Assembly (NCBI RefSeq): GCF_016863475.1
Contig: NZ_BOOY01000025.1
Coordinates: 1-64,000, forward strand
Direction: 5' to 3'
Source: Spirilliplanes yamanashiensis
GTDB lineage: Bacteria; Actinomycetota; Actinomycetes; Mycobacteriales; Micromonosporaceae
Length of the DNA stretch: 64,000 nt
The position numbers and the translations under genes were made by a program. Shown piece by piece: positions 1-64,000 of the stretch. Position 1 is the first letter of the stretch, and every line of letters begins with the position of its first letter. The notes beneath the pieces were generated by a model. It had not been told where the DNA came from. It made no database searches and worked only from the letters and a program-made list of their open reading frames with translations.

Positions 1-87
1 CCGCGACGCGGCCGTAAGCAGCCGGCCGCGACGCGGCGGAAGCTAGCCCGCCAACCCGCCGGCGGCCGCGAAGAGGGGACGGCCGGT

Positions 88-1245
88 TCAGTCCGTGCAG
101 TGCCAGATCGCCGGGCGGCCGCGGTCCCCGTCCAGCACCGTCCCGGCGATCGTGGTGCCGTCGGCGCTGATCGCCGTGGCGATCGCCAGTTCGCCGTCGG
201 GGCCGAGCAGCCGGTCGGCCGGGACGGGGCCGCCGTAGTCCAGGCCGATGCGCATCGCCGTCCGCTGCAGGCCGTCGCCCGGCAGCAGGGCGGTGCCGTC
301 GGCGGTGCCGGCGCGGGCGCCGAGGGGGCCGGTGTCGGGCAGGGTGGACGTCTTGGTCAGGGTGGGGACGGACAGGTCCCAGCGGACCTCGACGCCGCCC
401 GCGCTGCCGTACACGAAGGGGCCCGCGACCGCCCACGCCGTGCCGGTCCGGGCGCCGTCCGGCAGGGGGAGCAGGCGCGGGGTGCCGTCGGGCGACCAGA
501 CGACGGGGATGCCGTGCGCCTCGCCGGCGATCGTGCCGTCGTCGGCGATGTCGCGGGCGGTCGACGGGCCGGTGACGCCCGGGATCGGGGGCAGCGTCAG
601 GCGGCGGACGGTGCCGTCGGGCGACCACGTCACGGGGGCGGTGTCGTCCGGTGCCGTGCCCTGCACCCAGCCGGCGACGACCCCGGCGGCGTTGACGGCG
701 TGCGGGCGGGTCCACGGGTGGCCGTCGAGGGCGGCGAGCGTGGTCACCGCGCCGCCGCGCCACACCCATCCGGTGCTCTGCCCGGGACCTGGCGCCGTGT
801 AGCCGACGACGGTGTCGCCGGCCACGTCGGCGACGGTGCCGGTCGCGTCCGCGGGCAGGTCGGCGACGGCGCCGTCGCGCCACAGGATCGCGCGCGGGGG
901 TTGCCCGGCCAGCCCGCCGCCGGCGATCGTGCCGCCCGGGTCGATGGCGGTGACCGTGCCGGTCGCCCCGCCGGGGGTGTCCAGCAGCGTCGGGGTGCAC
1001 CGGCCGGGCGCCGGCGCGGTGGCGGTGGGGGCCGGCGGTCCCGCGGGGGCGTCGGGTCCGGCGCGCAACGGCTCGAACGCCACGACCGCGCCGACGGCGG
1101 CGAGCACGGCCACGCCGGCGCCGGCGGCGGCCAGGGTCCGCCGGCGGTTGCGGCGCCGGCCGGCGGCCATGGCCCGGCGCACGTCGGCGTTGCCCGGTGG
1201 CACCTCGGCGGCCAGCATCAGGTGCCGCAGCTCGTCCTCATCCAT
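88..1245 (-). CDS. Membrane-anchored HAF-repeat/propeller-like protein paired with ECF sigma factor
   Basis: 385 aa. A short cytosolic N-terminus (about 35 residues, Arg-rich) precedes one membrane helix (about 36-58) and a Pro/Ala linker. The extracytoplasmic part repeats motifs such as AILWRDG, VTWSPDGT and VVWSPDGT, separated by Gly-Thr-Val-Ala runs, resembling HAF-type repeats and probably a beta-propeller. Its ATG lies inside the end of the upstream sigma gene (ATGGATGA, 8-bp overlap), so the two are translationally coupled. Position and topology suggest an anti-sigma or sensor partner, but no zinc-binding ZAS motif is visible in the short cytosolic part. The role is inferred from context only. 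Confidence 0.8.
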   Translation of the reverse strand: MDEDELRHLMLAAEVPPGNADVRRAMAAGRRRNRRRTLAAAGAGVAVLAAVGAVVAFEPLRAGPDAPAGPPAPTATAPAPGRCTPTLLDTPGGATGTVTAIDPGGTIAGGGLAGQPPRAILWRDGAVADLPADATGTVADVAGDTVVGYTAPGPGQSTGWVWRGGAVTTLAALDGHPWTRPHAVNAAGVVAGWVQGTAPDDTAPVTWSPDGTVRRLTLPPIPGVTGPSTARDIADDGTIAGEAHGIPVVWSPDGTPRLLPLPDGARTGTAWAVAGPFVYGSAGGVEVRWDLSVPTLTKTSTLPDTGPLGARAGTADGTALLPGDGLQRTAMRIGLDYGGPVPADRLLGPDGELAIATAISADGTTIAGTVLDGDRGRPAIWHCTD

Positions 1246-1756
1246 GGTCGCGCTCCTCCGTCGTCGCCAGCATCGACCGCAGCGCGTCCAGCCCGCGCGA
1301 GCTCTGGCTCTTCACCGTGCCCACCGAGCAGCCGAGCGCCTTGGCCACCTCGTCGATCGGCCGGTCCAGCAGGAACCGCATGACCAGCACGGCCCGCTGC
1401 CGCGGCGGCAGGGTGCGCAGGGCGGCGACCAGGCTGCCGCGCTCGTCCACGCCGGCGTGCGGGTCGCCCGCGGCTACCTCGACCGGCCGCCCGTCCAGCC
1501 GCACCCGCGACCAGGGGTGGCGCCGCTCGTCGACGGCCGCGTGCACGAGCATGCGGTGCACGTACGCGTCGATGTTGTCGCTGCGCGACACGCGCTTCCA
1601 GTGCTGGTAGAGGCGGGTGATCGTGGCCTGCACGACGTCGTCGGCGCGGTAGGCGTCGCCGCCGCACAGGAGGAACGCGGCGCGCTGCAACGCGGGCAGC
1701 CGCGCCGTCACGTAGCCGACGTAGGGGTCGTCGCCGGCCCGGGAGTCTCCCCGCAT
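1238..1756 (-). CDS. SigE-family ECF RNA polymerase sigma factor
   Basis: 172 aa, usual size for a two-domain ECF sigma. Region 2 contains DDVVQATITRLYQHW near residue 40. Region 4 holds LPPRQRAVLVMRFLLDRP followed by the helix-turn-helix GCSVGTVKSQSSRGL. The ATG at 1756 was chosen because GGAGGGGA sits at the right distance upstream and the protein then begins just before region 2; longer readings run into non-coding sequence. It directs RNA polymerase to an alternative promoter set that cannot be deduced here. The downstream overlapping membrane protein is its probable regulator. Confidence 0.9.
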   Translation of the reverse strand: MRGDSRAGDDPYVGYVTARLPALQRAAFLLCGGDAYRADDVVQATITRLYQHWKRVSRSDNIDAYVHRMLVHAAVDERRHPWSRVRLDGRPVEVAAGDPHAGVDERGSLVAALRTLPPRQRAVLVMRFLLDRPIDEVAKALGCSVGTVKSQSSRGLDALRSMLATTEERDHG

Positions 1757-1839
1757 CCTCGTCCCCTCCGGTAGCCGCTCACCCCACCGACGGGCCGGAC
1801 ACCGCCAAAGGTTGAGCCCGCTGTCTACCAGATGTGACG

Positions 1840-1911
1840 TGGCATCACAGTGGTGCCATCCTGAGCCATATGGCCTTGGCAGTGGCACCACGGTGTGCCA
1901 TAGTGGTGCCA
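1840..1911. promoter_or_regulatory. Predicted operator cluster for the RHH regulator
   Basis: The half-site GTGGTGCCA (or its complement TGGCACCAC) recurs: TGGCATCAC/GTGGTGCCA as a near-perfect dyad at 1840-1858, TGGCACCAC followed by GTGTGCCA at 1883-1900, and GTGGTGCCA at 1903-1911, the last touching the start codon of the RHH gene. Ribbon-helix-helix proteins bind such short repeated half-sites cooperatively, so autorepression is the simplest reading. The cluster could also affect the divergent sigma gene starting at 1756. The repeats are seen; the binding protein is inferred. Confidence 0.6.
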
Positions 1912-2423
1912 TGGACCTGAACCCGTACGTCGCCGCGCTGGGGCGCGAGCTGCTCACCGCCGTGGAGGCCGGGGGTGACCACGGCGCCGCGGTGGTCGAC
2001 CGGCTCACCGTGTCGATGGACTCCGCGATCCGGCTCGCGCTGCTCGAAGCGCTGTCGGCGGCCGCCGACGAGATCACCGCCGAGCTGGCCCCCGGGTCGG
2101 TGCAGCTGCGCCTGCGGGGCCGCGACCCGGAGTTCGTCGTGGCGCGGCCCCCCGCCGAGCAGCCGCCGGCCGCGGCCGAGACCGCCCCGGCCCCGGCCGA
2201 CGACGCGCCCGGTTTCGAGGACGGCGCCACCGCCCGGATCAACGTCCGGCTGCCGGAACAGCTCAAGGCGGCCGTCGAGGAGGCCGCCGGCCGGGAGGGC
2301 CGGTCGGTCAACGCGTGGCTGGTGCGGGCCGCGTCGAGCGCGCTGCGGGCATCCGACTGCAGCCCCGGACCCGAGCGGCGCGGCACGGCCGGCGCGCAGC
2401 GCTACACCGGCTGGGCGCGCTGA
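1911..2423 (+). CDS. Ribbon-helix-helix (HicB/Arc-type) transcriptional regulator
   Basis: 170 aa. The N-terminal half (about 1-70) is an acidic helical region beginning MDLNPYVAALGRELL. A Pro/Ala linker follows, then a ribbon-helix-helix domain (about 107-145) with the strand ARINVRLPEQLK and helices AAVEEAAGREGRSVNAWLVR. The ATG at 1911 gives the natural start. It has no Shine-Dalgarno and lies inside the operator repeats, so the message may be leaderless. The gene heads an operon with DUF4097 and an ABC-2 transporter, and very probably represses it. Databases often label such proteins HicB-like antitoxins, but there is no HicA toxin here. Confidence 0.8.
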   Translation: MDLNPYVAALGRELLTAVEAGGDHGAAVVDRLTVSMDSAIRLALLEALSAAADEITAELAPGSVQLRLRGRDPEFVVARPPAEQPPAAAETAPAPADDAPGFEDGATARINVRLPEQLKAAVEEAAGREGRSVNAWLVRAASSALRASDCSPGPERRGTAGAQRYTGWAR

Positions 2424-2467
2424 GCCCCGCCTTTCTTCCGCTTCCGACCCGACTCGAGGGGACAACC

Positions 2468-3313
2468 ATGCCTGTTTACGCCACCCCGGAACCCATCTCC
2501 GTCACGCTCGAGCTCTACGTCGCCGCCGTGCGCATCGTCGCGAGCGACCGCGCCGACACCCACGTCGAGGTGTCGCCGAGCAACCCCGCCGACGACTCCG
2601 ACGTGCAGGCCGCGCAGGCCACCCGCGTCGAGTACGCCGACGGCGTGCTGACCCTGCGCAACCCGAGGTCCGTCGCGCTGAACTTCACCAGGAAGTCCCG
2701 GTCGGTGGACGTGCTGATCGAGCTGCCCGCCGGCTCGGCGGTGCAGGGCGACCTGATGGTCGGGCACGTCCGCGGCACCGGCGTGCTCGGCGAGTGCCGG
2801 ATCAAGACGTCCGTGGGGCAGGTCAAGCTCGACCGGACCGGCCCGCTGCGCGTGAAGACCACGGGCGACATCGACGTCGAGGCGGTCGCGGGCGGCGCCG
2901 ACGCCGCCACCGGCAGCGGCCGGGTGCGGATCGGCGAGGTCGCCGGCCCAGCGGTCATCAAGAACGCCAACGGCGCCATCGACATCGGCACCGTCACCGG
3001 CGACCTGCGGGCGCGGACCGCCAACGGCGCCATCTCCGTCGACCGGGCCGACGCCGCGGTGGAGGTCCGGTCCTCCAACGGCAACGTGCGCGTCGGCCGG
3101 GTCACCCGCGACGCGGTGTCGCTGCACACCGCCGCCGGCGACGTCGAGGTCGGCGTGGCCGCGGGCACCGCCGCGTGGCTCGACCTGAAGACCTCGTTCG
3201 GCCGGGTGCACAACGCGCTGGACGAGATCGGCCAGGCCCCGGAGAACGCCGAGCGGACCGTCGAGGTCCGCGCCCAGACCTCCTTCGGCGACATCACCGT
3301 CCGCCGCTCCTGA
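2468..3313 (+). CDS. DUF4097 beta-strand-repeat protein
   Basis: 281 aa without signal peptide or membrane helix. The body is a run of short beta-strand repeats with recurrent motifs such as IKTSVGQVKLDRTGPL, IKNANGAIDIGTVTGDL and TANGAISVDRA, typical of the DUF4097 right-handed beta-solenoid or adhesin-like fold. The ATG at 2468 follows a GAGGGG ribosome site. It is the second gene of the RHH-DUF4097-ABC operon, 44 bp after the regulator and 26 bp before the ATPase. In such operons the protein is thought to accompany an exporter or act as a sensor, but its biochemical role is unknown. Confidence 0.85.
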   Translation: MPVYATPEPISVTLELYVAAVRIVASDRADTHVEVSPSNPADDSDVQAAQATRVEYADGVLTLRNPRSVALNFTRKSRSVDVLIELPAGSAVQGDLMVGHVRGTGVLGECRIKTSVGQVKLDRTGPLRVKTTGDIDVEAVAGGADAATGSGRVRIGEVAGPAVIKNANGAIDIGTVTGDLRARTANGAISVDRADAAVEVRSSNGNVRVGRVTRDAVSLHTAAGDVEVGVAAGTAAWLDLKTSFGRVHNALDEIGQAPENAERTVEVRAQTSFGDITVRRS

Positions 3314-3339
3314 CCACCACCCACGACGGAGGCACCCCC

Positions 3340-4304
3340 ATGAGTACGCCATCCGAGCCGGCGATCACGGCGACCGGGCTGCGCCGGTCGTTCGGCGACC
3401 AGCTCGTCCTCGACGGGATCGACCTGGACGTGCCGCGCGGCACCGTCTTCTCGCTGCTCGGCGCGAACGGCGCCGGCAAGACCACCACCGTCAAGATCCT
3501 GTCCACGCTCATCGCCGCCGACGGGGGCAGCGCACGCGTCGCGGGCCACGACGTGGCCGCCGAGCCCGACGCGGTCCGCGCGGCGATCGGCGTCACCGGC
3601 CAGTTCTCCGCCGTCGACAACCTGCTGACCGGCCGGGAGAACCTGACCCTGATGGCCGACCTGCACCACCTGGGCCGGGCGGCGGGCCGGCGCCGGGTGG
3701 CCGACCTGCTCGACCGGTTCGACCTGGCCGACGCGGCCGGCAAGCCGGTGGCCGCCTACTCGGGTGGCATGCGCCGGCGGCTCGACCTCGCGATGACCCT
3801 GGTCGGCACCCCGCAGGTGATCTTCCTCGACGAGCCGACCACCGGGCTGGACCCGCGCAGCCGCCGCGGCATGTGGCAGATCGTGCGGGACCTCGTCGCG
3901 GACGGCGTCACCATCTTCCTCACCACGCAGTACCTGGAGGAGGCCGACGAGCTCGCCGACCGGATCGCGGTGCTGCACCGCGGCACGATCGTCGCCGAGG
4001 GCACCGCGGACGAGCTCAAGCGACGCATCCCCGGCGGGCACGTGCTGCTGCGCTTCGCCGGGCCGTCCGAATTGGAGTCCGCCGCCCGCCTGATGGGCGG
4101 CGCCGCCCCCGACGGCGACGCGCTCGCCCTGCGGGTGCCGCACGACGGCAGCGTCCGCGAGCTGAAGGCCCTGCTAGACCGGCTCGACGCCGGCGCGGTC
4201 GACGTCGACTCGATGAGCCTGCACACCCCCGACCTGGACGACGTCTTCCTCGCCCTCACGGGCGGGCCCGCGCACGAGACCGGCGACGAGAAGGTGGCCA
4301 CCCG

Positions 4305-4308
<4 letters not shown>
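3340..4308 (+). CDS. ABC-2 type exporter ATP-binding protein (DrrA-like)
   Basis: 322 aa. Walker A GANGAGKT at residues 41-48, signature YSGGMRRRLDLA near 145, Walker B VIFLDEP near 165, followed by a C-terminal extension of about 100 residues as in daunorubicin-resistance (DrrA/CcmA) ATPases. It energises export through the membrane partner encoded next, with which it shares an ATGA stop-start overlap. GGAGG precedes the ATG at 3340. The substrate is not predictable. A second, distinct DrrAB-type pair occurs at 38.1-39.9 kb. Confidence 0.95.
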
Positions 4309-8246
<3,938 letters not shown>

Positions 8247-8266
8247 CAGGTCCTCCTGTGCTCGCC

Positions 8267-8497
8267 CTACCGGGCGGGGGTGCGGTCCGGCAGTGTCTGC
8301 CAGCGGTGCAGTGCGGCGTTCAGCTGGTCGAGCGCGGCCCGCAGGCCCGCCAGGTGCTCGGTGTGCTCGCCGCGCCCGGCCAGGTCGTCGTGCAGCAGCT
8401 GCACGAGTTCCGCCTGCCGGCGGCCCAGCTCCAGCACCGCCAGGGCGCCCGCGACGGAGACGGCCTGCGCCGCCGGGCTGGTGTACGTCCGGGTCAC
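8267..8497 (-). CDS. Small helical protein upstream of chemoreceptor
   Basis: 76 aa from GTG at 8497; an ATG at 8527 would add ten residues but lacks a ribosome site. The sequence ([37 protein letters not shown]) is predicted to be almost wholly helical with heptad-like leucines, consistent with a coiled-coil partner. It ends 20 bp before the chemoreceptor start on the same strand. I recognise no family. Coding is supported by its G/C-rich third positions and close spacing. Confidence 0.6.
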
Positions 8498-8586
8498 ACC
8501 GTCACCGTAAGTGGCTCTAACGATCATGAGACGGGATTGCCGAAACTGCTCCCGTCGACCCCGTCGCGGAGCCGTCGCCGGACAGA

Positions 8587-8628
8587 CAGATGCACCGGTG
8601 CGGCCGCGCGGCCGCACCGGTGCATCTG
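8587..8628. terminator. 42-bp perfect palindrome, probable terminator
   Basis: The sequence from CAGATGCACCGG to CCGGTGCATCTG is a perfect 21+21 bp inverted repeat without loop bases, with a central GCGGCCGC-rich part. It sits 8 bp downstream of the stop of the DUF397 gene (8637, minus strand) and 89 bp before the next minus-strand gene. No clear T-run follows on the minus strand (TCTGTCCGG), as is common for actinobacterial terminators. TTTCG follows on the plus strand. Confidence 0.6.
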
Positions 8629-8636
8629 TTTCGCTG

Positions 8637-8837
8637 TCAGTTCTGGGTGAACGCCCCGGCCACGACTCCGGCGGTGAACGAACGCCATTCCTCGGTGGTG
8701 AATGCCAGCGGCTCGCGTTCCGGGTGCTTCGAATCGCGGACGAGCACGCGGTCACCGTCGAATGCGACCTCGACGCATGCCCCGTTCCCGCAGGCCGGGC
8801 TCCGTCGCCACACCAAACGGCCGGTTTCCGGGCTCAT
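8637..8837 (-). CDS. DUF397 protein
   Basis: 66 aa. It shows the DUF397 hallmarks: WRRSPACGNGACVEVAFDGD, VLVRDSKHPE, and a C-terminal LAFTTEEWRSFTAGVVAGAF. In Streptomyces, DUF397 proteins (Scr2 type) pair with Xre/DUF5753 regulators in toxin-antitoxin-like modules. Here it lies downstream of a second DUF397 gene and the DUF5753 regulator at 9219-10124, all on the minus strand. A GC-rich 106-bp spacer separates the two DUF397 genes. Confidence 0.9.
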   Translation of the reverse strand: MSPETGRLVWRRSPACGNGACVEVAFDGDRVLVRDSKHPEREPLAFTTEEWRSFTAGVVAGAFTQN

Positions 8838-8943
8838 GGCTCCCCCTCGCTGCAGGTCCCGTACCCACAGTAAGTGGAGCCCCCCACCGAGGGGGAGGGC
8901 CCGGACGTGAGTGAGCGAACCGTCAGTGCAGAAAGGGCGGTGG

Positions 8944-9141
8944 TCAGTCGAGGACGAAGACGTCGGCCTTGACGCCCGCCGCGAAGGCGTCCCACTCTTC
9001 CCGGGTGAACGCGAGCTTCGGTCCCTCGGGGTCCTTCGAATCGCGAATGTAGACGGCGCCGGCAGGGCCCGGGGCGATCTCGACGCACGCCCCTCCGCCG
9101 CAGGCCTTCTGCCAGGCCAGCTTGTGCGATTCCATCGTCAT
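8944..9141 (-). CDS. DUF397 protein (second copy)
   Basis: 65 aa from ATG at 9141; other in-frame ATGs occur at 9135, 9153 and 9162 and the choice is uncertain. It has LAWQKACGGGACVEIAPGPA, VYIRDSKDPEGPKLAFTREEW and AFAAGVKADVFVLD, clearly homologous to the neighbouring DUF397 protein (both share RDSK, the LAFT-EEW block and the Cys pair). It ends 106 bp upstream of that copy. It follows the DUF5753 regulator by 77 bp and probably forms a module with it. Confidence 0.85.
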   Translation of the reverse strand: MTMESHKLAWQKACGGGACVEIAPGPAGAVYIRDSKDPEGPKLAFTREEWDAFAAGVKADVFVLD

Positions 9142-9218
9142 GTCGGTCAGCATCCTTGTCATATGCACCAGGAAGACGGTTCCCGGCGCACGACCCGCAC
9201 GACCCGGAACCGCCTGCC

Positions 9219-10124
9219 TCAACGTTGTCGGGGCCGTGCGCTGGACGTGGTGGCCAGTTCCTTGCTCCTGGTGCGGATGAGCTCCAGGGAGTCCTCGTCG
9301 CTCAGGGCCATGTCCCAGAGCTGATCCAACTTGGCGCGGTGGCGCGCGATTCGCACCGGGTCCTCGACCACCTGGTCCATGGTCCAGTCCTCGGAGTACA
9401 GGACGGCGTGCGCGGGGTCGTCGTCGCCGGCCAGGTAGAACAGTTCGAACATGCCGAACGTCACCAGCGGGCCGTCGAAGTTGAGCGGGATGACCCGCGC
9501 GCGCACGCGGCGGCGTTCGATGAGCCGCACGATCTCGTCGAGCTGGCCGCGCAGCACGTCGGGCGGGCTGCCGATCGTGCGGTACAGCACGGACTCGTCG
9601 ATGAGGACGTTCATCCGGGCGGTGCTCTTGAGGAAGGCGTCGCGGCGGCGGATGCGCGCCTCCTGCCGGGCGTGGATCTCGTCCGGGGTCAGTTCCTCGC
9701 TGTAGTTGGCGAGGACGGCCTGGGCGTAGTCGAGCACCTGGAGGCGGCCGGGGACCATCGTGGGGTTGAACGCCCACGACACCTGCGCGGCGTTCTCCGC
9801 CTCGATCAGCTTGCCCATGGACGGCGTGATGCCGCGGAACTCGGGCTCGTGCCACCAGGGGGCGCGGCGCTCGCGGGCGGTGCGGGTGGCCCGGACGAGG
9901 TCGTCGACGACGGCGCGGTCGTCGACGCCGAGGTAGGCCAGCAGGGGCCGCAGGTCGTTGGGCGAGATGCTGACGTCGCCGTTCTCGATGCGGATCACCT
10001 TGGACAGTGACCACTCCATCGCCTCAGCGACGTCACCCTGGGTGTGGCCGAGCCGTTCGCGGGCTTCGCGTACGGCCTGCCGTACGCGACGCCGTGCTAC
10101 CAGCGGGCTCTCACCGGTGGGCAT
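9219..10124 (-). CDS. Xre-family regulator with DUF5753 (Scr1-like)
   Basis: 301 aa. Helix-turn-helix at about 15-70 (ARERLGHTQGDVAEAMEWSLSKVIRIENG), then the DUF5753 effector domain from about 105, with VPGRLQVLDYAQAVLANY and the conserved C-terminal SEDWTMDQVVEDPVRI. Members of this family act as transcriptional regulators or antitoxin-like partners of DUF397 proteins, two of which follow directly. A perfect 11-bp inverted repeat lies 47-88 bp upstream and is the likely autoregulatory site. Confidence 0.92.
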   Translation of the reverse strand: MPTGESPLVARRRVRQAVREARERLGHTQGDVAEAMEWSLSKVIRIENGDVSISPNDLRPLLAYLGVDDRAVVDDLVRATRTARERRAPWWHEPEFRGITPSMGKLIEAENAAQVSWAFNPTMVPGRLQVLDYAQAVLANYSEELTPDEIHARQEARIRRRDAFLKSTARMNVLIDESVLYRTIGSPPDVLRGQLDEIVRLIERRRVRARVIPLNFDGPLVTFGMFELFYLAGDDDPAHAVLYSEDWTMDQVVEDPVRIARHRAKLDQLWDMALSDEDSLELIRTRSKELATTSSARPRQR

Positions 10125-10170
10125 GATTCCTTCGTCGTTGAAGTCGGTGCGTGACGGGACCGTGGCTGGG

Positions 10171-10212
10171 GGCTACCTCGCAGTCTGCAACATAGCACCC
10201 GGCGAGGTAGCC
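10171..10212. promoter_or_regulatory. Inverted repeat with embedded promoter-like motif upstream of Xre gene
   Basis: Perfect 11-bp arms GGCTACCTCGC (10171-10181) and GCGAGGTAGCC (10202-10212) flank 20 bp. The spacer holds CTGCAA (10185-10190) which, with TAGCCT (10208-10213), forms a plus-strand promoter-like pair with a 17-nt gap. On the minus strand TATGTT in the spacer could be the -10 box of the Xre gene. The same motif precedes both DUF6232 genes. The repeats are seen; binding by the Xre protein is inferred. Confidence 0.6.
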
Positions 10213-10266
10213 TACAGCCGAAGTCAACCAAACAACGAACAACTCGGTATTGCGAATCGGTCAATG

Positions 10267-10707
10267 TCAGTGTCCGGCGAGTTCGAACGGCGGCGGTGTC
10301 GGCGCCGCCGCCTCCAGCGCCCGCACCAGAGCCCTGGTGACCTGCCGGAACGTCTGACCGTCAGGATTCGTGTACAGGACGACATCGATGCCCCGGACGG
10401 TGGCGTGTAACTCCCACGAGGGACCCCGGCGGCGGCGCAGCGCGGCGGCGGTGACGCCGACGCCCACCGCCAGTGCCATCCCGGCGCTGAGCGCCACGGT
10501 CGAGCCGATCACCGGCCAGCTGGCGGCGGCGGCCGCCCCGGTGCCCAGCGCCACCGTCGGCCCGCCGGCGAAGCCGGGGGTGGTGGCGCGGACCATGCCG
10601 ACGGACGTCAGGTCGGCGATGCGGTGCAGGCGGGCCGGCGCCGGCCCGCGAACGATGAAGACCTCGTCGGTGATGAGGACGTCCCGGCTGCGGTAATAGG
10701 TGGTCAT
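10267..10707 (-). CDS. DUF6232 family protein (copy 1)
   Basis: 146 aa. N-terminal TTYYRSRDVLITDEVFIVRG followed by LHRIADLTSVGMVR, a central pair of hydrophobic helices (about 45-90), then a soluble end with VVLYTNPDGQTFRQVTRALVRALE. The same architecture occurs in the paralogue at 10953-11402, with TYYRS, YRIKHL-VGIVR and DGQVFRQVTRGLLRAME blocks. Function is unknown; it appears to be a small membrane protein with cytosolic ends. GAGGAGG precedes the ATG. A leader of about 200 nt with a strong hairpin separates promoter and start. Confidence 0.85.
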   Translation of the reverse strand: MTTYYRSRDVLITDEVFIVRGPAPARLHRIADLTSVGMVRATTPGFAGGPTVALGTGAAAAASWPVIGSTVALSAGMALAVGVGVTAAALRRRRGPSWELHATVRGIDVVLYTNPDGQTFRQVTRALVRALEAAAPTPPPFELAGH

Positions 10708-10795
10708 GGCTTTCCTCCTCGCGCCTTGCGGGGAGGGAGAGCGTGGGCCACAATCGGCCGTAGGAGCACGGCCTCACTCCCCGGAGTTGGAGGCG

Positions 10796-10827
10796 AATCG
10801 CCACCCGGTTGCCGCCGGGTGGCGATT
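10796..10827 (-). promoter_or_regulatory. Leader hairpin of DUF6232 copy 1
   Basis: Perfect 13-bp stem (AATCGCCACCCGG pairing with CCGGGTGGCGATT) around a 6-nt loop, TTGCCG on the plus strand. It lies 89-120 nt upstream of the start codon. A matching hairpin with the same loop precedes the second DUF6232 gene. Nearby conserved blocks (GAGCACGGCC, CACTCCCCGGAG) suggest a structured leader RNA. Confidence 0.55.
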
Positions 10828-10912
10828 TCTGTGTGCGGCCACTCGTGCCGCCGTGCCTCCAGTTGCCGCTGGAAATCCGACTGCACACAGTGGAACACGT
10901 CCACCATCCTGA

Positions 10913-10945
10913 TCGCTAGTTATCTAAGTGCCATGTTGCAGATTG
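10913..10945 (-). promoter_or_regulatory. Predicted promoter of DUF6232 copy 1
   Basis: Minus-strand CAATCTGCAACATGGCA (10929-10945) includes CTGCAA as a -35-like element, followed after exactly 17 nt by TAGCGA (10913-10918). The same arrangement occurs at 11568-11600 (minus) and 10181-10213 (plus). The core TGCAAC/ATGGCA is a near-dyad, so it could equally be an operator. It starts 8 bp after the stop of the upstream gene. Confidence 0.55.
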
Positions 10946-10952
10946 AAGGCTG

Positions 10953-11402
10953 TCAGCCGCCCGCCAGTTCGTACCAGGTGGACCCCGGCTCGGCGGCGGC
11001 CTCCATGGCGCGCAGCAGGCCCCGGGTCACCTGCCGGAACACCTGGCCGTCGGCGGAGGCGAACAGCACCACCCGGCGGTCGCCGTACGTGGCGCGCAGC
11101 TCGCAGACGCGGCGGTGGTCGCGGCCGGTGGTGAACGCGGCGGCGGTCAGGGCGGCCGCCAGGGTCAGCCCCGCGGCGACGGCGACCGGGGAGTGGATGA
11201 CCGGCCAGGTGGCGGTCGCCACGGCGCCGGTGGCCAGGGCGGCGGTGTGGGTGGCGGTCAGGCCGGCCGGGGCGGGCGCGCCCCGGACGATGCCGACGTC
11301 CCGCAGGTGCTTGATGCGGTAGACCCGGATGGGGTCGGTGCGCCAGACGAAGGCGTCGCTCGTGACGAGGACCTCGTGGCTGCGGTAGTAGGTGGTGGGC
11401 AC
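10953..11402 (-). CDS. DUF6232 family protein (copy 2)
   Basis: 149 aa from GTG at 11402, preceded by GGGAG 7 nt upstream. It begins PTTYYRSHEVLVTSDAFVWR, then VYRIKHLRDVGIVRG, two hydrophobic helices (about 50-95) and a C-terminal region with RRVVLFASADGQVFRQVTRG. It is a clear paralogue of the downstream gene, and the upstream leader is duplicated along with the gene. Function is unknown. Each copy has its own promoter-like motif, so they are probably separate transcription units under one control. Confidence 0.85.
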   Translation of the reverse strand: MPTTYYRSHEVLVTSDAFVWRTDPIRVYRIKHLRDVGIVRGAPAPAGLTATHTAALATGAVATATWPVIHSPVAVAAGLTLAAALTAAAFTTGRDHRRVCELRATYGDRRVVLFASADGQVFRQVTRGLLRAMEAAAEPGSTWYELAGG

Positions 11403-11469
11403 GGTTTCTCCCTTCCCGCGTCGGTGGGGAGGGGGAAGCGTGAGGAGCACGGCCCCACTCCCCGGAGAC

Positions 11470-11503
11470 GACATCGCCACCGGTTGCCGCCGGTGGCGAT
11501 GTC
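11470..11503 (-). promoter_or_regulatory. Leader hairpin of DUF6232 copy 2
   Basis: Perfect 14-bp stem (GACATCGCCACCGG with CCGGTGGCGATGTC) closing the same 6-nt loop as copy 1. Compared with copy 1, the stem loses one C:G pair near the loop and gains pairs at the base, always on both sides, so base pairing is preserved. It lies 68-101 nt upstream of the GTG. Confidence 0.55.
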
Positions 11504-11567
11504 GGTGTGACCTCTCTGAATCCGTGGGTTCCCGACTGCACTCAGTGCAGCACAGACACCTGCCCGA

Positions 11568-11600
11568 TCGCTACGTCTCCATCTGCCATATTGCAGATTG
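11568..11600 (-). promoter_or_regulatory. Predicted promoter of DUF6232 copy 2
   Basis: Minus-strand CAATCTGCAATATGGCA (11584-11600) with CTGCAA, then a 17-nt spacer and TAGCGA (11568-11573). This matches the motif of copy 1 at 16 of 17 positions and the same spacing. It lies between the DUF1304 stop (11612) and the leader hairpin. Confidence 0.55.
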
Positions 11601-11611
11601 CGGTGAAGCCG

Positions 11612-11962
11612 TCAGGTGAGCAGGACGGCGGCGAGCGCCACGGCGGCCGGCAGCGCCTGGACGACCAGGATGCGGCGGGAGGCGGTGGCCGCGCCGTACG
11701 CGCCGGCGACGACGACGCAGATCAGGAAGAACACCTGGAAGGCCGTGCTGCCGGTGGCCAGGCCGTAGATCAGGCCGGCGGCGAGGAAGCCGTTGTACAG
11801 GCCCTGGTTGGCGGCCAGCGCCGCGCTCTGCCGGGCGAACTCGGGCGTCGTGCCGAAGGCGGCCCGGCCGCGGGGCGTCTGCCAGAGGAACATCTCCAGC
11901 ACCAGGATGTAGACGTGGACGGCGGCGACCAGCCCGACCAGCACTCCCGCCAGCACGCTCAT
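11612..11962 (-). CDS. DUF1304 membrane protein
   Basis: 116 aa with four hydrophobic helices and little loop sequence. VAAVHVYILVLEMFLWQTPRG near residue 13 and the following ARQSAALAANQGLYNGFLAAGL are characteristic of DUF1304 (YqjF-like) proteins. It is an inner-membrane protein of unknown function. The gene is alone on the minus strand, between the GH16 gene and the DUF6232 pair, with spacers of about 60 and 10 bp. Confidence 0.9.
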   Translation of the reverse strand: MSVLAGVLVGLVAAVHVYILVLEMFLWQTPRGRAAFGTTPEFARQSAALAANQGLYNGFLAAGLIYGLATGSTAFQVFFLICVVVAGAYGAATASRRILVVQALPAAVALAAVLLT

Positions 11963-11974
11963 GATCGCAGCCTA

Positions 11975-12005
11975 GACGGCCGCCGCCACGGGGGCGACGG
12001 CCGTC
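11975..12005. terminator. Hairpin between GH16 and DUF1304 genes
   Basis: GACGGCCG (11975-11982) and CGGCCGTC (11998-12005) form an 8-bp perfect stem around 15 nt. It lies just downstream of the GH16 stop (12023, minus strand) and before the DUF1304 start. No T-run follows, so assignment as terminator is tentative. Confidence 0.4.
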
Positions 12006-12022
12006 CGGGCGGGCCGGTCGCG

Positions 12023-12964
12023 TCAGCCGCGGGCCGACACCGCCACGTAGTCCACGCGCATCGGCTTGCCGGGGACCGTGTCGGCCGTCGGCGTCGTGGT
12101 GCCCGATGCGCCGTTCGGGAAGGCGCCGCCCATCGCCACGTTCAGCAGCAGGAAGTAGCCCTCGTGGTCGGTCATGTTCGCCCACGCCTCGGCGGTCAGG
12201 TCGGTCTCGCTCACCGAGTGGTACTGCCGGCCGTCGACGTACCAGCGCAGCTCGCCGGTGGGGCCGCTGTCGTCCCACTCGAACGCGTACGTGTGGAAGC
12301 CCGACTGGCAGGTGGTGTCCGGGCAGGCCCGGTTGCCGCCGATGCCGTTGAACTCGTCGCACGGGCCGCCCGGCGCGACGCCGCAGTGCAGCACGCCGTG
12401 CACGGTGTCGGTGCCGTTGACGTTCTCCATGACGTCGAACTCGCCGACCGCCGGCCAGTTCGTGTGCACGCCGCGGAACGGCGCACCCAGTGCCCAGAAG
12501 GCGGGCCAGTAGCCCATCGCCTCGGCGCCGGTCACGTCCGGCACCTGCAGCCGGCCCTCGATGCGCAGCGTGCCGCCGGCCGGCGGCTTGAAGTCCGTGC
12601 GGGTGGTCTCGATCCGCGCCGACGTCCAGCCGCCGGAGCCGTCCCGCAGCGGGGTGATCATCAGGTTGCCGGCGCCGTCGTGGCCGACGTTGTCGGTGCT
12701 GTTCGTGTACGTCTGGATCTCGCCCGTGCCCCAGTTGGGGGCGCCGCCCGGGTAGCTCGTGCCCGTGTCGATGATCCAGTTCTCGGCCGACGGCAGGGAG
12801 CCGGCGGCGCCGTCGAAGTCGTCGGCCCAGATCTGCGTCCAGCCGTCCTGCGGCGCCGGGACGTCGGCGCTCGCGACGTTCGTCACGCCGATCGTGGCTC
12901 CGGTGACGGTCGCCGCAGCGGCGGCCGCCAGGAGGGCCCGGCGCCAGGTTCGGTTGTTTCCCAT
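12023..12964 (-). CDS. Secreted glycoside hydrolase family 16 (beta-glucanase-like)
   Basis: 313 aa. An Arg-rich start and hydrophobic stretch (about 8-33, ending ASA) form a Sec signal peptide. The GH16 catalytic signature GEFDVMEN places the nucleophile at Glu175, the assisting Asp at 177 and the acid/base at Glu180. Trp-rich substrate-cleft segments (YWPAFWALG, TYAFEWDD) are present. The enzyme should cleave beta-1,3 or mixed-linkage glucans outside the cell by a retaining mechanism. There is no carbohydrate-binding module. The gene is monocistronic. The 290 bp upstream contain no recognisable gene. Confidence 0.93.
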   Translation of the reverse strand: MGNNRTWRRALLAAAAAATVTGATIGVTNVASADVPAPQDGWTQIWADDFDGAAGSLPSAENWIIDTGTSYPGGAPNWGTGEIQTYTNSTDNVGHDGAGNLMITPLRDGSGGWTSARIETTRTDFKPPAGGTLRIEGRLQVPDVTGAEAMGYWPAFWALGAPFRGVHTNWPAVGEFDVMENVNGTDTVHGVLHCGVAPGGPCDEFNGIGGNRACPDTTCQSGFHTYAFEWDDSGPTGELRWYVDGRQYHSVSETDLTAEAWANMTDHEGYFLLLNVAMGGAFPNGASGTTTPTADTVPGKPMRVDYVAVSARG

Positions 12965-13255
12965 TCATTGCCTCCTCGGTCTGCTGAGGGCTCCTGAGGT
13001 GCGCAAACGAGCCAACGCCTGTGACGCGATCTTGTCAACAGCAGCCGTAGTTGTTGCACCACCAGGTGACGTCCGTCGATCGCCCCGCGACCTGGGGAAA
13101 CGATCTTGTCTGCTGTGGCGGAGATTTCTTTCGATGGCGCGTCGGTTAGCGCCCGGTGCGCCCGGGTACCGCTTTCGGGACGACGCGCCGACCGCCGGTG
13201 CGCCCGAGCGCCCGAAGGTGCACCCTGGAGGCAGGGTCGAGGAGGGGGATCCCCG

Positions 13256-13798
13256 ATGGAGAGCAGGCTCAACGTTGCGGGAAACCCGATCTACCCCATG
13301 CTGGTCATGTTCCCGCTCGGCCTGCTGGTCACGGCGACGATCTTCGACATCGCCGATCTGGCGGGCGGCCCCGCGCTGCTCGGCACCGTCGCGTACTGGC
13401 ACGTGGCCGCCGGGCTCGTCGGCGGCGTCTGCGCCGGCCTCGCCGGGATGGTCGACCTGCTCGCCACCCGCTACGGCAGCCGCGCCCGCCGCACCGCCGT
13501 CACGTACGGGCTGGTCGCCTTCGGCGTGCTGATGCTGTTCGCCGTCGTCCTCATGGTCCGGATGCGCGACCCGCACCGCGCCGCCGGCGGCGCGCTGCTC
13601 CTGCTGGAACTGCTCACCCTCGCCTCCGGCGTGCTGCTGGCCCGCTTCGGCGACCGGCTGCTCGACCGCGCCCTCGCCTCGGCCCGCCGCGGCACCCACC
13701 GGGCCGCCGCCCGCCGGGCCGGCACGGACGCGGTCGACTCCGCGCTGAGCGCCGCGCAGACCGTCGTGATGCGCCGGCCGACCGCCGAGCGCGCCTGA
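13256..13798 (+). CDS. DUF2231 membrane protein
   Basis: 180 aa with four hydrophobic helices: NPIYPMLVMFPLGLLVTATIFD at the start is the typical DUF2231 motif (HP-L..FPIGL type), then YWHVAAGLVGGVCAGLAGM and two more. The C-terminal tail is Arg-rich and cytosolic. GGAGGGGG precedes the ATG at 13256. It is followed after 57 bp by the PfpI-like gene, which could be co-transcribed. Function unknown; members are sometimes linked to redox or stress loci. Confidence 0.88.
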   Translation: MESRLNVAGNPIYPMLVMFPLGLLVTATIFDIADLAGGPALLGTVAYWHVAAGLVGGVCAGLAGMVDLLATRYGSRARRTAVTYGLVAFGVLMLFAVVLMVRMRDPHRAAGGALLLLELLTLASGVLLARFGDRLLDRALASARRGTHRAAARRAGTDAVDSALSAAQTVVMRRPTAERA

Positions 13799-13855
13799 CC
13801 GGTTTCGGTCTCCGCGGTCCGGGCACCCGGATCACGGAAGGAGGCCTGACAACCG

Positions 13856-14419
13856 ATGACAGCATCCATCAAGGGCAAGACGATCGCGTTCCTCGCCACC
13901 GACGGGGTCGAGGAGGTCGAGTACACCGAGCCGCGCAAGGCCGTCGAGGCCGCCGGTGGCACCGCGGAGCTGATCTCCCTGGAGACGGGCAAGATCCAGG
14001 CCGTGAACCACATGGACAAGGCCGGCACGTACCCGGTCGACCGGGCCGTCAAGGACGCCGACGCCGGCGCCTACGACGCGCTGGTGCTGCCGGGCGGTGT
14101 CGCCAACCCCGACTTCCTGCGCGCCGACCCCGACGCGGTGCAGTTCGTGCGGGACTTCTTCACCGCCGGCAAGCCCGTCGCGGCGATCTGCCACGGGCCG
14201 TGGACGCTGATCGAGGCCGGCGTCGTCGAGGGGCGCACCCTCACGTCGTGGCCGAGCCTGCGCACCGACCTCGCCAACGCCGGCGCCACCTGGGTCGACG
14301 AGGAGGTCTACGTCGACAACGGGCTGGTCACCAGCCGCAAGCCGGACGACCTGCCCGCGTTCTGCGCGCAGCTGATCGAGCAGGTCGCCGCGGGCCCGAG
14401 CGGGCAACAGCAGGAGTAG
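13856..14419 (+). CDS. DJ-1/PfpI family protein (glyoxalase/protease-like)
   Basis: 187 aa single-domain protein. The nucleophile elbow AICHGPWTLIEAG contains Cys and His of the PfpI family, and VEEVEYTEPRKAVEAAGG supplies the conserved Glu. LPGGVANPDFLRAD forms another active-site loop. Members have been described as cysteine peptidases, glyoxalases or deglycases acting in stress; the exact activity cannot be told from sequence. AAGGAGG lies upstream of the ATG. It ends 4 bp before the stop of the convergent MFS gene. Confidence 0.92.
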   Translation: MTASIKGKTIAFLATDGVEEVEYTEPRKAVEAAGGTAELISLETGKIQAVNHMDKAGTYPVDRAVKDADAGAYDALVLPGGVANPDFLRADPDAVQFVRDFFTAGKPVAAICHGPWTLIEAGVVEGRTLTSWPSLRTDLANAGATWVDEEVYVDNGLVTSRKPDDLPAFCAQLIEQVAAGPSGQQQE

Positions 14420-14423
14420 TGGG

Positions 14424-15716
14424 TCAGGGCGTGGGCTCGCGTGCCGCCACGGCGCGCGCGGCCCACGCCTCGTCCTCGGCCTTCTTCTGCGCCAGGCCGT
14501 TGCGGCCGTCGTAGCGCAGGAACTTCGGCAGGGCCGCGGCCAGCGCGACGGTGCCGACGACGCACAGCACGCCGCCCGCCAGGATCGAGCCGCCGATGCC
14601 GAGGCTGGTGCGGGCCATCAGGCCGGAGCGCACGTGGCCCAGCAGCGGGCCCGTCGAGTACGACAGCATCTCGATCGCCGCCAGCCGCCCGCGCAGGTGG
14701 TCCGGGATGGTCTGGTTCCAGATGATCATGCGGAACAGGCCGGACACCATGTCGGCGGCGCCCGCGACCACCAGGCACGCCAGGGTGAGCCACAGCGCGT
14801 TCGACAGGCCCACCCCGACGATGCCGAGGCCCCACACGCCGGCCGCGATCACCACCATCAGGCCGTGCCGGTGCACCCGGTTCGTCCAGCCGGAGCCGAT
14901 CGTGGCCAGCAGCGAGCCCACCGCCGGGGCGGCGTAGAGCAGGCCGAGGACCTTCGGGCCGCCGAGCCGGTCCGCCATGAACGGGTACAGCGCCTGCGGC
15001 ATGCCGAAGAACATGGCGTTGATGTCGACGAGGTAGGTGCCGAGCAGCTCCGGGCGACTTTTCGCGTACCGCAGGCCGGTGGCGACCGAGCGCAGCGACG
15101 GGCGTTCGGCGTCCGGCGGCGGCGGGACCGCGCGGATCGCGAACAGGCACAGCAGGCTGATCGCGAACGTGGCCAGGTCGACCGCGTACACCCAGGCCAG
15201 GTCGACCGAGGCGATGAGGATGCCGGCGACGGCCGGGCCGCCCAGCTGCGCGACCTGCATCCGCAGCGAGTTCAGCGCCGACGCCGCCGGGATCTCGTCC
15301 GGCGTGACGATGCGCGGCGTCAGGCCCTCCAGCGCCGGCTGCATCAGGCCCGCCGTGGCCGCCGTCAGGGCCGCGACCAGGTACAGCACCCACAGGTGCG
15401 GCTCGTCGGCCAGGCTGTTGAGCAGCAGGATCCCGCACAGGACCGTCAGCATGGCCTCGCCGAACAGCACGAGCCGCCGCCGGTCCAGGTAGTCGGCCAG
15501 GGCGCCGCCGACGAAGGACATGAACAGCAGCGGTACGAGCTCCGCGACGCCGATCAGGCCCACCAGCAGCGGGTCGTTCGTCAGCTTCGCGACCTGGTAC
15601 GGGATCGTCACGTACGTGATGAAGGACCCGAACCCGGAGACGGCGCCGGCGGCGAACAGGAACCGGTAGTCCTTCGACGTCCGCAGCGGCGTGACGTCCA
15701 GCGCCCAGCGCCTCAC
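14424..15716 (-). CDS. MFS transporter (EntS/enterobactin exporter-like)
   Basis: 430 aa, about 12 membrane helices. The N-terminus (PLRTSKDYRFLFAAGAVSGFGSFIT) and the loop GGALADYLDRRRLVLFGEA match the EntS/MFS_3 group of multidrug or siderophore exporters. The GTG at 15716 overlaps the Nudix stop codon (GTGA), so it is translated from the same message as the Nudix gene. No siderophore genes are nearby, so the substrate is unknown. Related transporters lie at 28.9, 35.4 and 48.2 kb. Confidence 0.9.
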   Translation of the reverse strand: MRRWALDVTPLRTSKDYRFLFAAGAVSGFGSFITYVTIPYQVAKLTNDPLLVGLIGVAELVPLLFMSFVGGALADYLDRRRLVLFGEAMLTVLCGILLLNSLADEPHLWVLYLVAALTAATAGLMQPALEGLTPRIVTPDEIPAASALNSLRMQVAQLGGPAVAGILIASVDLAWVYAVDLATFAISLLCLFAIRAVPPPPDAERPSLRSVATGLRYAKSRPELLGTYLVDINAMFFGMPQALYPFMADRLGGPKVLGLLYAAPAVGSLLATIGSGWTNRVHRHGLMVVIAAGVWGLGIVGVGLSNALWLTLACLVVAGAADMVSGLFRMIIWNQTIPDHLRGRLAAIEMLSYSTGPLLGHVRSGLMARTSLGIGGSILAGGVLCVVGTVALAAALPKFLRYDGRNGLAQKKAEDEAWAARAVAAREPTP

Positions 15717-16201
15717 CGGACGATCATGGTGCCCGTCCGCTCGAACTGGGCCAGGTCGCGCAGGACCTCGTCCAGGACGGGCGACGGCGGCAGCTCGGAG
15801 CGCTCGTGCCAGCGGGCGTCGACGGTCTCGTCGGTGACCCGCTGGAGCTCGCCCTCCCAGGCGTCGATCTTGAACGTCGTGACGATGTGCTGGTAGGTGT
15901 GGCCCCACTCGTTCGTGTACGTGTGGTCGGGCGTCGTGTAGAGCGAGAACGGCGTCAGCGAGGTGGCCTTGAGGCCGGTCTCCTCCCACACCTCGCGGAT
16001 CGCGCAGTCGGTGATCGACTCACCCAGCTCCATCGCGCCCGCGGGCAGCGCCCACCGGTGGTTGTCGGAGCGCTGGATGAGCAGCAGCCGGCCGGCGTCG
16101 TCGAACACCAGGCCGCGCGCGCCCACGAACAGCAGCGTCGCGGCGTCCCCCGCGCTCGCCCGGACCCTGCCCAGATACGACTCAGCCCACGGGATGCCCA
16201 C
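15713..16201 (-). CDS. Nudix hydrolase
   Basis: 162 aa with a complete Nudix box at about residues 55-77 (G, five residues, E, seven residues, REVWEETGL). Nudix enzymes hydrolyse nucleoside diphosphates linked to another moiety using the Glu cluster to bind Mg2+. The substrate cannot be assigned; the RWALPAGAMELGES start of the box is common in MutT/ADP-ribose-type housekeeping enzymes. It is the first gene of a two-gene operon with the MFS transporter (4-bp overlap). Confidence 0.93.
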   Translation of the reverse strand: MGIPWAESYLGRVRASAGDAATLLFVGARGLVFDDAGRLLLIQRSDNHRWALPAGAMELGESITDCAIREVWEETGLKATSLTPFSLYTTPDHTYTNEWGHTYQHIVTTFKIDAWEGELQRVTDETVDARWHERSELPPSPVLDEVLRDLAQFERTGTMIVR

Positions 16202-16243
16202 CGCGCCACCCTATGCGGCGCGTCCGGCGGGCGACCACCCGTA

Positions 16244-17242
16244 TCAGGCCGACTTGCGTGTGGTCTTCTTCGCTGCGGTGGTCTTCTTGGCGGCCGTCGT
16301 CTTCTTGGCGGGCTCGGCGTCCTTCTTCGCTGCGGTGGTCTTCTTGGCGGCCGTCGTCTTGGTGGCCGGCTCGGCCGCCTTCTTCGCCGGGGCGGCCTTC
16401 TTGGCCGGGGCCGCCTTCTTCTGCGCCGACTTCGCCGCCGAGATCGGGGTGGCCCCGCCCTCGCCGCGGGCCGCCTTCGCCCGCTCCACGGACGCCTTCA
16501 GCGCGGCCATCAGGTCGACCGCGGCGGCCGGCGCCTCCTCTTCCTCCTCGGGCTGCACGACCTCGCGGCCCTCGACCTTCGCGTCGATGACCTCCTGCAG
16601 CGCCGCCCGGTAGTTGTCCGTGTACGCCTCCGGGTCGAAGTCGCCCGCCATCGAGTCGATCAGCGAGGCGGCCATCGCGACCTCCTGCGGCCGCACGGTG
16701 ATGTCCTCGTCGAGGAAGCCGAAGTCCGGCTGGCGGATCTCGTCCGGCCACAGCATCGTGTTCATGACCAGCACGTCGTCGCGCACCCGCAGCGTGGCGA
16801 GCTGCTCGCGCTGGCGCAGCGCCACCTTCACGATCGCCACCCGGTCGGCGTCGCCGAGGGCCTCGCGCAGCAGCACGTACGGCTTGCCGGCCTGCCCCTC
16901 CGGCTCCAGGTAGTAGGTCTTCGCGTACATGATCGGGTCGACCTGGTCGGCCGGCACGAACTCCAGCACGTCGATCGCGCGGGACGTGCTCAGCGGCAGG
17001 TCGGCGAAGTCCTCGTCGGTCAGGATGACCATCTCGCCGCCGCCCACGTCGTAGCCCTTGGCGATGTCGTCGTAGGTGACCTCCTCGCCGTCGATCTGGC
17101 AGGTCCGCTTGTACCGGATCCGCCCGCCGTCGGTGCGGTGCACCTGGTGGAAGCGGATGTCCTTCTCCTCCGTGGCGGAGTACAGCTTGACCGCGATCGA
17201 CACCAGGCCGAACGAGACCGCGCCCTTCCAGATGGCTCGCAT
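16244..17242 (-). CDS. ku: Ku homodimeric DNA end-binding protein
   Basis: 332 aa. MRAIWKGAVSFGLVSIAVKLY and FHQVHRTDGGRIRYKRTC are the canonical N-terminus of bacterial Ku. The ring-forming beta-barrel core covers about 1-255. A long C-terminal tail (about 275-332) consists of Lys/Ala/Thr repeats (PAKKA, KTTAAKK), like the DNA-sliding tails of mycobacterial and Streptomyces Ku. It binds double-strand ends and recruits the NHEJ ligase. It is divergent from the ligase and polymerase genes that start at 17334. Confidence 0.97.
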   Translation of the reverse strand: MRAIWKGAVSFGLVSIAVKLYSATEEKDIRFHQVHRTDGGRIRYKRTCQIDGEEVTYDDIAKGYDVGGGEMVILTDEDFADLPLSTSRAIDVLEFVPADQVDPIMYAKTYYLEPEGQAGKPYVLLREALGDADRVAIVKVALRQREQLATLRVRDDVLVMNTMLWPDEIRQPDFGFLDEDITVRPQEVAMAASLIDSMAGDFDPEAYTDNYRAALQEVIDAKVEGREVVQPEEEEEAPAAAVDLMAALKASVERAKAARGEGGATPISAAKSAQKKAAPAKKAAPAKKAAEPATKTTAAKKTTAAKKDAEPAKKTTAAKKTTAAKKTTRKSA

Positions 17243-17333
17243 CCTGGTTCCCCTCGTCGCTTGTGCCTCCCGTCAAGAATGGCATTGACCTGGACGGCCG
17301 CGCGAGGTCTTCGCGCTGCTTATGGTGGGTGGC

Positions 17334-18269
17334 GTGCCCGGTGCGCCGTTGATCCCGATGCTCGCCACGGCCGGCGGGCTGCCCGCGGGGCCCGGCTGGA
17401 GCTACGAGTTCAAGTGGGACGGGGTGCGCGTGCTCGCCTCGTCGTCCGGGCACCTGTGGGCGCGCAGCGGCGCCGAGGTCACCAGGGCGTACCCGGAACT
17501 GGCCGCCATGGCCGCGAGCCTGCCCCCGGACACCCTGCTCGACGGCGAGGTCGTGGCGCTGGTCGACGGGCGGCCGTCGTTCACCCGGCTCGCCGAGCGC
17601 ATGCACGTGCGCGACGAGGCCAAGGCCGCCCGGCTCGTCGTCGCCACCCCCATCACGTACATGGCGTTCGACCTGCTCCGGGTCGCCGGCGAGCCGCTGC
17701 TGGACCGGCCGTACGCCGAGCGGCGGGCCGCCCTGGAGCGGCTGGACGTCAACGGGCCGTGCTGGATGACGCCGCCCGCGTTCACCGACGGCCCCGCCAC
17801 CAGCGCCGCCGCCCGGGAGAACGGCCTGGAGGGGGTGATGGCGAAGCGCCTCGACACCCCGTACCTGGCGGGTCTGCGCACCCCCGACTGGATCAAGGTG
17901 AAGTTCGACCGCACCGGCGACTACGTCATCGGCGGCTGGCGCCCCGGCGCCCGCCGCCTCGGCGGCCTGCTCGTCGGCGTGCCCGACGAGGCCGGCCTGC
18001 TGCACTTCCGCGGCCGGGTCGGCGGCGGCATCGGCGGCGACGCCGAACGCGAGCTGCTGGCCGTGCTCGGCCCGCTGGCGTACCCGCGCTCGCCGTTCAG
18101 CGGCACCGGCGTGCCGCGCGAGGACGCGCGCGGCGCGCACTGGGTCCGCCCGGAGCTGGTTGTCGAGGTCAAATACGGGAACCGGACACCCGACAAGCGG
18201 CTGCGGTTCCCGCGCTTCCTGCGGCTGCGGCCGGACAAGACCCCGGGGGAGTGCCTTGAAGAAGACTGA
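17334..18269 (+). CDS. ATP-dependent DNA ligase, LigD ligase-domain type
   Basis: 311 aa from GTG at 17334 (ATG at 17322 is an alternative). The adenylation motif EFKWDGVR has the nucleophile Lys27. Motif III-like LLDGEVVAL, motif IV EGVMAKR and motif V DWIKVKF follow, and the OB-fold C-terminal part ends with KRLRFPRFLRLRPDK. It seals nicks and ends in Ku-dependent end joining. The enzyme corresponds to one domain of LigD made as a separate protein. It overlaps the polymerase gene by 14 bp. No 3-prime phosphoesterase domain is encoded here. Confidence 0.93.
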   Translation: MPGAPLIPMLATAGGLPAGPGWSYEFKWDGVRVLASSSGHLWARSGAEVTRAYPELAAMAASLPPDTLLDGEVVALVDGRPSFTRLAERMHVRDEAKAARLVVATPITYMAFDLLRVAGEPLLDRPYAERRAALERLDVNGPCWMTPPAFTDGPATSAAARENGLEGVMAKRLDTPYLAGLRTPDWIKVKFDRTGDYVIGGWRPGARRLGGLLVGVPDEAGLLHFRGRVGGGIGGDAERELLAVLGPLAYPRSPFSGTGVPREDARGAHWVRPELVVEVKYGNRTPDKRLRFPRFLRLRPDKTPGECLEED

Positions 18270-19164
18270 CCGGTTCGCCGTCGAGATCGACGGGCGCGCC
18301 GTCGAGGTGTCCAACATCGACAAGGTGCTCTACCCGGCGGCCGGCTTCACCAAGGGCGAGATCATCGACTATTACACGCGCATCTCGCCCGCGCTGCTGC
18401 CGCACCTGCAGGACCGCGCGCTGACCCGCATCCGGTTCCCGAACGGCGTCGACGGCGGCTCGTTCTTCGAGAAGAACGCCCCCGCCGGCACGCCGTCCTG
18501 GGTGCGCCTGGAGACCCTGCCCGTGCCCGGCAGCACCAAGGCCCGCGAGACGATCGACTTCGTCGTCGTGGACGACCTGTCCACCCTCGTCTGGACCGCC
18601 AACCTGGCCGGGCTGGAGCTGCACACCCCGCAGTGGCGCGTCGGCCACGACCCCGACCTGCTCGTCGTCGACCTCGACCCGGGCGCCCCGGCGGGCCTGG
18701 TGGAGTGCAGCGCGGTGGCGATGCTCATGCGCGACCGCCTCGCCGACGACGGCGTGGACGCGTACCCGAAGACGTCCGGCAAGAAGGGCATGCAGCTGTG
18801 CTGCCCCATCTCCGGCACCCAGTCCGCCGACGTGGTCTCCGCGTACGCCAAGCGGGTCGCCGAGGAGCTGGCCAAGCGGGTGCCGGGGTCGATCACGGCG
18901 CAGATGGCGAAGAAGCTGCGCCCGGGCAAGATCTTCATCGACTGGAGCCAGAACAACGCGGCCAAGACGACGGTCGCGCCGTACTCGCTGCGCGCCCAGC
19001 CGACCCCGACCGTGTCCACCCCGCTGACCTGGGACGAGGTCGAACGGTGGGCGACGGGCGCGGAGCCGCCGCGGCAGTTCTCGCCGGCCGAGGTGCTGGA
19101 CCGGGTGGACGCCCACGGCGACCTGCTGGAACCCCTGCTGGAGCCGGGCCCCGCGCTCCCTTGA
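18256..19164 (+). CDS. NHEJ polymerase/primase, LigD Pol-domain type
   Basis: 302 aa from TTG at 18256, with GGGGGAG 4 nt upstream. Archaeo-eukaryotic primase fold: metal-binding Asp139 and Asp141 in VVDLDPG, and a third Asp in IFIDWSQNN. The SGKKGMQL loop (about 174-181) has Gln where many LigD Pol domains have His (SG-x-GLH). It would fill gaps and add ribonucleotides at Ku-held ends. Translation is coupled to the ligase gene. It is a stand-alone Pol protein of about 300 residues rather than a LigD fusion. Confidence 0.93.
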   Translation: MKKTDRFAVEIDGRAVEVSNIDKVLYPAAGFTKGEIIDYYTRISPALLPHLQDRALTRIRFPNGVDGGSFFEKNAPAGTPSWVRLETLPVPGSTKARETIDFVVVDDLSTLVWTANLAGLELHTPQWRVGHDPDLLVVDLDPGAPAGLVECSAVAMLMRDRLADDGVDAYPKTSGKKGMQLCCPISGTQSADVVSAYAKRVAEELAKRVPGSITAQMAKKLRPGKIFIDWSQNNAAKTTVAPYSLRAQPTPTVSTPLTWDEVERWATGAEPPRQFSPAEVLDRVDAHGDLLEPLLEPGPALP

Positions 19165-19166
19165 GG

Positions 19167-19188
19167 GATACTTGCGTCGCAAGGTACC
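19167..19188. promoter_or_regulatory. PadR-type operator
   Basis: GATACTTGCG and CGCAAGGTACC form a dyad around a single T (CTTGCG-T-CGCAAG perfect). Such TAC..GTA dyads are typical PadR binding sites. It immediately precedes the PadR gene, and TACCGT (19185-19190) at its right edge is a -10-like hexamer 7 nt from the ATG, so bound regulator would block its own promoter. Confidence 0.6.
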
Positions 19189-19197
19189 GTGTCTGGC

Positions 19198-19536
19198 ATG
19201 GCGGACGTCTCCCAGCTCTCGACCGGCCTGCGCCGCGGCACGCTGGAGTTCTGCGTGCTCGCGCTCGTCGAGCACGAGGACCGCTACGGCACCGAGATCG
19301 TCCGCTGCTTCGGCGACGAACGCCTCGCCGCCAGCGAAGGCACCATCTACCCGCTGCTGTCGCGGCTGCGGCGCGTCGGCTGGCTCGACAGCAAATGGTC
19401 CGAGTCGCCGACCGGCCCGCCGCGGCGCTACTACTCGCTCACCGCCGAGGGTCGCTCGGCTCTGCAACACTTCCGCGCGGAGTGGGTGGACTTCCGCCGG
19501 ACCGTGGACCGACTCGTGGGGACTGATCACGCATGA
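19198..19536 (+). CDS. PadR-family transcriptional regulator
   Basis: 112 aa, PadR winged-helix type. LRRGTLEFCVLALVEHEDRYGTEIV, then SEGTIYPLLSRLRRVGWLDSKW (recognition helix and wing) and PPRRYYSLTAEGRSAL. The ATG at 19198 is preferred because TACCGT lies 7 nt before it, suggesting a leaderless transcript; a GTG at 19189 is possible. It overlaps the next gene (HAAS protein) by ATGA. Such pairs usually control membrane or transporter functions. Confidence 0.93.
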   Translation: MADVSQLSTGLRRGTLEFCVLALVEHEDRYGTEIVRCFGDERLAASEGTIYPLLSRLRRVGWLDSKWSESPTGPPRRYYSLTAEGRSALQHFRAEWVDFRRTVDRLVGTDHA

Positions 19537-20066
19537 CGACGACCAACACCACCTCAGACGACGCCGTCCGCGAATACCTGCGCGCCGTCGACCTGCGCCT
19601 CGGCGGCCTGCCCCTGCTGCAGCGCCGCGAACTCGTCACCGACCTCGAGACCCACATCGCCGCCGTGCGCGCCGACCGCGGCGCCCACAGCGAGGGCGAG
19701 GTCCTCGAGATCCTCGAACGCCTCGGCAGCCCCGACGTGGTCGCCGCCGCCGCGTACGCCGAGGCCGGCCCGTCCGGCGCCTTCCCGCTGCCGCCACCGG
19801 CCCCCGGCGCCCGCCCGTACGCGGCGGACACCTACGCCGCCGAGCCGTACGCCCCGGCGCCCAGCCGCGCCTGGGTGCCCGTCGCCATCGGCCTGGCCAT
19901 CGTCACCGGCCTGCTGTTCATCGCCGGCGTCGTCGCGCTCATGTTCGTCGCCCGCGGCGACGCCGCCTCCAGCGTCGGCCCGGTGCCCGCCCCCGCCGAG
20001 CCGTACCTGCCGGCGCCGCCGGCCGAGCCGGCCCTGCCGGACGGGCTCGTGCGCCCGGGTCAGTAA
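19533..20066 (+). CDS. HAAS-domain membrane protein (DUF1700-like)
   Basis: 177 aa. The N-terminal HAAS domain (about 10-70) has VREYLRAVDLRLGGLPLLQRRELVTDLETHI and EVLEILERLGSPDVVAAAAYAE. A Pro/Tyr-rich linker follows, then one membrane helix (about 110-133) and a Pro-rich outside tail. It is coupled to the PadR gene by ATGA. HAAS proteins accompany PadR regulators and are thought to signal to them. The usual DUF4097 or transporter partner is absent from this operon. The end overlaps the convergent SnoaL-like gene by 7 bp. Confidence 0.88.
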   Translation: MTTTNTTSDDAVREYLRAVDLRLGGLPLLQRRELVTDLETHIAAVRADRGAHSEGEVLEILERLGSPDVVAAAAYAEAGPSGAFPLPPPAPGARPYAADTYAAEPYAPAPSRAWVPVAIGLAIVTGLLFIAGVVALMFVARGDAASSVGPVPAPAEPYLPAPPAEPALPDGLVRPGQ

Positions 20067-20422
20067 CGCTCGACCAGGTGCTCGCGGCCCGGCGGCGGGT
20101 CGTACGGCTCCGGCCAGAACTCGGTCACGTGCGTGACGGACCCGCCGGCGCCGAAGCGGAAGAACGTCACGGCCGGCATCGTCTCGCCGCCGACCGTGAA
20201 CGTCGCCCAGGACGCCCCGCCCGCGGCGTCCTCGTGCACCCGGTCGACGGTCAGGTGCCAGTCGCCCGGGTACTCCCGGTTGAAGCGGACATAGGCGTCG
20301 CGGCCGGTGACGCGCTCGCGCGTCTGCGGCAGCTCGTAGACGACGTCCTCGGCGAGCAGCGCCGCCAGGTCGTCCCACGCGCGGCCCTCGACGGCGGCCC
20401 AGTACCGCCCGATTACACCCAT
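20060..20422 (-). CDS. SnoaL/NTF2-like small protein
   Basis: 120 aa with the cone-shaped NTF2-like fold pattern: N-terminal helix (IGRYWAAVEGRAWDDLAALLAEDVVYELP), RERVTGRDAYVRFNREYPG, and C-terminal strands ending VTHVTEFWPEPYDPPP. Members are isomerases, hydratases or binding proteins for small hydrophobic ligands; the residues do not fix a substrate. It stands alone on the minus strand. Confidence 0.85.
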   Translation of the reverse strand: MGVIGRYWAAVEGRAWDDLAALLAEDVVYELPQTRERVTGRDAYVRFNREYPGDWHLTVDRVHEDAAGGASWATFTVGGETMPAVTFFRFGAGGSVTHVTEFWPEPYDPPPGREHLVERY

Positions 20423-20549
20423 GCCGTGACCCTAGGTCACCGGCAGATGTCCACTTTGTGCACCCGGGGCCGCAAGTGCCTCCGCCTTCTCGCTAGCGTC
20501 CCCGTCGACGCTGGTCCTCGCGCACCGCACCTGATCCGGAGGGACATCG

Positions 20550-20960
20550 ATGAGGCGGATCGCCGTAGCCGTAGCCGTAGTCGTGGTCGCGCTGCTCGCC
20601 GGTTGCTCCTCCGGTGAGCCGGACACGGCCGCGCAGGAGCGGGTGCTCGACCAGTACCTGACCGCGGTGCAGGCCGGCGACCGCGGCCGGCTGGCCGAGC
20701 TGGCCGGTCCGCACGTGGACGCGGCCGCCGCCATCGACGAGAAGATCAGGTCGGTGGGCGGCCGCCCCTGGAGCGGCGTGCGGGTCAGCTGGGATCGGGG
20801 CGAGTTCGCCGGACTGGCCGCCGCCACCATCGAGGCCAGCGACCCGGCGGGCCGGCCGGTCCGCGACAGCGTCACGCTGACCCGCGCCGGCGACGGCTGG
20901 CGGGTCGCGCTCGGCGAGGCCCCCGACGCGGAGCCCCCCGCCGCCACCGCCCGGCCCTGA
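20550..20960 (+). CDS. Small lipoprotein
   Basis: 136 aa. Short basic N-terminus, hydrophobic run rich in Val/Ala (encoded by a GCCGTA hexamer repeat at 20564-20584) and lipobox LLAGC with the lipidated Cys near residue 19. The mature part has an NTF2-like helix (VLDQYLTAVQAGDRGRLAELA) and beta strands ending GDGWRVALGEAP. CGGAGGGA precedes the ATG. Function unknown; it is surface-anchored by inference. Confidence 0.85.
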   Translation: MRRIAVAVAVVVVALLAGCSSGEPDTAAQERVLDQYLTAVQAGDRGRLAELAGPHVDAAAAIDEKIRSVGGRPWSGVRVSWDRGEFAGLAAATIEASDPAGRPVRDSVTLTRAGDGWRVALGEAPDAEPPAATARP

Positions 20961-20979
20961 ACGCGCCCATGGGCGCTGG

Positions 20980-22620
20980 TCAGGCGAGGACGTCGTCGGC
21001 GTCGACGATCGTGTACGCGTAGCCCTGCTCGGCGAGGAAGCGCTGCCGGTGGGCGGCGTACTCGGTGTCGATCGTGTCGCGGGAGACGACCGTGTAGAAG
21101 TGGGCCTGGCGGCCGTCGGACTTCGGGCGCAGCACCCGGCCGAGGCGCTGGGCCTCCTCCTGGCGGGAGCCGAAGGTGCCCGACACCTGGATCGCCACGG
21201 CCGCCTCGGGCAGGTCGATGGAGAAGTTGCCGACCTTCGACAGCACCAGTGTCTTCAGCTCGCCGGAGCGGAACTGGTCGAACAGCTTCTCGCGCTGCTT
21301 GTTGGTGGTGGAGCCCTCGATGATCGGGGCGTCCAGGTACTCGCCGAGCTGGTGCAGCTGCTCGATGTACGAGGCGATGACCAGCACCTGCTCGCCGGCG
21401 TGCCGGTCGACGAGGGCCTTCACCACGGGCAGCTTCGTGCGGGCCGTGGACGCCACCCGGTAGCGGTCCTCGCTCTCGCTGACCGCGTACGCCATGCGCT
21501 CGTCGTCGGTGAGGGTGACGCGGACCTCGGTGCACTCGGCGGGGGCGATCCAGCCCTGGGCCTCGATGTCCTTCCACGGCGCGTCGTAGCGCTTGGGGCC
21601 GATCAGCGAGAACACGTCGCCCTCGCGGCCGTCCTCGCGGACCAGGGTGGCGGTGAGGCCGAGGCGGCGGCGGGCCTGCAGGTCGGCGGTGAACCGGAAG
21701 ATCGGCGCGGGCAGCAGGTGGACCTCGTCGTAGATGACCAGGCCCCAGTCGCGGGCGCCGAACAGGTCGAGGTGGGTGAACGCGCCGCCGCGGCGGGCGG
21801 TGAGCACCTGGTACGTGGCGATGGTGACCGGGCGGATCTCCTTGCGCTCGCCCGAGTACTCGCCGACCTCGTCCTCGGTGAGCGACGTGCGGGCGACCAG
21901 CTCGCGCTTCCACTGCCGGCCGGCGACCGTGTTCGTCACCAGGATCAGGGTGGTGGCCTTCGCGGTGGCCATGGCGGCCGCGCCGACCAGCGTCTTGCCG
22001 GCGCCGCAGGGCAGCACGACGACGCCGGAGCCGCCGGCCCAGAACCCGTCCACGGCCTCCTGCTGGTAGGAGCGCAGGTGCCAGCCGTCCTGGGCCAGCT
22101 CGATCTCGTGGGCCTCGCCGTCGACGTAGCCGGCCAGGTCCTCGGCGGGCCAGCCCAGCTTCAGCAGGGCCTGCTTGAGCCGGCCGCGCTCGGACGGGTG
22201 CACGACGATCGTGTCGTCGTCGAGCTTGCCGCCCAGCATGCCCGCGAGCTTCTTGCTCTTGGCGACCTCGATGAGCACCATCCGGTCGAGGCCGCGCAGC
22301 ACCAGGCCGTGCTGCGGGTGGTTGACCAGCTGGAGGCGGCCGTAGCGGTCCATGGTGTCGGCGACGTCGACGAGCAGCGCGTGCGGCACCGGGTAGCGGG
22401 AGAACCGGATCAGGGCGTCCACCACGCTCTCCGCGTCGTGGCCGGCGGCGCGGGCGTTCCACAGGCCCAGCGGCGTGAGCCGGTAGGTGTGGACGTGTTC
22501 GGGGGAGCGTTCCAGCTCCGCGAACGGGGCGATGGCCATGCGGCAGGCCTGCGCGTCGGCGTGGTCGACCTCCAGGAGAAGGGTCTTGTCCGACTGCACG
22601 ATCAACGGTCCGTCACTCAC
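20980..22620 (-). CDS. XPB-type DNA helicase
   Basis: 546 aa. An N-terminal damage-recognition-like domain (about 1-170) precedes helicase domain 1: RSYQQEAVDGFW (about 183), Walker A GAGKT (206-210), DEVH (298-301) and LTATLVRED. Helicase domain 2 ends with the arginine-finger motif EEAQRLGRVLRPK (about 505). It is the bacterial XPB/ERCC3 family of 3-prime to 5-prime helicases seen in actinobacteria, with an inferred role in DNA repair or remodelling. The GTG at 22620 follows a GAGGTGAGGGG region. A helicase-C-like protein lies directly upstream on the same strand. Confidence 0.95.
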   Translation of the reverse strand: MSDGPLIVQSDKTLLLEVDHADAQACRMAIAPFAELERSPEHVHTYRLTPLGLWNARAAGHDAESVVDALIRFSRYPVPHALLVDVADTMDRYGRLQLVNHPQHGLVLRGLDRMVLIEVAKSKKLAGMLGGKLDDDTIVVHPSERGRLKQALLKLGWPAEDLAGYVDGEAHEIELAQDGWHLRSYQQEAVDGFWAGGSGVVVLPCGAGKTLVGAAAMATAKATTLILVTNTVAGRQWKRELVARTSLTEDEVGEYSGERKEIRPVTIATYQVLTARRGGAFTHLDLFGARDWGLVIYDEVHLLPAPIFRFTADLQARRRLGLTATLVREDGREGDVFSLIGPKRYDAPWKDIEAQGWIAPAECTEVRVTLTDDERMAYAVSESEDRYRVASTARTKLPVVKALVDRHAGEQVLVIASYIEQLHQLGEYLDAPIIEGSTTNKQREKLFDQFRSGELKTLVLSKVGNFSIDLPEAAVAIQVSGTFGSRQEEAQRLGRVLRPKSDGRQAHFYTVVSRDTIDTEYAAHRQRFLAEQGYAYTIVDADDVLA

Positions 22621-22667
22621 CCGGCATGCCCCTCACCTCACGAAGCCGACCCTCCAGTCTGCCACGC

Positions 22668-25091
22668 TCACTCCTCCAGCACGGCGGCCGTGATGCGGTG
22701 CAGGGCGAACGTGTGCAGCGTCTCCGTCCGGTCGTCCTCGGCGCGCAGGTAACCGGCGCCCAGCGAGACGGGCCGGACCAGCCGGGACAGGGTGGCGCCG
22801 TGCGCGTCGACGTACCCGACCCAGACCTGCGCCTTGTCGCGGACCGCCTGCTGGAGCACGGCCAGCGCCTGGCTGTGGGCCTGCACGGAGGTGAGGCCGG
22901 CGACGGCGCCGCCGCTCGCGGCGCGCACCGTCGTGGGCGCGCGGCGCGCGGTGCGCGCCGCCGCGTCGCCCTTGCGGATCTGCTCCACCACCCCGGCCAG
23001 CCGCGGCCCGGACAGCCCGGTGGGGGTGAGCGGGTCGGCGAGCCGGGCCAGCGCCGGCATCCGGGCCGGTGCGCGCCGGGCCTTCGGCCGGCTCAGCACC
23101 ACGGCCCCGCCGGCGTCCTCGGGCACCGGCGCGTACCCGGCGTCGCGCAGCGCCTCCAGCAGCCGCTGCGACGGGTACGCGGTGCAGAGCACCGTCGGGG
23201 CGAGCCGCCGCAGGCCGAGCGGGCCCAGCCGGGCGTCCGCGAACACCTGCGCCACCAGGGCCTCGTCGTCGCTGCGCAGGTACGACCCGGCGCCGCCCAC
23301 CCGCAGCCCGCCGTGCCGCCGGGCGACGTCGTCGATCAGGTACGTCAGCGCCTGCGGCACCGGCGTGCGGGACCGGCGCTTGAACAGGGTGTGCAGGTCA
23401 CCGGCCGAGTACCCGGCGTCCAGAGCGCGCCGCACGCCGGCCGCCGTCACCCGGAACACGCTGGCGCCGCCCGCCGACTCCTGCTCGGCGACCGCCGCCA
23501 GCTCGTTCGCCAGCTCCGGCTCGGGCGGGCCCGGCACCACGACGGACAGGTCCGCCTGCACCAGCACGTGGTCGACGGGCGCGGGCAGCAGCCGGTCCAG
23601 GGCCGCCACCGCCGGCGACGGCCCGCCGGGCGACCGGTTGCCGTCGGGCCCGATGCCCAGCGGGTCGCGGTCGCCGTCCGGGTCCGCCTCGGCCACCAGC
23701 ACCCGGCCGTACGAGGTCAGCGCGCCCAGCGCCGTCACCCCCAGCACCGCCGCCTCGGTGACCGTGTCCCGGTACGCCGCCTCGCGCCCGCGCGCCCGCC
23801 GCGGCGCCCGCCACGTCAGCAGCGCCAGCAGCCCGCCGGTGTCGGGGGCGGCGCCCTTCGGCAGGCCGCCGAGCGCGCCCAGCAGCTCCCGCCGGCTCTG
23901 CGGCGCGGCCGCCCGCTCCAGCTCCGGCGCGAGGGCGTTGAACGGCCGGTCGCGCTCGTCGCGCTGCCCCACCAGGCCCGGCTGCCGGGTCATCGCCAGC
24001 CACGCCTGCGCCAGCAGCTCCCAGCGCCGCGCGGTGCCCGCCGCCCGCCACAGGTCGAACCCGGTCGTCGGCAGGAACACCTGCTCCGCCGCCCCGAGCG
24101 CCCGGCTCGCCTGCACCCCGCGCGCCGTCGGCTGCGCGTCCGTCTCGCCGAGCAGCCCGCACGCCGCCGCCACCTCCAGCAGCAGCGCCGCCGGCCCGTC
24201 GTCCAGCCCCACGGCCCGCGCCAGCCGGCGCAGGTCCCGCACGCCGAGCCCGCCGGACCGCAGCACCGTCGCCGGCTCCGCCGTCAGCGCGTCCAGCAGC
24301 GCCTCCGTGTGCCGTACCGCCTCCATCGCCTGCCCGGCCCCGGCGTTGTCCACCGCCTTCTGCGTCCGCGTCGCCGTCTCCGGCGCCGGCGGGTCCGGGT
24401 GCAGCTCGCCCAGCGGCCCCGAGTCCCGCCGCAACAGCAGCCCCACCTCGCGGGGCAGCTCGATCAGGTCGCCGTCCGGGTGCGGGGCGCGGCTGCCCTC
24501 GGCCACCCGCACCAGCAGCGCGTTGTCGACCAGCCACTGCACCGGCTCCGCCATCGCCGCGCTGGTCTGCGCCCCCAGCGGCGGCCCCGCCGCCAGCCGG
24601 TCCAGCACCGCCCGCGCCGGCGCCGCCGCCGCCAGCACCGTCCGCCGCAACTTCGCCGGGTCCGCGGCCAGGGCCGCCGCCCGCGCGTCCAGCTGCTCCG
24701 CGGGCCGGCCCAGCCCCGCCGGGTACGGCGACGTCACCTCACCGACCGCCCCGGCCACGTGCAGGTCGCCACCCGCCCCATACACCAGGAACCGGGCCTT
24801 GAGCCGGTCCAGCGCGGCCCGGGCGGCGGCGGTGTCCCCGGCCAGCGCGAGCGCCGCCGCCTCCGACGCCCGCTCGCCGTCCCAGCTCAACCGCACCGCG
24901 TCAAGAATCTCCAGCGTGAACTGGTCGAGCGAGTCCAGGCAGCGCGCCACCGACCCGCGGGACTGCGCCCGGGCGGCCAGCGCCCCCAGATCCGACGGCA
25001 CCGGCACGACAAGATCGGGACGCAGGCGCAGCAGGGCGCCGAGCGCCTCGTCGGGAAGCGCCCGCAGCTGATCGGCAAGGTTGGTGGCCAT
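22668..25091 (-). CDS. Helicase C-terminal (Helicase_C_3/XPB-like) domain protein
   Basis: 807 aa, no Walker motifs. The N-terminal half is helical repeat-like (LADQLRALPDEALGALLRLRPDL). The C-terminal third matches the Helicase_C_3 type: VLVQADLSVVVPGPPEP, FRVTAAGVRRALDAGYSAGDLHTLF, VPQALTYLIDDVARRHGGLRVG, and a WYL-like end with VWVGYVDAHGATLSRLVRPVSL. It ends 47 bp before the XPB gene and is co-directional; the pairing is common in actinobacteria. It may be an accessory or DNA-end recognition subunit for XPB, which is inference. Confidence 0.85.
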   Translation of the reverse strand: MATNLADQLRALPDEALGALLRLRPDLVVPVPSDLGALAARAQSRGSVARCLDSLDQFTLEILDAVRLSWDGERASEAAALALAGDTAAARAALDRLKARFLVYGAGGDLHVAGAVGEVTSPYPAGLGRPAEQLDARAAALAADPAKLRRTVLAAAAPARAVLDRLAAGPPLGAQTSAAMAEPVQWLVDNALLVRVAEGSRAPHPDGDLIELPREVGLLLRRDSGPLGELHPDPPAPETATRTQKAVDNAGAGQAMEAVRHTEALLDALTAEPATVLRSGGLGVRDLRRLARAVGLDDGPAALLLEVAAACGLLGETDAQPTARGVQASRALGAAEQVFLPTTGFDLWRAAGTARRWELLAQAWLAMTRQPGLVGQRDERDRPFNALAPELERAAAPQSRRELLGALGGLPKGAAPDTGGLLALLTWRAPRRARGREAAYRDTVTEAAVLGVTALGALTSYGRVLVAEADPDGDRDPLGIGPDGNRSPGGPSPAVAALDRLLPAPVDHVLVQADLSVVVPGPPEPELANELAAVAEQESAGGASVFRVTAAGVRRALDAGYSAGDLHTLFKRRSRTPVPQALTYLIDDVARRHGGLRVGGAGSYLRSDDEALVAQVFADARLGPLGLRRLAPTVLCTAYPSQRLLEALRDAGYAPVPEDAGGAVVLSRPKARRAPARMPALARLADPLTPTGLSGPRLAGVVEQIRKGDAAARTARRAPTTVRAASGGAVAGLTSVQAHSQALAVLQQAVRDKAQVWVGYVDAHGATLSRLVRPVSLGAGYLRAEDDRTETLHTFALHRITAAVLEE

Positions 25092-25324
25092 CGCCGTTCC
25101 ACGCTAGCGGGCGATCGGCCGGATCGGCGTCCGGGCGGCTCGGCAGCCCTTCGGGGCTTTCCCCTCGCACCGCGCGCCCGAGGGCGTTTGGGGCCTCGCG
25201 CGGAGTCTCCTGCGGGCTTCGGGTGGCGGTGCCCACGCTCCGTGCGGTCGGTCCGCGGGCGGGCGGATGGTCATGGGACGATGGGCTGTGTTTGGCCGGC
25301 TTCGTGGGAGGAAGTAACAGAGTC

Positions 25325-25573
25325 ATGGCGCGTTCCGAGCAGCGAGTCGTCCCCGGCACGTCCGTGCGCGAAGGCGGACCCACCGGCCCGTCGGAGCCCG
25401 ACCTCGCCCCGGCGGACAGCCAGGGCCGCGGGGTCACCGTGAAGGCCGGCCACCTGCCCGTGTCCGAGATCGCCTCCGACCGCCCCGGCGGCCCCTCCCC
25501 GTTCGGCGACGACATCGAGTTCCCGCTGCCCGTCGACGAGCTGCGCTACACGCACTCGACCACCCCGCGGTGA
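25325..25573 (+). CDS. Small acidic hypothetical protein
   Basis: 82 aa, hydrophilic, with Pro and Gly-rich segments (PGTSVREGGPTGPSEPD, DRPGGPSPFGDDIEFPLPVDEL) and no recognised domain; probably largely disordered. GGAGGAAG lies 11 nt upstream of the ATG. Its stop overlaps the GTG of the HAD phosphatase gene, so the two are co-translated. The 233 bp upstream contain no other gene. Confidence 0.65.
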   Translation: MARSEQRVVPGTSVREGGPTGPSEPDLAPADSQGRGVTVKAGHLPVSEIASDRPGGPSPFGDDIEFPLPVDELRYTHSTTPR

Positions 25574-26199
25574 GCCGCCCGGCCGCCGTCGGGTTCGACC
25601 TGGACATGACGCTGGTCGACTCGCGGCCGGGGATCCACGCCGCCTTCCGTGAGCTGACCGCCCGCACCGGCGTCCACGTCGACGCCGACGCCGCCGTCAA
25701 CCGCCTCGGCCCGCCGCTGCGCACGGAGCTGGCCTACTGGTTCCCGCCGGAGCAGATCGAGGACATGGTCGTCGCGTACCGGTCGCTGTACCCCGACTTC
25801 GCCATCACCCCGTCGCGGCCGCTGCCCGGCGCCGTCGAGGCCATCGCCCACGTCCGCTCGCTGGGCCTGCGCGTGGTCGTCGTCAGCTCCAAGATCGAAC
25901 GGCTCGTCCGGCTCCACCTCGACCACCTCGGCATGGCCGTCGACGAGGTCGCCGGCGACCTGTTCGCCGCCGGCAAGTCCGCCGCCCTCACCGCCTTCGG
26001 CGTCGGCGTGTACGTCGGCGACCACGTCGCCGACATGGTGGCCGCCCAGGGCGCCGGAGTGCCCGGCATCGGCGTCACCACGGGCCCCTGCTCCGCCGCC
26101 GAACTCACCGACGCGGGCGCCTCCGCCGTGGTCCAGAACCTCACCGAGCTGCCCGGCGTCCTGGGTGGGATTGCGGTTGGGGAAGCCCCACGGCGATGA
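25570..26199 (+). CDS. HAD-family phosphatase (phosphoglycolate phosphatase-like)
   Basis: 209 aa. HAD motif I is DLDMTLVDS (nucleophile and acid Asp near 10 and 12), motif II VVVSSK, motif III Lys in GKSAAL, motif IV VGDHVADM. The helical cap domain between motif I and II fits the Gph/PgmB class. The substrate is a small phosphorylated metabolite that cannot be specified. The GTG overlaps the previous stop (GTGA). The gene precedes the cold-shock gene by 57 bp. Confidence 0.9.
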   Translation: MSRPAAVGFDLDMTLVDSRPGIHAAFRELTARTGVHVDADAAVNRLGPPLRTELAYWFPPEQIEDMVVAYRSLYPDFAITPSRPLPGAVEAIAHVRSLGLRVVVVSSKIERLVRLHLDHLGMAVDEVAGDLFAAGKSAALTAFGVGVYVGDHVADMVAAQGAGVPGIGVTTGPCSAAELTDAGASAVVQNLTELPGVLGGIAVGEAPRR

Positions 26200-26256
26200 C
26201 TAGCCTGGAGGGCAGTGCGGTCACGGTGACCGCGGGTGACAGAGTTGAGGTCAGCG

Positions 26257-26643
26257 GTGCCCACGGGTCGAGTGAAGTGGTACGACGCGACGAAGGGATA
26301 CGGGTTCGTCACCAGCGACGAGGGTGGTGACGTGTTCCTGCCGAAGGGCGCACTGCCCTCCGGGGTCGCGGAGCTGAAGGCCGGTCAGAAGATCGAGTTC
26401 GGCGTCGTCGACAGTCGCAAGGGCGCCCAGGCGCTCGGCGTCACCCTGCTGGAGGCCCCGCCGTCCGTCGCCGAACTCCGCCGCCGCCCCGCCGAGGAAC
26501 TGCACGGCATGGTCGAGGACATGATCAAGGTCCTCGAGGCCAAGATCCAGCCGGACCTGCGGCGCGGCCGCTTCCCGGACAAGCGCACGGCGCAGAAGAT
26601 CGCCCAGCTCGTGCACGCGGTGGCCAACGAACTCGAGGTCTGA
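26257..26643 (+). CDS. Cold-shock domain protein with C-terminal extension
   Basis: 128 aa from GTG at 26257 with GAGG 8 nt upstream. The cold-shock domain (1-65) has RNP1-like KGYGFVTSDEGGDVFLP and VKWYD. A helical extension (about 70-128, PSVAELRRRPAEELHGMVEDMIKVLEAKIQPDLRRG) is typical of the long actinobacterial Csp form. It binds single-stranded RNA or DNA. A candidate promoter TTGGGG-18 nt-TAGCCT (26177-26206) and a strong downstream terminator suggest a single-gene unit. Confidence 0.93.
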   Translation: MPTGRVKWYDATKGYGFVTSDEGGDVFLPKGALPSGVAELKAGQKIEFGVVDSRKGAQALGVTLLEAPPSVAELRRRPAEELHGMVEDMIKVLEAKIQPDLRRGRFPDKRTAQKIAQLVHAVANELEV

Positions 26644-26660
26644 CCGGCCAGGTCGTCCCG

Positions 26661-26700
26661 GACGCGGATCGGCTCTCCTTGAGGGGAGCCGGTCCGCGTC
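26661..26700. terminator. Strong bidirectional terminator
   Basis: GACGCGGATCGGCTCTCC pairs with GGGGAGCCGGTCCGCGTC across a short TTGA loop (17-18 bp stem with two imperfect pairs). It lies 18 bp after the cold-shock gene and before the convergent mqnD stop at 26817. TGTCGT follows on the plus strand. The 116 bp to mqnD hold nothing else recognisable. Confidence 0.75.
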
Positions 26701-26816
26701 TGTCGTGCCGTGCTGCGCTGCGGCCCGGAGCGAGCCGTCGTGCCGCGCCGGCCGCGCCGGCCTCGCCCGCCTCCGCGCGAGCCTGCCGCCCCCGTCGATC
26801 GGCAGGTCCGCCGAGG

Positions 26817-27620
26817 TCACACCGTCGGTGTCAGGCCCGCGGCGGCCGCCCGGCCGAGCAGCGTCTCGACCGCCTTGTGGCCCTCCGGCCCGAGGTCGGC
26901 CGTGAACTCGTTCACGTACAGGTCGATGTGCCGCCGCACGACGTCCGGCTCCATCTCCTGCGCGTGCGCCAGCACGTACTCCCGGCTCGCGGCCGGATCG
27001 GCCCACGCCCGCCGGACCGACTCGCGGATCCAGCCCGCCGCCTCCGCCGGGTCGACCGCGCCCCTGCGCGCCAGGATCGCGCCCAGCGGGATCGGCAGCC
27101 CCGTATCGCCCTCCCACCACTCGCCGAGGTCGGCGAGCGCGGTCAGCCCGTACCGCTGGTAGGTGAACCGGGCCTCGTGGATGACGAGCCCGGCGTCGTA
27201 CTCACCCGCCGCGACCCCCGGCATGATGCGGTGGAACGGCACGACCTCGATGCGCGCCGGCGGCCGGTCCGCCGACCACAGCCGGAACAGCAGGTACGCC
27301 GTGGTGCGGTCGCCCGGCACCGCGACCGTGCGGCCGGTCAGGTCGCCGTCGAGCGAGTCGCGGGTGAGCACGAGCGGGCCGCAGCCGCGGCCGAGCGCGC
27401 CGCCGCACGGCAGCAGTTCGTAGCGGTCGAGCAGCCACGGCAGCGCCGCATAACTGACCTTGACCAGGTCGAACTCGCCACGCTCGGCGGCCGTGTTGGT
27501 GACGTCGACGTCCGCGAACGTGACGTCGAACTCGGGCGCGCCGGGCACCAGGCCGTGCACCAGCGCGTGGAAGACGAACGTGTCGTTGGGACACGGCGAG
27601 AATGCGATCGAGAGCGCCAC
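26817..27620 (-). CDS. mqnD: 1,4-dihydroxy-6-naphthoate synthase (futalosine pathway)
   Basis: 267 aa from GTG at 27620. SIAFSPCPNDTFVFHALVHG at the N-terminus and DVDVTNTAAERGEFDLVKVSYAALPWL are typical of MqnD. PGDRTTAYLLFRLW and GLVIHEARFTYQRYGL belong to the periplasmic-binding-protein-like fold. It converts cyclic dehypoxanthinyl futalosine to 1,4-dihydroxy-6-naphthoate in menaquinone synthesis. MqnB is encoded 0.6 kb upstream on the same strand; MqnA, MqnC and MqnE are not in the window. No clear ribosome site precedes the start. Confidence 0.92.
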   Translation of the reverse strand: MALSIAFSPCPNDTFVFHALVHGLVPGAPEFDVTFADVDVTNTAAERGEFDLVKVSYAALPWLLDRYELLPCGGALGRGCGPLVLTRDSLDGDLTGRTVAVPGDRTTAYLLFRLWSADRPPARIEVVPFHRIMPGVAAGEYDAGLVIHEARFTYQRYGLTALADLGEWWEGDTGLPIPLGAILARRGAVDPAEAAGWIRESVRRAWADPAASREYVLAHAQEMEPDVVRRHIDLYVNEFTADLGPEGHKAVETLLGRAAAAGLTPTV

Positions 27621-27658
27621 GCGGTCAACCGTAGTCCGCCCGCCCGACGCCCAGAAAG

Positions 27659-27679
27659 TTATCCACAGGGCTGTCCACA
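27659..27679. promoter_or_regulatory. Two DnaA-box-like sites in a tandem 12-bp repeat
   Basis: TTATCCACA (27659-27667) is a perfect consensus DnaA box, and CTGTCCACA (27671-27679) differs at one base from the actinobacterial TTGTCCACA. CCACAGGGCTGT is repeated in tandem (27664-27687). They sit between divergent starts at 27620 and 27721. Binding by DnaA is inference; two boxes are far too few for an origin. Confidence 0.5.
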
Positions 27680-27720
27680 GGGCTGTCGCGGGGGCCGGCC
27701 GGCTCGCCAGGATCGACGCC

Positions 27721-28194
27721 ATGACCGAGACGACATTCCCGGGTACGTCCGCCGCGGCGCCCTGCGAGCCGCGGGGTGGGCCGGTCCGGCTGCGCGAGCT
27801 GCTGGTGATGGTGCGGCGGCGGCTGGGCGGGTCCGAGCTGCTGGGTGGCGGTCCGCCGGGTGCCGGGCTGGGTGATGGGGCGCGGGCGGCGGCCGGTGCG
27901 GGGGGCGGCCGGCGTCATGCGCTGCGGGGTCCGGCCGGTCGGCGGGGGCGGCGCCTCGCGCGGCGTGCGAGGCGGGCGGCCACAGGTGTCGCCGTCGACA
28001 GGGGCTCGGACACGGTCGCGGCCACGGGTGTCGCCGTCGACAGGCGTTCGGACGCGGTCGCGGCCACGGGTGTCGCCGTCAACACGCGATCGGATGCAGT
28101 CCCGGCGCAGTTTCCGCCGTCGACGCGCGCGCGGACCCGGTCGCGGGTGCCGTCGCCGTGCGGTCCGCGATGCCCGAGCGTCGTGCGCACGTGA
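27721..28194 (+). CDS. Putative small repeat-containing protein
   Basis: 157 aa from ATG at 27721, which lies 7 nt after CAGGAT, the leaderless-start arrangement seen at other genes here. After a possible helix (GPVRLRELLVMVRRRLGG) the protein becomes Arg/Gly/Ala-rich, then has three 14-residue repeats (ATGVAVDRRSDAVA type) from a 42-bp tandem repeat. No family is recognised. Codon bias is weaker than in neighbours, so it may be a decayed, frameshifted or non-coding region. It is the only candidate gene in the 633-bp gap between mqnD and mqnB. Confidence 0.4.
   Translation: MTETTFPGTSAAAPCEPRGGPVRLRELLVMVRRRLGGSELLGGGPPGAGLGDGARAAAGAGGGRRHALRGPAGRRGRRLARRARRAATGVAVDRGSDTVAATGVAVDRRSDAVAATGVAVNTRSDAVPAQFPPSTRARTRSRVPSPCGPRCPSVVRT
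27979..28104. repeat. 42-bp tandem repeat, three units
   Basis: Units at 27979-28020, 28021-28062 and 28063-28104 share GCCACGGGTGTCGCCGTC followed by a variable middle and CGGWYRCRGTCSCG. Units 1 and 2 differ at few positions; unit 3 is more diverged. The period is a multiple of three, so copy-number change keeps the frame of the surrounding plus-strand reading frame. Confidence 0.85.
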
Positions 28195-28253
28195 GGGGTG
28201 GGTCGGTGCCGTGACTGTGCCCGCAGGGGCGGCGCGACTACACACGCCGGCGG

Positions 28254-28883
28254 TCAGAAGGCTCTGGCGGCTTCCGTCAGGGCCGCGAAGGCCTCGGCCA
28301 TGCGCCACGCCGCCCGGTCGCGGGGGCCGATCGGGTTGGACACCGTGCGGACCTCGGCGAACGGGATCCCCGCTGTCGCTGCCGCGCACGCCACCCCGTA
28401 CCCCTCCATGGCCTCGGCCACGGCGGCCGGGTGGCGGGCGGCGAGCCCGGTGGCGGTCGCGGCCGTTCCCGTGACGGTGGCCAGGGTGAGGATGTCGCCG
28501 ACGACGGCCTGGGGGAGCGCGGCGGTCAGGGCGGCGAGCAGCTCCGGGTCGGCGGCGACGGTGGAGGTGCCGAAGCCGAGGTCGTCGACGGGCAGGAAGC
28601 CGTCGGGGGTCTCGGCGCCGAGGTCGGCGGCGATGCTGCGGGCGGCGAGGACGGTGGCGCCGACGGGGGCGCGGCCGGGGAAGCCGCCGGCGATGCCGGC
28701 GCTGACGACGGCCCGGTACGGGTGGCCGGCGGCCTCGGCGAGGGCGAGGAGGCGGGCGGTGCCGGCGGCGGCCGCGGCGGGGCCGACGCCGACGGGCGCG
28801 ACGTCGGCGCGGGACGGGTCGGCGCCGGCGCGGACGGCGGTGGCTTCCGCGGCGACGGCGGTGACGACGAGGAGGCGGCTCAC
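28254..28883 (-). CDS. mqnB: Futalosine hydrolase
   Basis: 209 aa. The nucleoside phosphorylase/hydrolase fold is marked by VSAGIAGGFPGRAPVG, VAEAMEGYGVACAAA (substrate Glu in MEGYG) and FAEVRTVSNPIGPRDRAAW with the catalytic Asp. It removes hypoxanthine from futalosine in the alternative menaquinone pathway. The GTG at 28883 overlaps the stop of the upstream MFS gene (GTGA). mqnD follows after 633 bp on the same strand. Confidence 0.93.
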   Translation of the reverse strand: MSRLLVVTAVAAEATAVRAGADPSRADVAPVGVGPAAAAAGTARLLALAEAAGHPYRAVVSAGIAGGFPGRAPVGATVLAARSIAADLGAETPDGFLPVDDLGFGTSTVAADPELLAALTAALPQAVVGDILTLATVTGTAATATGLAARHPAAVAEAMEGYGVACAAATAGIPFAEVRTVSNPIGPRDRAAWRMAEAFAALTEAARAF

Positions 28884-30466
28884 GGGGTGGGGCGGCCCTG
28901 GCTGGGGTCGGTGGCGGAGGTGGGGCGGTAGATGTGGAAGCCGGGCGGGGCGAGGGTGTCGTCGTCGGTGCGGCGGCCGGTCGCGGGCGAGACGGGGGCC
29001 GACGACGGGGTGACGCGGACGGTGGGCGGCTCGTCGAGGTCAGGAAGGGTGGGTGGGTCCTCGGCCGGGGTGGGAGCGGGGGGTGGCGTGGGATCGGGGG
29101 TGTCGGAGCGGCCGTGGAGGCGTTCGCGGCGCAGGGTGGTGGCGGCGTGCAGGCCGCGGGCGGCCGCCGCCGCGGCGAAGACCGCCAGCACCCAGACGCC
29201 GAGGTGGCCGTCGAGCGGGATGAGGCCGATGGCGCCGCCGGCGACCCAGGCGAGCATGAGGACGGTCTCGGAGTGGGCGAAGGCGCTGGCGCGCAGGCGC
29301 TCCGGCACGCGCTCCTGGATGGACGCGTCGATGGCGAGCTTGGCGATGCCGCTGACCACGGCCGTCACGAGGCAGAGCAGGGCGACGGTGAGCAGCGAGT
29401 AGAAGACGGCGGTGGCGACGGCCACGAGCGCGACGACGAGCAGGCCGCTGCCCTGCACGGCGGCGGGGCGGTGAATGCGCAGGCGGGTGCCGATGGCGGT
29501 GGCGAGGAAGGTGCCGACGACGAGCGCGCCGCCGACGAGGGCCACGGCGCCCTGGCTGCCGGCGTCCCAGCCGAGAACCGTGGTGCTGAGGGTGCCGGCC
29601 TTGATGGCGAAGGCGAGGAAGAGCAGGAGGAAGCCGTACATGGCGCGCAGGCCGGCGCTGCCGATGAGGGTGGCGACGACGAGGCGGCCGGTGATCGGGC
29701 GGTCCTCGGGCGGGCGGCGCAGGCGCAGCATCGCGCGGAAGGGGGTGGGGACGGTCTCCGGCGGGTCCGAGTCGGCGCGGGGCGGCAGGCGCAGCGAGAT
29801 GACCATGCCGATGAGGAAGATGACGGCGGCGACGCGCAGCGACCACTGCGGCCCGAACCAGAACGCGGCCAGGCCGACCGGGGCGACGACGGCGCCGGCG
29901 AAGGTGCCGTACACGCTGGCGCGGGCGCCCGCCTGGGACAGGCCGATGCCCTCGGGCAGCAGGCGGGGGACGGCGGCGGAGCGGGCGACGCCGTACGCAC
30001 GCGACAGCGCCAGGACGCCGAACGCGGCCGGGTAGAGCGCCCAGCCGCCCAGGTTGTCGGCGATGAGGTAGGCCAGGAAGGCGCGGCCGAGCATGGTGGT
30101 GGCCAGGGCGTAGCGGCGGCCGTGGCGGAAGTGGTCGAGCAGCGGGCCGACGATGGGCGCCAGCAGCGCGAACGGCACCATCGTGACGAGCAGGTAGAGG
30201 GCGACGTTGCTGCGGGCCTCGCCCGGCGTGGCGGCGAAGAAGATGGTGCCGGACAGGCCGATGGCGATGAGGGTGTCGCCCGCGCAGGAGGCGGCGTGCA
30301 GGTCGAACAGGCGCACCATGCCGGTCTCGCCGGCGGCGCCGCGGGTGCGGGCGTCGCCGACCTGGCGGGTGACCCAGCGGCTGCCGCGCCACGAGCCGCG
30401 CGCCAGCGCCCGCACCGAGCGCACCCCGGTGCCGACGACACGTCCGAGCGTGGGCAGCAGCGGCAT
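28880..30466 (-). CDS. MFS transporter with long cytosolic C-terminus
   Basis: 528 aa from ATG at 30466 with GGGGG upstream. About 12 helices start near residue 45 (MVRLFDLHAASCAGDTLIAIGLSGTIF). The C-terminal 80 residues are Pro/Thr-rich and disordered (DPTPPPAPTPAEDPPTLPDL). The stop overlaps the mqnB start. Genes of this type are regularly found beside mqnB in actinobacteria, but the substrate is unknown. It may be cotranscribed with mqnB. Confidence 0.88.
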   Translation of the reverse strand: MPLLPTLGRVVGTGVRSVRALARGSWRGSRWVTRQVGDARTRGAAGETGMVRLFDLHAASCAGDTLIAIGLSGTIFFAATPGEARSNVALYLLVTMVPFALLAPIVGPLLDHFRHGRRYALATTMLGRAFLAYLIADNLGGWALYPAAFGVLALSRAYGVARSAAVPRLLPEGIGLSQAGARASVYGTFAGAVVAPVGLAAFWFGPQWSLRVAAVIFLIGMVISLRLPPRADSDPPETVPTPFRAMLRLRRPPEDRPITGRLVVATLIGSAGLRAMYGFLLLFLAFAIKAGTLSTTVLGWDAGSQGAVALVGGALVVGTFLATAIGTRLRIHRPAAVQGSGLLVVALVAVATAVFYSLLTVALLCLVTAVVSGIAKLAIDASIQERVPERLRASAFAHSETVLMLAWVAGGAIGLIPLDGHLGVWVLAVFAAAAAARGLHAATTLRRERLHGRSDTPDPTPPPAPTPAEDPPTLPDLDEPPTVRVTPSSAPVSPATGRRTDDDTLAPPGFHIYRPTSATDPSQGRPTP

Positions 30467-30659
30467 GCCCCCATCCTGACGGATCGGCGCTCGCGGTGGC
30501 AGCCCGCCCGCCGCGGCGGGTCGAAAGGGTAGGTGCTGAGGTCGCGACACGGGATGCGGGAGGTGGTTCGTGGGTCCACATGGGCGTGGTGGGCGGTGCG
30601 GAGAGGCGGTTTGTGGACCTCGGCGTCGCGGGACGGGGCGCATGGGGGAGAATGGGACG

Positions 30660-31478
30660 GTGACGAGGACGACCACCCGTGCCGCCAAGATCGATCAGGT
30701 GTGTGCCGACGCGATCGGTGTCGCGCGCGGCGCCATCACGGAGGTGGACGCGGCCGACATCGGCGAGCACCTCGAGGTCGTGCCCGAGGGCGACCGGGTC
30801 GTCACGCACTTCTTCGAGAGCCTGCTGGCGGGGTACCGCGGCTGGCGCTGGGCGGTCACCGTCACCCGGGTGCCGCGGTCGCGGCACGTCACCGTGTGCG
30901 AGACCGTCCTGCTGCCCGGGCCCGACGCGCTGCTGGCGCCCGGGTGGCTGCCGTGGTCGGAGCGGCTGCAGGCCGGCGACCTCGGTGTCGGCGACCTGCT
31001 GGCCACCTCGCCCGACGACGAGCGGCTCGCGCCGGGGTACGTGCTCAGCGACGACCCCGCCGTCGAGGAGACGTCGTGGGAGCTCGGGCTGGGCCGGCCG
31101 CGGGTGATGTCCCGCGAGGGCCGGGCCGACACCGCGCAGCGCTGGTACGACGGCGACCACGGTCCCGAGGCGCCCATCTCGACGGCGGCCCCGCGCAACG
31201 CCCGCTGCGGCGGCTGCGGGTTCTACCTGCCGCTGGCCGGGCAGCTGCGCCAGATGTTCGGGGTGTGCGGCAACTTCTACGCCCCCGACGACGGGCGCGC
31301 CGTCAGCGCCGACCACGGGTGCGGCGCGCACTCGGAGGCCCTGGTCGGGGTGGCCGAGCCGCCCGTCGACGAGCTGCCCACCGTGTACGACGACTCGGAG
31401 GTCGAGGAGGTCGCGGTCAGCCGCGCCCCCGGCAGCGTCGAGACCACGGAGCCGGGCGAGGAGTACGGCCACAGCTAG
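30660..31478 (+). CDS. DUF3027 protein
   Basis: 272 aa from GTG at 30660 with GGGGGAG upstream. The DUF3027 core includes GYRGWRWAVTVTRVPRSRHVTVCE and LAPGWLPWSERLQAGDLGVGD. A C-terminal Cys-rich knuckle (CGGCGFYLPLAGQLRQMFGVC and a later DHGCGAHSE) may bind zinc. Soluble and actinobacteria-specific; function unknown. It is divergent from the MFS-mqnB operon, with 193 bp between them. Confidence 0.9.
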   Translation: MTRTTTRAAKIDQVCADAIGVARGAITEVDAADIGEHLEVVPEGDRVVTHFFESLLAGYRGWRWAVTVTRVPRSRHVTVCETVLLPGPDALLAPGWLPWSERLQAGDLGVGDLLATSPDDERLAPGYVLSDDPAVEETSWELGLGRPRVMSREGRADTAQRWYDGDHGPEAPISTAAPRNARCGGCGFYLPLAGQLRQMFGVCGNFYAPDDGRAVSADHGCGAHSEALVGVAEPPVDELPTVYDDSEVEEVAVSRAPGSVETTEPGEEYGHS

Positions 31479-31594
31479 GCCCGGCAACCTTCTCGTCGCC
31501 CAGTGTTCGACCGCTGGGCCTTGGGCGTGCCCATCGTGGTGCCTAGGCTTCCCGGTCTGCCGCGACACCCGCCGACGAGGAGCCCGCCACCGCC

Positions 31595-33481
31595 ATGCGC
31601 CCGGACACCCTCGACCGGGCGGTAATCACCGGGCCGGTAACGGTTCGGGATGGTGGGCCGCGGCGGTTCCCTGTGGGCCCGGTGCTGGTGTGGGCGCTGC
31701 CGGTGCTGACCGCGGCGGGGCTGGGCGCGTGGCGGCTGACCGGGGCCGCGTTGTGGGCCGACGAGCTGGCGACCTGGGGTGTGGTTCGGCTGTCGTGGGC
31801 GCAGCTGTGGCGGCTGTCCGGCTCGGTCGACGCGGTGCTGACGCCGTACTACGCCGCCATGAAGGTGTGGACCGCGCTGGCCGGCACCGGCACCGCCGCC
31901 CTGAGGCTGCCGTCGCTGCTGGCCGTCGTCGCCACGACGGCGGTAGTGGTGGCGCTCGGCCGCCGCGTCGGCGGGCCGGCGACCGGGTTGGTGGCGGGAT
32001 TGATCTTCGCGGTCATCCCGGCGACCGCGCGATACGCGCAGGAGGCCCGGCCGTACGCCCCGGCGATGCTGGGCGCCGCACTGGCGGTGCTGTGCCTGCT
32101 GCGCCTGGTCGAGCGGCCCGGAGTGGGACGGGCGGCGGGGTATGCGGGGGCGCTGGCGTTCGCGGGTGGGTGCCACCCGCTCGGCGGCCTGCTGGTGGTC
32201 GGGGGCCATGGGGTCGCGATGGCGGTGGGGCCGATGGCACTCCAATTCAGGAGTGGACATGGCCGACCTGGCGGTAACGCGCAAGCAGTAAGCCCGGGGC
32301 AGGAGAACGGGGCGGGGAACCGGGCCGCGAGCGGGCCCGGGAATGGGGCTGAGAGGGGGCCGGGCAGCGGGCCGGGGAACGGGTTAGGGAACGGGCCGGG
32401 AAACGGACCAGGCGACTGGCCGGGAGACAGGCCGGGAGACGACCCGGGAGACGGGCCGGGCGACTGGGCGGGAGACGAGCCGGGAGACGGGCCGGGAGAC
32501 GGGCCGGGCGACTGGCCGGAAGACGGGTCGGGACACGGGCTGGGGGACGGGCCGGGAGACGGGCCGGAGGCCCGGCCGAGGCCGGCCCGGCCGCACGATG
32601 ACCGCCCGAGCCGGTGGCCTAGAGGGTGGGCGGCATCCCGGCTGTGGGCCCTCGCCGCAGTCGTCGGCAGCATGCCCGCGGTCCTGCTCGCCCTGCGCGG
32701 CGCGCACCAGACCGCCCAGGTCGCCTGGATCCCCCTCGCCAACCTGGACACCCTCCAGGGCCTGCCGCAGAACGTGTTCGGCTCCGCGGCCATAGGCGGC
32801 ATCGTGCTGGCCCTGGCGGCAACAGGCGTGCGCCGCACCTCACCGGCCATCTGCCTGGCCGCCGCCGGCTTCGTCCCGCCGACCCTGCTGCTGGCCGCAG
32901 GCACGGTCGTCCCGGTGTGGGTGGGCCGGTACGTGCTGGTGGCGGTGCCGGCGCTGGCCGTGCTCGCCGCGGCGGGAGCGACAAGGGCCGGAGCGACAAG
33001 GGCCCGAGCAACAAGGGCCCGGGCGGGTGGTGTGGTCCTCCTGGCCGTGCTGCTGTCCTGGCCGGTGCAGGTGGAGCTGCGCGGGCCGGCCGGGCATGCG
33101 CAGGATTCGGCGCGGATCGCCGAGGTGATCGGGGCGCGGCGGGCGCCGGGTGACGTGGTGGTCTTTCCCGACACCCATCGCAGCATCCCGTGGGCGGCGC
33201 GCGACATCTACGAGCGGTACCTGCCGACGCCGCGGCCGCCGGACGTGCTGGCGGTCGTCCCGCAGCGGGTGGACGGGCGGTTGCTCGCGCGGGAGTGTCC
33301 GGGGGCGGTCTGCCTGGGGGCGCCGGCGCGGGTGTGGGTGGTGCGCGCCGACGACGCCGCCGACCCGTTGCGGGACATGGGGGCGGCCAAGCGGGCCAGG
33401 ATCGGCGGGGCGTACCGGCCGGTGCAGCGGTGGTCCTTTCCGCTGCTGAGCATCACGCTGATGGAGCGCGCAGGCGGGTGA
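31595..33481 (+). CDS. GT39-like membrane glycosyltransferase with internal minisatellite insertion
   Basis: 628 aa, about ten membrane helices. The first extracytoplasmic loop has the acidic pair DE at 56-57 (LWADELATW), the usual catalytic position in ArnT/PMT-type enzymes, followed by TPYYAAMK. Between helices, residues about 218-345 are a hydrophilic insertion whose centre (247-325) is a Gly-Pro-Gly-Asp/Asn tetrapeptide repeat. A smaller Ala-Thr-Arg-Ala repeat lies near 465-485. The C-terminal part holds DVVVFPDTHRSIPWAARDIYERYL. It should transfer a sugar from a polyprenyl phosphate to an outside acceptor. Confidence 0.85.
   Translation: MRPDTLDRAVITGPVTVRDGGPRRFPVGPVLVWALPVLTAAGLGAWRLTGAALWADELATWGVVRLSWAQLWRLSGSVDAVLTPYYAAMKVWTALAGTGTAALRLPSLLAVVATTAVVVALGRRVGGPATGLVAGLIFAVIPATARYAQEARPYAPAMLGAALAVLCLLRLVERPGVGRAAGYAGALAFAGGCHPLGGLLVVGGHGVAMAVGPMALQFRSGHGRPGGNAQAVSPGQENGAGNRAASGPGNGAERGPGSGPGNGLGNGPGNGPGDWPGDRPGDDPGDGPGDWAGDEPGDGPGDGPGDWPEDGSGHGLGDGPGDGPEARPRPARPHDDRPSRWPRGWAASRLWALAAVVGSMPAVLLALRGAHQTAQVAWIPLANLDTLQGLPQNVFGSAAIGGIVLALAATGVRRTSPAICLAAAGFVPPTLLLAAGTVVPVWVGRYVLVAVPALAVLAAAGATRAGATRARATRARAGGVVLLAVLLSWPVQVELRGPAGHAQDSARIAEVIGARRAPGDVVVFPDTHRSIPWAARDIYERYLPTPRPPDVLAVVPQRVDGRLLARECPGAVCLGAPARVWVVRADDAADPLRDMGAAKRARIGGAYRPVQRWSFPLLSITLMERAGG
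32333..32569. repeat. 12-bp coding minisatellite in glycosyltransferase gene
   Basis: About twenty degenerate copies of GGGCCGGGAGAC encode GPGD-type tetrapeptides on the plus strand. Variants change mainly the fourth codon (GAC, AAC) and the second codon. The flanks at 32230-32330 are also unusual, with the short hairpin CACTCC-AATTCA-GGAGTG near 32237. Copy-number changes would keep the frame. Confidence 0.85.
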
Positions 33482-33503
33482 CGCCGGGTGGCGGCGAAAA
33501 GGG

Positions 33504-33791
33504 TCAGCCCTCGCGGCGACGGCGGCGGTTGCGGTCGTGGACGATCATCGTCGCCAGGCCGGGGAAGCCGAGCAGGAAGCCGGCGAGGCAGATCCACAGC
33601 CAGTTCTCGTGGCCGTTGGCGGCGAGCGTGTCGCGGTTGAGCAGCAGCACCAGGCCGGCGATCGCGAAGCCGAGCATGCCGCCGAGCGCGAAGGGAACCA
33701 TCGGCGGGTCGATCGGGCGCGGCCGCCGGTCGGGCTGTTCGCCGGCGCGCAACACCTCCCCGCTCAGGGCGGGTTCCTCGGGCTCGGGCAC
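33504..33791 (-). CDS. DUF2530 membrane protein
   Basis: 95 aa from GTG at 33791. An acidic/Arg N-terminus (to residue 30) precedes two membrane helices (MVPFALGGMLGFAIAGLVLLL and WLWICLAGFLLGFPGLATMIV), and the protein ends in a basic tail (HDRNRRRRR). This matches the actinobacterial DUF2530 family. Function unknown. It is convergent with the glycosyltransferase gene and divergent from the NCS2 permease. Confidence 0.88.
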   Translation of the reverse strand: MPEPEEPALSGEVLRAGEQPDRRPRPIDPPMVPFALGGMLGFAIAGLVLLLNRDTLAANGHENWLWICLAGFLLGFPGLATMIVHDRNRRRRREG

Positions 33792-33916
33792 CTCGACAGC
33801 GTACGACCCGCGATCATCCCGGCGGTGGCCGCACGGTTGTTACACAGGACATCTTCCGCCGGAAACCCCTGCTCTGACACCATGCCCGCAGCTACGACTG
33901 ATCGAGGTGTGTGCAC

Positions 33917-35362
33917 ATGACCGCAGCCCCCGCCGCCACGGAGGCCCGGAATTCGTTCGACCGGTACTTCGAGATCTCCGCCCGCGGGTCCACGGTCGGC
34001 CGGGAGGTCCGGGGTGGCCTGGCGACGTTCTTCACGATGGCGTACATCGTCGTGCTGAACCCGCTGATCCTGGCCGGCGGCGCGGACGCCGACGGGGCGA
34101 AGCTGCCCGTCGCCGCGCTCGCCGCCGCGACCGCCCTGGTGGCCGGCGTGATGACGATCCTGATGGGGGTCGTCGGCCGGTTCCCGCTGGCGCTCGCCGC
34201 CGGTCTCGGGGTGAACGCCCTCATCGCGTACGAGATCGCGCCGCAGATGACGTGGGCCGACGCGATGGGCCTCGTCGTCATCGAGGGTGTGATCATCGCG
34301 ATCCTGGTGCTCACCGGGCTGCGCACGGCCGTGTTCCGGGCGGTGCCGACGCAGCTGAAGACGGCGATCGGGGTGGGCATCGGCCTGTTCCTGGCGCTGA
34401 TCGGCTTCGTCGACGCGGGCTTCGTGCGCGGCGGCACGGCCAGCCCGCCCGTCGGGCTGGGCATCGGCGGGGTGCTGGTCAGCTGGCCGGCGCTGGTGTT
34501 CGTGCTCGGCCTGCTGCTGACGATCGTGCTGGTGGTGCGCCGGGTCAAGGGCGCCATCCTGATCGGCATCGTGGCGTCCACGGTGCTGGCCATCATCGTC
34601 GAGGCCATCGCGAACGTCGGCCCGGCCGGCGGCGGCCCGACCGCCGACCCGAAGGGCTGGGCGCTGAACGTGCCGACGCTGCCCGACACGATCGTCGGCA
34701 CGCCCGACCTGTCGCTGCTGGGCAACTTCGACCTGCTCGGGTCGTGGCAGCGGGCGGGCGTCCTGGTCGCCGGCATGTTCGTGTTCACGCTGCTGCTGAC
34801 CGACTTCTTCGACACGATGGGCACGATGGTCGCGGTCGGCCAGGAGGGCGGGCTGCTCGACGAGTCGGGCACGCCGCCGCGGACGCGGGAGATCCTGCTC
34901 GTCGACTCGGTCGCCGCGGCCGCCGGTGGTGCGGCCAGCGTGTCCAGCAACACCTCGTACATCGAGAGCGCGGCCGGGGTGGCCGAGGGAGCGCGCACCG
35001 GCGTCGCGAACCTCGTCACCGGGGTGCTGTTCCTGCTGGCGATGTTCCTGTCGCCGCTGGTCACGATCGTGCCGTTCGAGGCGGCGTCCGTCGCGCTGGT
35101 GGTCGTCGGCTTCCTGATGCTGACGGCGGTGCGCACGATCGACTGGAACGACTACGAGATCGCCGTCCCGGCGTTCCTGACGATCGTGCTGATGCCGTTC
35201 ACGTACTCGATCTCGAACGGCATCGGCGCCGGCGTCATCACGTACGTGCTCATCAAGCTGGTCAAGGGCAAGGCCCGCGAGGTGCACCCGCTGCTGTACG
35301 CGGTGGCGGTCCTGTTCCTGATCTACTTCCTGCGCGGCCCCATCGAGGCCGTGCTGTTCTAG
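33917..35362 (+). CDS. NCS2-family purine permease (AzgA-like)
   Basis: 481 aa from ATG at 33917 with GAGGTG 7 nt before it. About 12-14 membrane helices; typical AzgA features are SARGSTVGREVRGGLATFFTMAYI at the start, LGVNALIAY, and DFFDTMGTMVAVGQEGGL. It imports adenine, guanine or hypoxanthine with protons. No purine-riboswitch core was seen in the 125 bp upstream. The gene stands alone and ends at a strong hairpin. Confidence 0.93.
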   Translation: MTAAPAATEARNSFDRYFEISARGSTVGREVRGGLATFFTMAYIVVLNPLILAGGADADGAKLPVAALAAATALVAGVMTILMGVVGRFPLALAAGLGVNALIAYEIAPQMTWADAMGLVVIEGVIIAILVLTGLRTAVFRAVPTQLKTAIGVGIGLFLALIGFVDAGFVRGGTASPPVGLGIGGVLVSWPALVFVLGLLLTIVLVVRRVKGAILIGIVASTVLAIIVEAIANVGPAGGGPTADPKGWALNVPTLPDTIVGTPDLSLLGNFDLLGSWQRAGVLVAGMFVFTLLLTDFFDTMGTMVAVGQEGGLLDESGTPPRTREILLVDSVAAAAGGAASVSSNTSYIESAAGVAEGARTGVANLVTGVLFLLAMFLSPLVTIVPFEAASVALVVVGFLMLTAVRTIDWNDYEIAVPAFLTIVLMPFTYSISNGIGAGVITYVLIKLVKGKAREVHPLLYAVAVLFLIYFLRGPIEAVLF

Positions 35363-35369
35363 GCGCGAA

Positions 35370-35404
35370 CGCGGGTGGCGGCGCGGCTCAGGCCGCCACC
35401 CGCG
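35370..35404. terminator. Bidirectional hairpin between NCS2 and MFS genes
   Basis: CGCGGGTGGCGGC (35370-35382) and GCCGCCACCCGCG (35392-35404) form a perfect 13-bp stem with a 9-nt loop. The right arm lies inside the last codons of the convergent MFS gene, so it can serve both units. Confidence 0.7.
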
Positions 35405-36740
35405 GTTCGTCCTGGCCCACCGCGGCCGTGGCGGCCGCCGCGCCGGCCGCGGCCGCCGCGGGAGCCGCCGCCGCGACCACGGTCAGCCGCACCCGCGGGC
35501 GCACGGCGAGCCGCAGCCGCGAGCCGGTGCGGCGCAGCTGCCAGACCAGCGCGGTGCCCGAGGCCGCCAGGCAGATCAGCCCGGCCGCCCAGATGCTCGA
35601 CGGCACCCCGTGGTGCTCGCCCCACCAGCCGGCCAGCGTCGCCCCGATCGGCGTGGTGCCGAGGAAGACCAGCACGTACAGGGCCATCACCCGGCCCCGG
35701 AACGCGGCGTCGACGCCCATCTGCACCCGGTGGTTGGCCGCCTGGGCGAGGTAGATCGAGAAGAATCCGGTGGGGACGAGCAGCAGCATGGCCGCCCAGA
35801 ACGTGGGCGCGAAGCCCACCGCCACCTCGAAGACGCTGAACACGACGGCCGCGCCCAGCACCACGTACGCCGACGGCCGCTTGCGCCGCCCGCTGCCGGC
35901 CAGCGCCCCGCCGAGCGCGCCCGCCGCGAGCGCCGTGGTGAGCAGGCCGAACGACGACGGCCCCGCCCCGAACTCGATCTTCGCCAGCGCGGCCAGGGTG
36001 ACCGGGAAGTTGAAACCGATCATGCCGACGACGGCCATCAGGGCGATGGGCAGCAGCAGGTCGTTGCGCGCCCACACGTACCGCAGGCCGTCGCTGACCC
36101 GGGTGTCGGCGGCGTTGCGGGCGCCCCGGTCCTCGCGGTACAGCTCGGCGGCGCGCATCCGCCAGTAGCTGACCACCGGCGCCACGCTGAGCGCGGTCGC
36201 GATGAGGAACACCGGGCCCATGTCCAGGGTGGCCATCGCCACGCCGGCCAGGGCGGGCCCGCCGATGCGGGCGGTGTTGAACGTGGCGGCGGACAGCGCG
36301 AGCGCGTTCGGCAGCAGCGGCAGCTCCACCAGCTCCGACACGAACGCCTGGCGCACGGGCGTCTCGATGGCGCTGGCGATGCCGAGCAGCCCGGCGAACA
36401 GGAACACGTGCCACAGCTCCACCACGCCCGCGGCGACCAGCCCGGCGAACACGACGGCGGTGACGGCGAACGCCGCGTTCGAGATGATCAGCAGCAGCCG
36501 CTTGTCGTACCGGTCGGCGAGCTTGCCGCCCCACAGCGTCAGCAGCAGCACCGGCAGGAACTGCAGCGCGGTGACGATGCCGAGCGCGGCGGGCGAGTTG
36601 CCGGACAGCTCCAGGACCAGCCAGTCCTGCGCGGTGAACATCATCCACACGCCGAGCAGCTTCACGAGCTGGCCGACGGCGAAGCGCCGGTAGTTGGGGA
36701 CCGTCAGGGACCGGAACGTCGTGCTCAGCCTCGCCCGCAC
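35388..36740 (-). CDS. MFS transporter under MarR control
   Basis: 450 aa, about 12 helices, MFS_3/EntS-like drug-exporter type: LTVPNYRRFAVGQLVKLLGVWM at the start, GGKLADRYDKRLLLIISN in the first cytosolic loop. The C-terminus is Ala-rich (about 35 residues). The MarR gene ends 73 bp upstream on the same strand, and such pairs normally act in efflux of toxic or antibiotic compounds. Start GTG at 36740. Confidence 0.9.
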   Translation of the reverse strand: MRARLSTTFRSLTVPNYRRFAVGQLVKLLGVWMMFTAQDWLVLELSGNSPAALGIVTALQFLPVLLLTLWGGKLADRYDKRLLLIISNAAFAVTAVVFAGLVAAGVVELWHVFLFAGLLGIASAIETPVRQAFVSELVELPLLPNALALSAATFNTARIGGPALAGVAMATLDMGPVFLIATALSVAPVVSYWRMRAAELYREDRGARNAADTRVSDGLRYVWARNDLLLPIALMAVVGMIGFNFPVTLAALAKIEFGAGPSSFGLLTTALAAGALGGALAGSGRRKRPSAYVVLGAAVVFSVFEVAVGFAPTFWAAMLLLVPTGFFSIYLAQAANHRVQMGVDAAFRGRVMALYVLVFLGTTPIGATLAGWWGEHHGVPSSIWAAGLICLAASGTALVWQLRRTGSRLRLAVRPRVRLTVVAAAAPAAAAAGAAAATAAVGQDEPRVAA

Positions 36741-36813
36741 TCGGGTTGCGCCTCCGATTCGGTGGTACGCGTCATCGTCGCGTGACGACGCGGACCCCGG
36801 GCGGGGCGGCGCT

Positions 36814-37260
36814 TCAGGACCGGGCGAGCTGCTGGAGGATCTCCGCGGCCTGCCGCAGGGTCTCCCGTTCGGCGGGCGTCAACGCGGCCAGCCGCTGGGC
36901 CATCCACTCGTCGCGCACCCGTTCGAACTGGGCGTAGACCTCCCGGCCCTGCTCGGTGGCCGCCAGGATCACCTGGCGCCGGTCCGTGGGGTGCGGGGTG
37001 CGCGCCACCAGGCCGCGCTCCTCGAGCTTCCCGACGATCTTCGTCATCGTCGGGGGCTGCACCCGTTCGGTGTCGGCGAGCTCCCGGGGGGTCAGCGCGC
37101 CGGCCAGCTGGAGGCTGGTCAGGGCGGAGAGCTGACTGAAGGTGAGATCACCGACCGGGCGGGCCTGCCGGACCCGCCGGTTGAACCGGAGGATGGCGTC
37201 GCGCAGCACGTGGGCCAACTGCGCCTCGGTTGCCGACTCCATCACCGTCCGCTCCGTCAC
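36814..37260 (-). CDS. MarR-family transcriptional regulator
   Basis: 148 aa from GTG at 37260 with AAGGA upstream; ATG at 37242 is possible. The winged helix includes LTPRELADTERVQPPTMTKIVGKLEERGLVARTPHPTDRRQVIL, with the conserved DRR of the wing. It likely represses itself and the downstream MFS exporter and is released by a small ligand. A dyad directly upstream of its start is the probable operator. Confidence 0.92.
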   Translation of the reverse strand: MTERTVMESATEAQLAHVLRDAILRFNRRVRQARPVGDLTFSQLSALTSLQLAGALTPRELADTERVQPPTMTKIVGKLEERGLVARTPHPTDRRQVILAATEQGREVYAQFERVRDEWMAQRLAALTPAERETLRQAAEILQQLARS

Positions 37261-37265
37261 GGTCC

Positions 37266-37291
37266 TTAGCCTAACTAATGAGCTTGGCTAA
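37266..37291. promoter_or_regulatory. MarR-type operator
   Basis: TTAGCC (37266-37271) and GGCTAA (37286-37291) form a dyad 6-31 bp upstream of the MarR start codon, with further TTAG/CTAA matches inside. The AT-rich patch is unusual for this GC-rich window and overlaps the expected promoter. Confidence 0.55.
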
Positions 37292-37514
37292 CGACATTCG
37301 AATCCCGTATGACCACGGTCACCGCTACCGTGCCGCATCCGTGCGGCGCACTCAAGGACCGCCGGATCGGACGGGATCGCGCGCCTCTTCGGGCAGGCGT
37401 TGAACCCCCGCCATCCGCCGCTCGCGGGCACTGTCGGCACACCGACCGGTTGGGGGTCGTCCGAACGGGCCGAATAGGTGGCGGTCGCTGCCATGGACGG
37501 CCTAGCGTCGGGTG

Positions 37515-38147
37515 ATGGCCCTTTCGCACGTGGTGGTGCTGACGGTGACGCTCTTCGCGTTGCTCTGCCTGCCGTGCGTCGTGGCCGTCATCCTCTGCGC
37601 GGACGAGCTGCTCGAGCGGGCCGCCCGCCGCTGGCACGGGCGACGGGCGCGGCGCGCGCTACGGCGGCTGGACCGGCACCTCGACAACGACCGCCCGGTG
37701 CCGCTGCCCCGCTTCGAGGAGCCGGCGCCGCCCGTGGTGCCCGGACCCGCCGCCGAGACCCCGTCCGGTGACGAGCCGACGGTGGAGATCACCGGCGTGG
37801 TGGTGCCCGGCATCACCGGGACGCCGCCGCAGCCGCGCACGCCCGGCGACACCCAGGACTGGTCGGCGGCGGCGCGCACCCCGTCCATCGAGCAGATCGC
37901 CGCGGACCTGCGGCGGCTGCACCGGCAGCGGTCGGCGGGCCCGACCACCGAGTCGACGGCGTGGCTGCTGGCGGTGCGCCGCGCGTACGACGACCGGCTG
38001 TGCCTGGCCTGCTCGTGCCTCGGGGTGCCGGAGCACCTGAACGAGCTGGACGGGCTGGACCGCGAGATCGAACGGGTGCGGGTCGAGGGTGAGCTGGAGG
38101 CCGCCGGCCTGGTGCTGCGCACCGCCACCGACCGGCAGGCCCCGTAG
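37515..38147 (+). CDS. Membrane-anchored hypothetical protein
   Basis: 210 aa from ATG at 37515, placed 6 nt after TAGCGT, consistent with a leaderless start. The N-terminal helix (VVVLTVTLFALLCLPCVVAVILC) is followed by an Arg-rich stretch (RRWHGRRARRALRRLDRH), a Pro-rich linker and a helical C-terminal domain with IEQIAADLRRLHRQR and VRRAYDDRLCLACSCLGV. No family recognised. It may be exposed to the cytosol through its basic region. The gene is convergent with the ABC permease, 2 bp between stops. Confidence 0.75.
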   Translation: MALSHVVVLTVTLFALLCLPCVVAVILCADELLERAARRWHGRRARRALRRLDRHLDNDRPVPLPRFEEPAPPVVPGPAAETPSGDEPTVEITGVVVPGITGTPPQPRTPGDTQDWSAAARTPSIEQIAADLRRLHRQRSAGPTTESTAWLLAVRRAYDDRLCLACSCLGVPEHLNELDGLDREIERVRVEGELEAAGLVLRTATDRQAP

Positions 38148-38149
38148 CG

Positions 38150-38911
38150 TCAGCCCTCGCGGGTGTAGGCGAGCACGGCCAGCGGGCAGAACACGGCGAC
38201 CAGCCCGGCGGACCACAGCAGCGTGGCGGTGACCGGCGCGGCCGCGGGCGCGCCGGCGAGCAGGGCCCGGCAGGCGTCCATCGCGTGGGTCACCGGGTTG
38301 ACGCCGGCCCAGGCGCCGAGCCAGCCGGGCAGGGTGGCGACGGGCGCGGCCAGGCTGGTGCCGAGCTGCAGCGGCAGCAGGGCGATGAAGCTGAACGCCA
38401 GGACCGCGCTCTCGTTGCGGGCCAGGGCGCCGATCCAGACCGCCACCCAGCTCAGCGCGAAGCCGAAGGTGACGGCGAGCCCGGCGGCCGCGAGCGCCGC
38501 GACGGGCCCGCCCTGGGGGCGGAACCCGAGCAGGGACGCCACGGCGAACAGGGCGGCGACGGCGACCAGGTAGCGGGCGACGTCGGCGAGCACCGAGCCG
38601 AGCAGCGGCGCGACCCGGGCGATCGGCATGCTGCGCAGCCGGTCGGTGACGCCGTTCCGCAGGTCGGCGGCCAGGCCGGCGCCGGTGGACAGCAGCCCGG
38701 CCAGGCCGGCGCCCATGACGAGGATGCCGGGGAACAGGTACTGCAGGTAGTCGCCGGTGGAGCCGCTGACGGCGCCGCCGAACAGGTACAGGAACAGCAC
38801 CAGGAACAGCGTCGGCGTGACGATGGCGTTGACGGCGGGGCCGGGGTTGCGGGCGGACTTGGCCAGGCTGCGGCCCGCGAGCACCCAGCCGTGCCGGGCC
38901 AGGGTGGTCAT
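38150..38911 (-). CDS. ABC-2 type transporter permease (DrrB-like)
   Basis: 253 aa, six hydrophobic helices. TPTLFLVLFLYLFGGAV, the GVTDRLRSMPIARVAPLLG loop and WLGAWAGVNPVTHAMDACRALL are typical of DrrB-type exporters. It overlaps the ATPase gene by ATGA. With that ATPase it forms a drug-exporter pair, probably controlled by the divergent TetR-like gene. It is a paralogue of the 4.3-kb permease but only distantly similar. Confidence 0.92.
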   Translation of the reverse strand: MTTLARHGWVLAGRSLAKSARNPGPAVNAIVTPTLFLVLFLYLFGGAVSGSTGDYLQYLFPGILVMGAGLAGLLSTGAGLAADLRNGVTDRLRSMPIARVAPLLGSVLADVARYLVAVAALFAVASLLGFRPQGGPVAALAAAGLAVTFGFALSWVAVWIGALARNESAVLAFSFIALLPLQLGTSLAAPVATLPGWLGAWAGVNPVTHAMDACRALLAGAPAAAPVTATLLWSAGLVAVFCPLAVLAYTREG

Positions 38912-39858
38912 GCGGCCTCCTTCGTGGAGCCGACGAGGGCGTGGAAGACCTCGTCGAGGCTGGGCAGGCGCAGGGCGAACTCGGCGACGGTGATGTCGCG
39001 GTCGCGCAGGGCCCGGGCGGCGTCGAGCAGGACGGCGTCGCCGTCGACGGGGACGACGAGCTCGCCGCCGGCGCGGTCGGCGGGGCGCCCGGCGACGCGG
39101 GCCAGCAGGTCGGCGACCGCGGGCGCGTCGGACGGGTCGGCGGGGCGTACCGCGAGGGTCTGGCCGCCGACGACGCGCTTGAGGGCGGCGGGGGTGTCGC
39201 AGGCGACGACCCGGCCCCGGTCGACGACCGCGACGGTGTCGGCGAGCGCGTCGGCCTCCTCCAGGTACTGGGTGGTGAGCAGGACGGTCACGCCGTCGTC
39301 GCGCAGCCGGCGGACGGTGCGCCACAGCTCGTCGCGGCGGCCGGGGTCGAGCCCGGCGGACGGCTCGTCGAGGAACAGCACGCGGGGGCGGCCGACGAGG
39401 CTGGCGGCGAGGTCGAGGCGCCGGCGCATGCCGCCCGAGTAGGTGGCGACCCGGCGGCCGGCGGCCTCGGTGAGGTCGAAGCGGTCGAGCAGCTCGCGGG
39501 CGCGGGCGACGGCGTCGGCGCGGCGCAGGTCGAGCAGCCGTCCGACGAGGACGAGGTTGGCCAGGCCGGTCAGCTCGTCGTCGACGGTGGCGTGCTGGCC
39601 GGCCAGGGCGATGAGGCGGCGGACGCGGGCGGCGTCGCGCACGACGTCGTGGCCGCCGACCGCCGCGCGCCCGGCGTCGGGGCGCAGCAGGGTGGCGAGG
39701 ACGCGCACGGCGGTGGTCTTGCCGGCGCCGTTCGGGCCGAGGACGCCGAGGACCGTCCCGGCCGGGGCGGCGAGGTCGACGCCGTCGAGGGCGGTGGTCC
39801 GCCCGAACCGTTTGACGAGGCCGAAAGCCTCAAAACCGAACTCAGATGATGTCACCAT
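38908..39858 (-). CDS. ABC-2 type exporter ATP-binding protein (DrrA-like)
   Basis: 316 aa from ATG at 39858 (GTG at 39855 possible). Walker A GPNGAGKTTAV, signature YSGGMRRRLDLAASL, Walker B VLFLDEPSAGLD and switch TTQYLEEADALAD are intact, and a C-terminal domain ends with LPSLDEVFHALVGSTKEA. It powers export through the overlapping permease gene. It is divergent from the TetR gene across only 50 bp. Confidence 0.94.
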   Translation of the reverse strand: MVTSSEFGFEAFGLVKRFGRTTALDGVDLAAPAGTVLGVLGPNGAGKTTAVRVLATLLRPDAGRAAVGGHDVVRDAARVRRLIALAGQHATVDDELTGLANLVLVGRLLDLRRADAVARARELLDRFDLTEAAGRRVATYSGGMRRRLDLAASLVGRPRVLFLDEPSAGLDPGRRDELWRTVRRLRDDGVTVLLTTQYLEEADALADTVAVVDRGRVVACDTPAALKRVVGGQTLAVRPADPSDAPAVADLLARVAGRPADRAGGELVVPVDGDAVLLDAARALRDRDITVAEFALRLPSLDEVFHALVGSTKEAA

Positions 39859-39869
39859 TCGGATGTTGT

Positions 39870-39917
39870 CAGTATCGCGCCCGCGTGGCAAGCCAGTATT
39901 GTGAGCGCGTGGCAAGA
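39870..39917. promoter_or_regulatory. Tandem 24-bp repeat between TetR and exporter genes
   Basis: Two 24-bp units (39870-39893 and 39894-39917) share CAGTAT at the start and CGCGTGGCAAG near the end. The second unit contains the TetR -10-like TATTGT and the GTG start; the first could be a duplicate of the promoter-start region. The repeat covers the whole intergenic control zone and is a probable TetR operator. Confidence 0.55.
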
Positions 39918-40952
39918 CTGAACCGGGCCGAACAGCAGGCCCTCACCCGGGCGCGCGTCCTCGCCGCCGCGCAGGACGAGTTCACCGAGCTCGGCTTCCG
40001 CGACGCCAAGGTCGACCGCATCGCCGAGCGCGCCGACCTCACCCGCGGCGCGGTCTACTCCAACTTCCCGAGCAAGCTCGGGCTGTTCCTGGCCGTGCTC
40101 GTCGACCGGCCCGGCGAGCCGCCGCAGGGCCCGCCGGGCGAGACGCCCGCCGCGGCGCTCGGCGCGTTCGCCCGGGCCTGGATCGGCCGGCTGCCGCTGT
40201 CGCAGGAGTCCCGCACCCCCGCCGGGCTGCGCGGACTCGTCCTCGCCGAGGCGCTCGCCGACGACCGGCTGCGGCAGGCGTTCGCCCAGGCCATGCAGCT
40301 CGACGCGGTGCTGCTCGGGCTCGCCCTGGAGGAGGTCGGGCTCAGCGCCACCCGGCAGGTCCGGGCCGCCGAGCAGGCGCTCACCGTGCTGCACGGCGCC
40401 GGCCAGCTCGCCGCCGCCGCGCCCGGCTTCGCCGACCCGTGGGACATGGTGGGCGTGTGCCGGGCGCTCGCCGCCCACCCCGGCGACACCTGGGACCCGC
40501 CGCACCTGCCGTTCGTGCCGCCCGCCACCGCCGCCGACGCGCCGTGGGAGCCGCCCGCCGCCCACGACGCCGTCACCGGCGAGCCGTCCGACCTGGGCCG
40601 CGACGGCGTCGTCGCCGTCCTCGGCGCGCACCGGCTCGGCGCCGCCGAGGAGGCCGTGCGCGCCGCCCGCCCCGGCGACGCCGTCACCGTCGCCGTCGTC
40701 TCCGGCGACCCCGGGGAACTGGGCCGGCTGGTCCGGTTCGCCGTGGACGACCTGATGGCCTGCGTGCGGGCCGCGTTCCCGCGCCGGGCCTGGCCCCGGC
40801 TCGCGGTCGTGCTCGACGACGCCGGGGCCGTGGCCGCCGCGGCGGGCGTCCCGGCCGGCGACGGCACCCAGACCGCGGTGCGGGTCGCGGGCGGCCGGGT
40901 CGTCGCCCGCGCCGACGGCTACGGCGCCGCGCACGCCGCCGCGTCCGCGTAG
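39909..40952 (+). CDS. TetR-family regulator with extra C-terminal domain
   Basis: 347 aa, far longer than the usual 190-230. The HTH (about 12-58) is ALTRARVLAAAQDEFTELGF with RGAVYSNFPSKLGLF. The ligand domain follows to about 215. The last 115 residues (about 230-345) look like a thioredoxin-fold module (GVVAVLGAHRLG, RLAVVLDDAGAVAAAAGVP, TQTAVRVAGGRVVARADGYG) but lack a CxxC pair. GTG at 39909 is 6 nt after TATTGT, suggesting a leaderless message. It probably represses the divergent DrrAB-like exporter. Confidence 0.85.
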   Translation: MARLNRAEQQALTRARVLAAAQDEFTELGFRDAKVDRIAERADLTRGAVYSNFPSKLGLFLAVLVDRPGEPPQGPPGETPAAALGAFARAWIGRLPLSQESRTPAGLRGLVLAEALADDRLRQAFAQAMQLDAVLLGLALEEVGLSATRQVRAAEQALTVLHGAGQLAAAAPGFADPWDMVGVCRALAAHPGDTWDPPHLPFVPPATAADAPWEPPAAHDAVTGEPSDLGRDGVVAVLGAHRLGAAEEAVRAARPGDAVTVAVVSGDPGELGRLVRFAVDDLMACVRAAFPRRAWPRLAVVLDDAGAVAAAAGVPAGDGTQTAVRVAGGRVVARADGYGAAHAAASA

Positions 40953-40962
40953 GGTCCGCTCT

Positions 40963-41508
40963 GTGCGGCTGTTCGTCGGCGTGTTCCCGCCGCCCGCGGC
41001 CCGGGACGACCTGGCCCGGGCCGTCGCCGGCCTGCACGTGGCCACCGCCGCGGTCAACACCCGGCTCGTCCCGCCGGAGCGCCGGCACGTCACGCTGGCG
41101 TTCCTCGGCGAGGTCGACGAGCACCGGCTCCCCGCCGCGGCCGACGCGCTGACCGGGGTGGCCGTCGAGCCGCCGGAGCTGCGCATCGCCGGCGGCGGGC
41201 GGTTCGGCCGCGGCCGGTTCACGCTGCTGTGGGCCGGCGTCGACGGCGACCTCGACCCGCTCGCCGGCGCGGTCCGGGCGGCGCTGCGCCGGGCCCGGCT
41301 GCCGTTCGACCGCAAGCCGTTCCGGCCGCACCTCACCCTCGCCCGGCCCGGCGACCGGCTCACCCGCGAGCAGGTCGACGCCGACCGCGACGCGCTCGGC
41401 CGCTACGCCGGTCCGCCGTGGACGGCCGGCGAGATCGCCCTGGTGGAGAGCCGCAACGGCCCGCACCCCGGTTACGAGGTGCGGGCCGTCGGACGGCTGT
41501 CGGGCTAG
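40963..41508 (+). CDS. thpR: RNA 2-prime,3-prime-cyclic phosphodiesterase ThpR
   Basis: 181 aa. Two HxT motifs of the 2H phosphoesterase family are present: HVTL at His42 and HLTL at His123. LFVGVFPP at the N-terminus is typical of LigT/ThpR. The enzyme opens cyclic phosphates on RNA ends and is sometimes annotated as 2-prime-5-prime ligase. The GTG lies 7 nt after TAGGGT, the leaderless pattern. Its stop shares the CTAG palindrome with the stop of the convergent sepH gene. Confidence 0.92.
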   Translation: MRLFVGVFPPPAARDDLARAVAGLHVATAAVNTRLVPPERRHVTLAFLGEVDEHRLPAAADALTGVAVEPPELRIAGGGRFGRGRFTLLWAGVDGDLDPLAGAVRAALRRARLPFDRKPFRPHLTLARPGDRLTREQVDADRDALGRYAGPPWTAGEIALVESRNGPHPGYEVRAVGRLSG

Positions 41509-42587
41509 CTGGACTCGCGGGCCGCGGGACCCCCGCCGAACAGGACGTCGTCCCAGCTCGGCAGGCGCTTGCGGGCCTTCGCCGGGTCGCCGGACGCCTC
41601 GCCGGCGCCCTGCTGCTGACCCTGGCCGCCGCTGCTCGGGGTGCGCCGGGGGCGCAGGACCGCGAGCGACGGCACCGCCGGCACCTCCTTCGGCAGGTCG
41701 GCGTCGTCGTCGAACGCGGAACCGGCGCCGCCGCCCAGCAGCGCCGCGGCGCCCCCGGAGACCGGCTGCGAGCGGCGTACCGGCTCGTTGGTGTCGAGGC
41801 CGCGGCCGGACGACTGGCCGAGCGGCCGGTCGAGCGAGGCCAGCAGCGCGTCGCGCCCGGCGCGGATCGGGTCGCGGCCCGGGCGCGGGGCCGTGGTCGT
41901 CTCCGCCGCGGCCGCGGGCAGGCCGTGGCCGCCGCGGGCGGGCTCGCCGCGCACCGGCAGGCCGTGCCCGCGCGGCGGCTCCACCGGCTCCTGCCCGAGG
42001 ATCGGCGTGGGGCGCTCGGCGCACAGGTACTGCGCCATGTCGTCGTGCGGGGCCACCAGCTGGCGGGTCTTGTCGAGATCCCACGCGGCCTGCGCCGTCG
42101 CCTTGCCGGACGGCCACGTGGCGACGATGCGCCAGGTGCCGTCCTCGCGGCGGAACGCGTCCCAGGAGATCTTCTCCGTGTCGATGCCGTGCTGGGCGAG
42201 GCGGCTGTCGACGACCTCGGCCAGCGGGGCGCCGGTGTCGGACGTCTTCAGCCGGGTGCGGCGGGCGTGCTGCGCGAGCATCGCGCGCTCCTGCAGCACC
42301 GGGCCCGCGTAGCGCAGCACGCGGTCGACCGGCACGCCCGCGATGCGGGCGACCTCCTCCGCGCTCTCGCCGGAGCGGATGCGCGCCTGGATGTCGCGGG
42401 GCGACAGCGACGGCACCATGTCGTGGGCGTGCGACGTGGGCGAACTCGCCGGAGCGCCGGCGTGGTCACCGCCCATGGCGCCGCTGACGCGTTCATCGAT
42501 GGGGAGCGCGAGGAGCCGGCCGACCTCGTCGGCGAGCACCAAGGCCTGGCCGTCCTCGGAGAGGGCGACGAAGCGTACTGGCCGCAT
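41505..42587 (-). CDS. sepH: Septation protein SepH
   Basis: 360 aa from ATG at 42587 with GGAGG upstream. The N-terminal DUF3071 region has VRFVALSEDGQALVLADEVGR and a helix-turn-helix-like segment (SLSPRDIQARIRSGESAEEVARIAGVPVDRVLRYA). TWRIVATWPSGKATAQAAWDLD follows. The remaining C-terminal half is a disordered linker ending in the conserved RLPSWDDVLFGG. In Streptomyces SepH stimulates FtsZ assembly at division septa. The window contains no ftsZ. Confidence 0.93.
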   Translation of the reverse strand: MRPVRFVALSEDGQALVLADEVGRLLALPIDERVSGAMGGDHAGAPASSPTSHAHDMVPSLSPRDIQARIRSGESAEEVARIAGVPVDRVLRYAGPVLQERAMLAQHARRTRLKTSDTGAPLAEVVDSRLAQHGIDTEKISWDAFRREDGTWRIVATWPSGKATAQAAWDLDKTRQLVAPHDDMAQYLCAERPTPILGQEPVEPPRGHGLPVRGEPARGGHGLPAAAAETTTAPRPGRDPIRAGRDALLASLDRPLGQSSGRGLDTNEPVRRSQPVSGGAAALLGGGAGSAFDDDADLPKEVPAVPSLAVLRPRRTPSSGGQGQQQGAGEASGDPAKARKRLPSWDDVLFGGGPAARESS

Positions 42588-42721
42588 CGCGGTGCCTCCG
42601 TCCCGTGCTGGCCTGTGCTCCCGAGAGTGAGCCACACCCGGGCGCGTTGCCAACCACCGTACGCTGACGACTCACCCGATGGGGGTAAGCCACGCCGTCA
42701 ATGTCCAAACGTCGGTCCAGG

Positions 42722-43813
42722 CTAGAACGCCAGGTCCGCGGCCGCAGCCGAGAGGCCGTCGGCGGGTCCGACGACCACCTCGGTGGCATCCGCGGGCAGC
42801 CCGGGGGCCGCCGGGCCGAGGCGGCCGGTGCGCAGGTCGGCGCTGTGCAGCGACACCCCGGCGGGCGTCTCGCGCAGCACCGCGACGGTGTCCGGATCGG
42901 ACCAGCCGACCGGCGCGACGGTCTGGCCGGGTTCCACCGGCAGCCGCCCGGCGACCGCCGGGCCGCCCTCGCCGGTGGTCCACAGGGTGATCTCCGTGGC
43001 GCCGCGGGTGCAGGCCAGCGGGCGGCCCGCCAGCACCGGCGGCACGGCCGCGGCGCTCAGCCGGCCGGAGCACGACTGCCCGCGCGGGGCCGGGTCGCGG
43101 CGCCGCAGCGACCCCTCGGCGGAGTAGACCTCGAACTCCCGCGGCACCTCGACCGCGTCCACCGTGGCCACCGCGGCGAGCAGGGTGCCGTCGTCGCCCC
43201 ACCAGACCCGCAGCGCGCGGCGCAGCTCGCCCAGGCCCAGGCCGAACCGGTCGACCGCGCCGGTCACCGCGTCCACCACGGCCACGTCGGTGAAGCCCGG
43301 GTCGACGAACTCGTCGCCCACCGGGCCCGGCTCCAGGGCCACCACCAGCCGGGAGCCGTCCGGCGACCACTGCGCCGACCGCGGCTCGGCGGGCAGCCGC
43401 ACCAGGACGGTCGCGGGCCCGGTGAGCGCCGTCGCCTCCACCGCCAGCAGGGTCCGCTCGCGCTCGGGCGGCCGCACCGCCACCCGGTCCAGCGTGGGGG
43501 AGACGGCCAGGACGTCGGCGGCCGTCCGCCGGTGCCGGCCCGTCGCCGGGTCCAGCACCCACCAGGCGCCGTCGGCGTCGGCGTACGCGGCGGCCACGTG
43601 CTGACCGGCCGCCGGGGCGGCGGGCGGGGGCGCCGGGCGGCGCAGGCCCGACCACGGCAGCGCCGCCACGGCGACCAGCACGGCCACCGCCGCCGCCCCG
43701 AGCGCCGCGTTCCGGCGCCGCCGGCGGCGCAGCCCGCGCAGCGCCGCCGCGCCCAGGTCGACCGGGCGGCCCTCGTCGGCGAGGTCCCGCAGGGCGGTAC
43801 GGACGTCGTTCAT
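42722..43813 (-). CDS. Membrane-anchored propeller-like partner of ECF sigma factor
   Basis: 363 aa. A cytosolic stretch of about 35 residues (MNDVRTALRDLADEGRP, then basic RGLRRRRRR) precedes one membrane helix (about 36-55) and a large outside domain with WD40/TolB-like repeats such as SAQWSPDGSRLVVALE and VVDAVTGAVDRFGLG. The ATG overlaps the stop of the upstream sigma gene (ATGA). The arrangement mirrors the 88-1756 pair. It is a candidate anti-sigma or sensor but has no recognised anti-sigma domain. Confidence 0.82.
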   Translation of the reverse strand: MNDVRTALRDLADEGRPVDLGAAALRGLRRRRRRNAALGAAAVAVLVAVAALPWSGLRRPAPPPAAPAAGQHVAAAYADADGAWWVLDPATGRHRRTAADVLAVSPTLDRVAVRPPERERTLLAVEATALTGPATVLVRLPAEPRSAQWSPDGSRLVVALEPGPVGDEFVDPGFTDVAVVDAVTGAVDRFGLGLGELRRALRVWWGDDGTLLAAVATVDAVEVPREFEVYSAEGSLRRRDPAPRGQSCSGRLSAAAVPPVLAGRPLACTRGATEITLWTTGEGGPAVAGRLPVEPGQTVAPVGWSDPDTVAVLRETPAGVSLHSADLRTGRLGPAAPGLPADATEVVVGPADGLSAAAADLAF

Positions 43814-44310
43814 CGCGCCTCCTCCAGGGAACCGAGTTCCGGGCACAGCTCGCGGAGCCGGGCGAGGCCGCGCGACGCCTGGCTGGCGACCGTCTTCGGC
43901 GAGCAGCCGAGCAGCCGGGCCACCTCCGCCTCCGGCCGGTCCTCCAGGTAGCGCAGCACCAGCACGGCGCGCTGCCGCGGGCCCAGCCGGTCCAGCGCGG
44001 CGCGCAGGCTCAGCCGCAGCGCCACGCCCGCCGCCGGGTCGTCGGCGACCCGCTCCGGCGGCCGCGCCACCACGACCTCGCGCCGCTTCCAGCGCCGCCA
44101 CCAGGAGATCTGTTCGTGGTACATGACCGTGCGGGCGTACGCGCCGGGGTCGTCGATGCGGCGCCAGCGGGCCGCCACCCGTTCCAGCGCGGACTGCAAC
44201 AGGTCCTCCGCCGCCTGCTGCTGGCCGGTCAGCGCATACGCCACCCGGAACAGCGCCGGCGTCGCGGCGGCGACGAATGCCAGGAACTCCTGCTCGGTGC
44301 TCGGTCTCAC
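43810..44310 (-). CDS. SigE-family ECF sigma factor
   Basis: 166 aa from GTG at 44310 with GGAGG 5 nt upstream. Region 2 is FRVAYALTGQQQAAEDLLQSALERVAARW with RIDDPGAYARTVMYHEQISWWRR. Region 4 is LGPRQRAVLVLRYLEDRPEAEVARLLGCSPKTVASQASRGLARL. It resembles the sigma at 1238-1756 in length and region-4 layout. Co-translated with a membrane propeller-like protein, its likely controller. Confidence 0.92.
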   Translation of the reverse strand: MRPSTEQEFLAFVAAATPALFRVAYALTGQQQAAEDLLQSALERVAARWRRIDDPGAYARTVMYHEQISWWRRWKRREVVVARPPERVADDPAAGVALRLSLRAALDRLGPRQRAVLVLRYLEDRPEAEVARLLGCSPKTVASQASRGLARLRELCPELGSLEEAR

Positions 44311-44423
44311 GGCCACCTCCACCCCTGTCGAGGCGGGGGACGCCCCGGACCCTGCACGCGGGCGGGGGAATTGTCGCGCACCCCGGCCGAGCGGCGGGGC
44401 CGCCGCCGGGGCAGGATCGACCG

Positions 44424-45011
44424 GTGAGTGATCTCGTCGTCCACCTCGAGTCCTACCTCGGGCCGATCGTGGCCGGCAGCGGGGGCGGCGAGCGCACGCC
44501 CGAGGGCGTGCAGGTCCTGCGGTACGGGCCGGACCGGCCGTTCGACGGCGCGCTCACGCTGACCACGCTGGGCCTGTCGAACCACCACCTCGCCCAGCCG
44601 GGCGGCGCCGGGCTGCACCAGGAGCTGGTGCTGCACCTGCCCGCGGCCGACCCGCCCCGCAACGCCGCCGCGGTGCTGTTCCAGGTGGCGGGCCAGCTGG
44701 TCCGCTCCGGGCGCGGGCTGCTGCGCGGCGAGGTGCTGGGGCCGCACGGGCCGGTGTTCGGCACGGGCACCGTGACCGCCCTGTACGCGGCGGCGCCCGG
44801 CTACGTGCCGGACGGCTTCGGCGTGTGCCGCATGCCGGCGCGCACCGTGGTGCTGACCTGGCTGGTGCCGATCACGGCGGCGGAGGCGGCGTTCGTGGCG
44901 GCGCGCGGGTGGCAGGCGTTCGAGCGGGCACTGGTCGCCGAGGACCCGGACCTGACCGACCTGGGCCGCGCCTCGCTGGCCGCCGTACGCGACGGGGCGC
45001 CGCCGGAGTGA
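44424..45011 (+). CDS. Suppressor-of-fused (SUFU) domain protein
   Basis: 195 aa from GTG at 44424, 6 nt after CAGGAT (leaderless pattern). LHQELVLHLPAADPPRNAAAVLFQVAGQLV and the later VLTWLVPITAAEAAFVAARGWQAFE match the bacterial SUFU family. Bacterial members occur in immunity or toxin-linked loci in other taxa, but here there are no toxin genes. It is divergent from the sigma operon. Function is unknown. Confidence 0.75.
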   Translation: MSDLVVHLESYLGPIVAGSGGGERTPEGVQVLRYGPDRPFDGALTLTTLGLSNHHLAQPGGAGLHQELVLHLPAADPPRNAAAVLFQVAGQLVRSGRGLLRGEVLGPHGPVFGTGTVTALYAAAPGYVPDGFGVCRMPARTVVLTWLVPITAAEAAFVAARGWQAFERALVAEDPDLTDLGRASLAAVRDGAPPE

Positions 45012-45036
45012 CCGGCGACGCCCCGCGGAGCGTGCG

Positions 45037-46260
<1,224 letters not shown>

Positions 46261-46274
46261 TCAGGCTCGACACA

Positions 46275-47381
46275 TCAGACGTTGTGCGGGACGGCGTCCC
46301 AGCCCTCCACGTCCTGCGGCTTGCGCGGCTGCGGCCCCACGTAGAGCGCCGACGGGCGCACGATGCGGCCGAGCTTCTTCTGCTCGAGGATGTGCGCGCT
46401 CCACCCGGCGACGCGGGCGCAGGTGAACATCGACGTGAACATGTGCGCGGGGACCTCGGCGAAGTCGAGGACGACCGCGGACCAGAACTCGACGTTGGTG
46501 GCGAGCACCCGGTCGGGCTTGCGGGCGTGCAGCTCGGCCAGGGCGGCCTTCTCCAGCGCCTCGGCCACCTCGAAGCGGGGCGCGCCCAGCTCCTTGGCGG
46601 TGCGGCGCAGCACGCGGGCGCGCGGGTCCTCGGCGCGGTAGACCCGGTGGCCGAAGCCCATCAGGCGCTCGCCGCGGTCGAGGACGCCCTTGACGTAGCC
46701 CTCGGCGTCGCCGCTGCGCTCGACGGCCTCGATCATGTGCAGCACGCGCGACGGCGCGCCGCCGTGCAGCGGGCCGGACAGGGCGCCGATGCCGGACGAG
46801 ATGCAGGCCGCGGCGTCGGCGCCGGTGGAGGCGACGATGCGGGTGGTGAACGTCGAGGCGTTCAGGCCGTGCTCGGCGGCCGAGATGAAGTACGCGTCGA
46901 CGGCCTTGACGTGCCGCGGGTCGGGCTCGCCGCGCCAGCGCTTCATGAACCGCTCGACGATGGTGGTGGCCTTGTCGATGTCCTTCTGCGGCACGGCGGG
47001 CAGCCCGAGGCCGCGGGCGGCCTGCGCGACGAACGACAGCGCGGTGACCGACACCCGGGCCAGGTCGCTGCGGCACTGCTCGTCGCTGATGTCGAGCAGC
47101 TGGTCGAGGCCCCAGTACGGGGCGAGCATGGCCACCGCGGACTGGACGTCGACGCGGATGTCGCCGGAGTGCACCGGCACGGGGAACGGCTCCGCCGGGG
47201 GCAGCCCCGGGCCGAAGCGGCCGTCGACGAGCAGGGCCCACACGTTGCCGAAGGACACCTGGCCGATCAGGTCCTCGATGTCGACGCCGCGGTAGCGCAG
47301 GGCCCCGCCGGCCTTGTCGGGTTCGGCGATCTCGGTCTCGAAGGCGACCACGCCCTCCAGGCCCGGTTTGAAGTCGGACAT
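46275..47381 (-). CDS. Citrate synthase (type 2, actinobacterial)
   Basis: 368 aa from ATG at 47381 with GGAGAG upstream. Active-site segments GPLHGGAPSRV and MGFGHRVYRAEDPRARVL supply the catalytic histidines, and VVLDFAEVP the catalytic Asp. It condenses oxaloacetate with acetyl-CoA at the entry of the TCA cycle. It is upstream of serC and divergent from pdxH, an order I recall from other actinomycetes. Confidence 0.93.
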   Translation of the reverse strand: MSDFKPGLEGVVAFETEIAEPDKAGGALRYRGVDIEDLIGQVSFGNVWALLVDGRFGPGLPPAEPFPVPVHSGDIRVDVQSAVAMLAPYWGLDQLLDISDEQCRSDLARVSVTALSFVAQAARGLGLPAVPQKDIDKATTIVERFMKRWRGEPDPRHVKAVDAYFISAAEHGLNASTFTTRIVASTGADAAACISSGIGALSGPLHGGAPSRVLHMIEAVERSGDAEGYVKGVLDRGERLMGFGHRVYRAEDPRARVLRRTAKELGAPRFEVAEALEKAALAELHARKPDRVLATNVEFWSAVVLDFAEVPAHMFTSMFTCARVAGWSAHILEQKKLGRIVRPSALYVGPQPRKPQDVEGWDAVPHNV

Positions 47382-47539
47382 GTCTCGCTCTCCTGGATAT
47401 GGTTCGTCCGCACTGACGGGCCCCGGTCCGGCCTTGCCGTTCATTGTCGAGAAGACCCGTGGGCCGAGAGGCGATGTCTTGTCATCTTGCCCGTTGGGTA
47501 AGCGACAGGTCGACCCGAAGCGGCACGAGGAGGCACACC

Positions 47540-48187
47540 GTGACGCCCGACACACCGGCGCCGGCCGCGATGCGCGAGGACTACCGGCGTGCCGAGCTGC
47601 GGCGCGCGGACCTGGCGCCCACCTGGGTGGAGCAGTTCGCGCGCTGGTTCGCCGACGCGGCCGCCTCCGGCCTGCCGGAACCCAACGCGATGATCGTCGC
47701 CACCGCGGCCCCCGACGCGCGGCCGAGTGCCCGCACCGTCCTGCTGAAGGGGTACGACGAGCGCGGCCTGGTCTTCTTCACCAACTACGGCTCGCGCAAG
47801 GGCGCCGAGGCGCTGGCGAACCCGGCGGCGAGCCTGGTGTTCCCGTGGTTCGCCATGCAGCGGCAGGTGGTGGTGTGCGGGTCGGTCGAGCGGGTGGACC
47901 GGGCCGAGACGGAGGAGTACTTCGCGAGCCGGCCGCTGGGCTCGCGCCTGGGCGCCTGGGCGAGCCGGCAGTCGGCGGTGATCGCCGGCCGCGAGGAGCT
48001 GGACGCCGCGTACGAGCGCGCCGCCGAGCGGTTCGGCGAGGACGTGCCGACGCCGGAGCACTGGGGCGGCCTGCGGGTCGTGCCGGTGACCGTGGAGTTC
48101 TGGCAGGGCCGGTCCAGCCGCCTGCACGACCGGCTGCGGTACGTGTGTGATGCAGGGAACTGGTCGGTGGAGCGGCTCGCGCCGTAA
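47540..48187 (+). CDS. pdxH: Pyridoxamine 5-prime-phosphate oxidase
   Basis: 215 aa from GTG at 47540 with GAGGAGG upstream. [23 protein letters not shown] at the start, [26 protein letters not shown] (FMN site) and the C-terminal [15 protein letters not shown] are the PdxH family signatures. The FMN homodimer makes pyridoxal phosphate, the cofactor of nearby SerC. It is divergent from citrate synthase. Confidence 0.95.
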
Positions 48188-48208
48188 GGAGCCCACTAGA
48201 TTCGGGCC

Positions 48209-49483
48209 GTGACCGAGACGGCCCGGCGCTCCTGGGTGATCGACACCCGCCCGCTGCGCGTGCCCGCGTACCGGCGGCTGTGGGTCGGCAACGGCGTCTC
48301 GTTCTACGGCATCCAGTTCACCGCCGTCGCCGTGCCCGTCGAGATGTACGAGCTGACCGGCTCGTCGGCCTGGGTCGGCCTGCTCGGCGTCGCGGCGCTG
48401 GTCCCGCTGCTGATCTTCGGGCTGTGGGGCGGCGCGGCCGCCGACGTGCTGGACCGGCGCCGGCTGCTGCTGGCCAGCAGCCTGCTGGCCTGGGTGGCGA
48501 CGTGCGCGCTGTTCGCCCAGGCGCTGCTCGACGTGCGCAGCCCGGCGCTGCTGCTGGCCATCACGGCCGTGCAGGCGGCCGGGTTCGCGGCCGGCGCGCC
48601 CGCCCGCAACGCGATCATCCCCCGCCTGGTCGGCCCCGAGCTGGTCCCGGCGGCCAACACCCTCGGCTACACCACCCAGACCGCGGGCGGCGTGCTCGGG
48701 CCGCTGACCGCCGGCCTGATCTTCGCCGTGTGGTCCACCGGCGCCGGCGTGACCATCGCGTACGCGGTCGACGCCGTGCTGTTCACGGTCCTGCTGTGGA
48801 CGGCGTGGCGGCTGCCCCCGCTGCCGCCGCTGCCGTCCGACGACGGGCCCCGGCCGACCGCCGGGCTGCGCGGCGTGCTCGACGGCCTGCGCTTCCTCGC
48901 CACCCGGCCGGTGCTGCTGCTGTCGTTCGGCATCGACATCGTCGCGATGGTGCTGGCCATGCCGCGGGCGCTGTTCCCCGAGGTGGCGGCGGAGCGGTTC
49001 GGCGGCGGCGCGGCCGTCGGCTGGCTCAGCGCCGCCATCGCCATCGGCTCGGTGCTGGGCGGCCTGACGTCCGGCTGGATCGGCCGGGTCCGCCGGCAGG
49101 GCGTCGCGCTCACCGCCGCCGTCGTCGCGTGGGGCGTGGCCGTCGGGGTGGCCGGGCTCGCGCACTCGCTGTGGCTGGCCGTCGCCCTGCTCGCCGTCGC
49201 CGGGGCCGCCGACCTGGTCAGCGCCGTCTACCGGCAGTCGATCCTGCAGACGTACGCCCCCGACCGGCTGCGCGGGCGGCTCCAGGGCGTCCACTCGGTG
49301 GTGGTCGTCGGCGGGCCGCGGCTGGGGGACCTGCGCGCGGGCGCGACCGCCGCCTGGGGCGGGCCCACGCTGTCCTGGGCGGGCGGCGGGTTCGCGGCCG
49401 CCGCGGTGGCGATCGCGCTGGTCGCGGTGTTCCCCGCGCTGTGGCGCTACCGGCCGGAGAGTGACGGTCCCGCCACCCGATAG
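48209..49483 (+). CDS. MFS transporter (EntS-like)
   Basis: 424 aa with about 12 helices. RVPAYRRLWVGNGVSFYGIQF and GGAAADVLDRRRLLLASSLLAW correspond to the EntS/MFS_3 type. GTG at 48209 follows TAGATT after 6 nt, suggesting a leaderless message. It lies 21 bp after pdxH but with its own -10-like box. Substrate unknown. Confidence 0.9.
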   Translation: MTETARRSWVIDTRPLRVPAYRRLWVGNGVSFYGIQFTAVAVPVEMYELTGSSAWVGLLGVAALVPLLIFGLWGGAAADVLDRRRLLLASSLLAWVATCALFAQALLDVRSPALLLAITAVQAAGFAAGAPARNAIIPRLVGPELVPAANTLGYTTQTAGGVLGPLTAGLIFAVWSTGAGVTIAYAVDAVLFTVLLWTAWRLPPLPPLPSDDGPRPTAGLRGVLDGLRFLATRPVLLLSFGIDIVAMVLAMPRALFPEVAAERFGGGAAVGWLSAAIAIGSVLGGLTSGWIGRVRRQGVALTAAVVAWGVAVGVAGLAHSLWLAVALLAVAGAADLVSAVYRQSILQTYAPDRLRGRLQGVHSVVVVGGPRLGDLRAGATAAWGGPTLSWAGGGFAAAAVAIALVAVFPALWRYRPESDGPATR

Positions 49484-49493
49484 GGTCGCGCGC

Positions 49494-50423
49494 ATGAACC
49501 TCGACACCGCCGCGCGACCGAAGTCGGGCACCCAGTGGACCATCGAAGCCGACGGCCACCGGGCCGTCGTCGTCGAGGTGGGCGGCAACCTGCGGCACTA
49601 CAGCGTGGGCGGGCGGGACGTCGTCGACGGCTTCGCCGAGGACGAGATCGCGCCGGCGATGGCGGGCGCGATCCTCGCCCCGTGGCCGAGCCGCATCCGC
49701 GACGGGCAGTACACGTTCCGGGACACCGCCCACCAGCTGCCGCTGACCGAGGCGGCCTCCCGCACCGCCCTGCACGGCCTGGTGCTGTGGGGCCGCTGGA
49801 CGCTGGTCGAGCACGCCGCCGACACCGTCACCGTCGAGTACGACCTGCCGCCGATGCCGGGCTACCCGTGGTCGCTGGTGATCCGCAGCACCTGGACCGT
49901 CGGGGCGGACGGGCTGCGCGCCGTGCACACCGCCACCAACACCGACACCGAGGCGTGCCCGTTCGGGTTCTCGGTGCACCCGTACCTGCGGCTGCCCGGC
50001 GTGGCCGTCGACGACGCCGAGCTGACCGTCCCGGCCCGCAGCCGGGTGCTGTTCGACGGCCGGCTGCTGCCGATCGGCGCGGTCAAGGTCGCCGGCACCG
50101 ACTACGACTACGCCGAGCCCCGCCGGATCGGCGCCGCCGTGCTCGACACCACGTTCGGCGACGTCGTGGCCGGCCCGGACGGCGGCTCGGCCGTCACCCT
50201 GGCCGCGCCGGGCGGGCCGTCGCTCGACGTGTGGGCCGACGGCCAGTTCTCCTACTGGCAGGTGTTCAGCGCCGACACCCTCGGCGGGGAGCGCCGCCGC
50301 CGCTCGGTCGCCATCGAGCCGATGACCTGCCCGCCGGACGCGTTCCGCTCCGGCCGGGACCTGATCGTGCTGGAGCCGGGCCAGACCTGGACCGGCACCT
50401 GGGGCATCCGCCCGTCGCTGTAG
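49494..50423 (+). CDS. Aldose 1-epimerase (galactose mutarotase) family
   Basis: 309 aa. The beta-sandwich has the characteristic ILAPWPSRIRDGQYTF, conserved His in LHGLVLWG, and FSVHPYLRLPG (catalytic His). It interconverts alpha and beta anomers of hexoses or phosphohexoses. The ATG at 49494 lies 7 nt after TAGGGT, a leaderless arrangement. The next gene starts directly at its stop. Confidence 0.93.
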   Translation: MNLDTAARPKSGTQWTIEADGHRAVVVEVGGNLRHYSVGGRDVVDGFAEDEIAPAMAGAILAPWPSRIRDGQYTFRDTAHQLPLTEAASRTALHGLVLWGRWTLVEHAADTVTVEYDLPPMPGYPWSLVIRSTWTVGADGLRAVHTATNTDTEACPFGFSVHPYLRLPGVAVDDAELTVPARSRVLFDGRLLPIGAVKVAGTDYDYAEPRRIGAAVLDTTFGDVVAGPDGGSAVTLAAPGGPSLDVWADGQFSYWQVFSADTLGGERRRRSVAIEPMTCPPDAFRSGRDLIVLEPGQTWTGTWGIRPSL

Positions 50424-51041
50424 ATGGACTTCGACTCGGTCGTCCGCCGGCGGCGCATGGTCCGCGCCTACGACGAGACCCGGCCCGTGCCCGCCGCCGC
50501 CGTCGAGCGGCTGCTCGACCACGCCACCCGGGCCCCGTCGGCCGGGTTCACCCAGGGCTGGGGCTTCCTGGTGCTGGAGTCGGCCGCCGACCGGGAGCTG
50601 TTCTGGTCGGCGACCACCCCGGCCGGGGCGGGCGGCTCGGCGTGGCTGGACGGCATGCGCCGGGCGCCGCTGATCGTCGTCCCGCACGGCAACCGGGAGG
50701 CGTACCTGGACCGCTACGCCGAGCCGGACAAGGGCTGGACCGACCGGGACGCCGCGCGCTGGCCGGTGCCGTACTGGCACGTCGACGCCGGGTTCGCGGC
50801 GCTGCTGATGCTGCTGACCGCCGTCGACGCCGGGCTGGGCGCGTGCTTCTTCGGCATCCCGCCGCAGCGGCTGGGCGACTACCGGGCGGCGTTCGGGGTG
50901 CCGGCGGCGTTCACCCCGGTCGGCGCGATCACGGTCGGGTACCCGGCCCCGGACCGGCGCTCGCCGTCGCTGCGCCGCGGCCGGCGGCCCGTCGACGACG
51001 TCGTGCACCGCGGCCGATGGCGCACCGCCCCCGGAGCATGA
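50424..51041 (+). CDS. Nitroreductase-family flavoprotein
   Basis: 205 aa. FDSVVRRRRMVRAYDETRPVPAAAVERLLDHATRAPSAG is the classic FMN-binding N-terminus, and LGACFFGIPP with ITVGYPAPD the C-terminal part. It reduces nitro or quinone compounds with NAD(P)H; natural substrate unknown. The ATG follows the TAG of the epimerase gene without spacing, implying translational coupling. Confidence 0.9.
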   Translation: MDFDSVVRRRRMVRAYDETRPVPAAAVERLLDHATRAPSAGFTQGWGFLVLESAADRELFWSATTPAGAGGSAWLDGMRRAPLIVVPHGNREAYLDRYAEPDKGWTDRDAARWPVPYWHVDAGFAALLMLLTAVDAGLGACFFGIPPQRLGDYRAAFGVPAAFTPVGAITVGYPAPDRRSPSLRRGRRPVDDVVHRGRWRTAPGA

Positions 51042-51124
51042 CCAAGGGTGACGGGCGGCCGGTTGGCCCGGGTCGCTAGGCTGGCACGGTCCAGCGGCAG
51101 CCAGCGGGAGGGGAGCGTGCCGTC

Positions 51125-51415
51125 GTGATCTTCAAGGGCGTTCGGGACGGTCGGCCGTACCCCGATCACCACACGACGCTCAAGCAGTGGGCCGAGATCC
51201 CGCCCCGGCCCATCCGGCTCGCCGACCTGATCACCACGAAACGCGAGCTCGCGCTGGACAAGCTGCTCGCCGAGGACTCGACGTTCTACGGCGACCTGTT
51301 CCCGCACGTCGTGGAGTACCAGGGCTACTTCTACCTGGAGGACGGGCTGCACCGGGCGCTGCGCGCCGCCCTGCAGCAGCGCAACCAGATCCACGCCCGG
51401 GTGCTGACGCTCTAG
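51125..51415 (+). CDS. Small VapB-annotated / ParB-like protein
   Basis: 96 aa from GTG at 51125 with GGGAGGGGAG upstream. VRDGRPYPDHHTTLKQWAEIPP and PIRLADLITTKRELALDKLLAEDS are followed by YLEDGLHRALRAALQQRNQIHARVL. I recall close relatives annotated as VapB-type antitoxins in streptomycetes, while the DGLHR-x-RAA pattern also resembles the ParB/Srx nucleotide-binding fold. No toxin gene is adjacent, so the antitoxin label is doubtful. Confidence 0.75.
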   Translation: MIFKGVRDGRPYPDHHTTLKQWAEIPPRPIRLADLITTKRELALDKLLAEDSTFYGDLFPHVVEYQGYFYLEDGLHRALRAALQQRNQIHARVLTL

Positions 51416-51429
51416 CTAGATTGGGCGGC

Positions 51430-52596
51430 ATGCCCGTCGCCCCGCTCGACCTCCTCGACCTCGACGACCTGCTGACCGACGAGGAGCGCGCGATGCGCGA
51501 CCTGGTCCGCCGGGTCGCCGACGACGCCGTCCGCCCGCACGTCGCCGGCTGGTACGAGCGCGGCGAGGCCCCCGTCCGCGACCTGACCCGCACCTTCGGC
51601 GAGGTCGGCCTGCTCGGCATGCACCTCACCGGCTACGGCTGCGCGGGCGCCTCCGCGGTCGCGTACGGGCTGGCGTGCCTGGAGCTGGAGGCCGCCGACT
51701 CGGGGGTGCGCTCGCTGGTCAGCGTGCAGGGCTCGCTGGCCATGTACGCGATCTGGCGCTACGGCTCCGAGGAGCAGAAGCAGCGCTGGCTGCCCGGCAT
51801 GGCCGCGGGCGAGCTGATCGGCTGCTTCGGCCTGACCGAGCCCGACCACGGCTCCGACCCCGCCGGCATGGCCACCCGGGCCCGCCGCGACGGCGACGGC
51901 TGGGTGCTGACCGGCGGCAAGATGTGGATCACCAACGCGCCGGTGGCCGACGTGGCGGTCATCTGGGCGCGGGCCGAGGAGGGCGTCGTCGGGTTCGCGG
52001 TGCCCACCGGCACCCCCGGCTTCACCGCGCGGGAGGTGCGCAACAAGATGTCGCTGCGCGCCTCCGCCACCGGCGAGATCACGCTCGACGAGGTGCGCGT
52101 CGGCGACGACGCCCGGTTACCGGAGGCGCGCGGGCTGCGCGCCCCGCTGTCCTGCCTGACGGAGGCCCGGTTCGGCATCGTGTGGGGCTCGCTCGGCGCC
52201 GCCCGCGACTGCCTGCACACCGCCATCGCGTACGCGACCAGCCGCGAGCAGTTCGGCCGGCCCATCGCCGGCTTCCAGCTGACCCAGGCCAAGCTCGCCG
52301 ACATGGCGCTCGAACTGCAGAAGGGCTGGCTGCTCGCCCTGCACCTGGGCCGCCGGCACGACGCCGCCGGGCTGCGGCCCGAACAGGTCAGTGCGGGCAA
52401 GCTGAACAACGTGCGGGAGGCCATCGCCATCGCCCGGCAGTGCCGCACGATCCTCGGCGCCAACGGGGTCAGCGCCGAGTACCCGATCATGCGGCACGCC
52501 AACAACCTGGAGAGCGTGCTGACCTACGAGGGCACCTCGGAGATCCACCAGCTGGTGCTGGGTCAGGCGCTGACCGGGGTGTCCGCGTTCGCCTGA
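51430..52596 (+). CDS. Acyl-CoA dehydrogenase (glutaryl-CoA dehydrogenase-like)
   Basis: 388 aa. FAD-linked fold with GCFGLTEPDHGSDPAGMATRA, GGKMWITNAPVADVAVIWAR, REQFGRPIAGFQLTQAKLADM and the catalytic Glu in TYEGTSEIHQLVLG. The arrangement fits glutaryl-CoA dehydrogenase better than short-chain types. Adjacent lysine-catabolism genes are absent, so substrate remains open. The ATG at 51430 is 7 nt after TAGATT (leaderless). The end overlaps the convergent phosphotransferase gene by 34 bp. Confidence 0.9.
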   Translation: MPVAPLDLLDLDDLLTDEERAMRDLVRRVADDAVRPHVAGWYERGEAPVRDLTRTFGEVGLLGMHLTGYGCAGASAVAYGLACLELEAADSGVRSLVSVQGSLAMYAIWRYGSEEQKQRWLPGMAAGELIGCFGLTEPDHGSDPAGMATRARRDGDGWVLTGGKMWITNAPVADVAVIWARAEEGVVGFAVPTGTPGFTAREVRNKMSLRASATGEITLDEVRVGDDARLPEARGLRAPLSCLTEARFGIVWGSLGAARDCLHTAIAYATSREQFGRPIAGFQLTQAKLADMALELQKGWLLALHLGRRHDAAGLRPEQVSAGKLNNVREAIAIARQCRTILGANGVSAEYPIMRHANNLESVLTYEGTSEIHQLVLGQALTGVSAFA

Positions 52597-53555
52597 GCGT
52601 CGCGCTCGGCGGCGCGCGCCTCGGCCTCCTCCGCCTTCGCCAGGGCCTTCGCGTACTGCTTCTCGAAGCCCTTGGTCGACAGGTAGAGCTTGTAGATGAT
52701 CGCCAGGTCGAAGACCAGCATCAGCACCGACGTGATGACGATGGTCAGCGCCATCGCCCCGCTGCCGAAGATCGCCCCGGCGATCGGCGCGAAGATGAAG
52801 CAGCCCATCGCGAACTCGATCGTGCTGACCAGGTTCGGCCGGATGCGGCTGCGCCGCAGCGCGTTGCGGAAGTGCACGAACGCGCCGAACTTCGAGCGGA
52901 ACTCCTCGTTCAGGTCGACGACCGTGCGGTTGACGTCGGCGAGGTGCTCCTCGGTGGCCTCCCCCTTGGGGACCTCCTTCATGACCTCCTCGACGAAGCG
53001 CGGGCCCAGGCCGACCTGGCGGCCGTCCGCCTCGGCGGCGCGCTTGTGCGCGGCGGCCAGCTTGCGCCGCATGCCGCCCTTGACCCGGGCGATCTCCAGC
53101 GCGTTGAGGTTGTGGAACATCTCGAGGAACGCGATGACGCCGCCCAGCACCAGCCAGTAGTCCTCGCCGGTCAGCACCCACTGGGTGCCGACGAGGGCGA
53201 CGGTGCAGGTGACCACGCGGATGCGGTCGAGCATGTAGTCGAGCCACGCGCCGAACGCCGTGCCGCTGCCGTTGAGCCGGGCCACCTTGCCGTCGACGCA
53301 GTCGGCGACGAACGCGATGTGGAACAGCAGCGCCCCGACCACCAGCCACAGCGGGTCGGCGGCGACGAAGCACGCGGCGGCGCCCAGGCCGAGCACGAAC
53401 GCGAACAGGCTGATCCGGTTCGGCGTGATCGCCCGGTACGGCGCCACCCAGCGGACCAGGTGCACCGCCATCGGGTCGACGACGACGACCGTCCACCAGG
53501 CGTCACGGCTCTTGTAGGTGCGCTCGCGGATCTCGGCGATCGGCGTACGTGTCAC
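52563..53555 (-). CDS. CDP-alcohol phosphatidyltransferase family protein
   Basis: 330 aa from GTG at 53555 with GAGGTGGGA upstream. The catalytic CDP-OH motif spans Asp85 to Asp110 (DxxDGxxAR, eight residues, GxxxDxxxD) and is complete. About six membrane helices; between helices is a soluble insertion of about 100 residues (GGMRRKLAAAHKRAAEADGRQ, EVPKGEATEEHLADVNRTVV). The C-terminus is a charged coiled coil. It transfers an alcohol phosphate from CDP-alcohol; whether for phospholipid or wall polymer is unclear. Confidence 0.9.
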   Translation of the reverse strand: MTRTPIAEIRERTYKSRDAWWTVVVVDPMAVHLVRWVAPYRAITPNRISLFAFVLGLGAAACFVAADPLWLVVGALLFHIAFVADCVDGKVARLNGSGTAFGAWLDYMLDRIRVVTCTVALVGTQWVLTGEDYWLVLGGVIAFLEMFHNLNALEIARVKGGMRRKLAAAHKRAAEADGRQVGLGPRFVEEVMKEVPKGEATEEHLADVNRTVVDLNEEFRSKFGAFVHFRNALRRSRIRPNLVSTIEFAMGCFIFAPIAGAIFGSGAMALTIVITSVLMLVFDLAIIYKLYLSTKGFEKQYAKALAKAEEAEARAAERDAQANADTPVSA

Positions 53556-53712
53556 CAACGGTCCCACCTCTAGTTCATGCAGAAGCCTTCCGGCGTCCGC
53601 CGAGGGTACCGGTAGGGGCACAGGCCGCGCCAAGGACCCGCGCGTGGCGGGCGGCGGTCGTTTGCGGTCCGTACGGTGGTGGGTAACGACGTCGGTGAAG
53701 AGGTGAGCGGCG

Positions 53713-54480
53713 ATGACCAAGCCCGGGGACGTCGACGACCCGACCAAGGAGTGGCCCGCGTACGCGCCGGGCCGCGCCGGTGCGAGCGCGCCGGAACCCG
53801 CCGACCCGCCCGAGGACGCCGTCGCGCCACCGCCGCCCGGCCGCTCCGGCCCGGTGCGCCTGCTCGTCGCGCTCGGCCTGGTCGCCGCGCTGATCGCGGC
53901 CGCCGTGGTCGGCTTCCGGCTGATCGTGCCGAACTTCGACAACCCGTTCTCGTCGGAACGCACCGACCGCAGCCAGCCCGTGCTGCTGCAGTCGATGCGC
54001 GACCTGAGCCGGTTCGTCGGCGCCGACGGCACCTTCCAGGTGATCGTCGACATCGAGGACGGCCGGGAGAACATCCCCGACTTCCTGCTCGGCCGCCGCA
54101 CCCTGTTCGTCGCGGCCGGCACCGTCGAGGCGTACGTGGACTTCTCGCAGATCGGCGACGGCGCCGTCACGGTGTCCGACGACGGGAAGACCGCGGTCGT
54201 CAAGCTGCCCCCGCCGCAGCTCGGCAAGGCCGCGCTGGACACGGACAAGAGCTACGTCTTCTCCGAGGAGCGCGGGCTGCTCACCGGCATCGGCGACGCG
54301 ATCGCCCGCGACCCGAATCAGCAGCAGGAGGTGTATCGCCTCGGCGAGCAGCGGATCACCGAGGCGGCCACGCAGAGCGGGCTCGCGCAGAAGGCCCAGG
54401 ACAACACCCGCAAGATGCTGGAGGGCCTGCTGCGCTCGCTCGGCTACACGACGGTGACGGTCGAGTTCGCCGCCGTGTGA
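53713..54480 (+). CDS. DUF4230 membrane protein
   Basis: 255 aa. A Pro-rich cytosolic N-terminus precedes one helix (LLVALGLVAALIAAAVVGFRLIV, about 49-71). The outside DUF4230 domain has LLQSMRDLSRFVGADGTFQVIVDIE and a C-terminal AQKAQDNTRKMLEGLLRSLGYTTVTVEF. Function unknown. It lies upstream of, and convergent to, the YoeB toxin gene with a 4-bp gap. Confidence 0.88.
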   Translation: MTKPGDVDDPTKEWPAYAPGRAGASAPEPADPPEDAVAPPPPGRSGPVRLLVALGLVAALIAAAVVGFRLIVPNFDNPFSSERTDRSQPVLLQSMRDLSRFVGADGTFQVIVDIEDGRENIPDFLLGRRTLFVAAGTVEAYVDFSQIGDGAVTVSDDGKTAVVKLPPPQLGKAALDTDKSYVFSEERGLLTGIGDAIARDPNQQQEVYRLGEQRITEAATQSGLAQKAQDNTRKMLEGLLRSLGYTTVTVEFAAV

Positions 54481-54484
54481 CGGG

Positions 54485-54742
54485 CTACTCGTAGTGGTAC
54501 CGGCACTGGGCGATGCGGATCTCGTCGCCGACGACCTTGTAGACGAGCCGGTGCTCGTCGGTGATGCGCCGCGACCAGTACCCGTGCAGCCCGTGCTTGA
54601 GCGGCTCGGGCTTGCCCATGCCCTCGTTGCCGTTGCGTTCGATGTCCTTGATCAGCGTGTTGATCCGCCTGAGGAGCTTCCGGTCCTGGGTCTGCCACCA
54701 GAGGTAGTCGTCCCAGGCGTGCTGGTCCCAGACGTACTTCAC
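54485..54742 (-). CDS. Txe/YoeB-type toxin
   Basis: 85 aa RelE-superfamily mRNA interferase: WDQHAWDDYLWWQTQDRKLLRRINTLIKDIERNG and the C-terminal WSRRITDEHRLVYKVVGDEIRIAQCRYHYE with catalytic Glu, Arg, His and the final Tyr. YoeB binds the ribosomal A site and cleaves mRNA. It overlaps the antitoxin gene by 4 bp and is translated after it. Confidence 0.94.
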   Translation of the reverse strand: MKYVWDQHAWDDYLWWQTQDRKLLRRINTLIKDIERNGNEGMGKPEPLKHGLHGYWSRRITDEHRLVYKVVGDEIRIAQCRYHYE

Positions 54743-54990
54743 TCGACGGGCTCGTGCACGTCGCCCTCGCCGGCTTCGAGCCGGTCGATGGAGGAGAGCA
54801 GCCGCCGGGCGTTGGCCGGGCTGCGCAGGAGATGCACGGTCTCCTTGAGTGACTGGTACTCGTCGAGCGCCACCACGACGACCGGTTCCTTGTTGGCCCG
54901 GGTGATGACGACCTCCTCGCGGTCGTTCACCACGTCGTCCAGCATCTTGGCGTAGTTGGCCCGCGACTCCGTGGCCGTCATGGTGCGCAT
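54739..54990 (-). CDS. YefM/Axe-type antitoxin (Phd family)
   Basis: 83 aa from ATG at 54990 with GGGGG upstream (ATG at 54981 possible). MTATESRANYAKMLDDVVNDREEVVITRANKEPVVVVALDEYQSLKET is the Phd/YefM DNA-binding and dimer domain, and the C-terminal acidic tail neutralises the toxin. A symmetric GTAC-containing operator lies 14-47 bp upstream of its start. Confidence 0.94.
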   Translation of the reverse strand: MRTMTATESRANYAKMLDDVVNDREEVVITRANKEPVVVVALDEYQSLKETVHLLRSPANARRLLSSIDRLEAGEGDVHEPVE

Positions 54991-55003
54991 GCCGCCCCCG
55001 TTC

Positions 55004-55037
55004 TGTACAGCATCGTGTACGTACACGAAACTGTACG
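55004..55037. promoter_or_regulatory. YefM-YoeB operator with GTAC palindromes
   Basis: A perfect 14-bp palindrome CGTGTACGTACACG (55014-55027) is flanked by TGTACA (55004-55009) and TGTACG (55032-55037), whose centres are 14 bp away on each side. The TGTACA hexamer is the known core of the E. coli yefM operator. It overlaps the region upstream of the antitoxin gene. Confidence 0.75.
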
Positions 55038-55060
55038 CCGAGCGGAGGCGGCGGGCAACG

Positions 55061-55255
55061 TCAGGCCGCGTAGCGCTCCTCGTTCGGCAGCACGATCCAC
55101 AGGGCCAGGTAGAGAAGGAACTGGGGACCGGGCAGCAGGCAGGAGATCACGAAGATCAGGCGCATGGTGTTGGCGGACATTCCGAACCGGCGGGCCAGGC
55201 CGGAGCACACGCCGGCGATCCATCGATCGTTGCGGGGCCTCGACAGGCGACTCAT
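55061..55255 (-). CDS. PspC-domain membrane protein
   Basis: 64 aa from ATG at 55255 (GTG at 55264 possible). LSRPRNDRWIAGVCSGLARRFGMSANTMRLIFVISCLL and a second helix LLYLALWIVLPNEE are the single PspC domain. Such mini-PspC proteins respond to envelope stress, but no pspA is nearby. It stands alone; the 34 bp between it and the operator hold nothing. Confidence 0.9.
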   Translation of the reverse strand: MSRLSRPRNDRWIAGVCSGLARRFGMSANTMRLIFVISCLLPGPQFLLYLALWIVLPNEERYAA

Positions 55256-55470
55256 GGTCCTCACTCCTTCGGTCGGTGCCGGCGCGGTGCCGCCACCTGC
55301 ATTCGACGGTAGGGTGCCCGCGCACCGCCGCCCTCAACCGGCAGGCCGATCCGGGGTCTTCACCTCCCGTAGGGGCAACCCTGGCCCGGCCGTCTCCCGC
55401 TGTTAAGGTGACGCGGGTTGTCGCCCGTGTGGCGGAGAGGCCCCGGCGGGTGCCTGGTGGGAGGCTGCAG

Positions 55471-57393
55471 GTGACGGTCGCGGTGCTGGTCGGGGCCGCC
55501 GACCTCGATCCGGCGCTGCTCGACGAGACGTGGGCGGCGCTGACCCGTGGCGTGTCCGCGGCGGGCGCCCACGACATCCACCTCATCGCCGAGCGCGATC
55601 CCGCCGCCGACCTGGCCGCCATCGCCACGCTCGCCCGCGCCGCCACCGGCCCGCTGCTGCTCGTCGCCGGCGACCTGGTCGCGCACGGCGGCCTGCTGCG
55701 GCTGCTGGCCACCGAGCCGGCCGGGCGCACCGCCGCCCTGGTCGCCGCGCCGGGCGGCCCGCACGCCGACGGCGACGCCCGCGAGGAGCGCGGCCGCATC
55801 GTCGCCGGGCCGTCCAACGTGCGGTTCCTCGGCGCGCTCTGCGTCGCCCCGCGCGACCTGCCCGCCCTGGCCGCCGCCGCCGAGCGGCTCGGCTCGGCGG
55901 GCGGGGCCGCCGTCGGGGTGCGCGTCGCGTCCGCCGTCGACCTGCTGCTGCCCGAGCTGCTGCGCGCCGGCGTCGCCCCGCAGGCGGTGCGGGTGCGGCT
56001 GCTGCACGCCGAGCGGGTCGGCGACGCCGCCGGGTTCGCGGCCGCCCGGGCGCGGGCCGCCGCCATCGACGAGGACGCCGCGCTGCTGCGGCTGGCCGTC
56101 AAGGAGAGGGACGACTTCTTCACCACGTACGCCGTCTCGACGTGGTCGCCGGTGGTCACGAAGTGGGCGGCCCGGCTGCGGCTCACCCCGACCGGCGTCA
56201 CGGCGGTCTCGGTGCTGTTCGCGGTGGCCGCCGCGCTGGCGTTCTGGCAGGCGTCGCGGCCCGCCATGGTGGCCGGCGCGGTGCTGCTGTACCTGGGCTT
56301 CGTGCTCGACTGCGTGGACGGCCAGCTGGCCCGCTACACGCGCCGGTTCTCCCCGTTCGGCGGCTGGCTCGACACCATGGCCGACCGGGCCAAGGAGTAC
56401 GCCGCGTACGCCGGGCTCGCCGCCGGGGCCGACCGGCTGGGCCTGGAGCACGCCTGGCCGCTCGCGATCGCGGCGATGATCCTGCAGACCGTGCGGCACA
56501 TGACCGACGCCTGGTACGGCGCGCTGCACGACGAGGCCGCCCGGCGGCAGGCCGGCGGGCAGGCCGCGGGCGGGGTGAGCGGGCGGCTGTCGCGCGCCTC
56601 CGAGCGGGTGCAGGCCGACACCGGCTCGCCCGCGTACTGGCTGAAGCGCATCGTGGTCTTCCCGATCGGCGAGCGGTGGGCGCTGATCGCCGTGCTGGCC
56701 GCCGTCGCGGACGGGCGGGTGGCGCTGCTCGGCGTGCTCGGGTGGGGGCTGCTCGCGGCCGCGTACACCCTGGGGTTGCGCACGCTGCGCGCCCGCGGGA
56801 TGCGCGTCGGCGTGCTGGCCACGACGGACGTCGCGCGGCACCGCGACGACGGGCCGGTGGCCCGGTTGCTCGGCGGGTCCGGCCTGCCGGGGCCGCTGGC
56901 GTTCGCGCTGCTGGGCGTCGCGGCGGGGGCCGTGCTGCTCGGGCTGGCCGCCGCCGGCCGGCTCGGCGACGACCCGCGCCTGGCGGTCGCCTTCGCGGCG
57001 CTCGGGGTGCTCGCGGCCGGGCTGCCGTCGCGGGCCGCGCACGACGGCGCGCTCGACTGGCTGGTGCCGGCGGCGCTGCGCGCCGGGCAGTACCTGTTCG
57101 TGGCGGGGGTGGGCGTCGCGTGCGCCGTGCCCGCGCCGCTGGTCTTCGCGCTGGTGTTCACGCTGGCGCTGCACCACTACGACGTGACCGCCCTGATGGA
57201 GAAGGGCGCGCCCGACCGGGTGGTCCGGCTCCGCCCGGGCTGGGACGTCGTGGTCGTGCTGCTCACGCTCGCCGCGGCGGCGGGCTGGGCGACGGGGGGA
57301 ACCATCGTGCTGGCCTGCCTCGGCGGCGGCGCGTTCGTCATCGGCGCCCTGGCGGGGCGCCGGTCTGCCCAGGCGGAAGGTGTTCCCGCGTGA
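55471..57393 (+). CDS. DUF5941 / CDP-alcohol phosphatidyltransferase protein
   Basis: 640 aa from GTG at 55471 with GGGAGG upstream. The N-terminal half (about 1-215) looks like a degenerate nucleotidyltransferase-like domain (VLVGAADLDPALLDETWAAL, GPLLLVAGDLVAHGGLLRLLA). The membrane part has the complete CDP-OH catalytic motif at Asp280-Asp305 (DCVDGQLAR..GGWLDTMAD). A hydrophobic C-terminal domain of about 200 residues (about 400-640) follows, the DUF5941 part. It is coupled to the GT2-TagF gene by GTGA, so it likely makes an acceptor or precursor lipid for that polymer. Confidence 0.9.
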   Translation: MTVAVLVGAADLDPALLDETWAALTRGVSAAGAHDIHLIAERDPAADLAAIATLARAATGPLLLVAGDLVAHGGLLRLLATEPAGRTAALVAAPGGPHADGDAREERGRIVAGPSNVRFLGALCVAPRDLPALAAAAERLGSAGGAAVGVRVASAVDLLLPELLRAGVAPQAVRVRLLHAERVGDAAGFAAARARAAAIDEDAALLRLAVKERDDFFTTYAVSTWSPVVTKWAARLRLTPTGVTAVSVLFAVAAALAFWQASRPAMVAGAVLLYLGFVLDCVDGQLARYTRRFSPFGGWLDTMADRAKEYAAYAGLAAGADRLGLEHAWPLAIAAMILQTVRHMTDAWYGALHDEAARRQAGGQAAGGVSGRLSRASERVQADTGSPAYWLKRIVVFPIGERWALIAVLAAVADGRVALLGVLGWGLLAAAYTLGLRTLRARGMRVGVLATTDVARHRDDGPVARLLGGSGLPGPLAFALLGVAAGAVLLGLAAAGRLGDDPRLAVAFAALGVLAAGLPSRAAHDGALDWLVPAALRAGQYLFVAGVGVACAVPAPLVFALVFTLALHHYDVTALMEKGAPDRVVRLRPGWDVVVVLLTLAAAAGWATGGTIVLACLGGGAFVIGALAGRRSAQAEGVPA

Positions 57394-59576
57394 CCCTGCT
57401 CAGCGTCGTCATGCCCGTGCACAAGGTCCAGGGGTACCTGCGGCAGTGCCTCGACTCGGTCCTCGACCAGTCGTTCACCGACTTCGAGATCGTCGCCGTC
57501 GACGACGCGTCGCCCGACCACAGCGGCGCGATCCTCGACGAGTACGCCGCCCGCGACCCGCGGGTGAAGGTGGTGCGCCCGCCGGCGAACGTCGGCGTCG
57601 GCGAGGCCCGCAACCTGGGGCTGGACCACGCCACCGGCGAGTTCGTCTGGTTCGTCGACGCCGACGACTGGCTGACGCCCGGCTCGCTGCGGGCGGTCGC
57701 CGAGCGGCTCGCCGGCACCGGCGCCGACGTGCTCGTGGTCGGCTGGGACCGCAGCTACTGGACGGGCGAGGTCACCCCGGGCACCGCGGCGAAGCTGCTG
57801 GCCGAGGCGCCCGAGTCGTTCCGGCTGGACGAGTGGCCGCGCATCGTCGACGTGCTGCACGTGTGCTGGAACAAGATCGTGCGCCGCGAGCTGCTGCTGC
57901 GGATGGGCTACCGGTTCGAGTCCGGCTGGTACGAGGACCTGGGCTTCACCTACGGCGTGTTCGCCGCCGCGGACAAGATCAGCACGCTGGCGCGCGACTG
58001 CGTGAAGTACCGCCAGCGGCGCAGCGGCGCGGCCACCCGCACCGTCGGCGACAAGCACTTCGAGATCTTCGGCCACTGGGACCGCACGTACGAGATCGTC
58101 GCCGAGCACACCCCGCACGCCGACGCGCTGCGCCCGCACCTGTTCCGGCGCATGGTGTGGCACCACCTGACCGTGCTGCGCCACGGCGAGCGGGTGCCGC
58201 CGAAGTCGCGCAAGCGGTTCTTCACCTCGATGACCGAGCAGTACCGCCGGCACGTCCCGCCGGGCGGGTACCCGGTGCCCGGCGGTGCGCAGGGCGTGCG
58301 GCACCGGCTCGTCGGCCGCGGCGCGTACCGCACCTTCCAGGCGTTCAACACGTTCGTGAAGACCGCCAAGTGGGGCAAGCGGCAGCTGCGCGGCGGCAAA
58401 CGGCTGGCCAAGCGGGGCGCCCTGAACGCGCGGGCGCTGCTGCTGCGCGGCTACTACCGCTGGCAGCTCACCCGGCCGATCGACCAGAACCTCGCGCTGT
58501 ACTCGGCGTACTGGTTCCGCGGGGTCACCTGCAACCCGGGCGCGATCTACGCCCGGGCCAAGGAGCTGGCGCCGGGCGTGCGCGGCGTGTGGGTGGTCAA
58601 CCGGGCCCGGGCCGCCGCCATGCCGAAGGGCGTGCCGTACGTGGTGGCGGGCACGCCGGCGTACTTCCGGGCGCTGGCCCGCGCCCGCTACCTGATCAAC
58701 AACGTCAACTGGCCGAACGACGCCGTCAAGCGGCCCGGCACCACGCACGTCATGACCCACCACGGCACCCCGCTGAAGAAGATGGGCCTGCACCAGGCCG
58801 ACCACCCGGCGGGCGCCACCGACAAGGGCTTCGAGGCGCAGATGCGCCGGGCCGACCGGTGGGACTTCAGCGTCACCTCCAACGCGCACACCACCATCGC
58901 GTGGGACGGCGCGTACCCGTGCCGGTACGAGACCCTGGAGGTCGGCTACCCGCGCAACGACCGGCTCGCCCTGGCCGGGCCCGAGGAGGGTGCGGCCGTG
59001 CGCGAGCGGCTCGGCATCGCCCCGGGCGAGACGGTGGTGCTGTACGCCCCGACGCACCGCGAGTGGCTGCCGCCGGGCACCCCGCTGATGGACGTCGAGG
59101 ACTTCGCCGCCAAGCTGGGCCCCGGCCACGTGCTGCTGGTGCGCGCGCACTACTTCCACGTCCCGCCGGGCGGCGGCGGCGAGTTCCCGCGGGCCGGCAA
59201 CGTCATCGACGTGTCGGCGTACCCGGTGGTCGAGGACCTCTACCTGGCGGCGGACTCCCTGGTCACCGACTACTCGTCGCTGATGTTCGACTACGGCGTG
59301 CTGGACCGGCCGATCGTGATCTTCGCGCCGGACTGGGACGCGTACCGGGCGCTGCGCGGCGTCTACTTCGACCTGACGGCGGAGCCGCCGGGCATCGTCG
59401 CGACGACCTACGCCGACCTGGTGGACGCGTACACCAGCGGGGCCTACGCCGGCGACACCGCGGCCAAGGCGCGGGCGCACTTCCGCAGCCGGTTCTGCTA
59501 CCTCGACGACGGGGGAGCGGCGGAGCGCGTCGTCCGCCGGGTCATGCTGGGCCTCACGGAGGGTGATCGCGCGTAG
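57390..59576 (+). CDS. Fused GT2 glycosyltransferase / TagF-like glycerophosphotransferase
   Basis: 728 aa. Residues 1-230 form a GT2 enzyme with LSVVMPVHKVQGYLRQCLDS, DDASPD (about 38-43) and the DxD-type DADDW at 90-94. A basic linker (about 285-340) precedes the TagF/CDP-glycerol glycerophosphotransferase domain with HHGTPLKKMGLHQAD, VEDLYLAADSLVTDYSSLMFDY and CYLDDGGAAERV. It should build a glycosylated poly(glycerol- or ribitol-phosphate)-like polymer at the membrane. GTG at 57390 overlaps the stop of the previous gene. TagO/TagA and export genes are not in the window. Confidence 0.93.
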   Translation: MTLLSVVMPVHKVQGYLRQCLDSVLDQSFTDFEIVAVDDASPDHSGAILDEYAARDPRVKVVRPPANVGVGEARNLGLDHATGEFVWFVDADDWLTPGSLRAVAERLAGTGADVLVVGWDRSYWTGEVTPGTAAKLLAEAPESFRLDEWPRIVDVLHVCWNKIVRRELLLRMGYRFESGWYEDLGFTYGVFAAADKISTLARDCVKYRQRRSGAATRTVGDKHFEIFGHWDRTYEIVAEHTPHADALRPHLFRRMVWHHLTVLRHGERVPPKSRKRFFTSMTEQYRRHVPPGGYPVPGGAQGVRHRLVGRGAYRTFQAFNTFVKTAKWGKRQLRGGKRLAKRGALNARALLLRGYYRWQLTRPIDQNLALYSAYWFRGVTCNPGAIYARAKELAPGVRGVWVVNRARAAAMPKGVPYVVAGTPAYFRALARARYLINNVNWPNDAVKRPGTTHVMTHHGTPLKKMGLHQADHPAGATDKGFEAQMRRADRWDFSVTSNAHTTIAWDGAYPCRYETLEVGYPRNDRLALAGPEEGAAVRERLGIAPGETVVLYAPTHREWLPPGTPLMDVEDFAAKLGPGHVLLVRAHYFHVPPGGGGEFPRAGNVIDVSAYPVVEDLYLAADSLVTDYSSLMFDYGVLDRPIVIFAPDWDAYRALRGVYFDLTAEPPGIVATTYADLVDAYTSGAYAGDTAAKARAHFRSRFCYLDDGGAAERVVRRVMLGLTEGDRA

Positions 59577-59703
59577 CTCCCGGGTGATCAGGCCGTCACG
59601 CTGGGCAAATGGCACGTTCACCCGATAGCTAACCAGTGACGTCTGTCGACACAGTTACTGCGCTGGGGGCCAGGGCAAAGGTAGCTGTGCGGGGAGGTAG
59701 ACG

Positions 59704-61023
59704 GTGTCGACCGTCGCACTCAAGGACGTCACCAAGGTGTGGCCCGACGGAACGGTCGCGGTCGACCGGGTGAATCTCGACGTCGACGACGGCGAGTTCA
59801 TGGTCCTGCTCGGCCCCTCCGGCTGCGGCAAGTCCACCGTGCTGCGCATGATCGCCGGCCTGGAGGACCCGTCCTCCGGCGCCATCCTGCTCAACGGCGA
59901 ACCGGTGATGGACCTCGCGCCCCGCGAGCGCAGCATCGCCATGGTCTTCCAGGACTTCGCGCTCTACCCGCACATGAGCGTCGGCGAGAACATCGGCTTC
60001 CCGCTGAGGCTGTCGGGCGTCGAGGAGGGCTCCCGCGGCGAACGCGTCGGCGACGTCGCCAGCGCCCTGGGCATCGGCGACGTGCTCGGCCGCAAGCCCA
60101 GCCAGCTGTCCGGCGGCCAGCGCCAGCGCGTCGCCATGGGCCGGGCCATCGTCCGTCGCCCCGGCCTGTTCCTCATGGACGAGCCGCTGTCCAACCTCGA
60201 CAGCGGCCTGCGCGCCGAGCTGCGCGCCGAGATCACCGGGCTCACCCGCGAGCTGGGCGTCACCACCATCTACGTCACGCACGACCAGGCCGAGGCCCTC
60301 ACCATGGCCGACCGGGTCGCCATCATGCGCAAGGGCGTCCTGCAGGACGTCGGCACCCCCACCGAGGTGTACGGCCGCCCCGCCACGCTGTACGTGGCCG
60401 CGTTCCTCGGCGCGCCCCGGATGAACCTGCTCGAGGCCAGCGTCTACGTGCACCTCGACCGCTACGTCGCCCTCAACCTCGGCGAGCAGGCCCTCTACCT
60501 GCCGTGGAACGACATCCGCGCCCGCGCCGTCGCGCACTACCACGGCGAGCGCATCGTCGTCGGCATGCGGGCCGAGGCGCTGACCCCGGTCGCCCCCGAC
60601 ACCCCCGGCGACGTCCTGCAGGGCCGCATCCGCTACCTCGAGCACCACGGCCACGAGTCGCTGGCGTTCCTCGACATCGGCGCCACCGCCATCCTCGTCG
60701 ACGAGCTCGGCCAGGCCGTGCCCGAGCAGACCGGCGGCGGCAGCGCCCTGCGCCGCTTCGGCGGGGCGCTCCAGCGCCTCACCGGCCGGGCGCCCGAGCG
60801 CGAGCCGGCCAACGGCCGCGCCCGCACCGAGACCCGCGACCCGGAGCAGACCAGCGTCCTCAGCGACCCGGGCCGACACCACCGGCGGCCCGCCGAGCTG
60901 GCCGTGCGGCTGGCGCCGTACCCGGCCGTGTCGCCAGGGCACCCGCTGGCGATCTCCGTGCGCATGGACGCGCTGCACTTCTTCGACGAGCGCGGCGACC
61001 GCATCGACGTCGGTTGGCGCTGA
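59704..61023 (+). CDS. Orphan sugar ABC-transporter ATPase (MsiK/UgpC-like)
   Basis: 439 aa from GTG at 59704 with GGGGAGG upstream. Walker A GPSGCGKST (37-45), Q-loop FQDFALYPHMSVGENI, signature LSGGQRQRVAMGRA, Walker B LFLMDEPLSNLD and the CUT1 C-terminal regulatory domain (TOBE) beginning near 240. There are no permease or binding-protein genes nearby, as with MsiK, which serves several sugar importers in Streptomyces. The C-terminal part is longer than usual because of an Arg/Pro-rich insertion near 350-390. Confidence 0.92.
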   Translation: MSTVALKDVTKVWPDGTVAVDRVNLDVDDGEFMVLLGPSGCGKSTVLRMIAGLEDPSSGAILLNGEPVMDLAPRERSIAMVFQDFALYPHMSVGENIGFPLRLSGVEEGSRGERVGDVASALGIGDVLGRKPSQLSGGQRQRVAMGRAIVRRPGLFLMDEPLSNLDSGLRAELRAEITGLTRELGVTTIYVTHDQAEALTMADRVAIMRKGVLQDVGTPTEVYGRPATLYVAAFLGAPRMNLLEASVYVHLDRYVALNLGEQALYLPWNDIRARAVAHYHGERIVVGMRAEALTPVAPDTPGDVLQGRIRYLEHHGHESLAFLDIGATAILVDELGQAVPEQTGGGSALRRFGGALQRLTGRAPEREPANGRARTETRDPEQTSVLSDPGRHHRRPAELAVRLAPYPAVSPGHPLAISVRMDALHFFDERGDRIDVGWR

Positions 61024-61098
61024 GTTTCCCGCACGCGTTCCCCCGGGGCCGCCGACCCGCGTAGGCTTGCCCGCGGACGACGACCCGACGGGAGCGGC

Positions 61099-61626
61099 AT
61101 GGCGGAGCCGGTAACCGTGGTCGACCGTGCCTTCGTCAGCACGGAGATCACGCTCGTGCGGCACGAGATCTCAGCCCGCGCGTCGGCCGCCGGCCTGCAC
61201 GGCGACCGCCTCGACGGCTTCGTCCTCGCCGTCAACGAGGTCATCACCAACGTGGTGCTGCACGCGGGCGGCCAGGGCTGGATCCGGCTGGACGTCGACG
61301 CCGCCGCCGTGGTGTGCGTGGTGGCCGACGCGGGCGCCGGCATCCCCGACTCGCACCTCGGCATGCCGGACCTGCCCGACGCGTTCGAGGTCGGCGGGCG
61401 GGGCATCTGGCTGGCGCACCAGCTGTGCGACGCCGTCACCATCGACACCGGCCCGGCCGGCACCACCGTGGCCATGCGCGCCGACCTGCCGCCGCGTGAT
61501 TCACGCAGGAATCACGGCGACACGCGGCGCGCTGGGCACGACACGCCGCGTTCTCCGAACGCCGGTCCGCGCGAGCCCGGCACCGGCACCCGCGAATCGC
61601 CCGGAAAACGTCCGGCCCTCTCGTAG
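61099..61626 (+). CDS. RsbW-like ATP-binding protein (anti-sigma kinase family)
   Basis: 175 aa. The HATPase N-box is NEVITNVVLHAGGQG (about 47-61) and the G1 box DAGAGIPDSH, followed by GGRGIWLAHQLCDAVTI. The last 50 residues are a basic low-complexity tail (GDTRRAGHDTPRSP), which may be a start-region or terminator artefact rather than a domain. It resembles the small serine kinases that inhibit sigma-B-type factors; no sigma-B gene is adjacent. The ATG follows GGGAG. Confidence 0.85.
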   Translation: MAEPVTVVDRAFVSTEITLVRHEISARASAAGLHGDRLDGFVLAVNEVITNVVLHAGGQGWIRLDVDAAAVVCVVADAGAGIPDSHLGMPDLPDAFEVGGRGIWLAHQLCDAVTIDTGPAGTTVAMRADLPPRDSRRNHGDTRRAGHDTPRSPNAGPREPGTGTRESPGKRPALS

Positions 61627-61660
61627 CGACTTCGGCACGCCGGGAGGCTACTGTGGCCCG

Positions 61661-62410
61661 GTGCTCGGTCTACCTCCCCACGTGACCGCCTGCCTGTTCG
61701 ACCTCGACGGTGTGCTGACGCAGACCGCCCTGGTGCACAACGCGGCATGGAAAGAAACGTTCGACGCCTTCCTGCGTGTCTGGTCGCAGGAGCGCGGCGT
61801 GCCGTTCGTGCCGTTCGACAGCGGTGCCGACTACCACCGCTTCGTCGACGGCCGGCAGCGCGCCGACGGCGTCCGCACCTTCCTGGCCTCCCGCGGCATC
61901 ACGCTGCCCGAGGGCAGCCCCGGCGACCCGGGCACCGCCGAGACGGTCAACGGCATCGGCAACCGCAAGAACGTCCTGGTCCTGGAGCGCATCGCCGCCG
62001 GTGCGGTGCAGGTCTACCCGGGTTCGGTGGCCTACCTGGAGGCTGCGCGGGCGGCCGGGCTGCGCCGCGCCGTGGTGTCGGCCAGTGCCAACTGCCGGGA
62101 TGTTCTGCGCGCGGCGCGCATCGAGGACATGCTGGAGGTGCGGGTCGACGGCGTCGTCGCCCGCGAGCTCGGGCTGCCCGGCAAGCCGATGCCGGACACG
62201 TTCCTCGAGGGCGCCCGCCGGCTCGGCGTCGATCCGGCCGCGTGTGTCGTCTTCGAGGACGCGTTGGCAGGAGTCGCGGCGGGCCGGGCGGGGAACTTCG
62301 GGTACGTCGTCGGCGTCGACCGGGTGGGTCAGGCCGACGAGCTGAAGGCGCACGGGGCCGACATCGTCGTCAAGGACCTCGCGGAGCTGCTGGATACCCC
62401 CACCGGCTGA
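61661..62410 (+). CDS. Beta-phosphoglucomutase (HAD family)
   Basis: 249 aa from GTG at 61661, 6 nt after TACTGT, a leaderless arrangement. HAD motif I is FDLDGVLTQTALVHNAAW (nucleophile Asp near 13), motif II VVSASANCRDVL, Lys in LGLPGKPMPDTF and motif IV VFEDALAGVAAGRAG. It interconverts beta-glucose 1-phosphate and glucose 6-phosphate. The GH65 phosphorylase directly downstream would supply its substrate. Confidence 0.93.
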   Translation: MLGLPPHVTACLFDLDGVLTQTALVHNAAWKETFDAFLRVWSQERGVPFVPFDSGADYHRFVDGRQRADGVRTFLASRGITLPEGSPGDPGTAETVNGIGNRKNVLVLERIAAGAVQVYPGSVAYLEAARAAGLRRAVVSASANCRDVLRAARIEDMLEVRVDGVVARELGLPGKPMPDTFLEGARRLGVDPAACVVFEDALAGVAAGRAGNFGYVVGVDRVGQADELKAHGADIVVKDLAELLDTPTG

Positions 62411-62587
62411 CACGGGGCCGGTTCCAGCCCCGCCGGTCCCGCACCGGCGTATCACAACAACACCACACCCCTTCCTCACAGATGAGCGGTGCCGGCCTCG
62501 ACCGACCCCGCCGCCGAGGGCCTCGCCGTGGGCAGAACGGCGGCCGCTCCCGGTGTTCCGCACATCCTGATACCGAGAGGCACCACC

Positions 62588-64000
62588 GTGATCCGTGAAC
62601 GGGCCTATCCCGTCGATCCGTGGCACATCCGCGAGACCCGGCTGGATCTCGACGTGCTGGCCCAGTCGGAGTCCGTCTTCGCGCTCTCCAACGGCCACAT
62701 CGGCCTGCGGGGCAACCTCGACGAGGGCGAACCGCACGGCCTTCCGGGTACCTACCTGAACTCGTTCTACGAGCTGCGCCCGCTGCCGTACGCCGAGGCC
62801 GGCTACGGCTTCCCCGAGTCGGGCCAGACCGTCGTGAACGTCACCAACGCCAAGCCGATCCGGCTGCTCGTCGACGACGAGCCGTTCGACGTGCGGTACG
62901 GCGACCTGCGCAGCCACGAGCGGGTGCTCGACCTGCGCGCCGGCACGCTGGAGCGGACCGTCGAGTGGGTGTCCCCGGCCGGCCAGGCCGTCCGGGTGAA
63001 GTCGACCCGGCTCGTGTCGTTCACCCAGCGCGCCGTCGTGGCGATCTGCTACGAGGTGGAGCCGCTGGAGGGCCCGGCCCGGCTCATCGTGCAGTCGGAG
63101 CTGGTGGCCAACGAGTCGCTGCCGCCCACCAGCAAGGACCCGCGCGTCGCCGCCGTGCTCGACCACCCGCTGCAGGCGGAGGAGCTGCTGGACCAGGCCG
63201 CCGGCGGCCTGCTGGTGCACCGCACCAAGGCCAGCAACCTGCGCATGGCCGCGGCGATGGAGCACCTCGTCGAGACGCCGGGCAAGCACGCCGTCACCAC
63301 CGAGGGCCACCCGGACTGGCTGCGCACCACCGTCGCGGCGCAGCTGCAGCCGGGCCAGAAGCTGCGGGTCATCAAGCTGGCCGCGTACGGCTGGTCCAGC
63401 AAGCGGTCGCTGCCCGCCCTGCGCGACCAGGTCGGCGCCGCGCTGGCCAGCGCCCGCCTCACCGGCTGGGACGGCCTCGTCGACGCCCAGCGCGAGTTCC
63501 TGGACGCGTTCTGGGACCACTCCGACGTGCGCGTCGAGGGCGACCCCGAGGTGCAGCAGGCCGTCCGCTTCGGCCTGTTCCACGTGCTGCAAGCCGGCGC
63601 CCGCGCCGAGAAGAGGCCGATCGGCTCCAAGGGCCTCACCGGCCCCGGCTACGACGGCCACACCTTCTGGGACGCCGAGACGTTCGTGCTGCCGGTGCTG
63701 ACGTACACGCAGCCCAGCGCGGCCGCCGACGTGTTGCGCTGGCGGCACGCCACCCTGCCGCTGGCGCGGGAGCGCGCGCAGACGCTCGGCCTCAAGGGCG
63801 CGGCGTTCCCGTGGCGCACCATCCGCGGCCACGAGTGCTCCGCGTACTGGCCGGCCGGCACCGCGGGCTTCCACATCGGCGCGGACATCGCCGATGCGGT
63901 GCGCCGCTACGTGAAGGTCACCGGCGACGTCCAGTTCGAGCGCGAGGTCGGCCTGGAGCTGCTGGTGGAGACGGCCCGGCTGTGGCGCTCGCTGGGCCAC
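62588..64000 (+). CDS. GH65 glycoside phosphorylase (maltose/trehalose/kojibiose type), partial
   Basis: 471 residues visible, open at the right edge. It starts VIRERAYPVDPWHIRETRLDLDVLAQSESVFALSNGHIGLRGNLDEGEPHGLPGTYLNSFYE from GTG at 62588 with GAGAGG upstream: the N-terminal beta-sandwich of GH65. GHTFWDAETFVLPVLTYTQP and WPAGTAGFHIGADIADAVRRY follow in the catalytic barrel. The catalytic acid lies beyond the window. The enzyme phosphorolyses an alpha-glucobiose to beta-glucose 1-phosphate and glucose; which disaccharide cannot be decided. Together with beta-phosphoglucomutase and the MsiK-like ATPase it forms a catabolic cluster. Confidence 0.93.
   Translation, partial: MIRERAYPVDPWHIRETRLDLDVLAQSESVFALSNGHIGLRGNLDEGEPHGLPGTYLNSFYELRPLPYAEAGYGFPESGQTVVNVTNAKPIRLLVDDEPFDVRYGDLRSHERVLDLRAGTLERTVEWVSPAGQAVRVKSTRLVSFTQRAVVAICYEVEPLEGPARLIVQSELVANESLPPTSKDPRVAAVLDHPLQAEELLDQAAGGLLVHRTKASNLRMAAAMEHLVETPGKHAVTTEGHPDWLRTTVAAQLQPGQKLRVIKLAAYGWSSKRSLPALRDQVGAALASARLTGWDGLVDAQREFLDAFWDHSDVRVEGDPEVQQAVRFGLFHVLQAGARAEKRPIGSKGLTGPGYDGHTFWDAETFVLPVLTYTQPSAAADVLRWRHATLPLARERAQTLGLKGAAFPWRTIRGHECSAYWPAGTAGFHIGADIADAVRRYVKVTGDVQFEREVGLELLVETARLWRSLGH

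Follow-up and report, generated by a model that had tools for sequence, protein, structure and literature searches.

Translational riboswitches are one sort of leader that sequesters the Shine-Dalgarno (SD) sequence. The leader described here, which precedes genes encoding DUF6232 proteins in the Micromonosporaceae, resembles such RNAs in that it is a 5′ leader with a conserved structured 5′ domain, followed by a C/U-rich strand able to hide the ribosome site and by an upstream strand able to compete for it. It differs in having no Rfam match, in being confined to its family at the sensitivity of our search with the final covariance model (R2), and in that the gene behind it does not belong to the known metabolic or transport genes. 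In outline, it also resembles the candidate structured RNAs found by comparative genomics (PMC2864571, PMC6429828), being a conserved intergenic RNA motif placed before one gene family, but the motif is absent from the copy of Rfam that was searched.

The genetic neighbourhood has a counterpart in Streptomyces. According to the abstract of a study of Streptomyces coelicolor, pairs of XRE and DUF397 genes encode pleiotropic regulators, and such regulators are reported to affect both development and antibiotic production in Streptomyces (PMC10364602). As in the pairs outlined there, DUF397 genes come after a gene encoding an HTH/DUF5753 protein, next to the leader units; here, in contrast, one or two DUF6232 genes lie directly upstream, each equipped with an operator-like element and an RNA leader, and neither DUF6232 nor the leaders are mentioned in that abstract. 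A literature search by name found no paper on DUF6232, and the motif was not encountered in the portions of the literature on Actinoplanes riboswitches, transcription start-site maps and candidate structured RNAs that appeared among the matches listed.

The leaders were recognized in a 64,000-nt stretch of DNA of Spirilliplanes yamanashiensis (the window), where they are read on the minus strand. Two DUF6232 genes are arranged there head to tail on this strand, with gene B (10953..11402; 149 aa, GTG start; Pfam PF19744, E 7.4e-15) as the upstream tandem copy and gene A (10267..10707; 146 aa; PF19744, E 6.8e-17) following it. A DUF1304 gene (11612-11962) precedes gene B. The conserved next gene, also on the minus strand (9219..10124), encodes an XRE-type regulator with Pfam domains HTH_31, HTH_3 and DUF5753, and downstream of it lies a conserved neighbour encoding a DUF397 protein (8637..8837, minus strand; PF04149, E 8.9e-18), so that a complete XRE-DUF397 pair is present; both assignments agree with synteny in related genomes. 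Directly behind the DUF397 gene there is a 22-pair hairpin (8584-8631; one wobble when read on the plus strand), which looks like an operon terminator. Covariance-model matches, start codon included, extend over 10705..10855 for leader A (R1, E 4.0e-18; R2, E 5.3e-14) and 11400..11529 for leader B (R1, E 7.0e-14; R2, E 2.5e-9), both on the minus strand; the two sequences were part of the training sets of both models. The lengths of 170-200 nt given for the leaders rest on an assumed start site. Three DUF6232 matches occur in the genome, which is the sole representative of its genus among the genomes compared, but a covariance search revealed only leaders A and B, even at E up to 1.

The initial annotation had reported hairpins with an identical loop in both leaders, differing by an inserted pair and by base changes matched on both sides of the stem, and this description is borne out. 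The hairpin of leader A, termed P1 (10796..10827, minus strand), has a perfect 13-bp stem, AATCGCCACCCGG-[CGGCAA]-CCGGGTGGCGATT, while that of leader B (11469..11504, minus strand) combines the same CGGCAA loop with a stem of 15 bp; the additional pairing and the base changes between them are compensated on both strands of the stem. Further conserved blocks, also noted in that annotation and shared by the two leaders, are CTCCGGGGAGTG and GGCCGTGCTC, located 3′ of the hairpin. Among 52 hairpins of the window with six-base loops and stems of at least 9 bp (22 on the minus and 30 on the plus strand), only those of leaders A and B have the CGGCAA loop, a plus-strand scan showing them as TTGCCG. 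The less specific loop C-N-G-N-N-A is found in three of the 52, two of them being leaders A and B. For comparison, 400 kb of an Actinoplanes-group genome (G118) contained 250 comparable hairpins, one with a CGGCNA loop and five with the wider C-N-G-N-N-A loop, all five with stems of 9-10 bp.

A very recent duplication with identical flanks, which could by itself have produced such a likeness, does not fit the age of the genes. Proteins A and B share 48% identity and form a lineage-specific duplicate pair in the tree (support 100/99), separate from the tandem duplicates of related genomes, which are older. Given this degree of divergence and the old lineage-specific duplication, the leaders have long diverged, yet the hairpin has been kept.

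Conservation of P1 was assessed on a gapless MAFFT alignment of 47 distinct sequences, in which 94.9% of the stem cells are paired. Changes on both sides of a pair were found in nine of the 12 pairs, amounting to 26 two-sided cells, compared with 4.0 in shuffled alignments (none of 500 shuffles reached this number), and the covariation score of 0.232 exceeded the 0.032-0.099 obtained for slid pairings. G-U cells (25) outnumber A-C cells (8) in the stem, as is expected if the mRNA strand folds. In the loop, positions 1 (C), 3 (G) and 6 (A) are invariant in all 47 sequences and the remaining positions vary. The paired percentages and the loop conservation lean upwards, because the leaders were collected with models containing P1 and the AAS-AS helix described below, and the stem search that positioned the P1 windows favoured loops that start with CGG or CTG. 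In a partner-swap test on disjoint segments, matched partners of the lower stem of P1 beat permuted ones (P = 0.0056). The stem is therefore conserved in homologues through compensatory changes, as the initial annotation had proposed should be examined with a covariance model, and we consider P1 to be established, from comparison of sequences, as a conserved hairpin with a C-N-G-N-N-A hexaloop. That the leader as a whole is a conserved structured RNA can be stated with high confidence.

No match to any of the 4,227 families of Rfam 15 was obtained in the window at the gathering score. With the threshold relaxed to E up to 10, only sub-gathering matches appeared, both in 10 loci and in the region 10650-11650 of the window; the best within the window leaders was ctRNA_pGA1 on the plus strand, which reached 27.2 bits where the gathering score is 45. 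The view that this is a cis-regulatory RNA of an unrecognized type thus gains support from covariation in homologues, from the association with DUF6232 and from the lack of an Rfam family, while the regulation itself, that is, whether the leader controls expression and how, is something we infer from sequence. Within a known kind of RNA, the leader forms a new family, and it very probably constitutes an undescribed control element of the DUF6232 gene.

The distribution of the leader was examined within the family and beyond it. A protein search of 300 genomes of the family identified close relatives of the DUF6232 proteins in 72, and the hairpin was found directly upstream of the gene in 27 of 29 newly fetched loci (it is missing in L036 and degenerate in L038). 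Model R1, built from 30 leaders, matched 94 of the 300 genomes and 13 of 44 genera (E up to 1e-3), a genus count that includes partial leaders; matches were opened in 11 of the 13 genera, all but g31 and g4. Leader and DUF6232 gene occur together in seven genera (g1, g29, g44, g43, g23, g33 and g25); in g22 and g26 P1 alone precedes a DUF6232-like gene, and the matches opened in g9 and g7 have no DUF6232 gene directly behind them. The full set of 83 matches went into model R2, including six rows that were dropped from the comparison of leaders (L033:935, L036, L038 and L116:2098, no start codon; L103, start outside the match; L121:4568, DUF6232 absent). Among 394 genomes of the class (E up to 1e-4) it matched only the genome of the window itself; as the strict filters used above 40 genomes may lose weak matches, restriction to the family holds at that sensitivity.

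The exact Actinoplanes form of P1 was present in 51 copies, in 48 contig stretches of a collection of species genomes, in Actinoplanes, Paractinoplanes, Winogradskya, Pseudosporangium and Virgisporangium, among others; since a single sequence served as query, this sample covers Actinoplanes and near relatives rather than the whole family. The element keeps a constant place upstream of one gene family. A DUF6232 gene follows within 330 nt in 43 of the 51 copies, and of the other eight, four have such a gene further downstream, two lie near the end of a stretch and two have none nearby. Of 72 intact ORFs downstream of leaders, 46 were aligned with the two window proteins, and all 48 match PF19744. 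The usual gene order is leader-DUF6232 (one or two units), XRE/DUF5753 and DUF397 (often two), with DUF1304 upstream of the leader unit in several loci, as in the window. Among 30 high-scoring loci with ordinary DUF6232 genes, no such leader was detected by eye or by a 260-nt hairpin scan; one of them, L023, has a P1-like hairpin alone. Searches for P1 in viral contigs and for the exact 3′-block pattern in genome contigs gave no matches.

The downstream gene was read for 33 of 40 weaker, second or other-genus matches, and in 17 it was DUF6232-like and directly adjacent. The other 16, with no DUF6232 gene directly downstream, include decayed leaders (e.g. L093, L094 and L101) and P1-like hairpins near other genes. 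L092 and L098 have genes for small membrane proteins there, L097 has a sigma-factor-like gene and L127 an XRE gene; these four hairpins have no evident 3′ domain, and they may share whatever binds P1. Apparently decayed copies, with P1 intact and no DUF6232 ORF directly behind it, occur at L033 935-1134, L036 2151-2350, L038 2186-2326 and L039 595-774, and likewise in L158, L161, L175 and the three loci first named above. The operator-like palindrome is present at the decayed copies of L033, L036, L038, L039, L158 and L161. L036 additionally contains an intact DUF6232 gene with no leader (at approximately 1380-1500 in gene orientation), at which the operator and a promoter-like block abut the ribosome site, making it a natural leaderless variant.

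Downstream of P1, two complementary strands were distinguished. The alternative-pairing strand AAS is the G-rich strand following P1, reading GCGAGGcGGGGAA in Actinoplanes, CGGGGAG in the window and GCGGAGGG in genus g44; the C/U-rich strand AS lies near the ribosome site. In leader A, AAS (CTCCGGGGAGTG) occupies 10775..10786, AS (CTCCCTCCCCGC; complementary to AAS or to the SD region) 10728..10739 and the SD sequence AGGAGG 10714..10719, whereas in leader B the corresponding elements are AAS (CTCCGGGGAGTG) at 11456..11467, AS (CTTCCCCCTCCCC) at 11426..11438 and the SD-like AGGGAG at 11408..11413, all on the minus strand. RNAalifold applied to 30 leaders proposed the AAS-AS helix unprompted; two-sided changes occur in 14 of all 20 pairs that the program predicted. 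On a model-fitted alignment, which leans towards structure, eight of the nine AAS-AS pairs show two-sided changes.

A set of 55 leaders was used for the remaining comparisons (60 non-redundant ones minus the decayed copies L058:2231 and L039:595 and minus L063:2346, L086:2056 and L120:2515). On its MAFFT alignment the AAS-AS helix is 86% paired, compared with 51-72% when the strands are slid, and has 17 two-sided cells against 8.7 in shuffles, one of 500 being as high; the covariation score, 0.204, gives it no advantage over slides of -1, -2 and -3 (0.221, 0.199 and 0.214). The predicted pairing of the SD sequence in the last 62 nt averages 0.68, against 0.41 with the stretch from P1 to the SD shuffled, and lies above the shuffle in 45 of the 55 leaders (P = 9.3e-7). 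Predicted SD-AS pairing exceeds 0.5 in 43 of 55 leaders, and AS-AAS pairing in 26 of 55. In the disjoint-segment partner-swap test, from which leader B was also omitted as too short, neither AAS-AS (permutation P = 0.12) nor AS-SD (P = 0.065) was significant. The cross-lineage version gave low values also for pairs not meant to pair (p5-AS, 0.005; AAS-SD, 0.004), and because these controls fail, the partner-swap test cannot carry the claim for either helix. The hairpin of L081, correctly placed in the P1 alignment, was misplaced in the partner-swap, AAS-AS, SD-pairing and upstream-start analyses. Comparison of the leaders thus lends moderate support to AAS-AS as a putative alternative helix, and the competing-helix part of the model is less well supported than P1. 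A chain of four successive pairings considered for the leader was dropped, since the disjoint-segment test supports only the lower stem of P1, and a small hairpin between AAS and AS found no support from covariation.

The initial annotation had suggested that GGGGAG near the hairpin could pair with CUCCCC near the ribosome site. This pairing is indeed part of the minimum-energy fold of both leaders taken to the start codon, but it disappears from leader A when 6 nt are removed from its 5′ end; a flank of P1 then pairs with AAS, and AS with the SD. Leader A can accordingly be folded both ways, with AAS-AS when it ends at the start codon and AS-SD when it is shortened in this manner or extended into the coding region. 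With 15 nt of coding sequence added, leader A has predicted values of 0.54-0.72 for AS-SD and at most 0.17 for AAS-AS (12 assumed 5′ ends), and leader B 0.68-0.77 for AAS-AS and at most 0.10 for AS-SD (seven assumed 5′ ends). The energy model allows both states in the window leaders, and the two are predicted to rest in opposite ones, A hiding its SD and B leaving it free.

We propose that the leader may act in cis to set DUF6232 translation through these states, with P1 as the receiving domain. In the off state, AS would pair with the SD region and hide the ribosome site; in the on state, AAS would pair with AS, draw it away and free the site. AAS-AS and AS-SD would then be alternative states, and P1 with its lower stem a putative sensor or binding site that chooses between them. 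We give this switch an even chance of being correct, a rating lowered by the opposite resting states predicted for A and B.

In an alternative reading, P1 is a protein-binding or mRNA stability element and the C/U-rich strand would do no more than tune basal translation, with no riboswitch-like switch. Invariance of loop positions 1, 3 and 6 in all 47 sequences, while the stem varies, is what a protein site would produce; covariation of the switch helices is just moderate, and the resting states of A and B are predicted to be opposite. Such a role leaves aside the pairing of the SD above the shuffled level and the recurrence of a complementary AAS strand, and we regard it as rather doubtful. 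A bolder version of the switch, in which the leader would represent a new riboswitch-like class of the Micromonosporaceae and P1 with its C-N-G-N-N-A loop would sense a small molecule or the signalling state of the DUF6232/XRE/DUF397 system to flip a translational switch in which two partners compete for one C/U-rich strand, is unlikely. One cassette would then be under double control, from an XRE operator and from RNA, and tandem copies could be set to opposite resting states.

A role of P1 in transcription attenuation, with polymerase stopping after the hairpin unless antiterminated and the 3′ domain being secondary, appears still less probable. A 5′-leader hairpin with a small loop and a strong, G+C-rich stem would suit it, and the gene-less decayed copies that retain P1 could make a short RNA, but those copies were found via P1, so their apparent extra conservation of the hairpin is biased. 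No U run follows P1: the 10 bases examined contain a mean of 4.0 T, two of which generally still belong to the stem. When the locus was scanned for terminators, P1 appeared only as a six-pair match on the plus strand, i.e. the wrong one, the P1 loop is rare among other strong hairpins of the related genome G118, and the domain near the ribosome site is left unexplained. An intrinsic terminator was also rejected as the main reading, as P1 has no U tract behind it and received no call on the mRNA strand.

Control by a translated upstream ORF, through leader-peptide attenuation or coupling, is highly improbable. Some start codon with an SD-like stretch and at least five codons can be found in 29 of 55 leaders, leaders A and B, like three g44 leaders, have a GTG right after AAS, and the translated 3′ domain is similar in some lineages. 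Against this, there is no codon-position bias (mean entropy of 1.06, 1.14 and 1.12 for positions 1-3), and the upstream ORFs do not hold to one frame with respect to the main start (the three frames account for 11, 23 and 17 of 51 anchored rows; four of 55 leaders had no anchor). In many Actinoplanes leaders an upstream start is missing at that place, or a stop is present, and the ORFs beginning near -84 lie in a promoter-like block that often reads GTA, not GTG. A leader-peptide attenuator was consequently rejected, no conserved short ORF with a coding signature having been found.

That P1 functions at the DNA level, its inverted repeat being bound by the XRE protein, is equally improbable: the XRE gene adjoins and a nearby second palindrome resembles an operator, but the loop is asymmetric and conserved, the stem changes in sequence with its pairing kept, G-U is tolerated above A-C, and the upstream palindrome is the better operator candidate.

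This palindrome, CAATCTGCAACATGGCAGATTG, is mostly placed 90-100 nt upstream of P1. Of the 52 leaders for which sufficient sequence upstream was available, 48 contain its core, which is absent from 400 kb of G118. In the window, operator-like elements precede leader A (CAATCTGCAACATGGCACTTAG, 10924..10945, minus strand; 3/22 mismatches) and leader B (CAATCTGCAATATGGCAGATGG, 11579..11600, minus strand; 2/22 mismatches), and a weaker one (10181..10202, plus strand; 6/22 mismatches) is situated between the XRE gene and the end of gene A. The palindrome suggests XRE control, with binding by the XRE protein presumed from its position, and the neighbouring XRE/DUF5753 protein, acting at this site, probably exerts a separate control over transcription. 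Upstream of the XRE gene, an inverted repeat (ggctacctcgc...gcgaggtagcc, 10163-10209) flanks the weaker element, as if a second hairpin or operator stood before the regulator itself.

The covariance models, the invariant loop and the natural variants, including the leaderless gene of L036, provide a testable RNA family. They also tie DUF6232, a protein family of unknown function, to XRE/DUF397 regulators, and knowing the signal sensed by P1 would lead directly towards the function of these proteins. A part in anti-phage defence was considered and rejected: a comparison of four proteins with PADLOC gave a single match, that of the XRE protein to an HTH model (E 2.6e-4).

An AlphaFold2 model based on 48 sequences shows strands around a helical pair (mean pLDDT 82.5, pTM 0.65; residues 41-70 poorly modelled). 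The best Foldseek matches are PH domains, all of them weak (best E 0.07, none at 0.001), and a PH-like fold is a lead only. The middle part of the protein is probably a membrane part. Seven short DUF6232 proteins of 90-98 aa (L102, L105, L106, L111, L122, L123 and L124), shorter by about 50 residues, probably have no middle helical pair. Because their genes keep the leader, its association with DUF6232 does not depend on this middle part.
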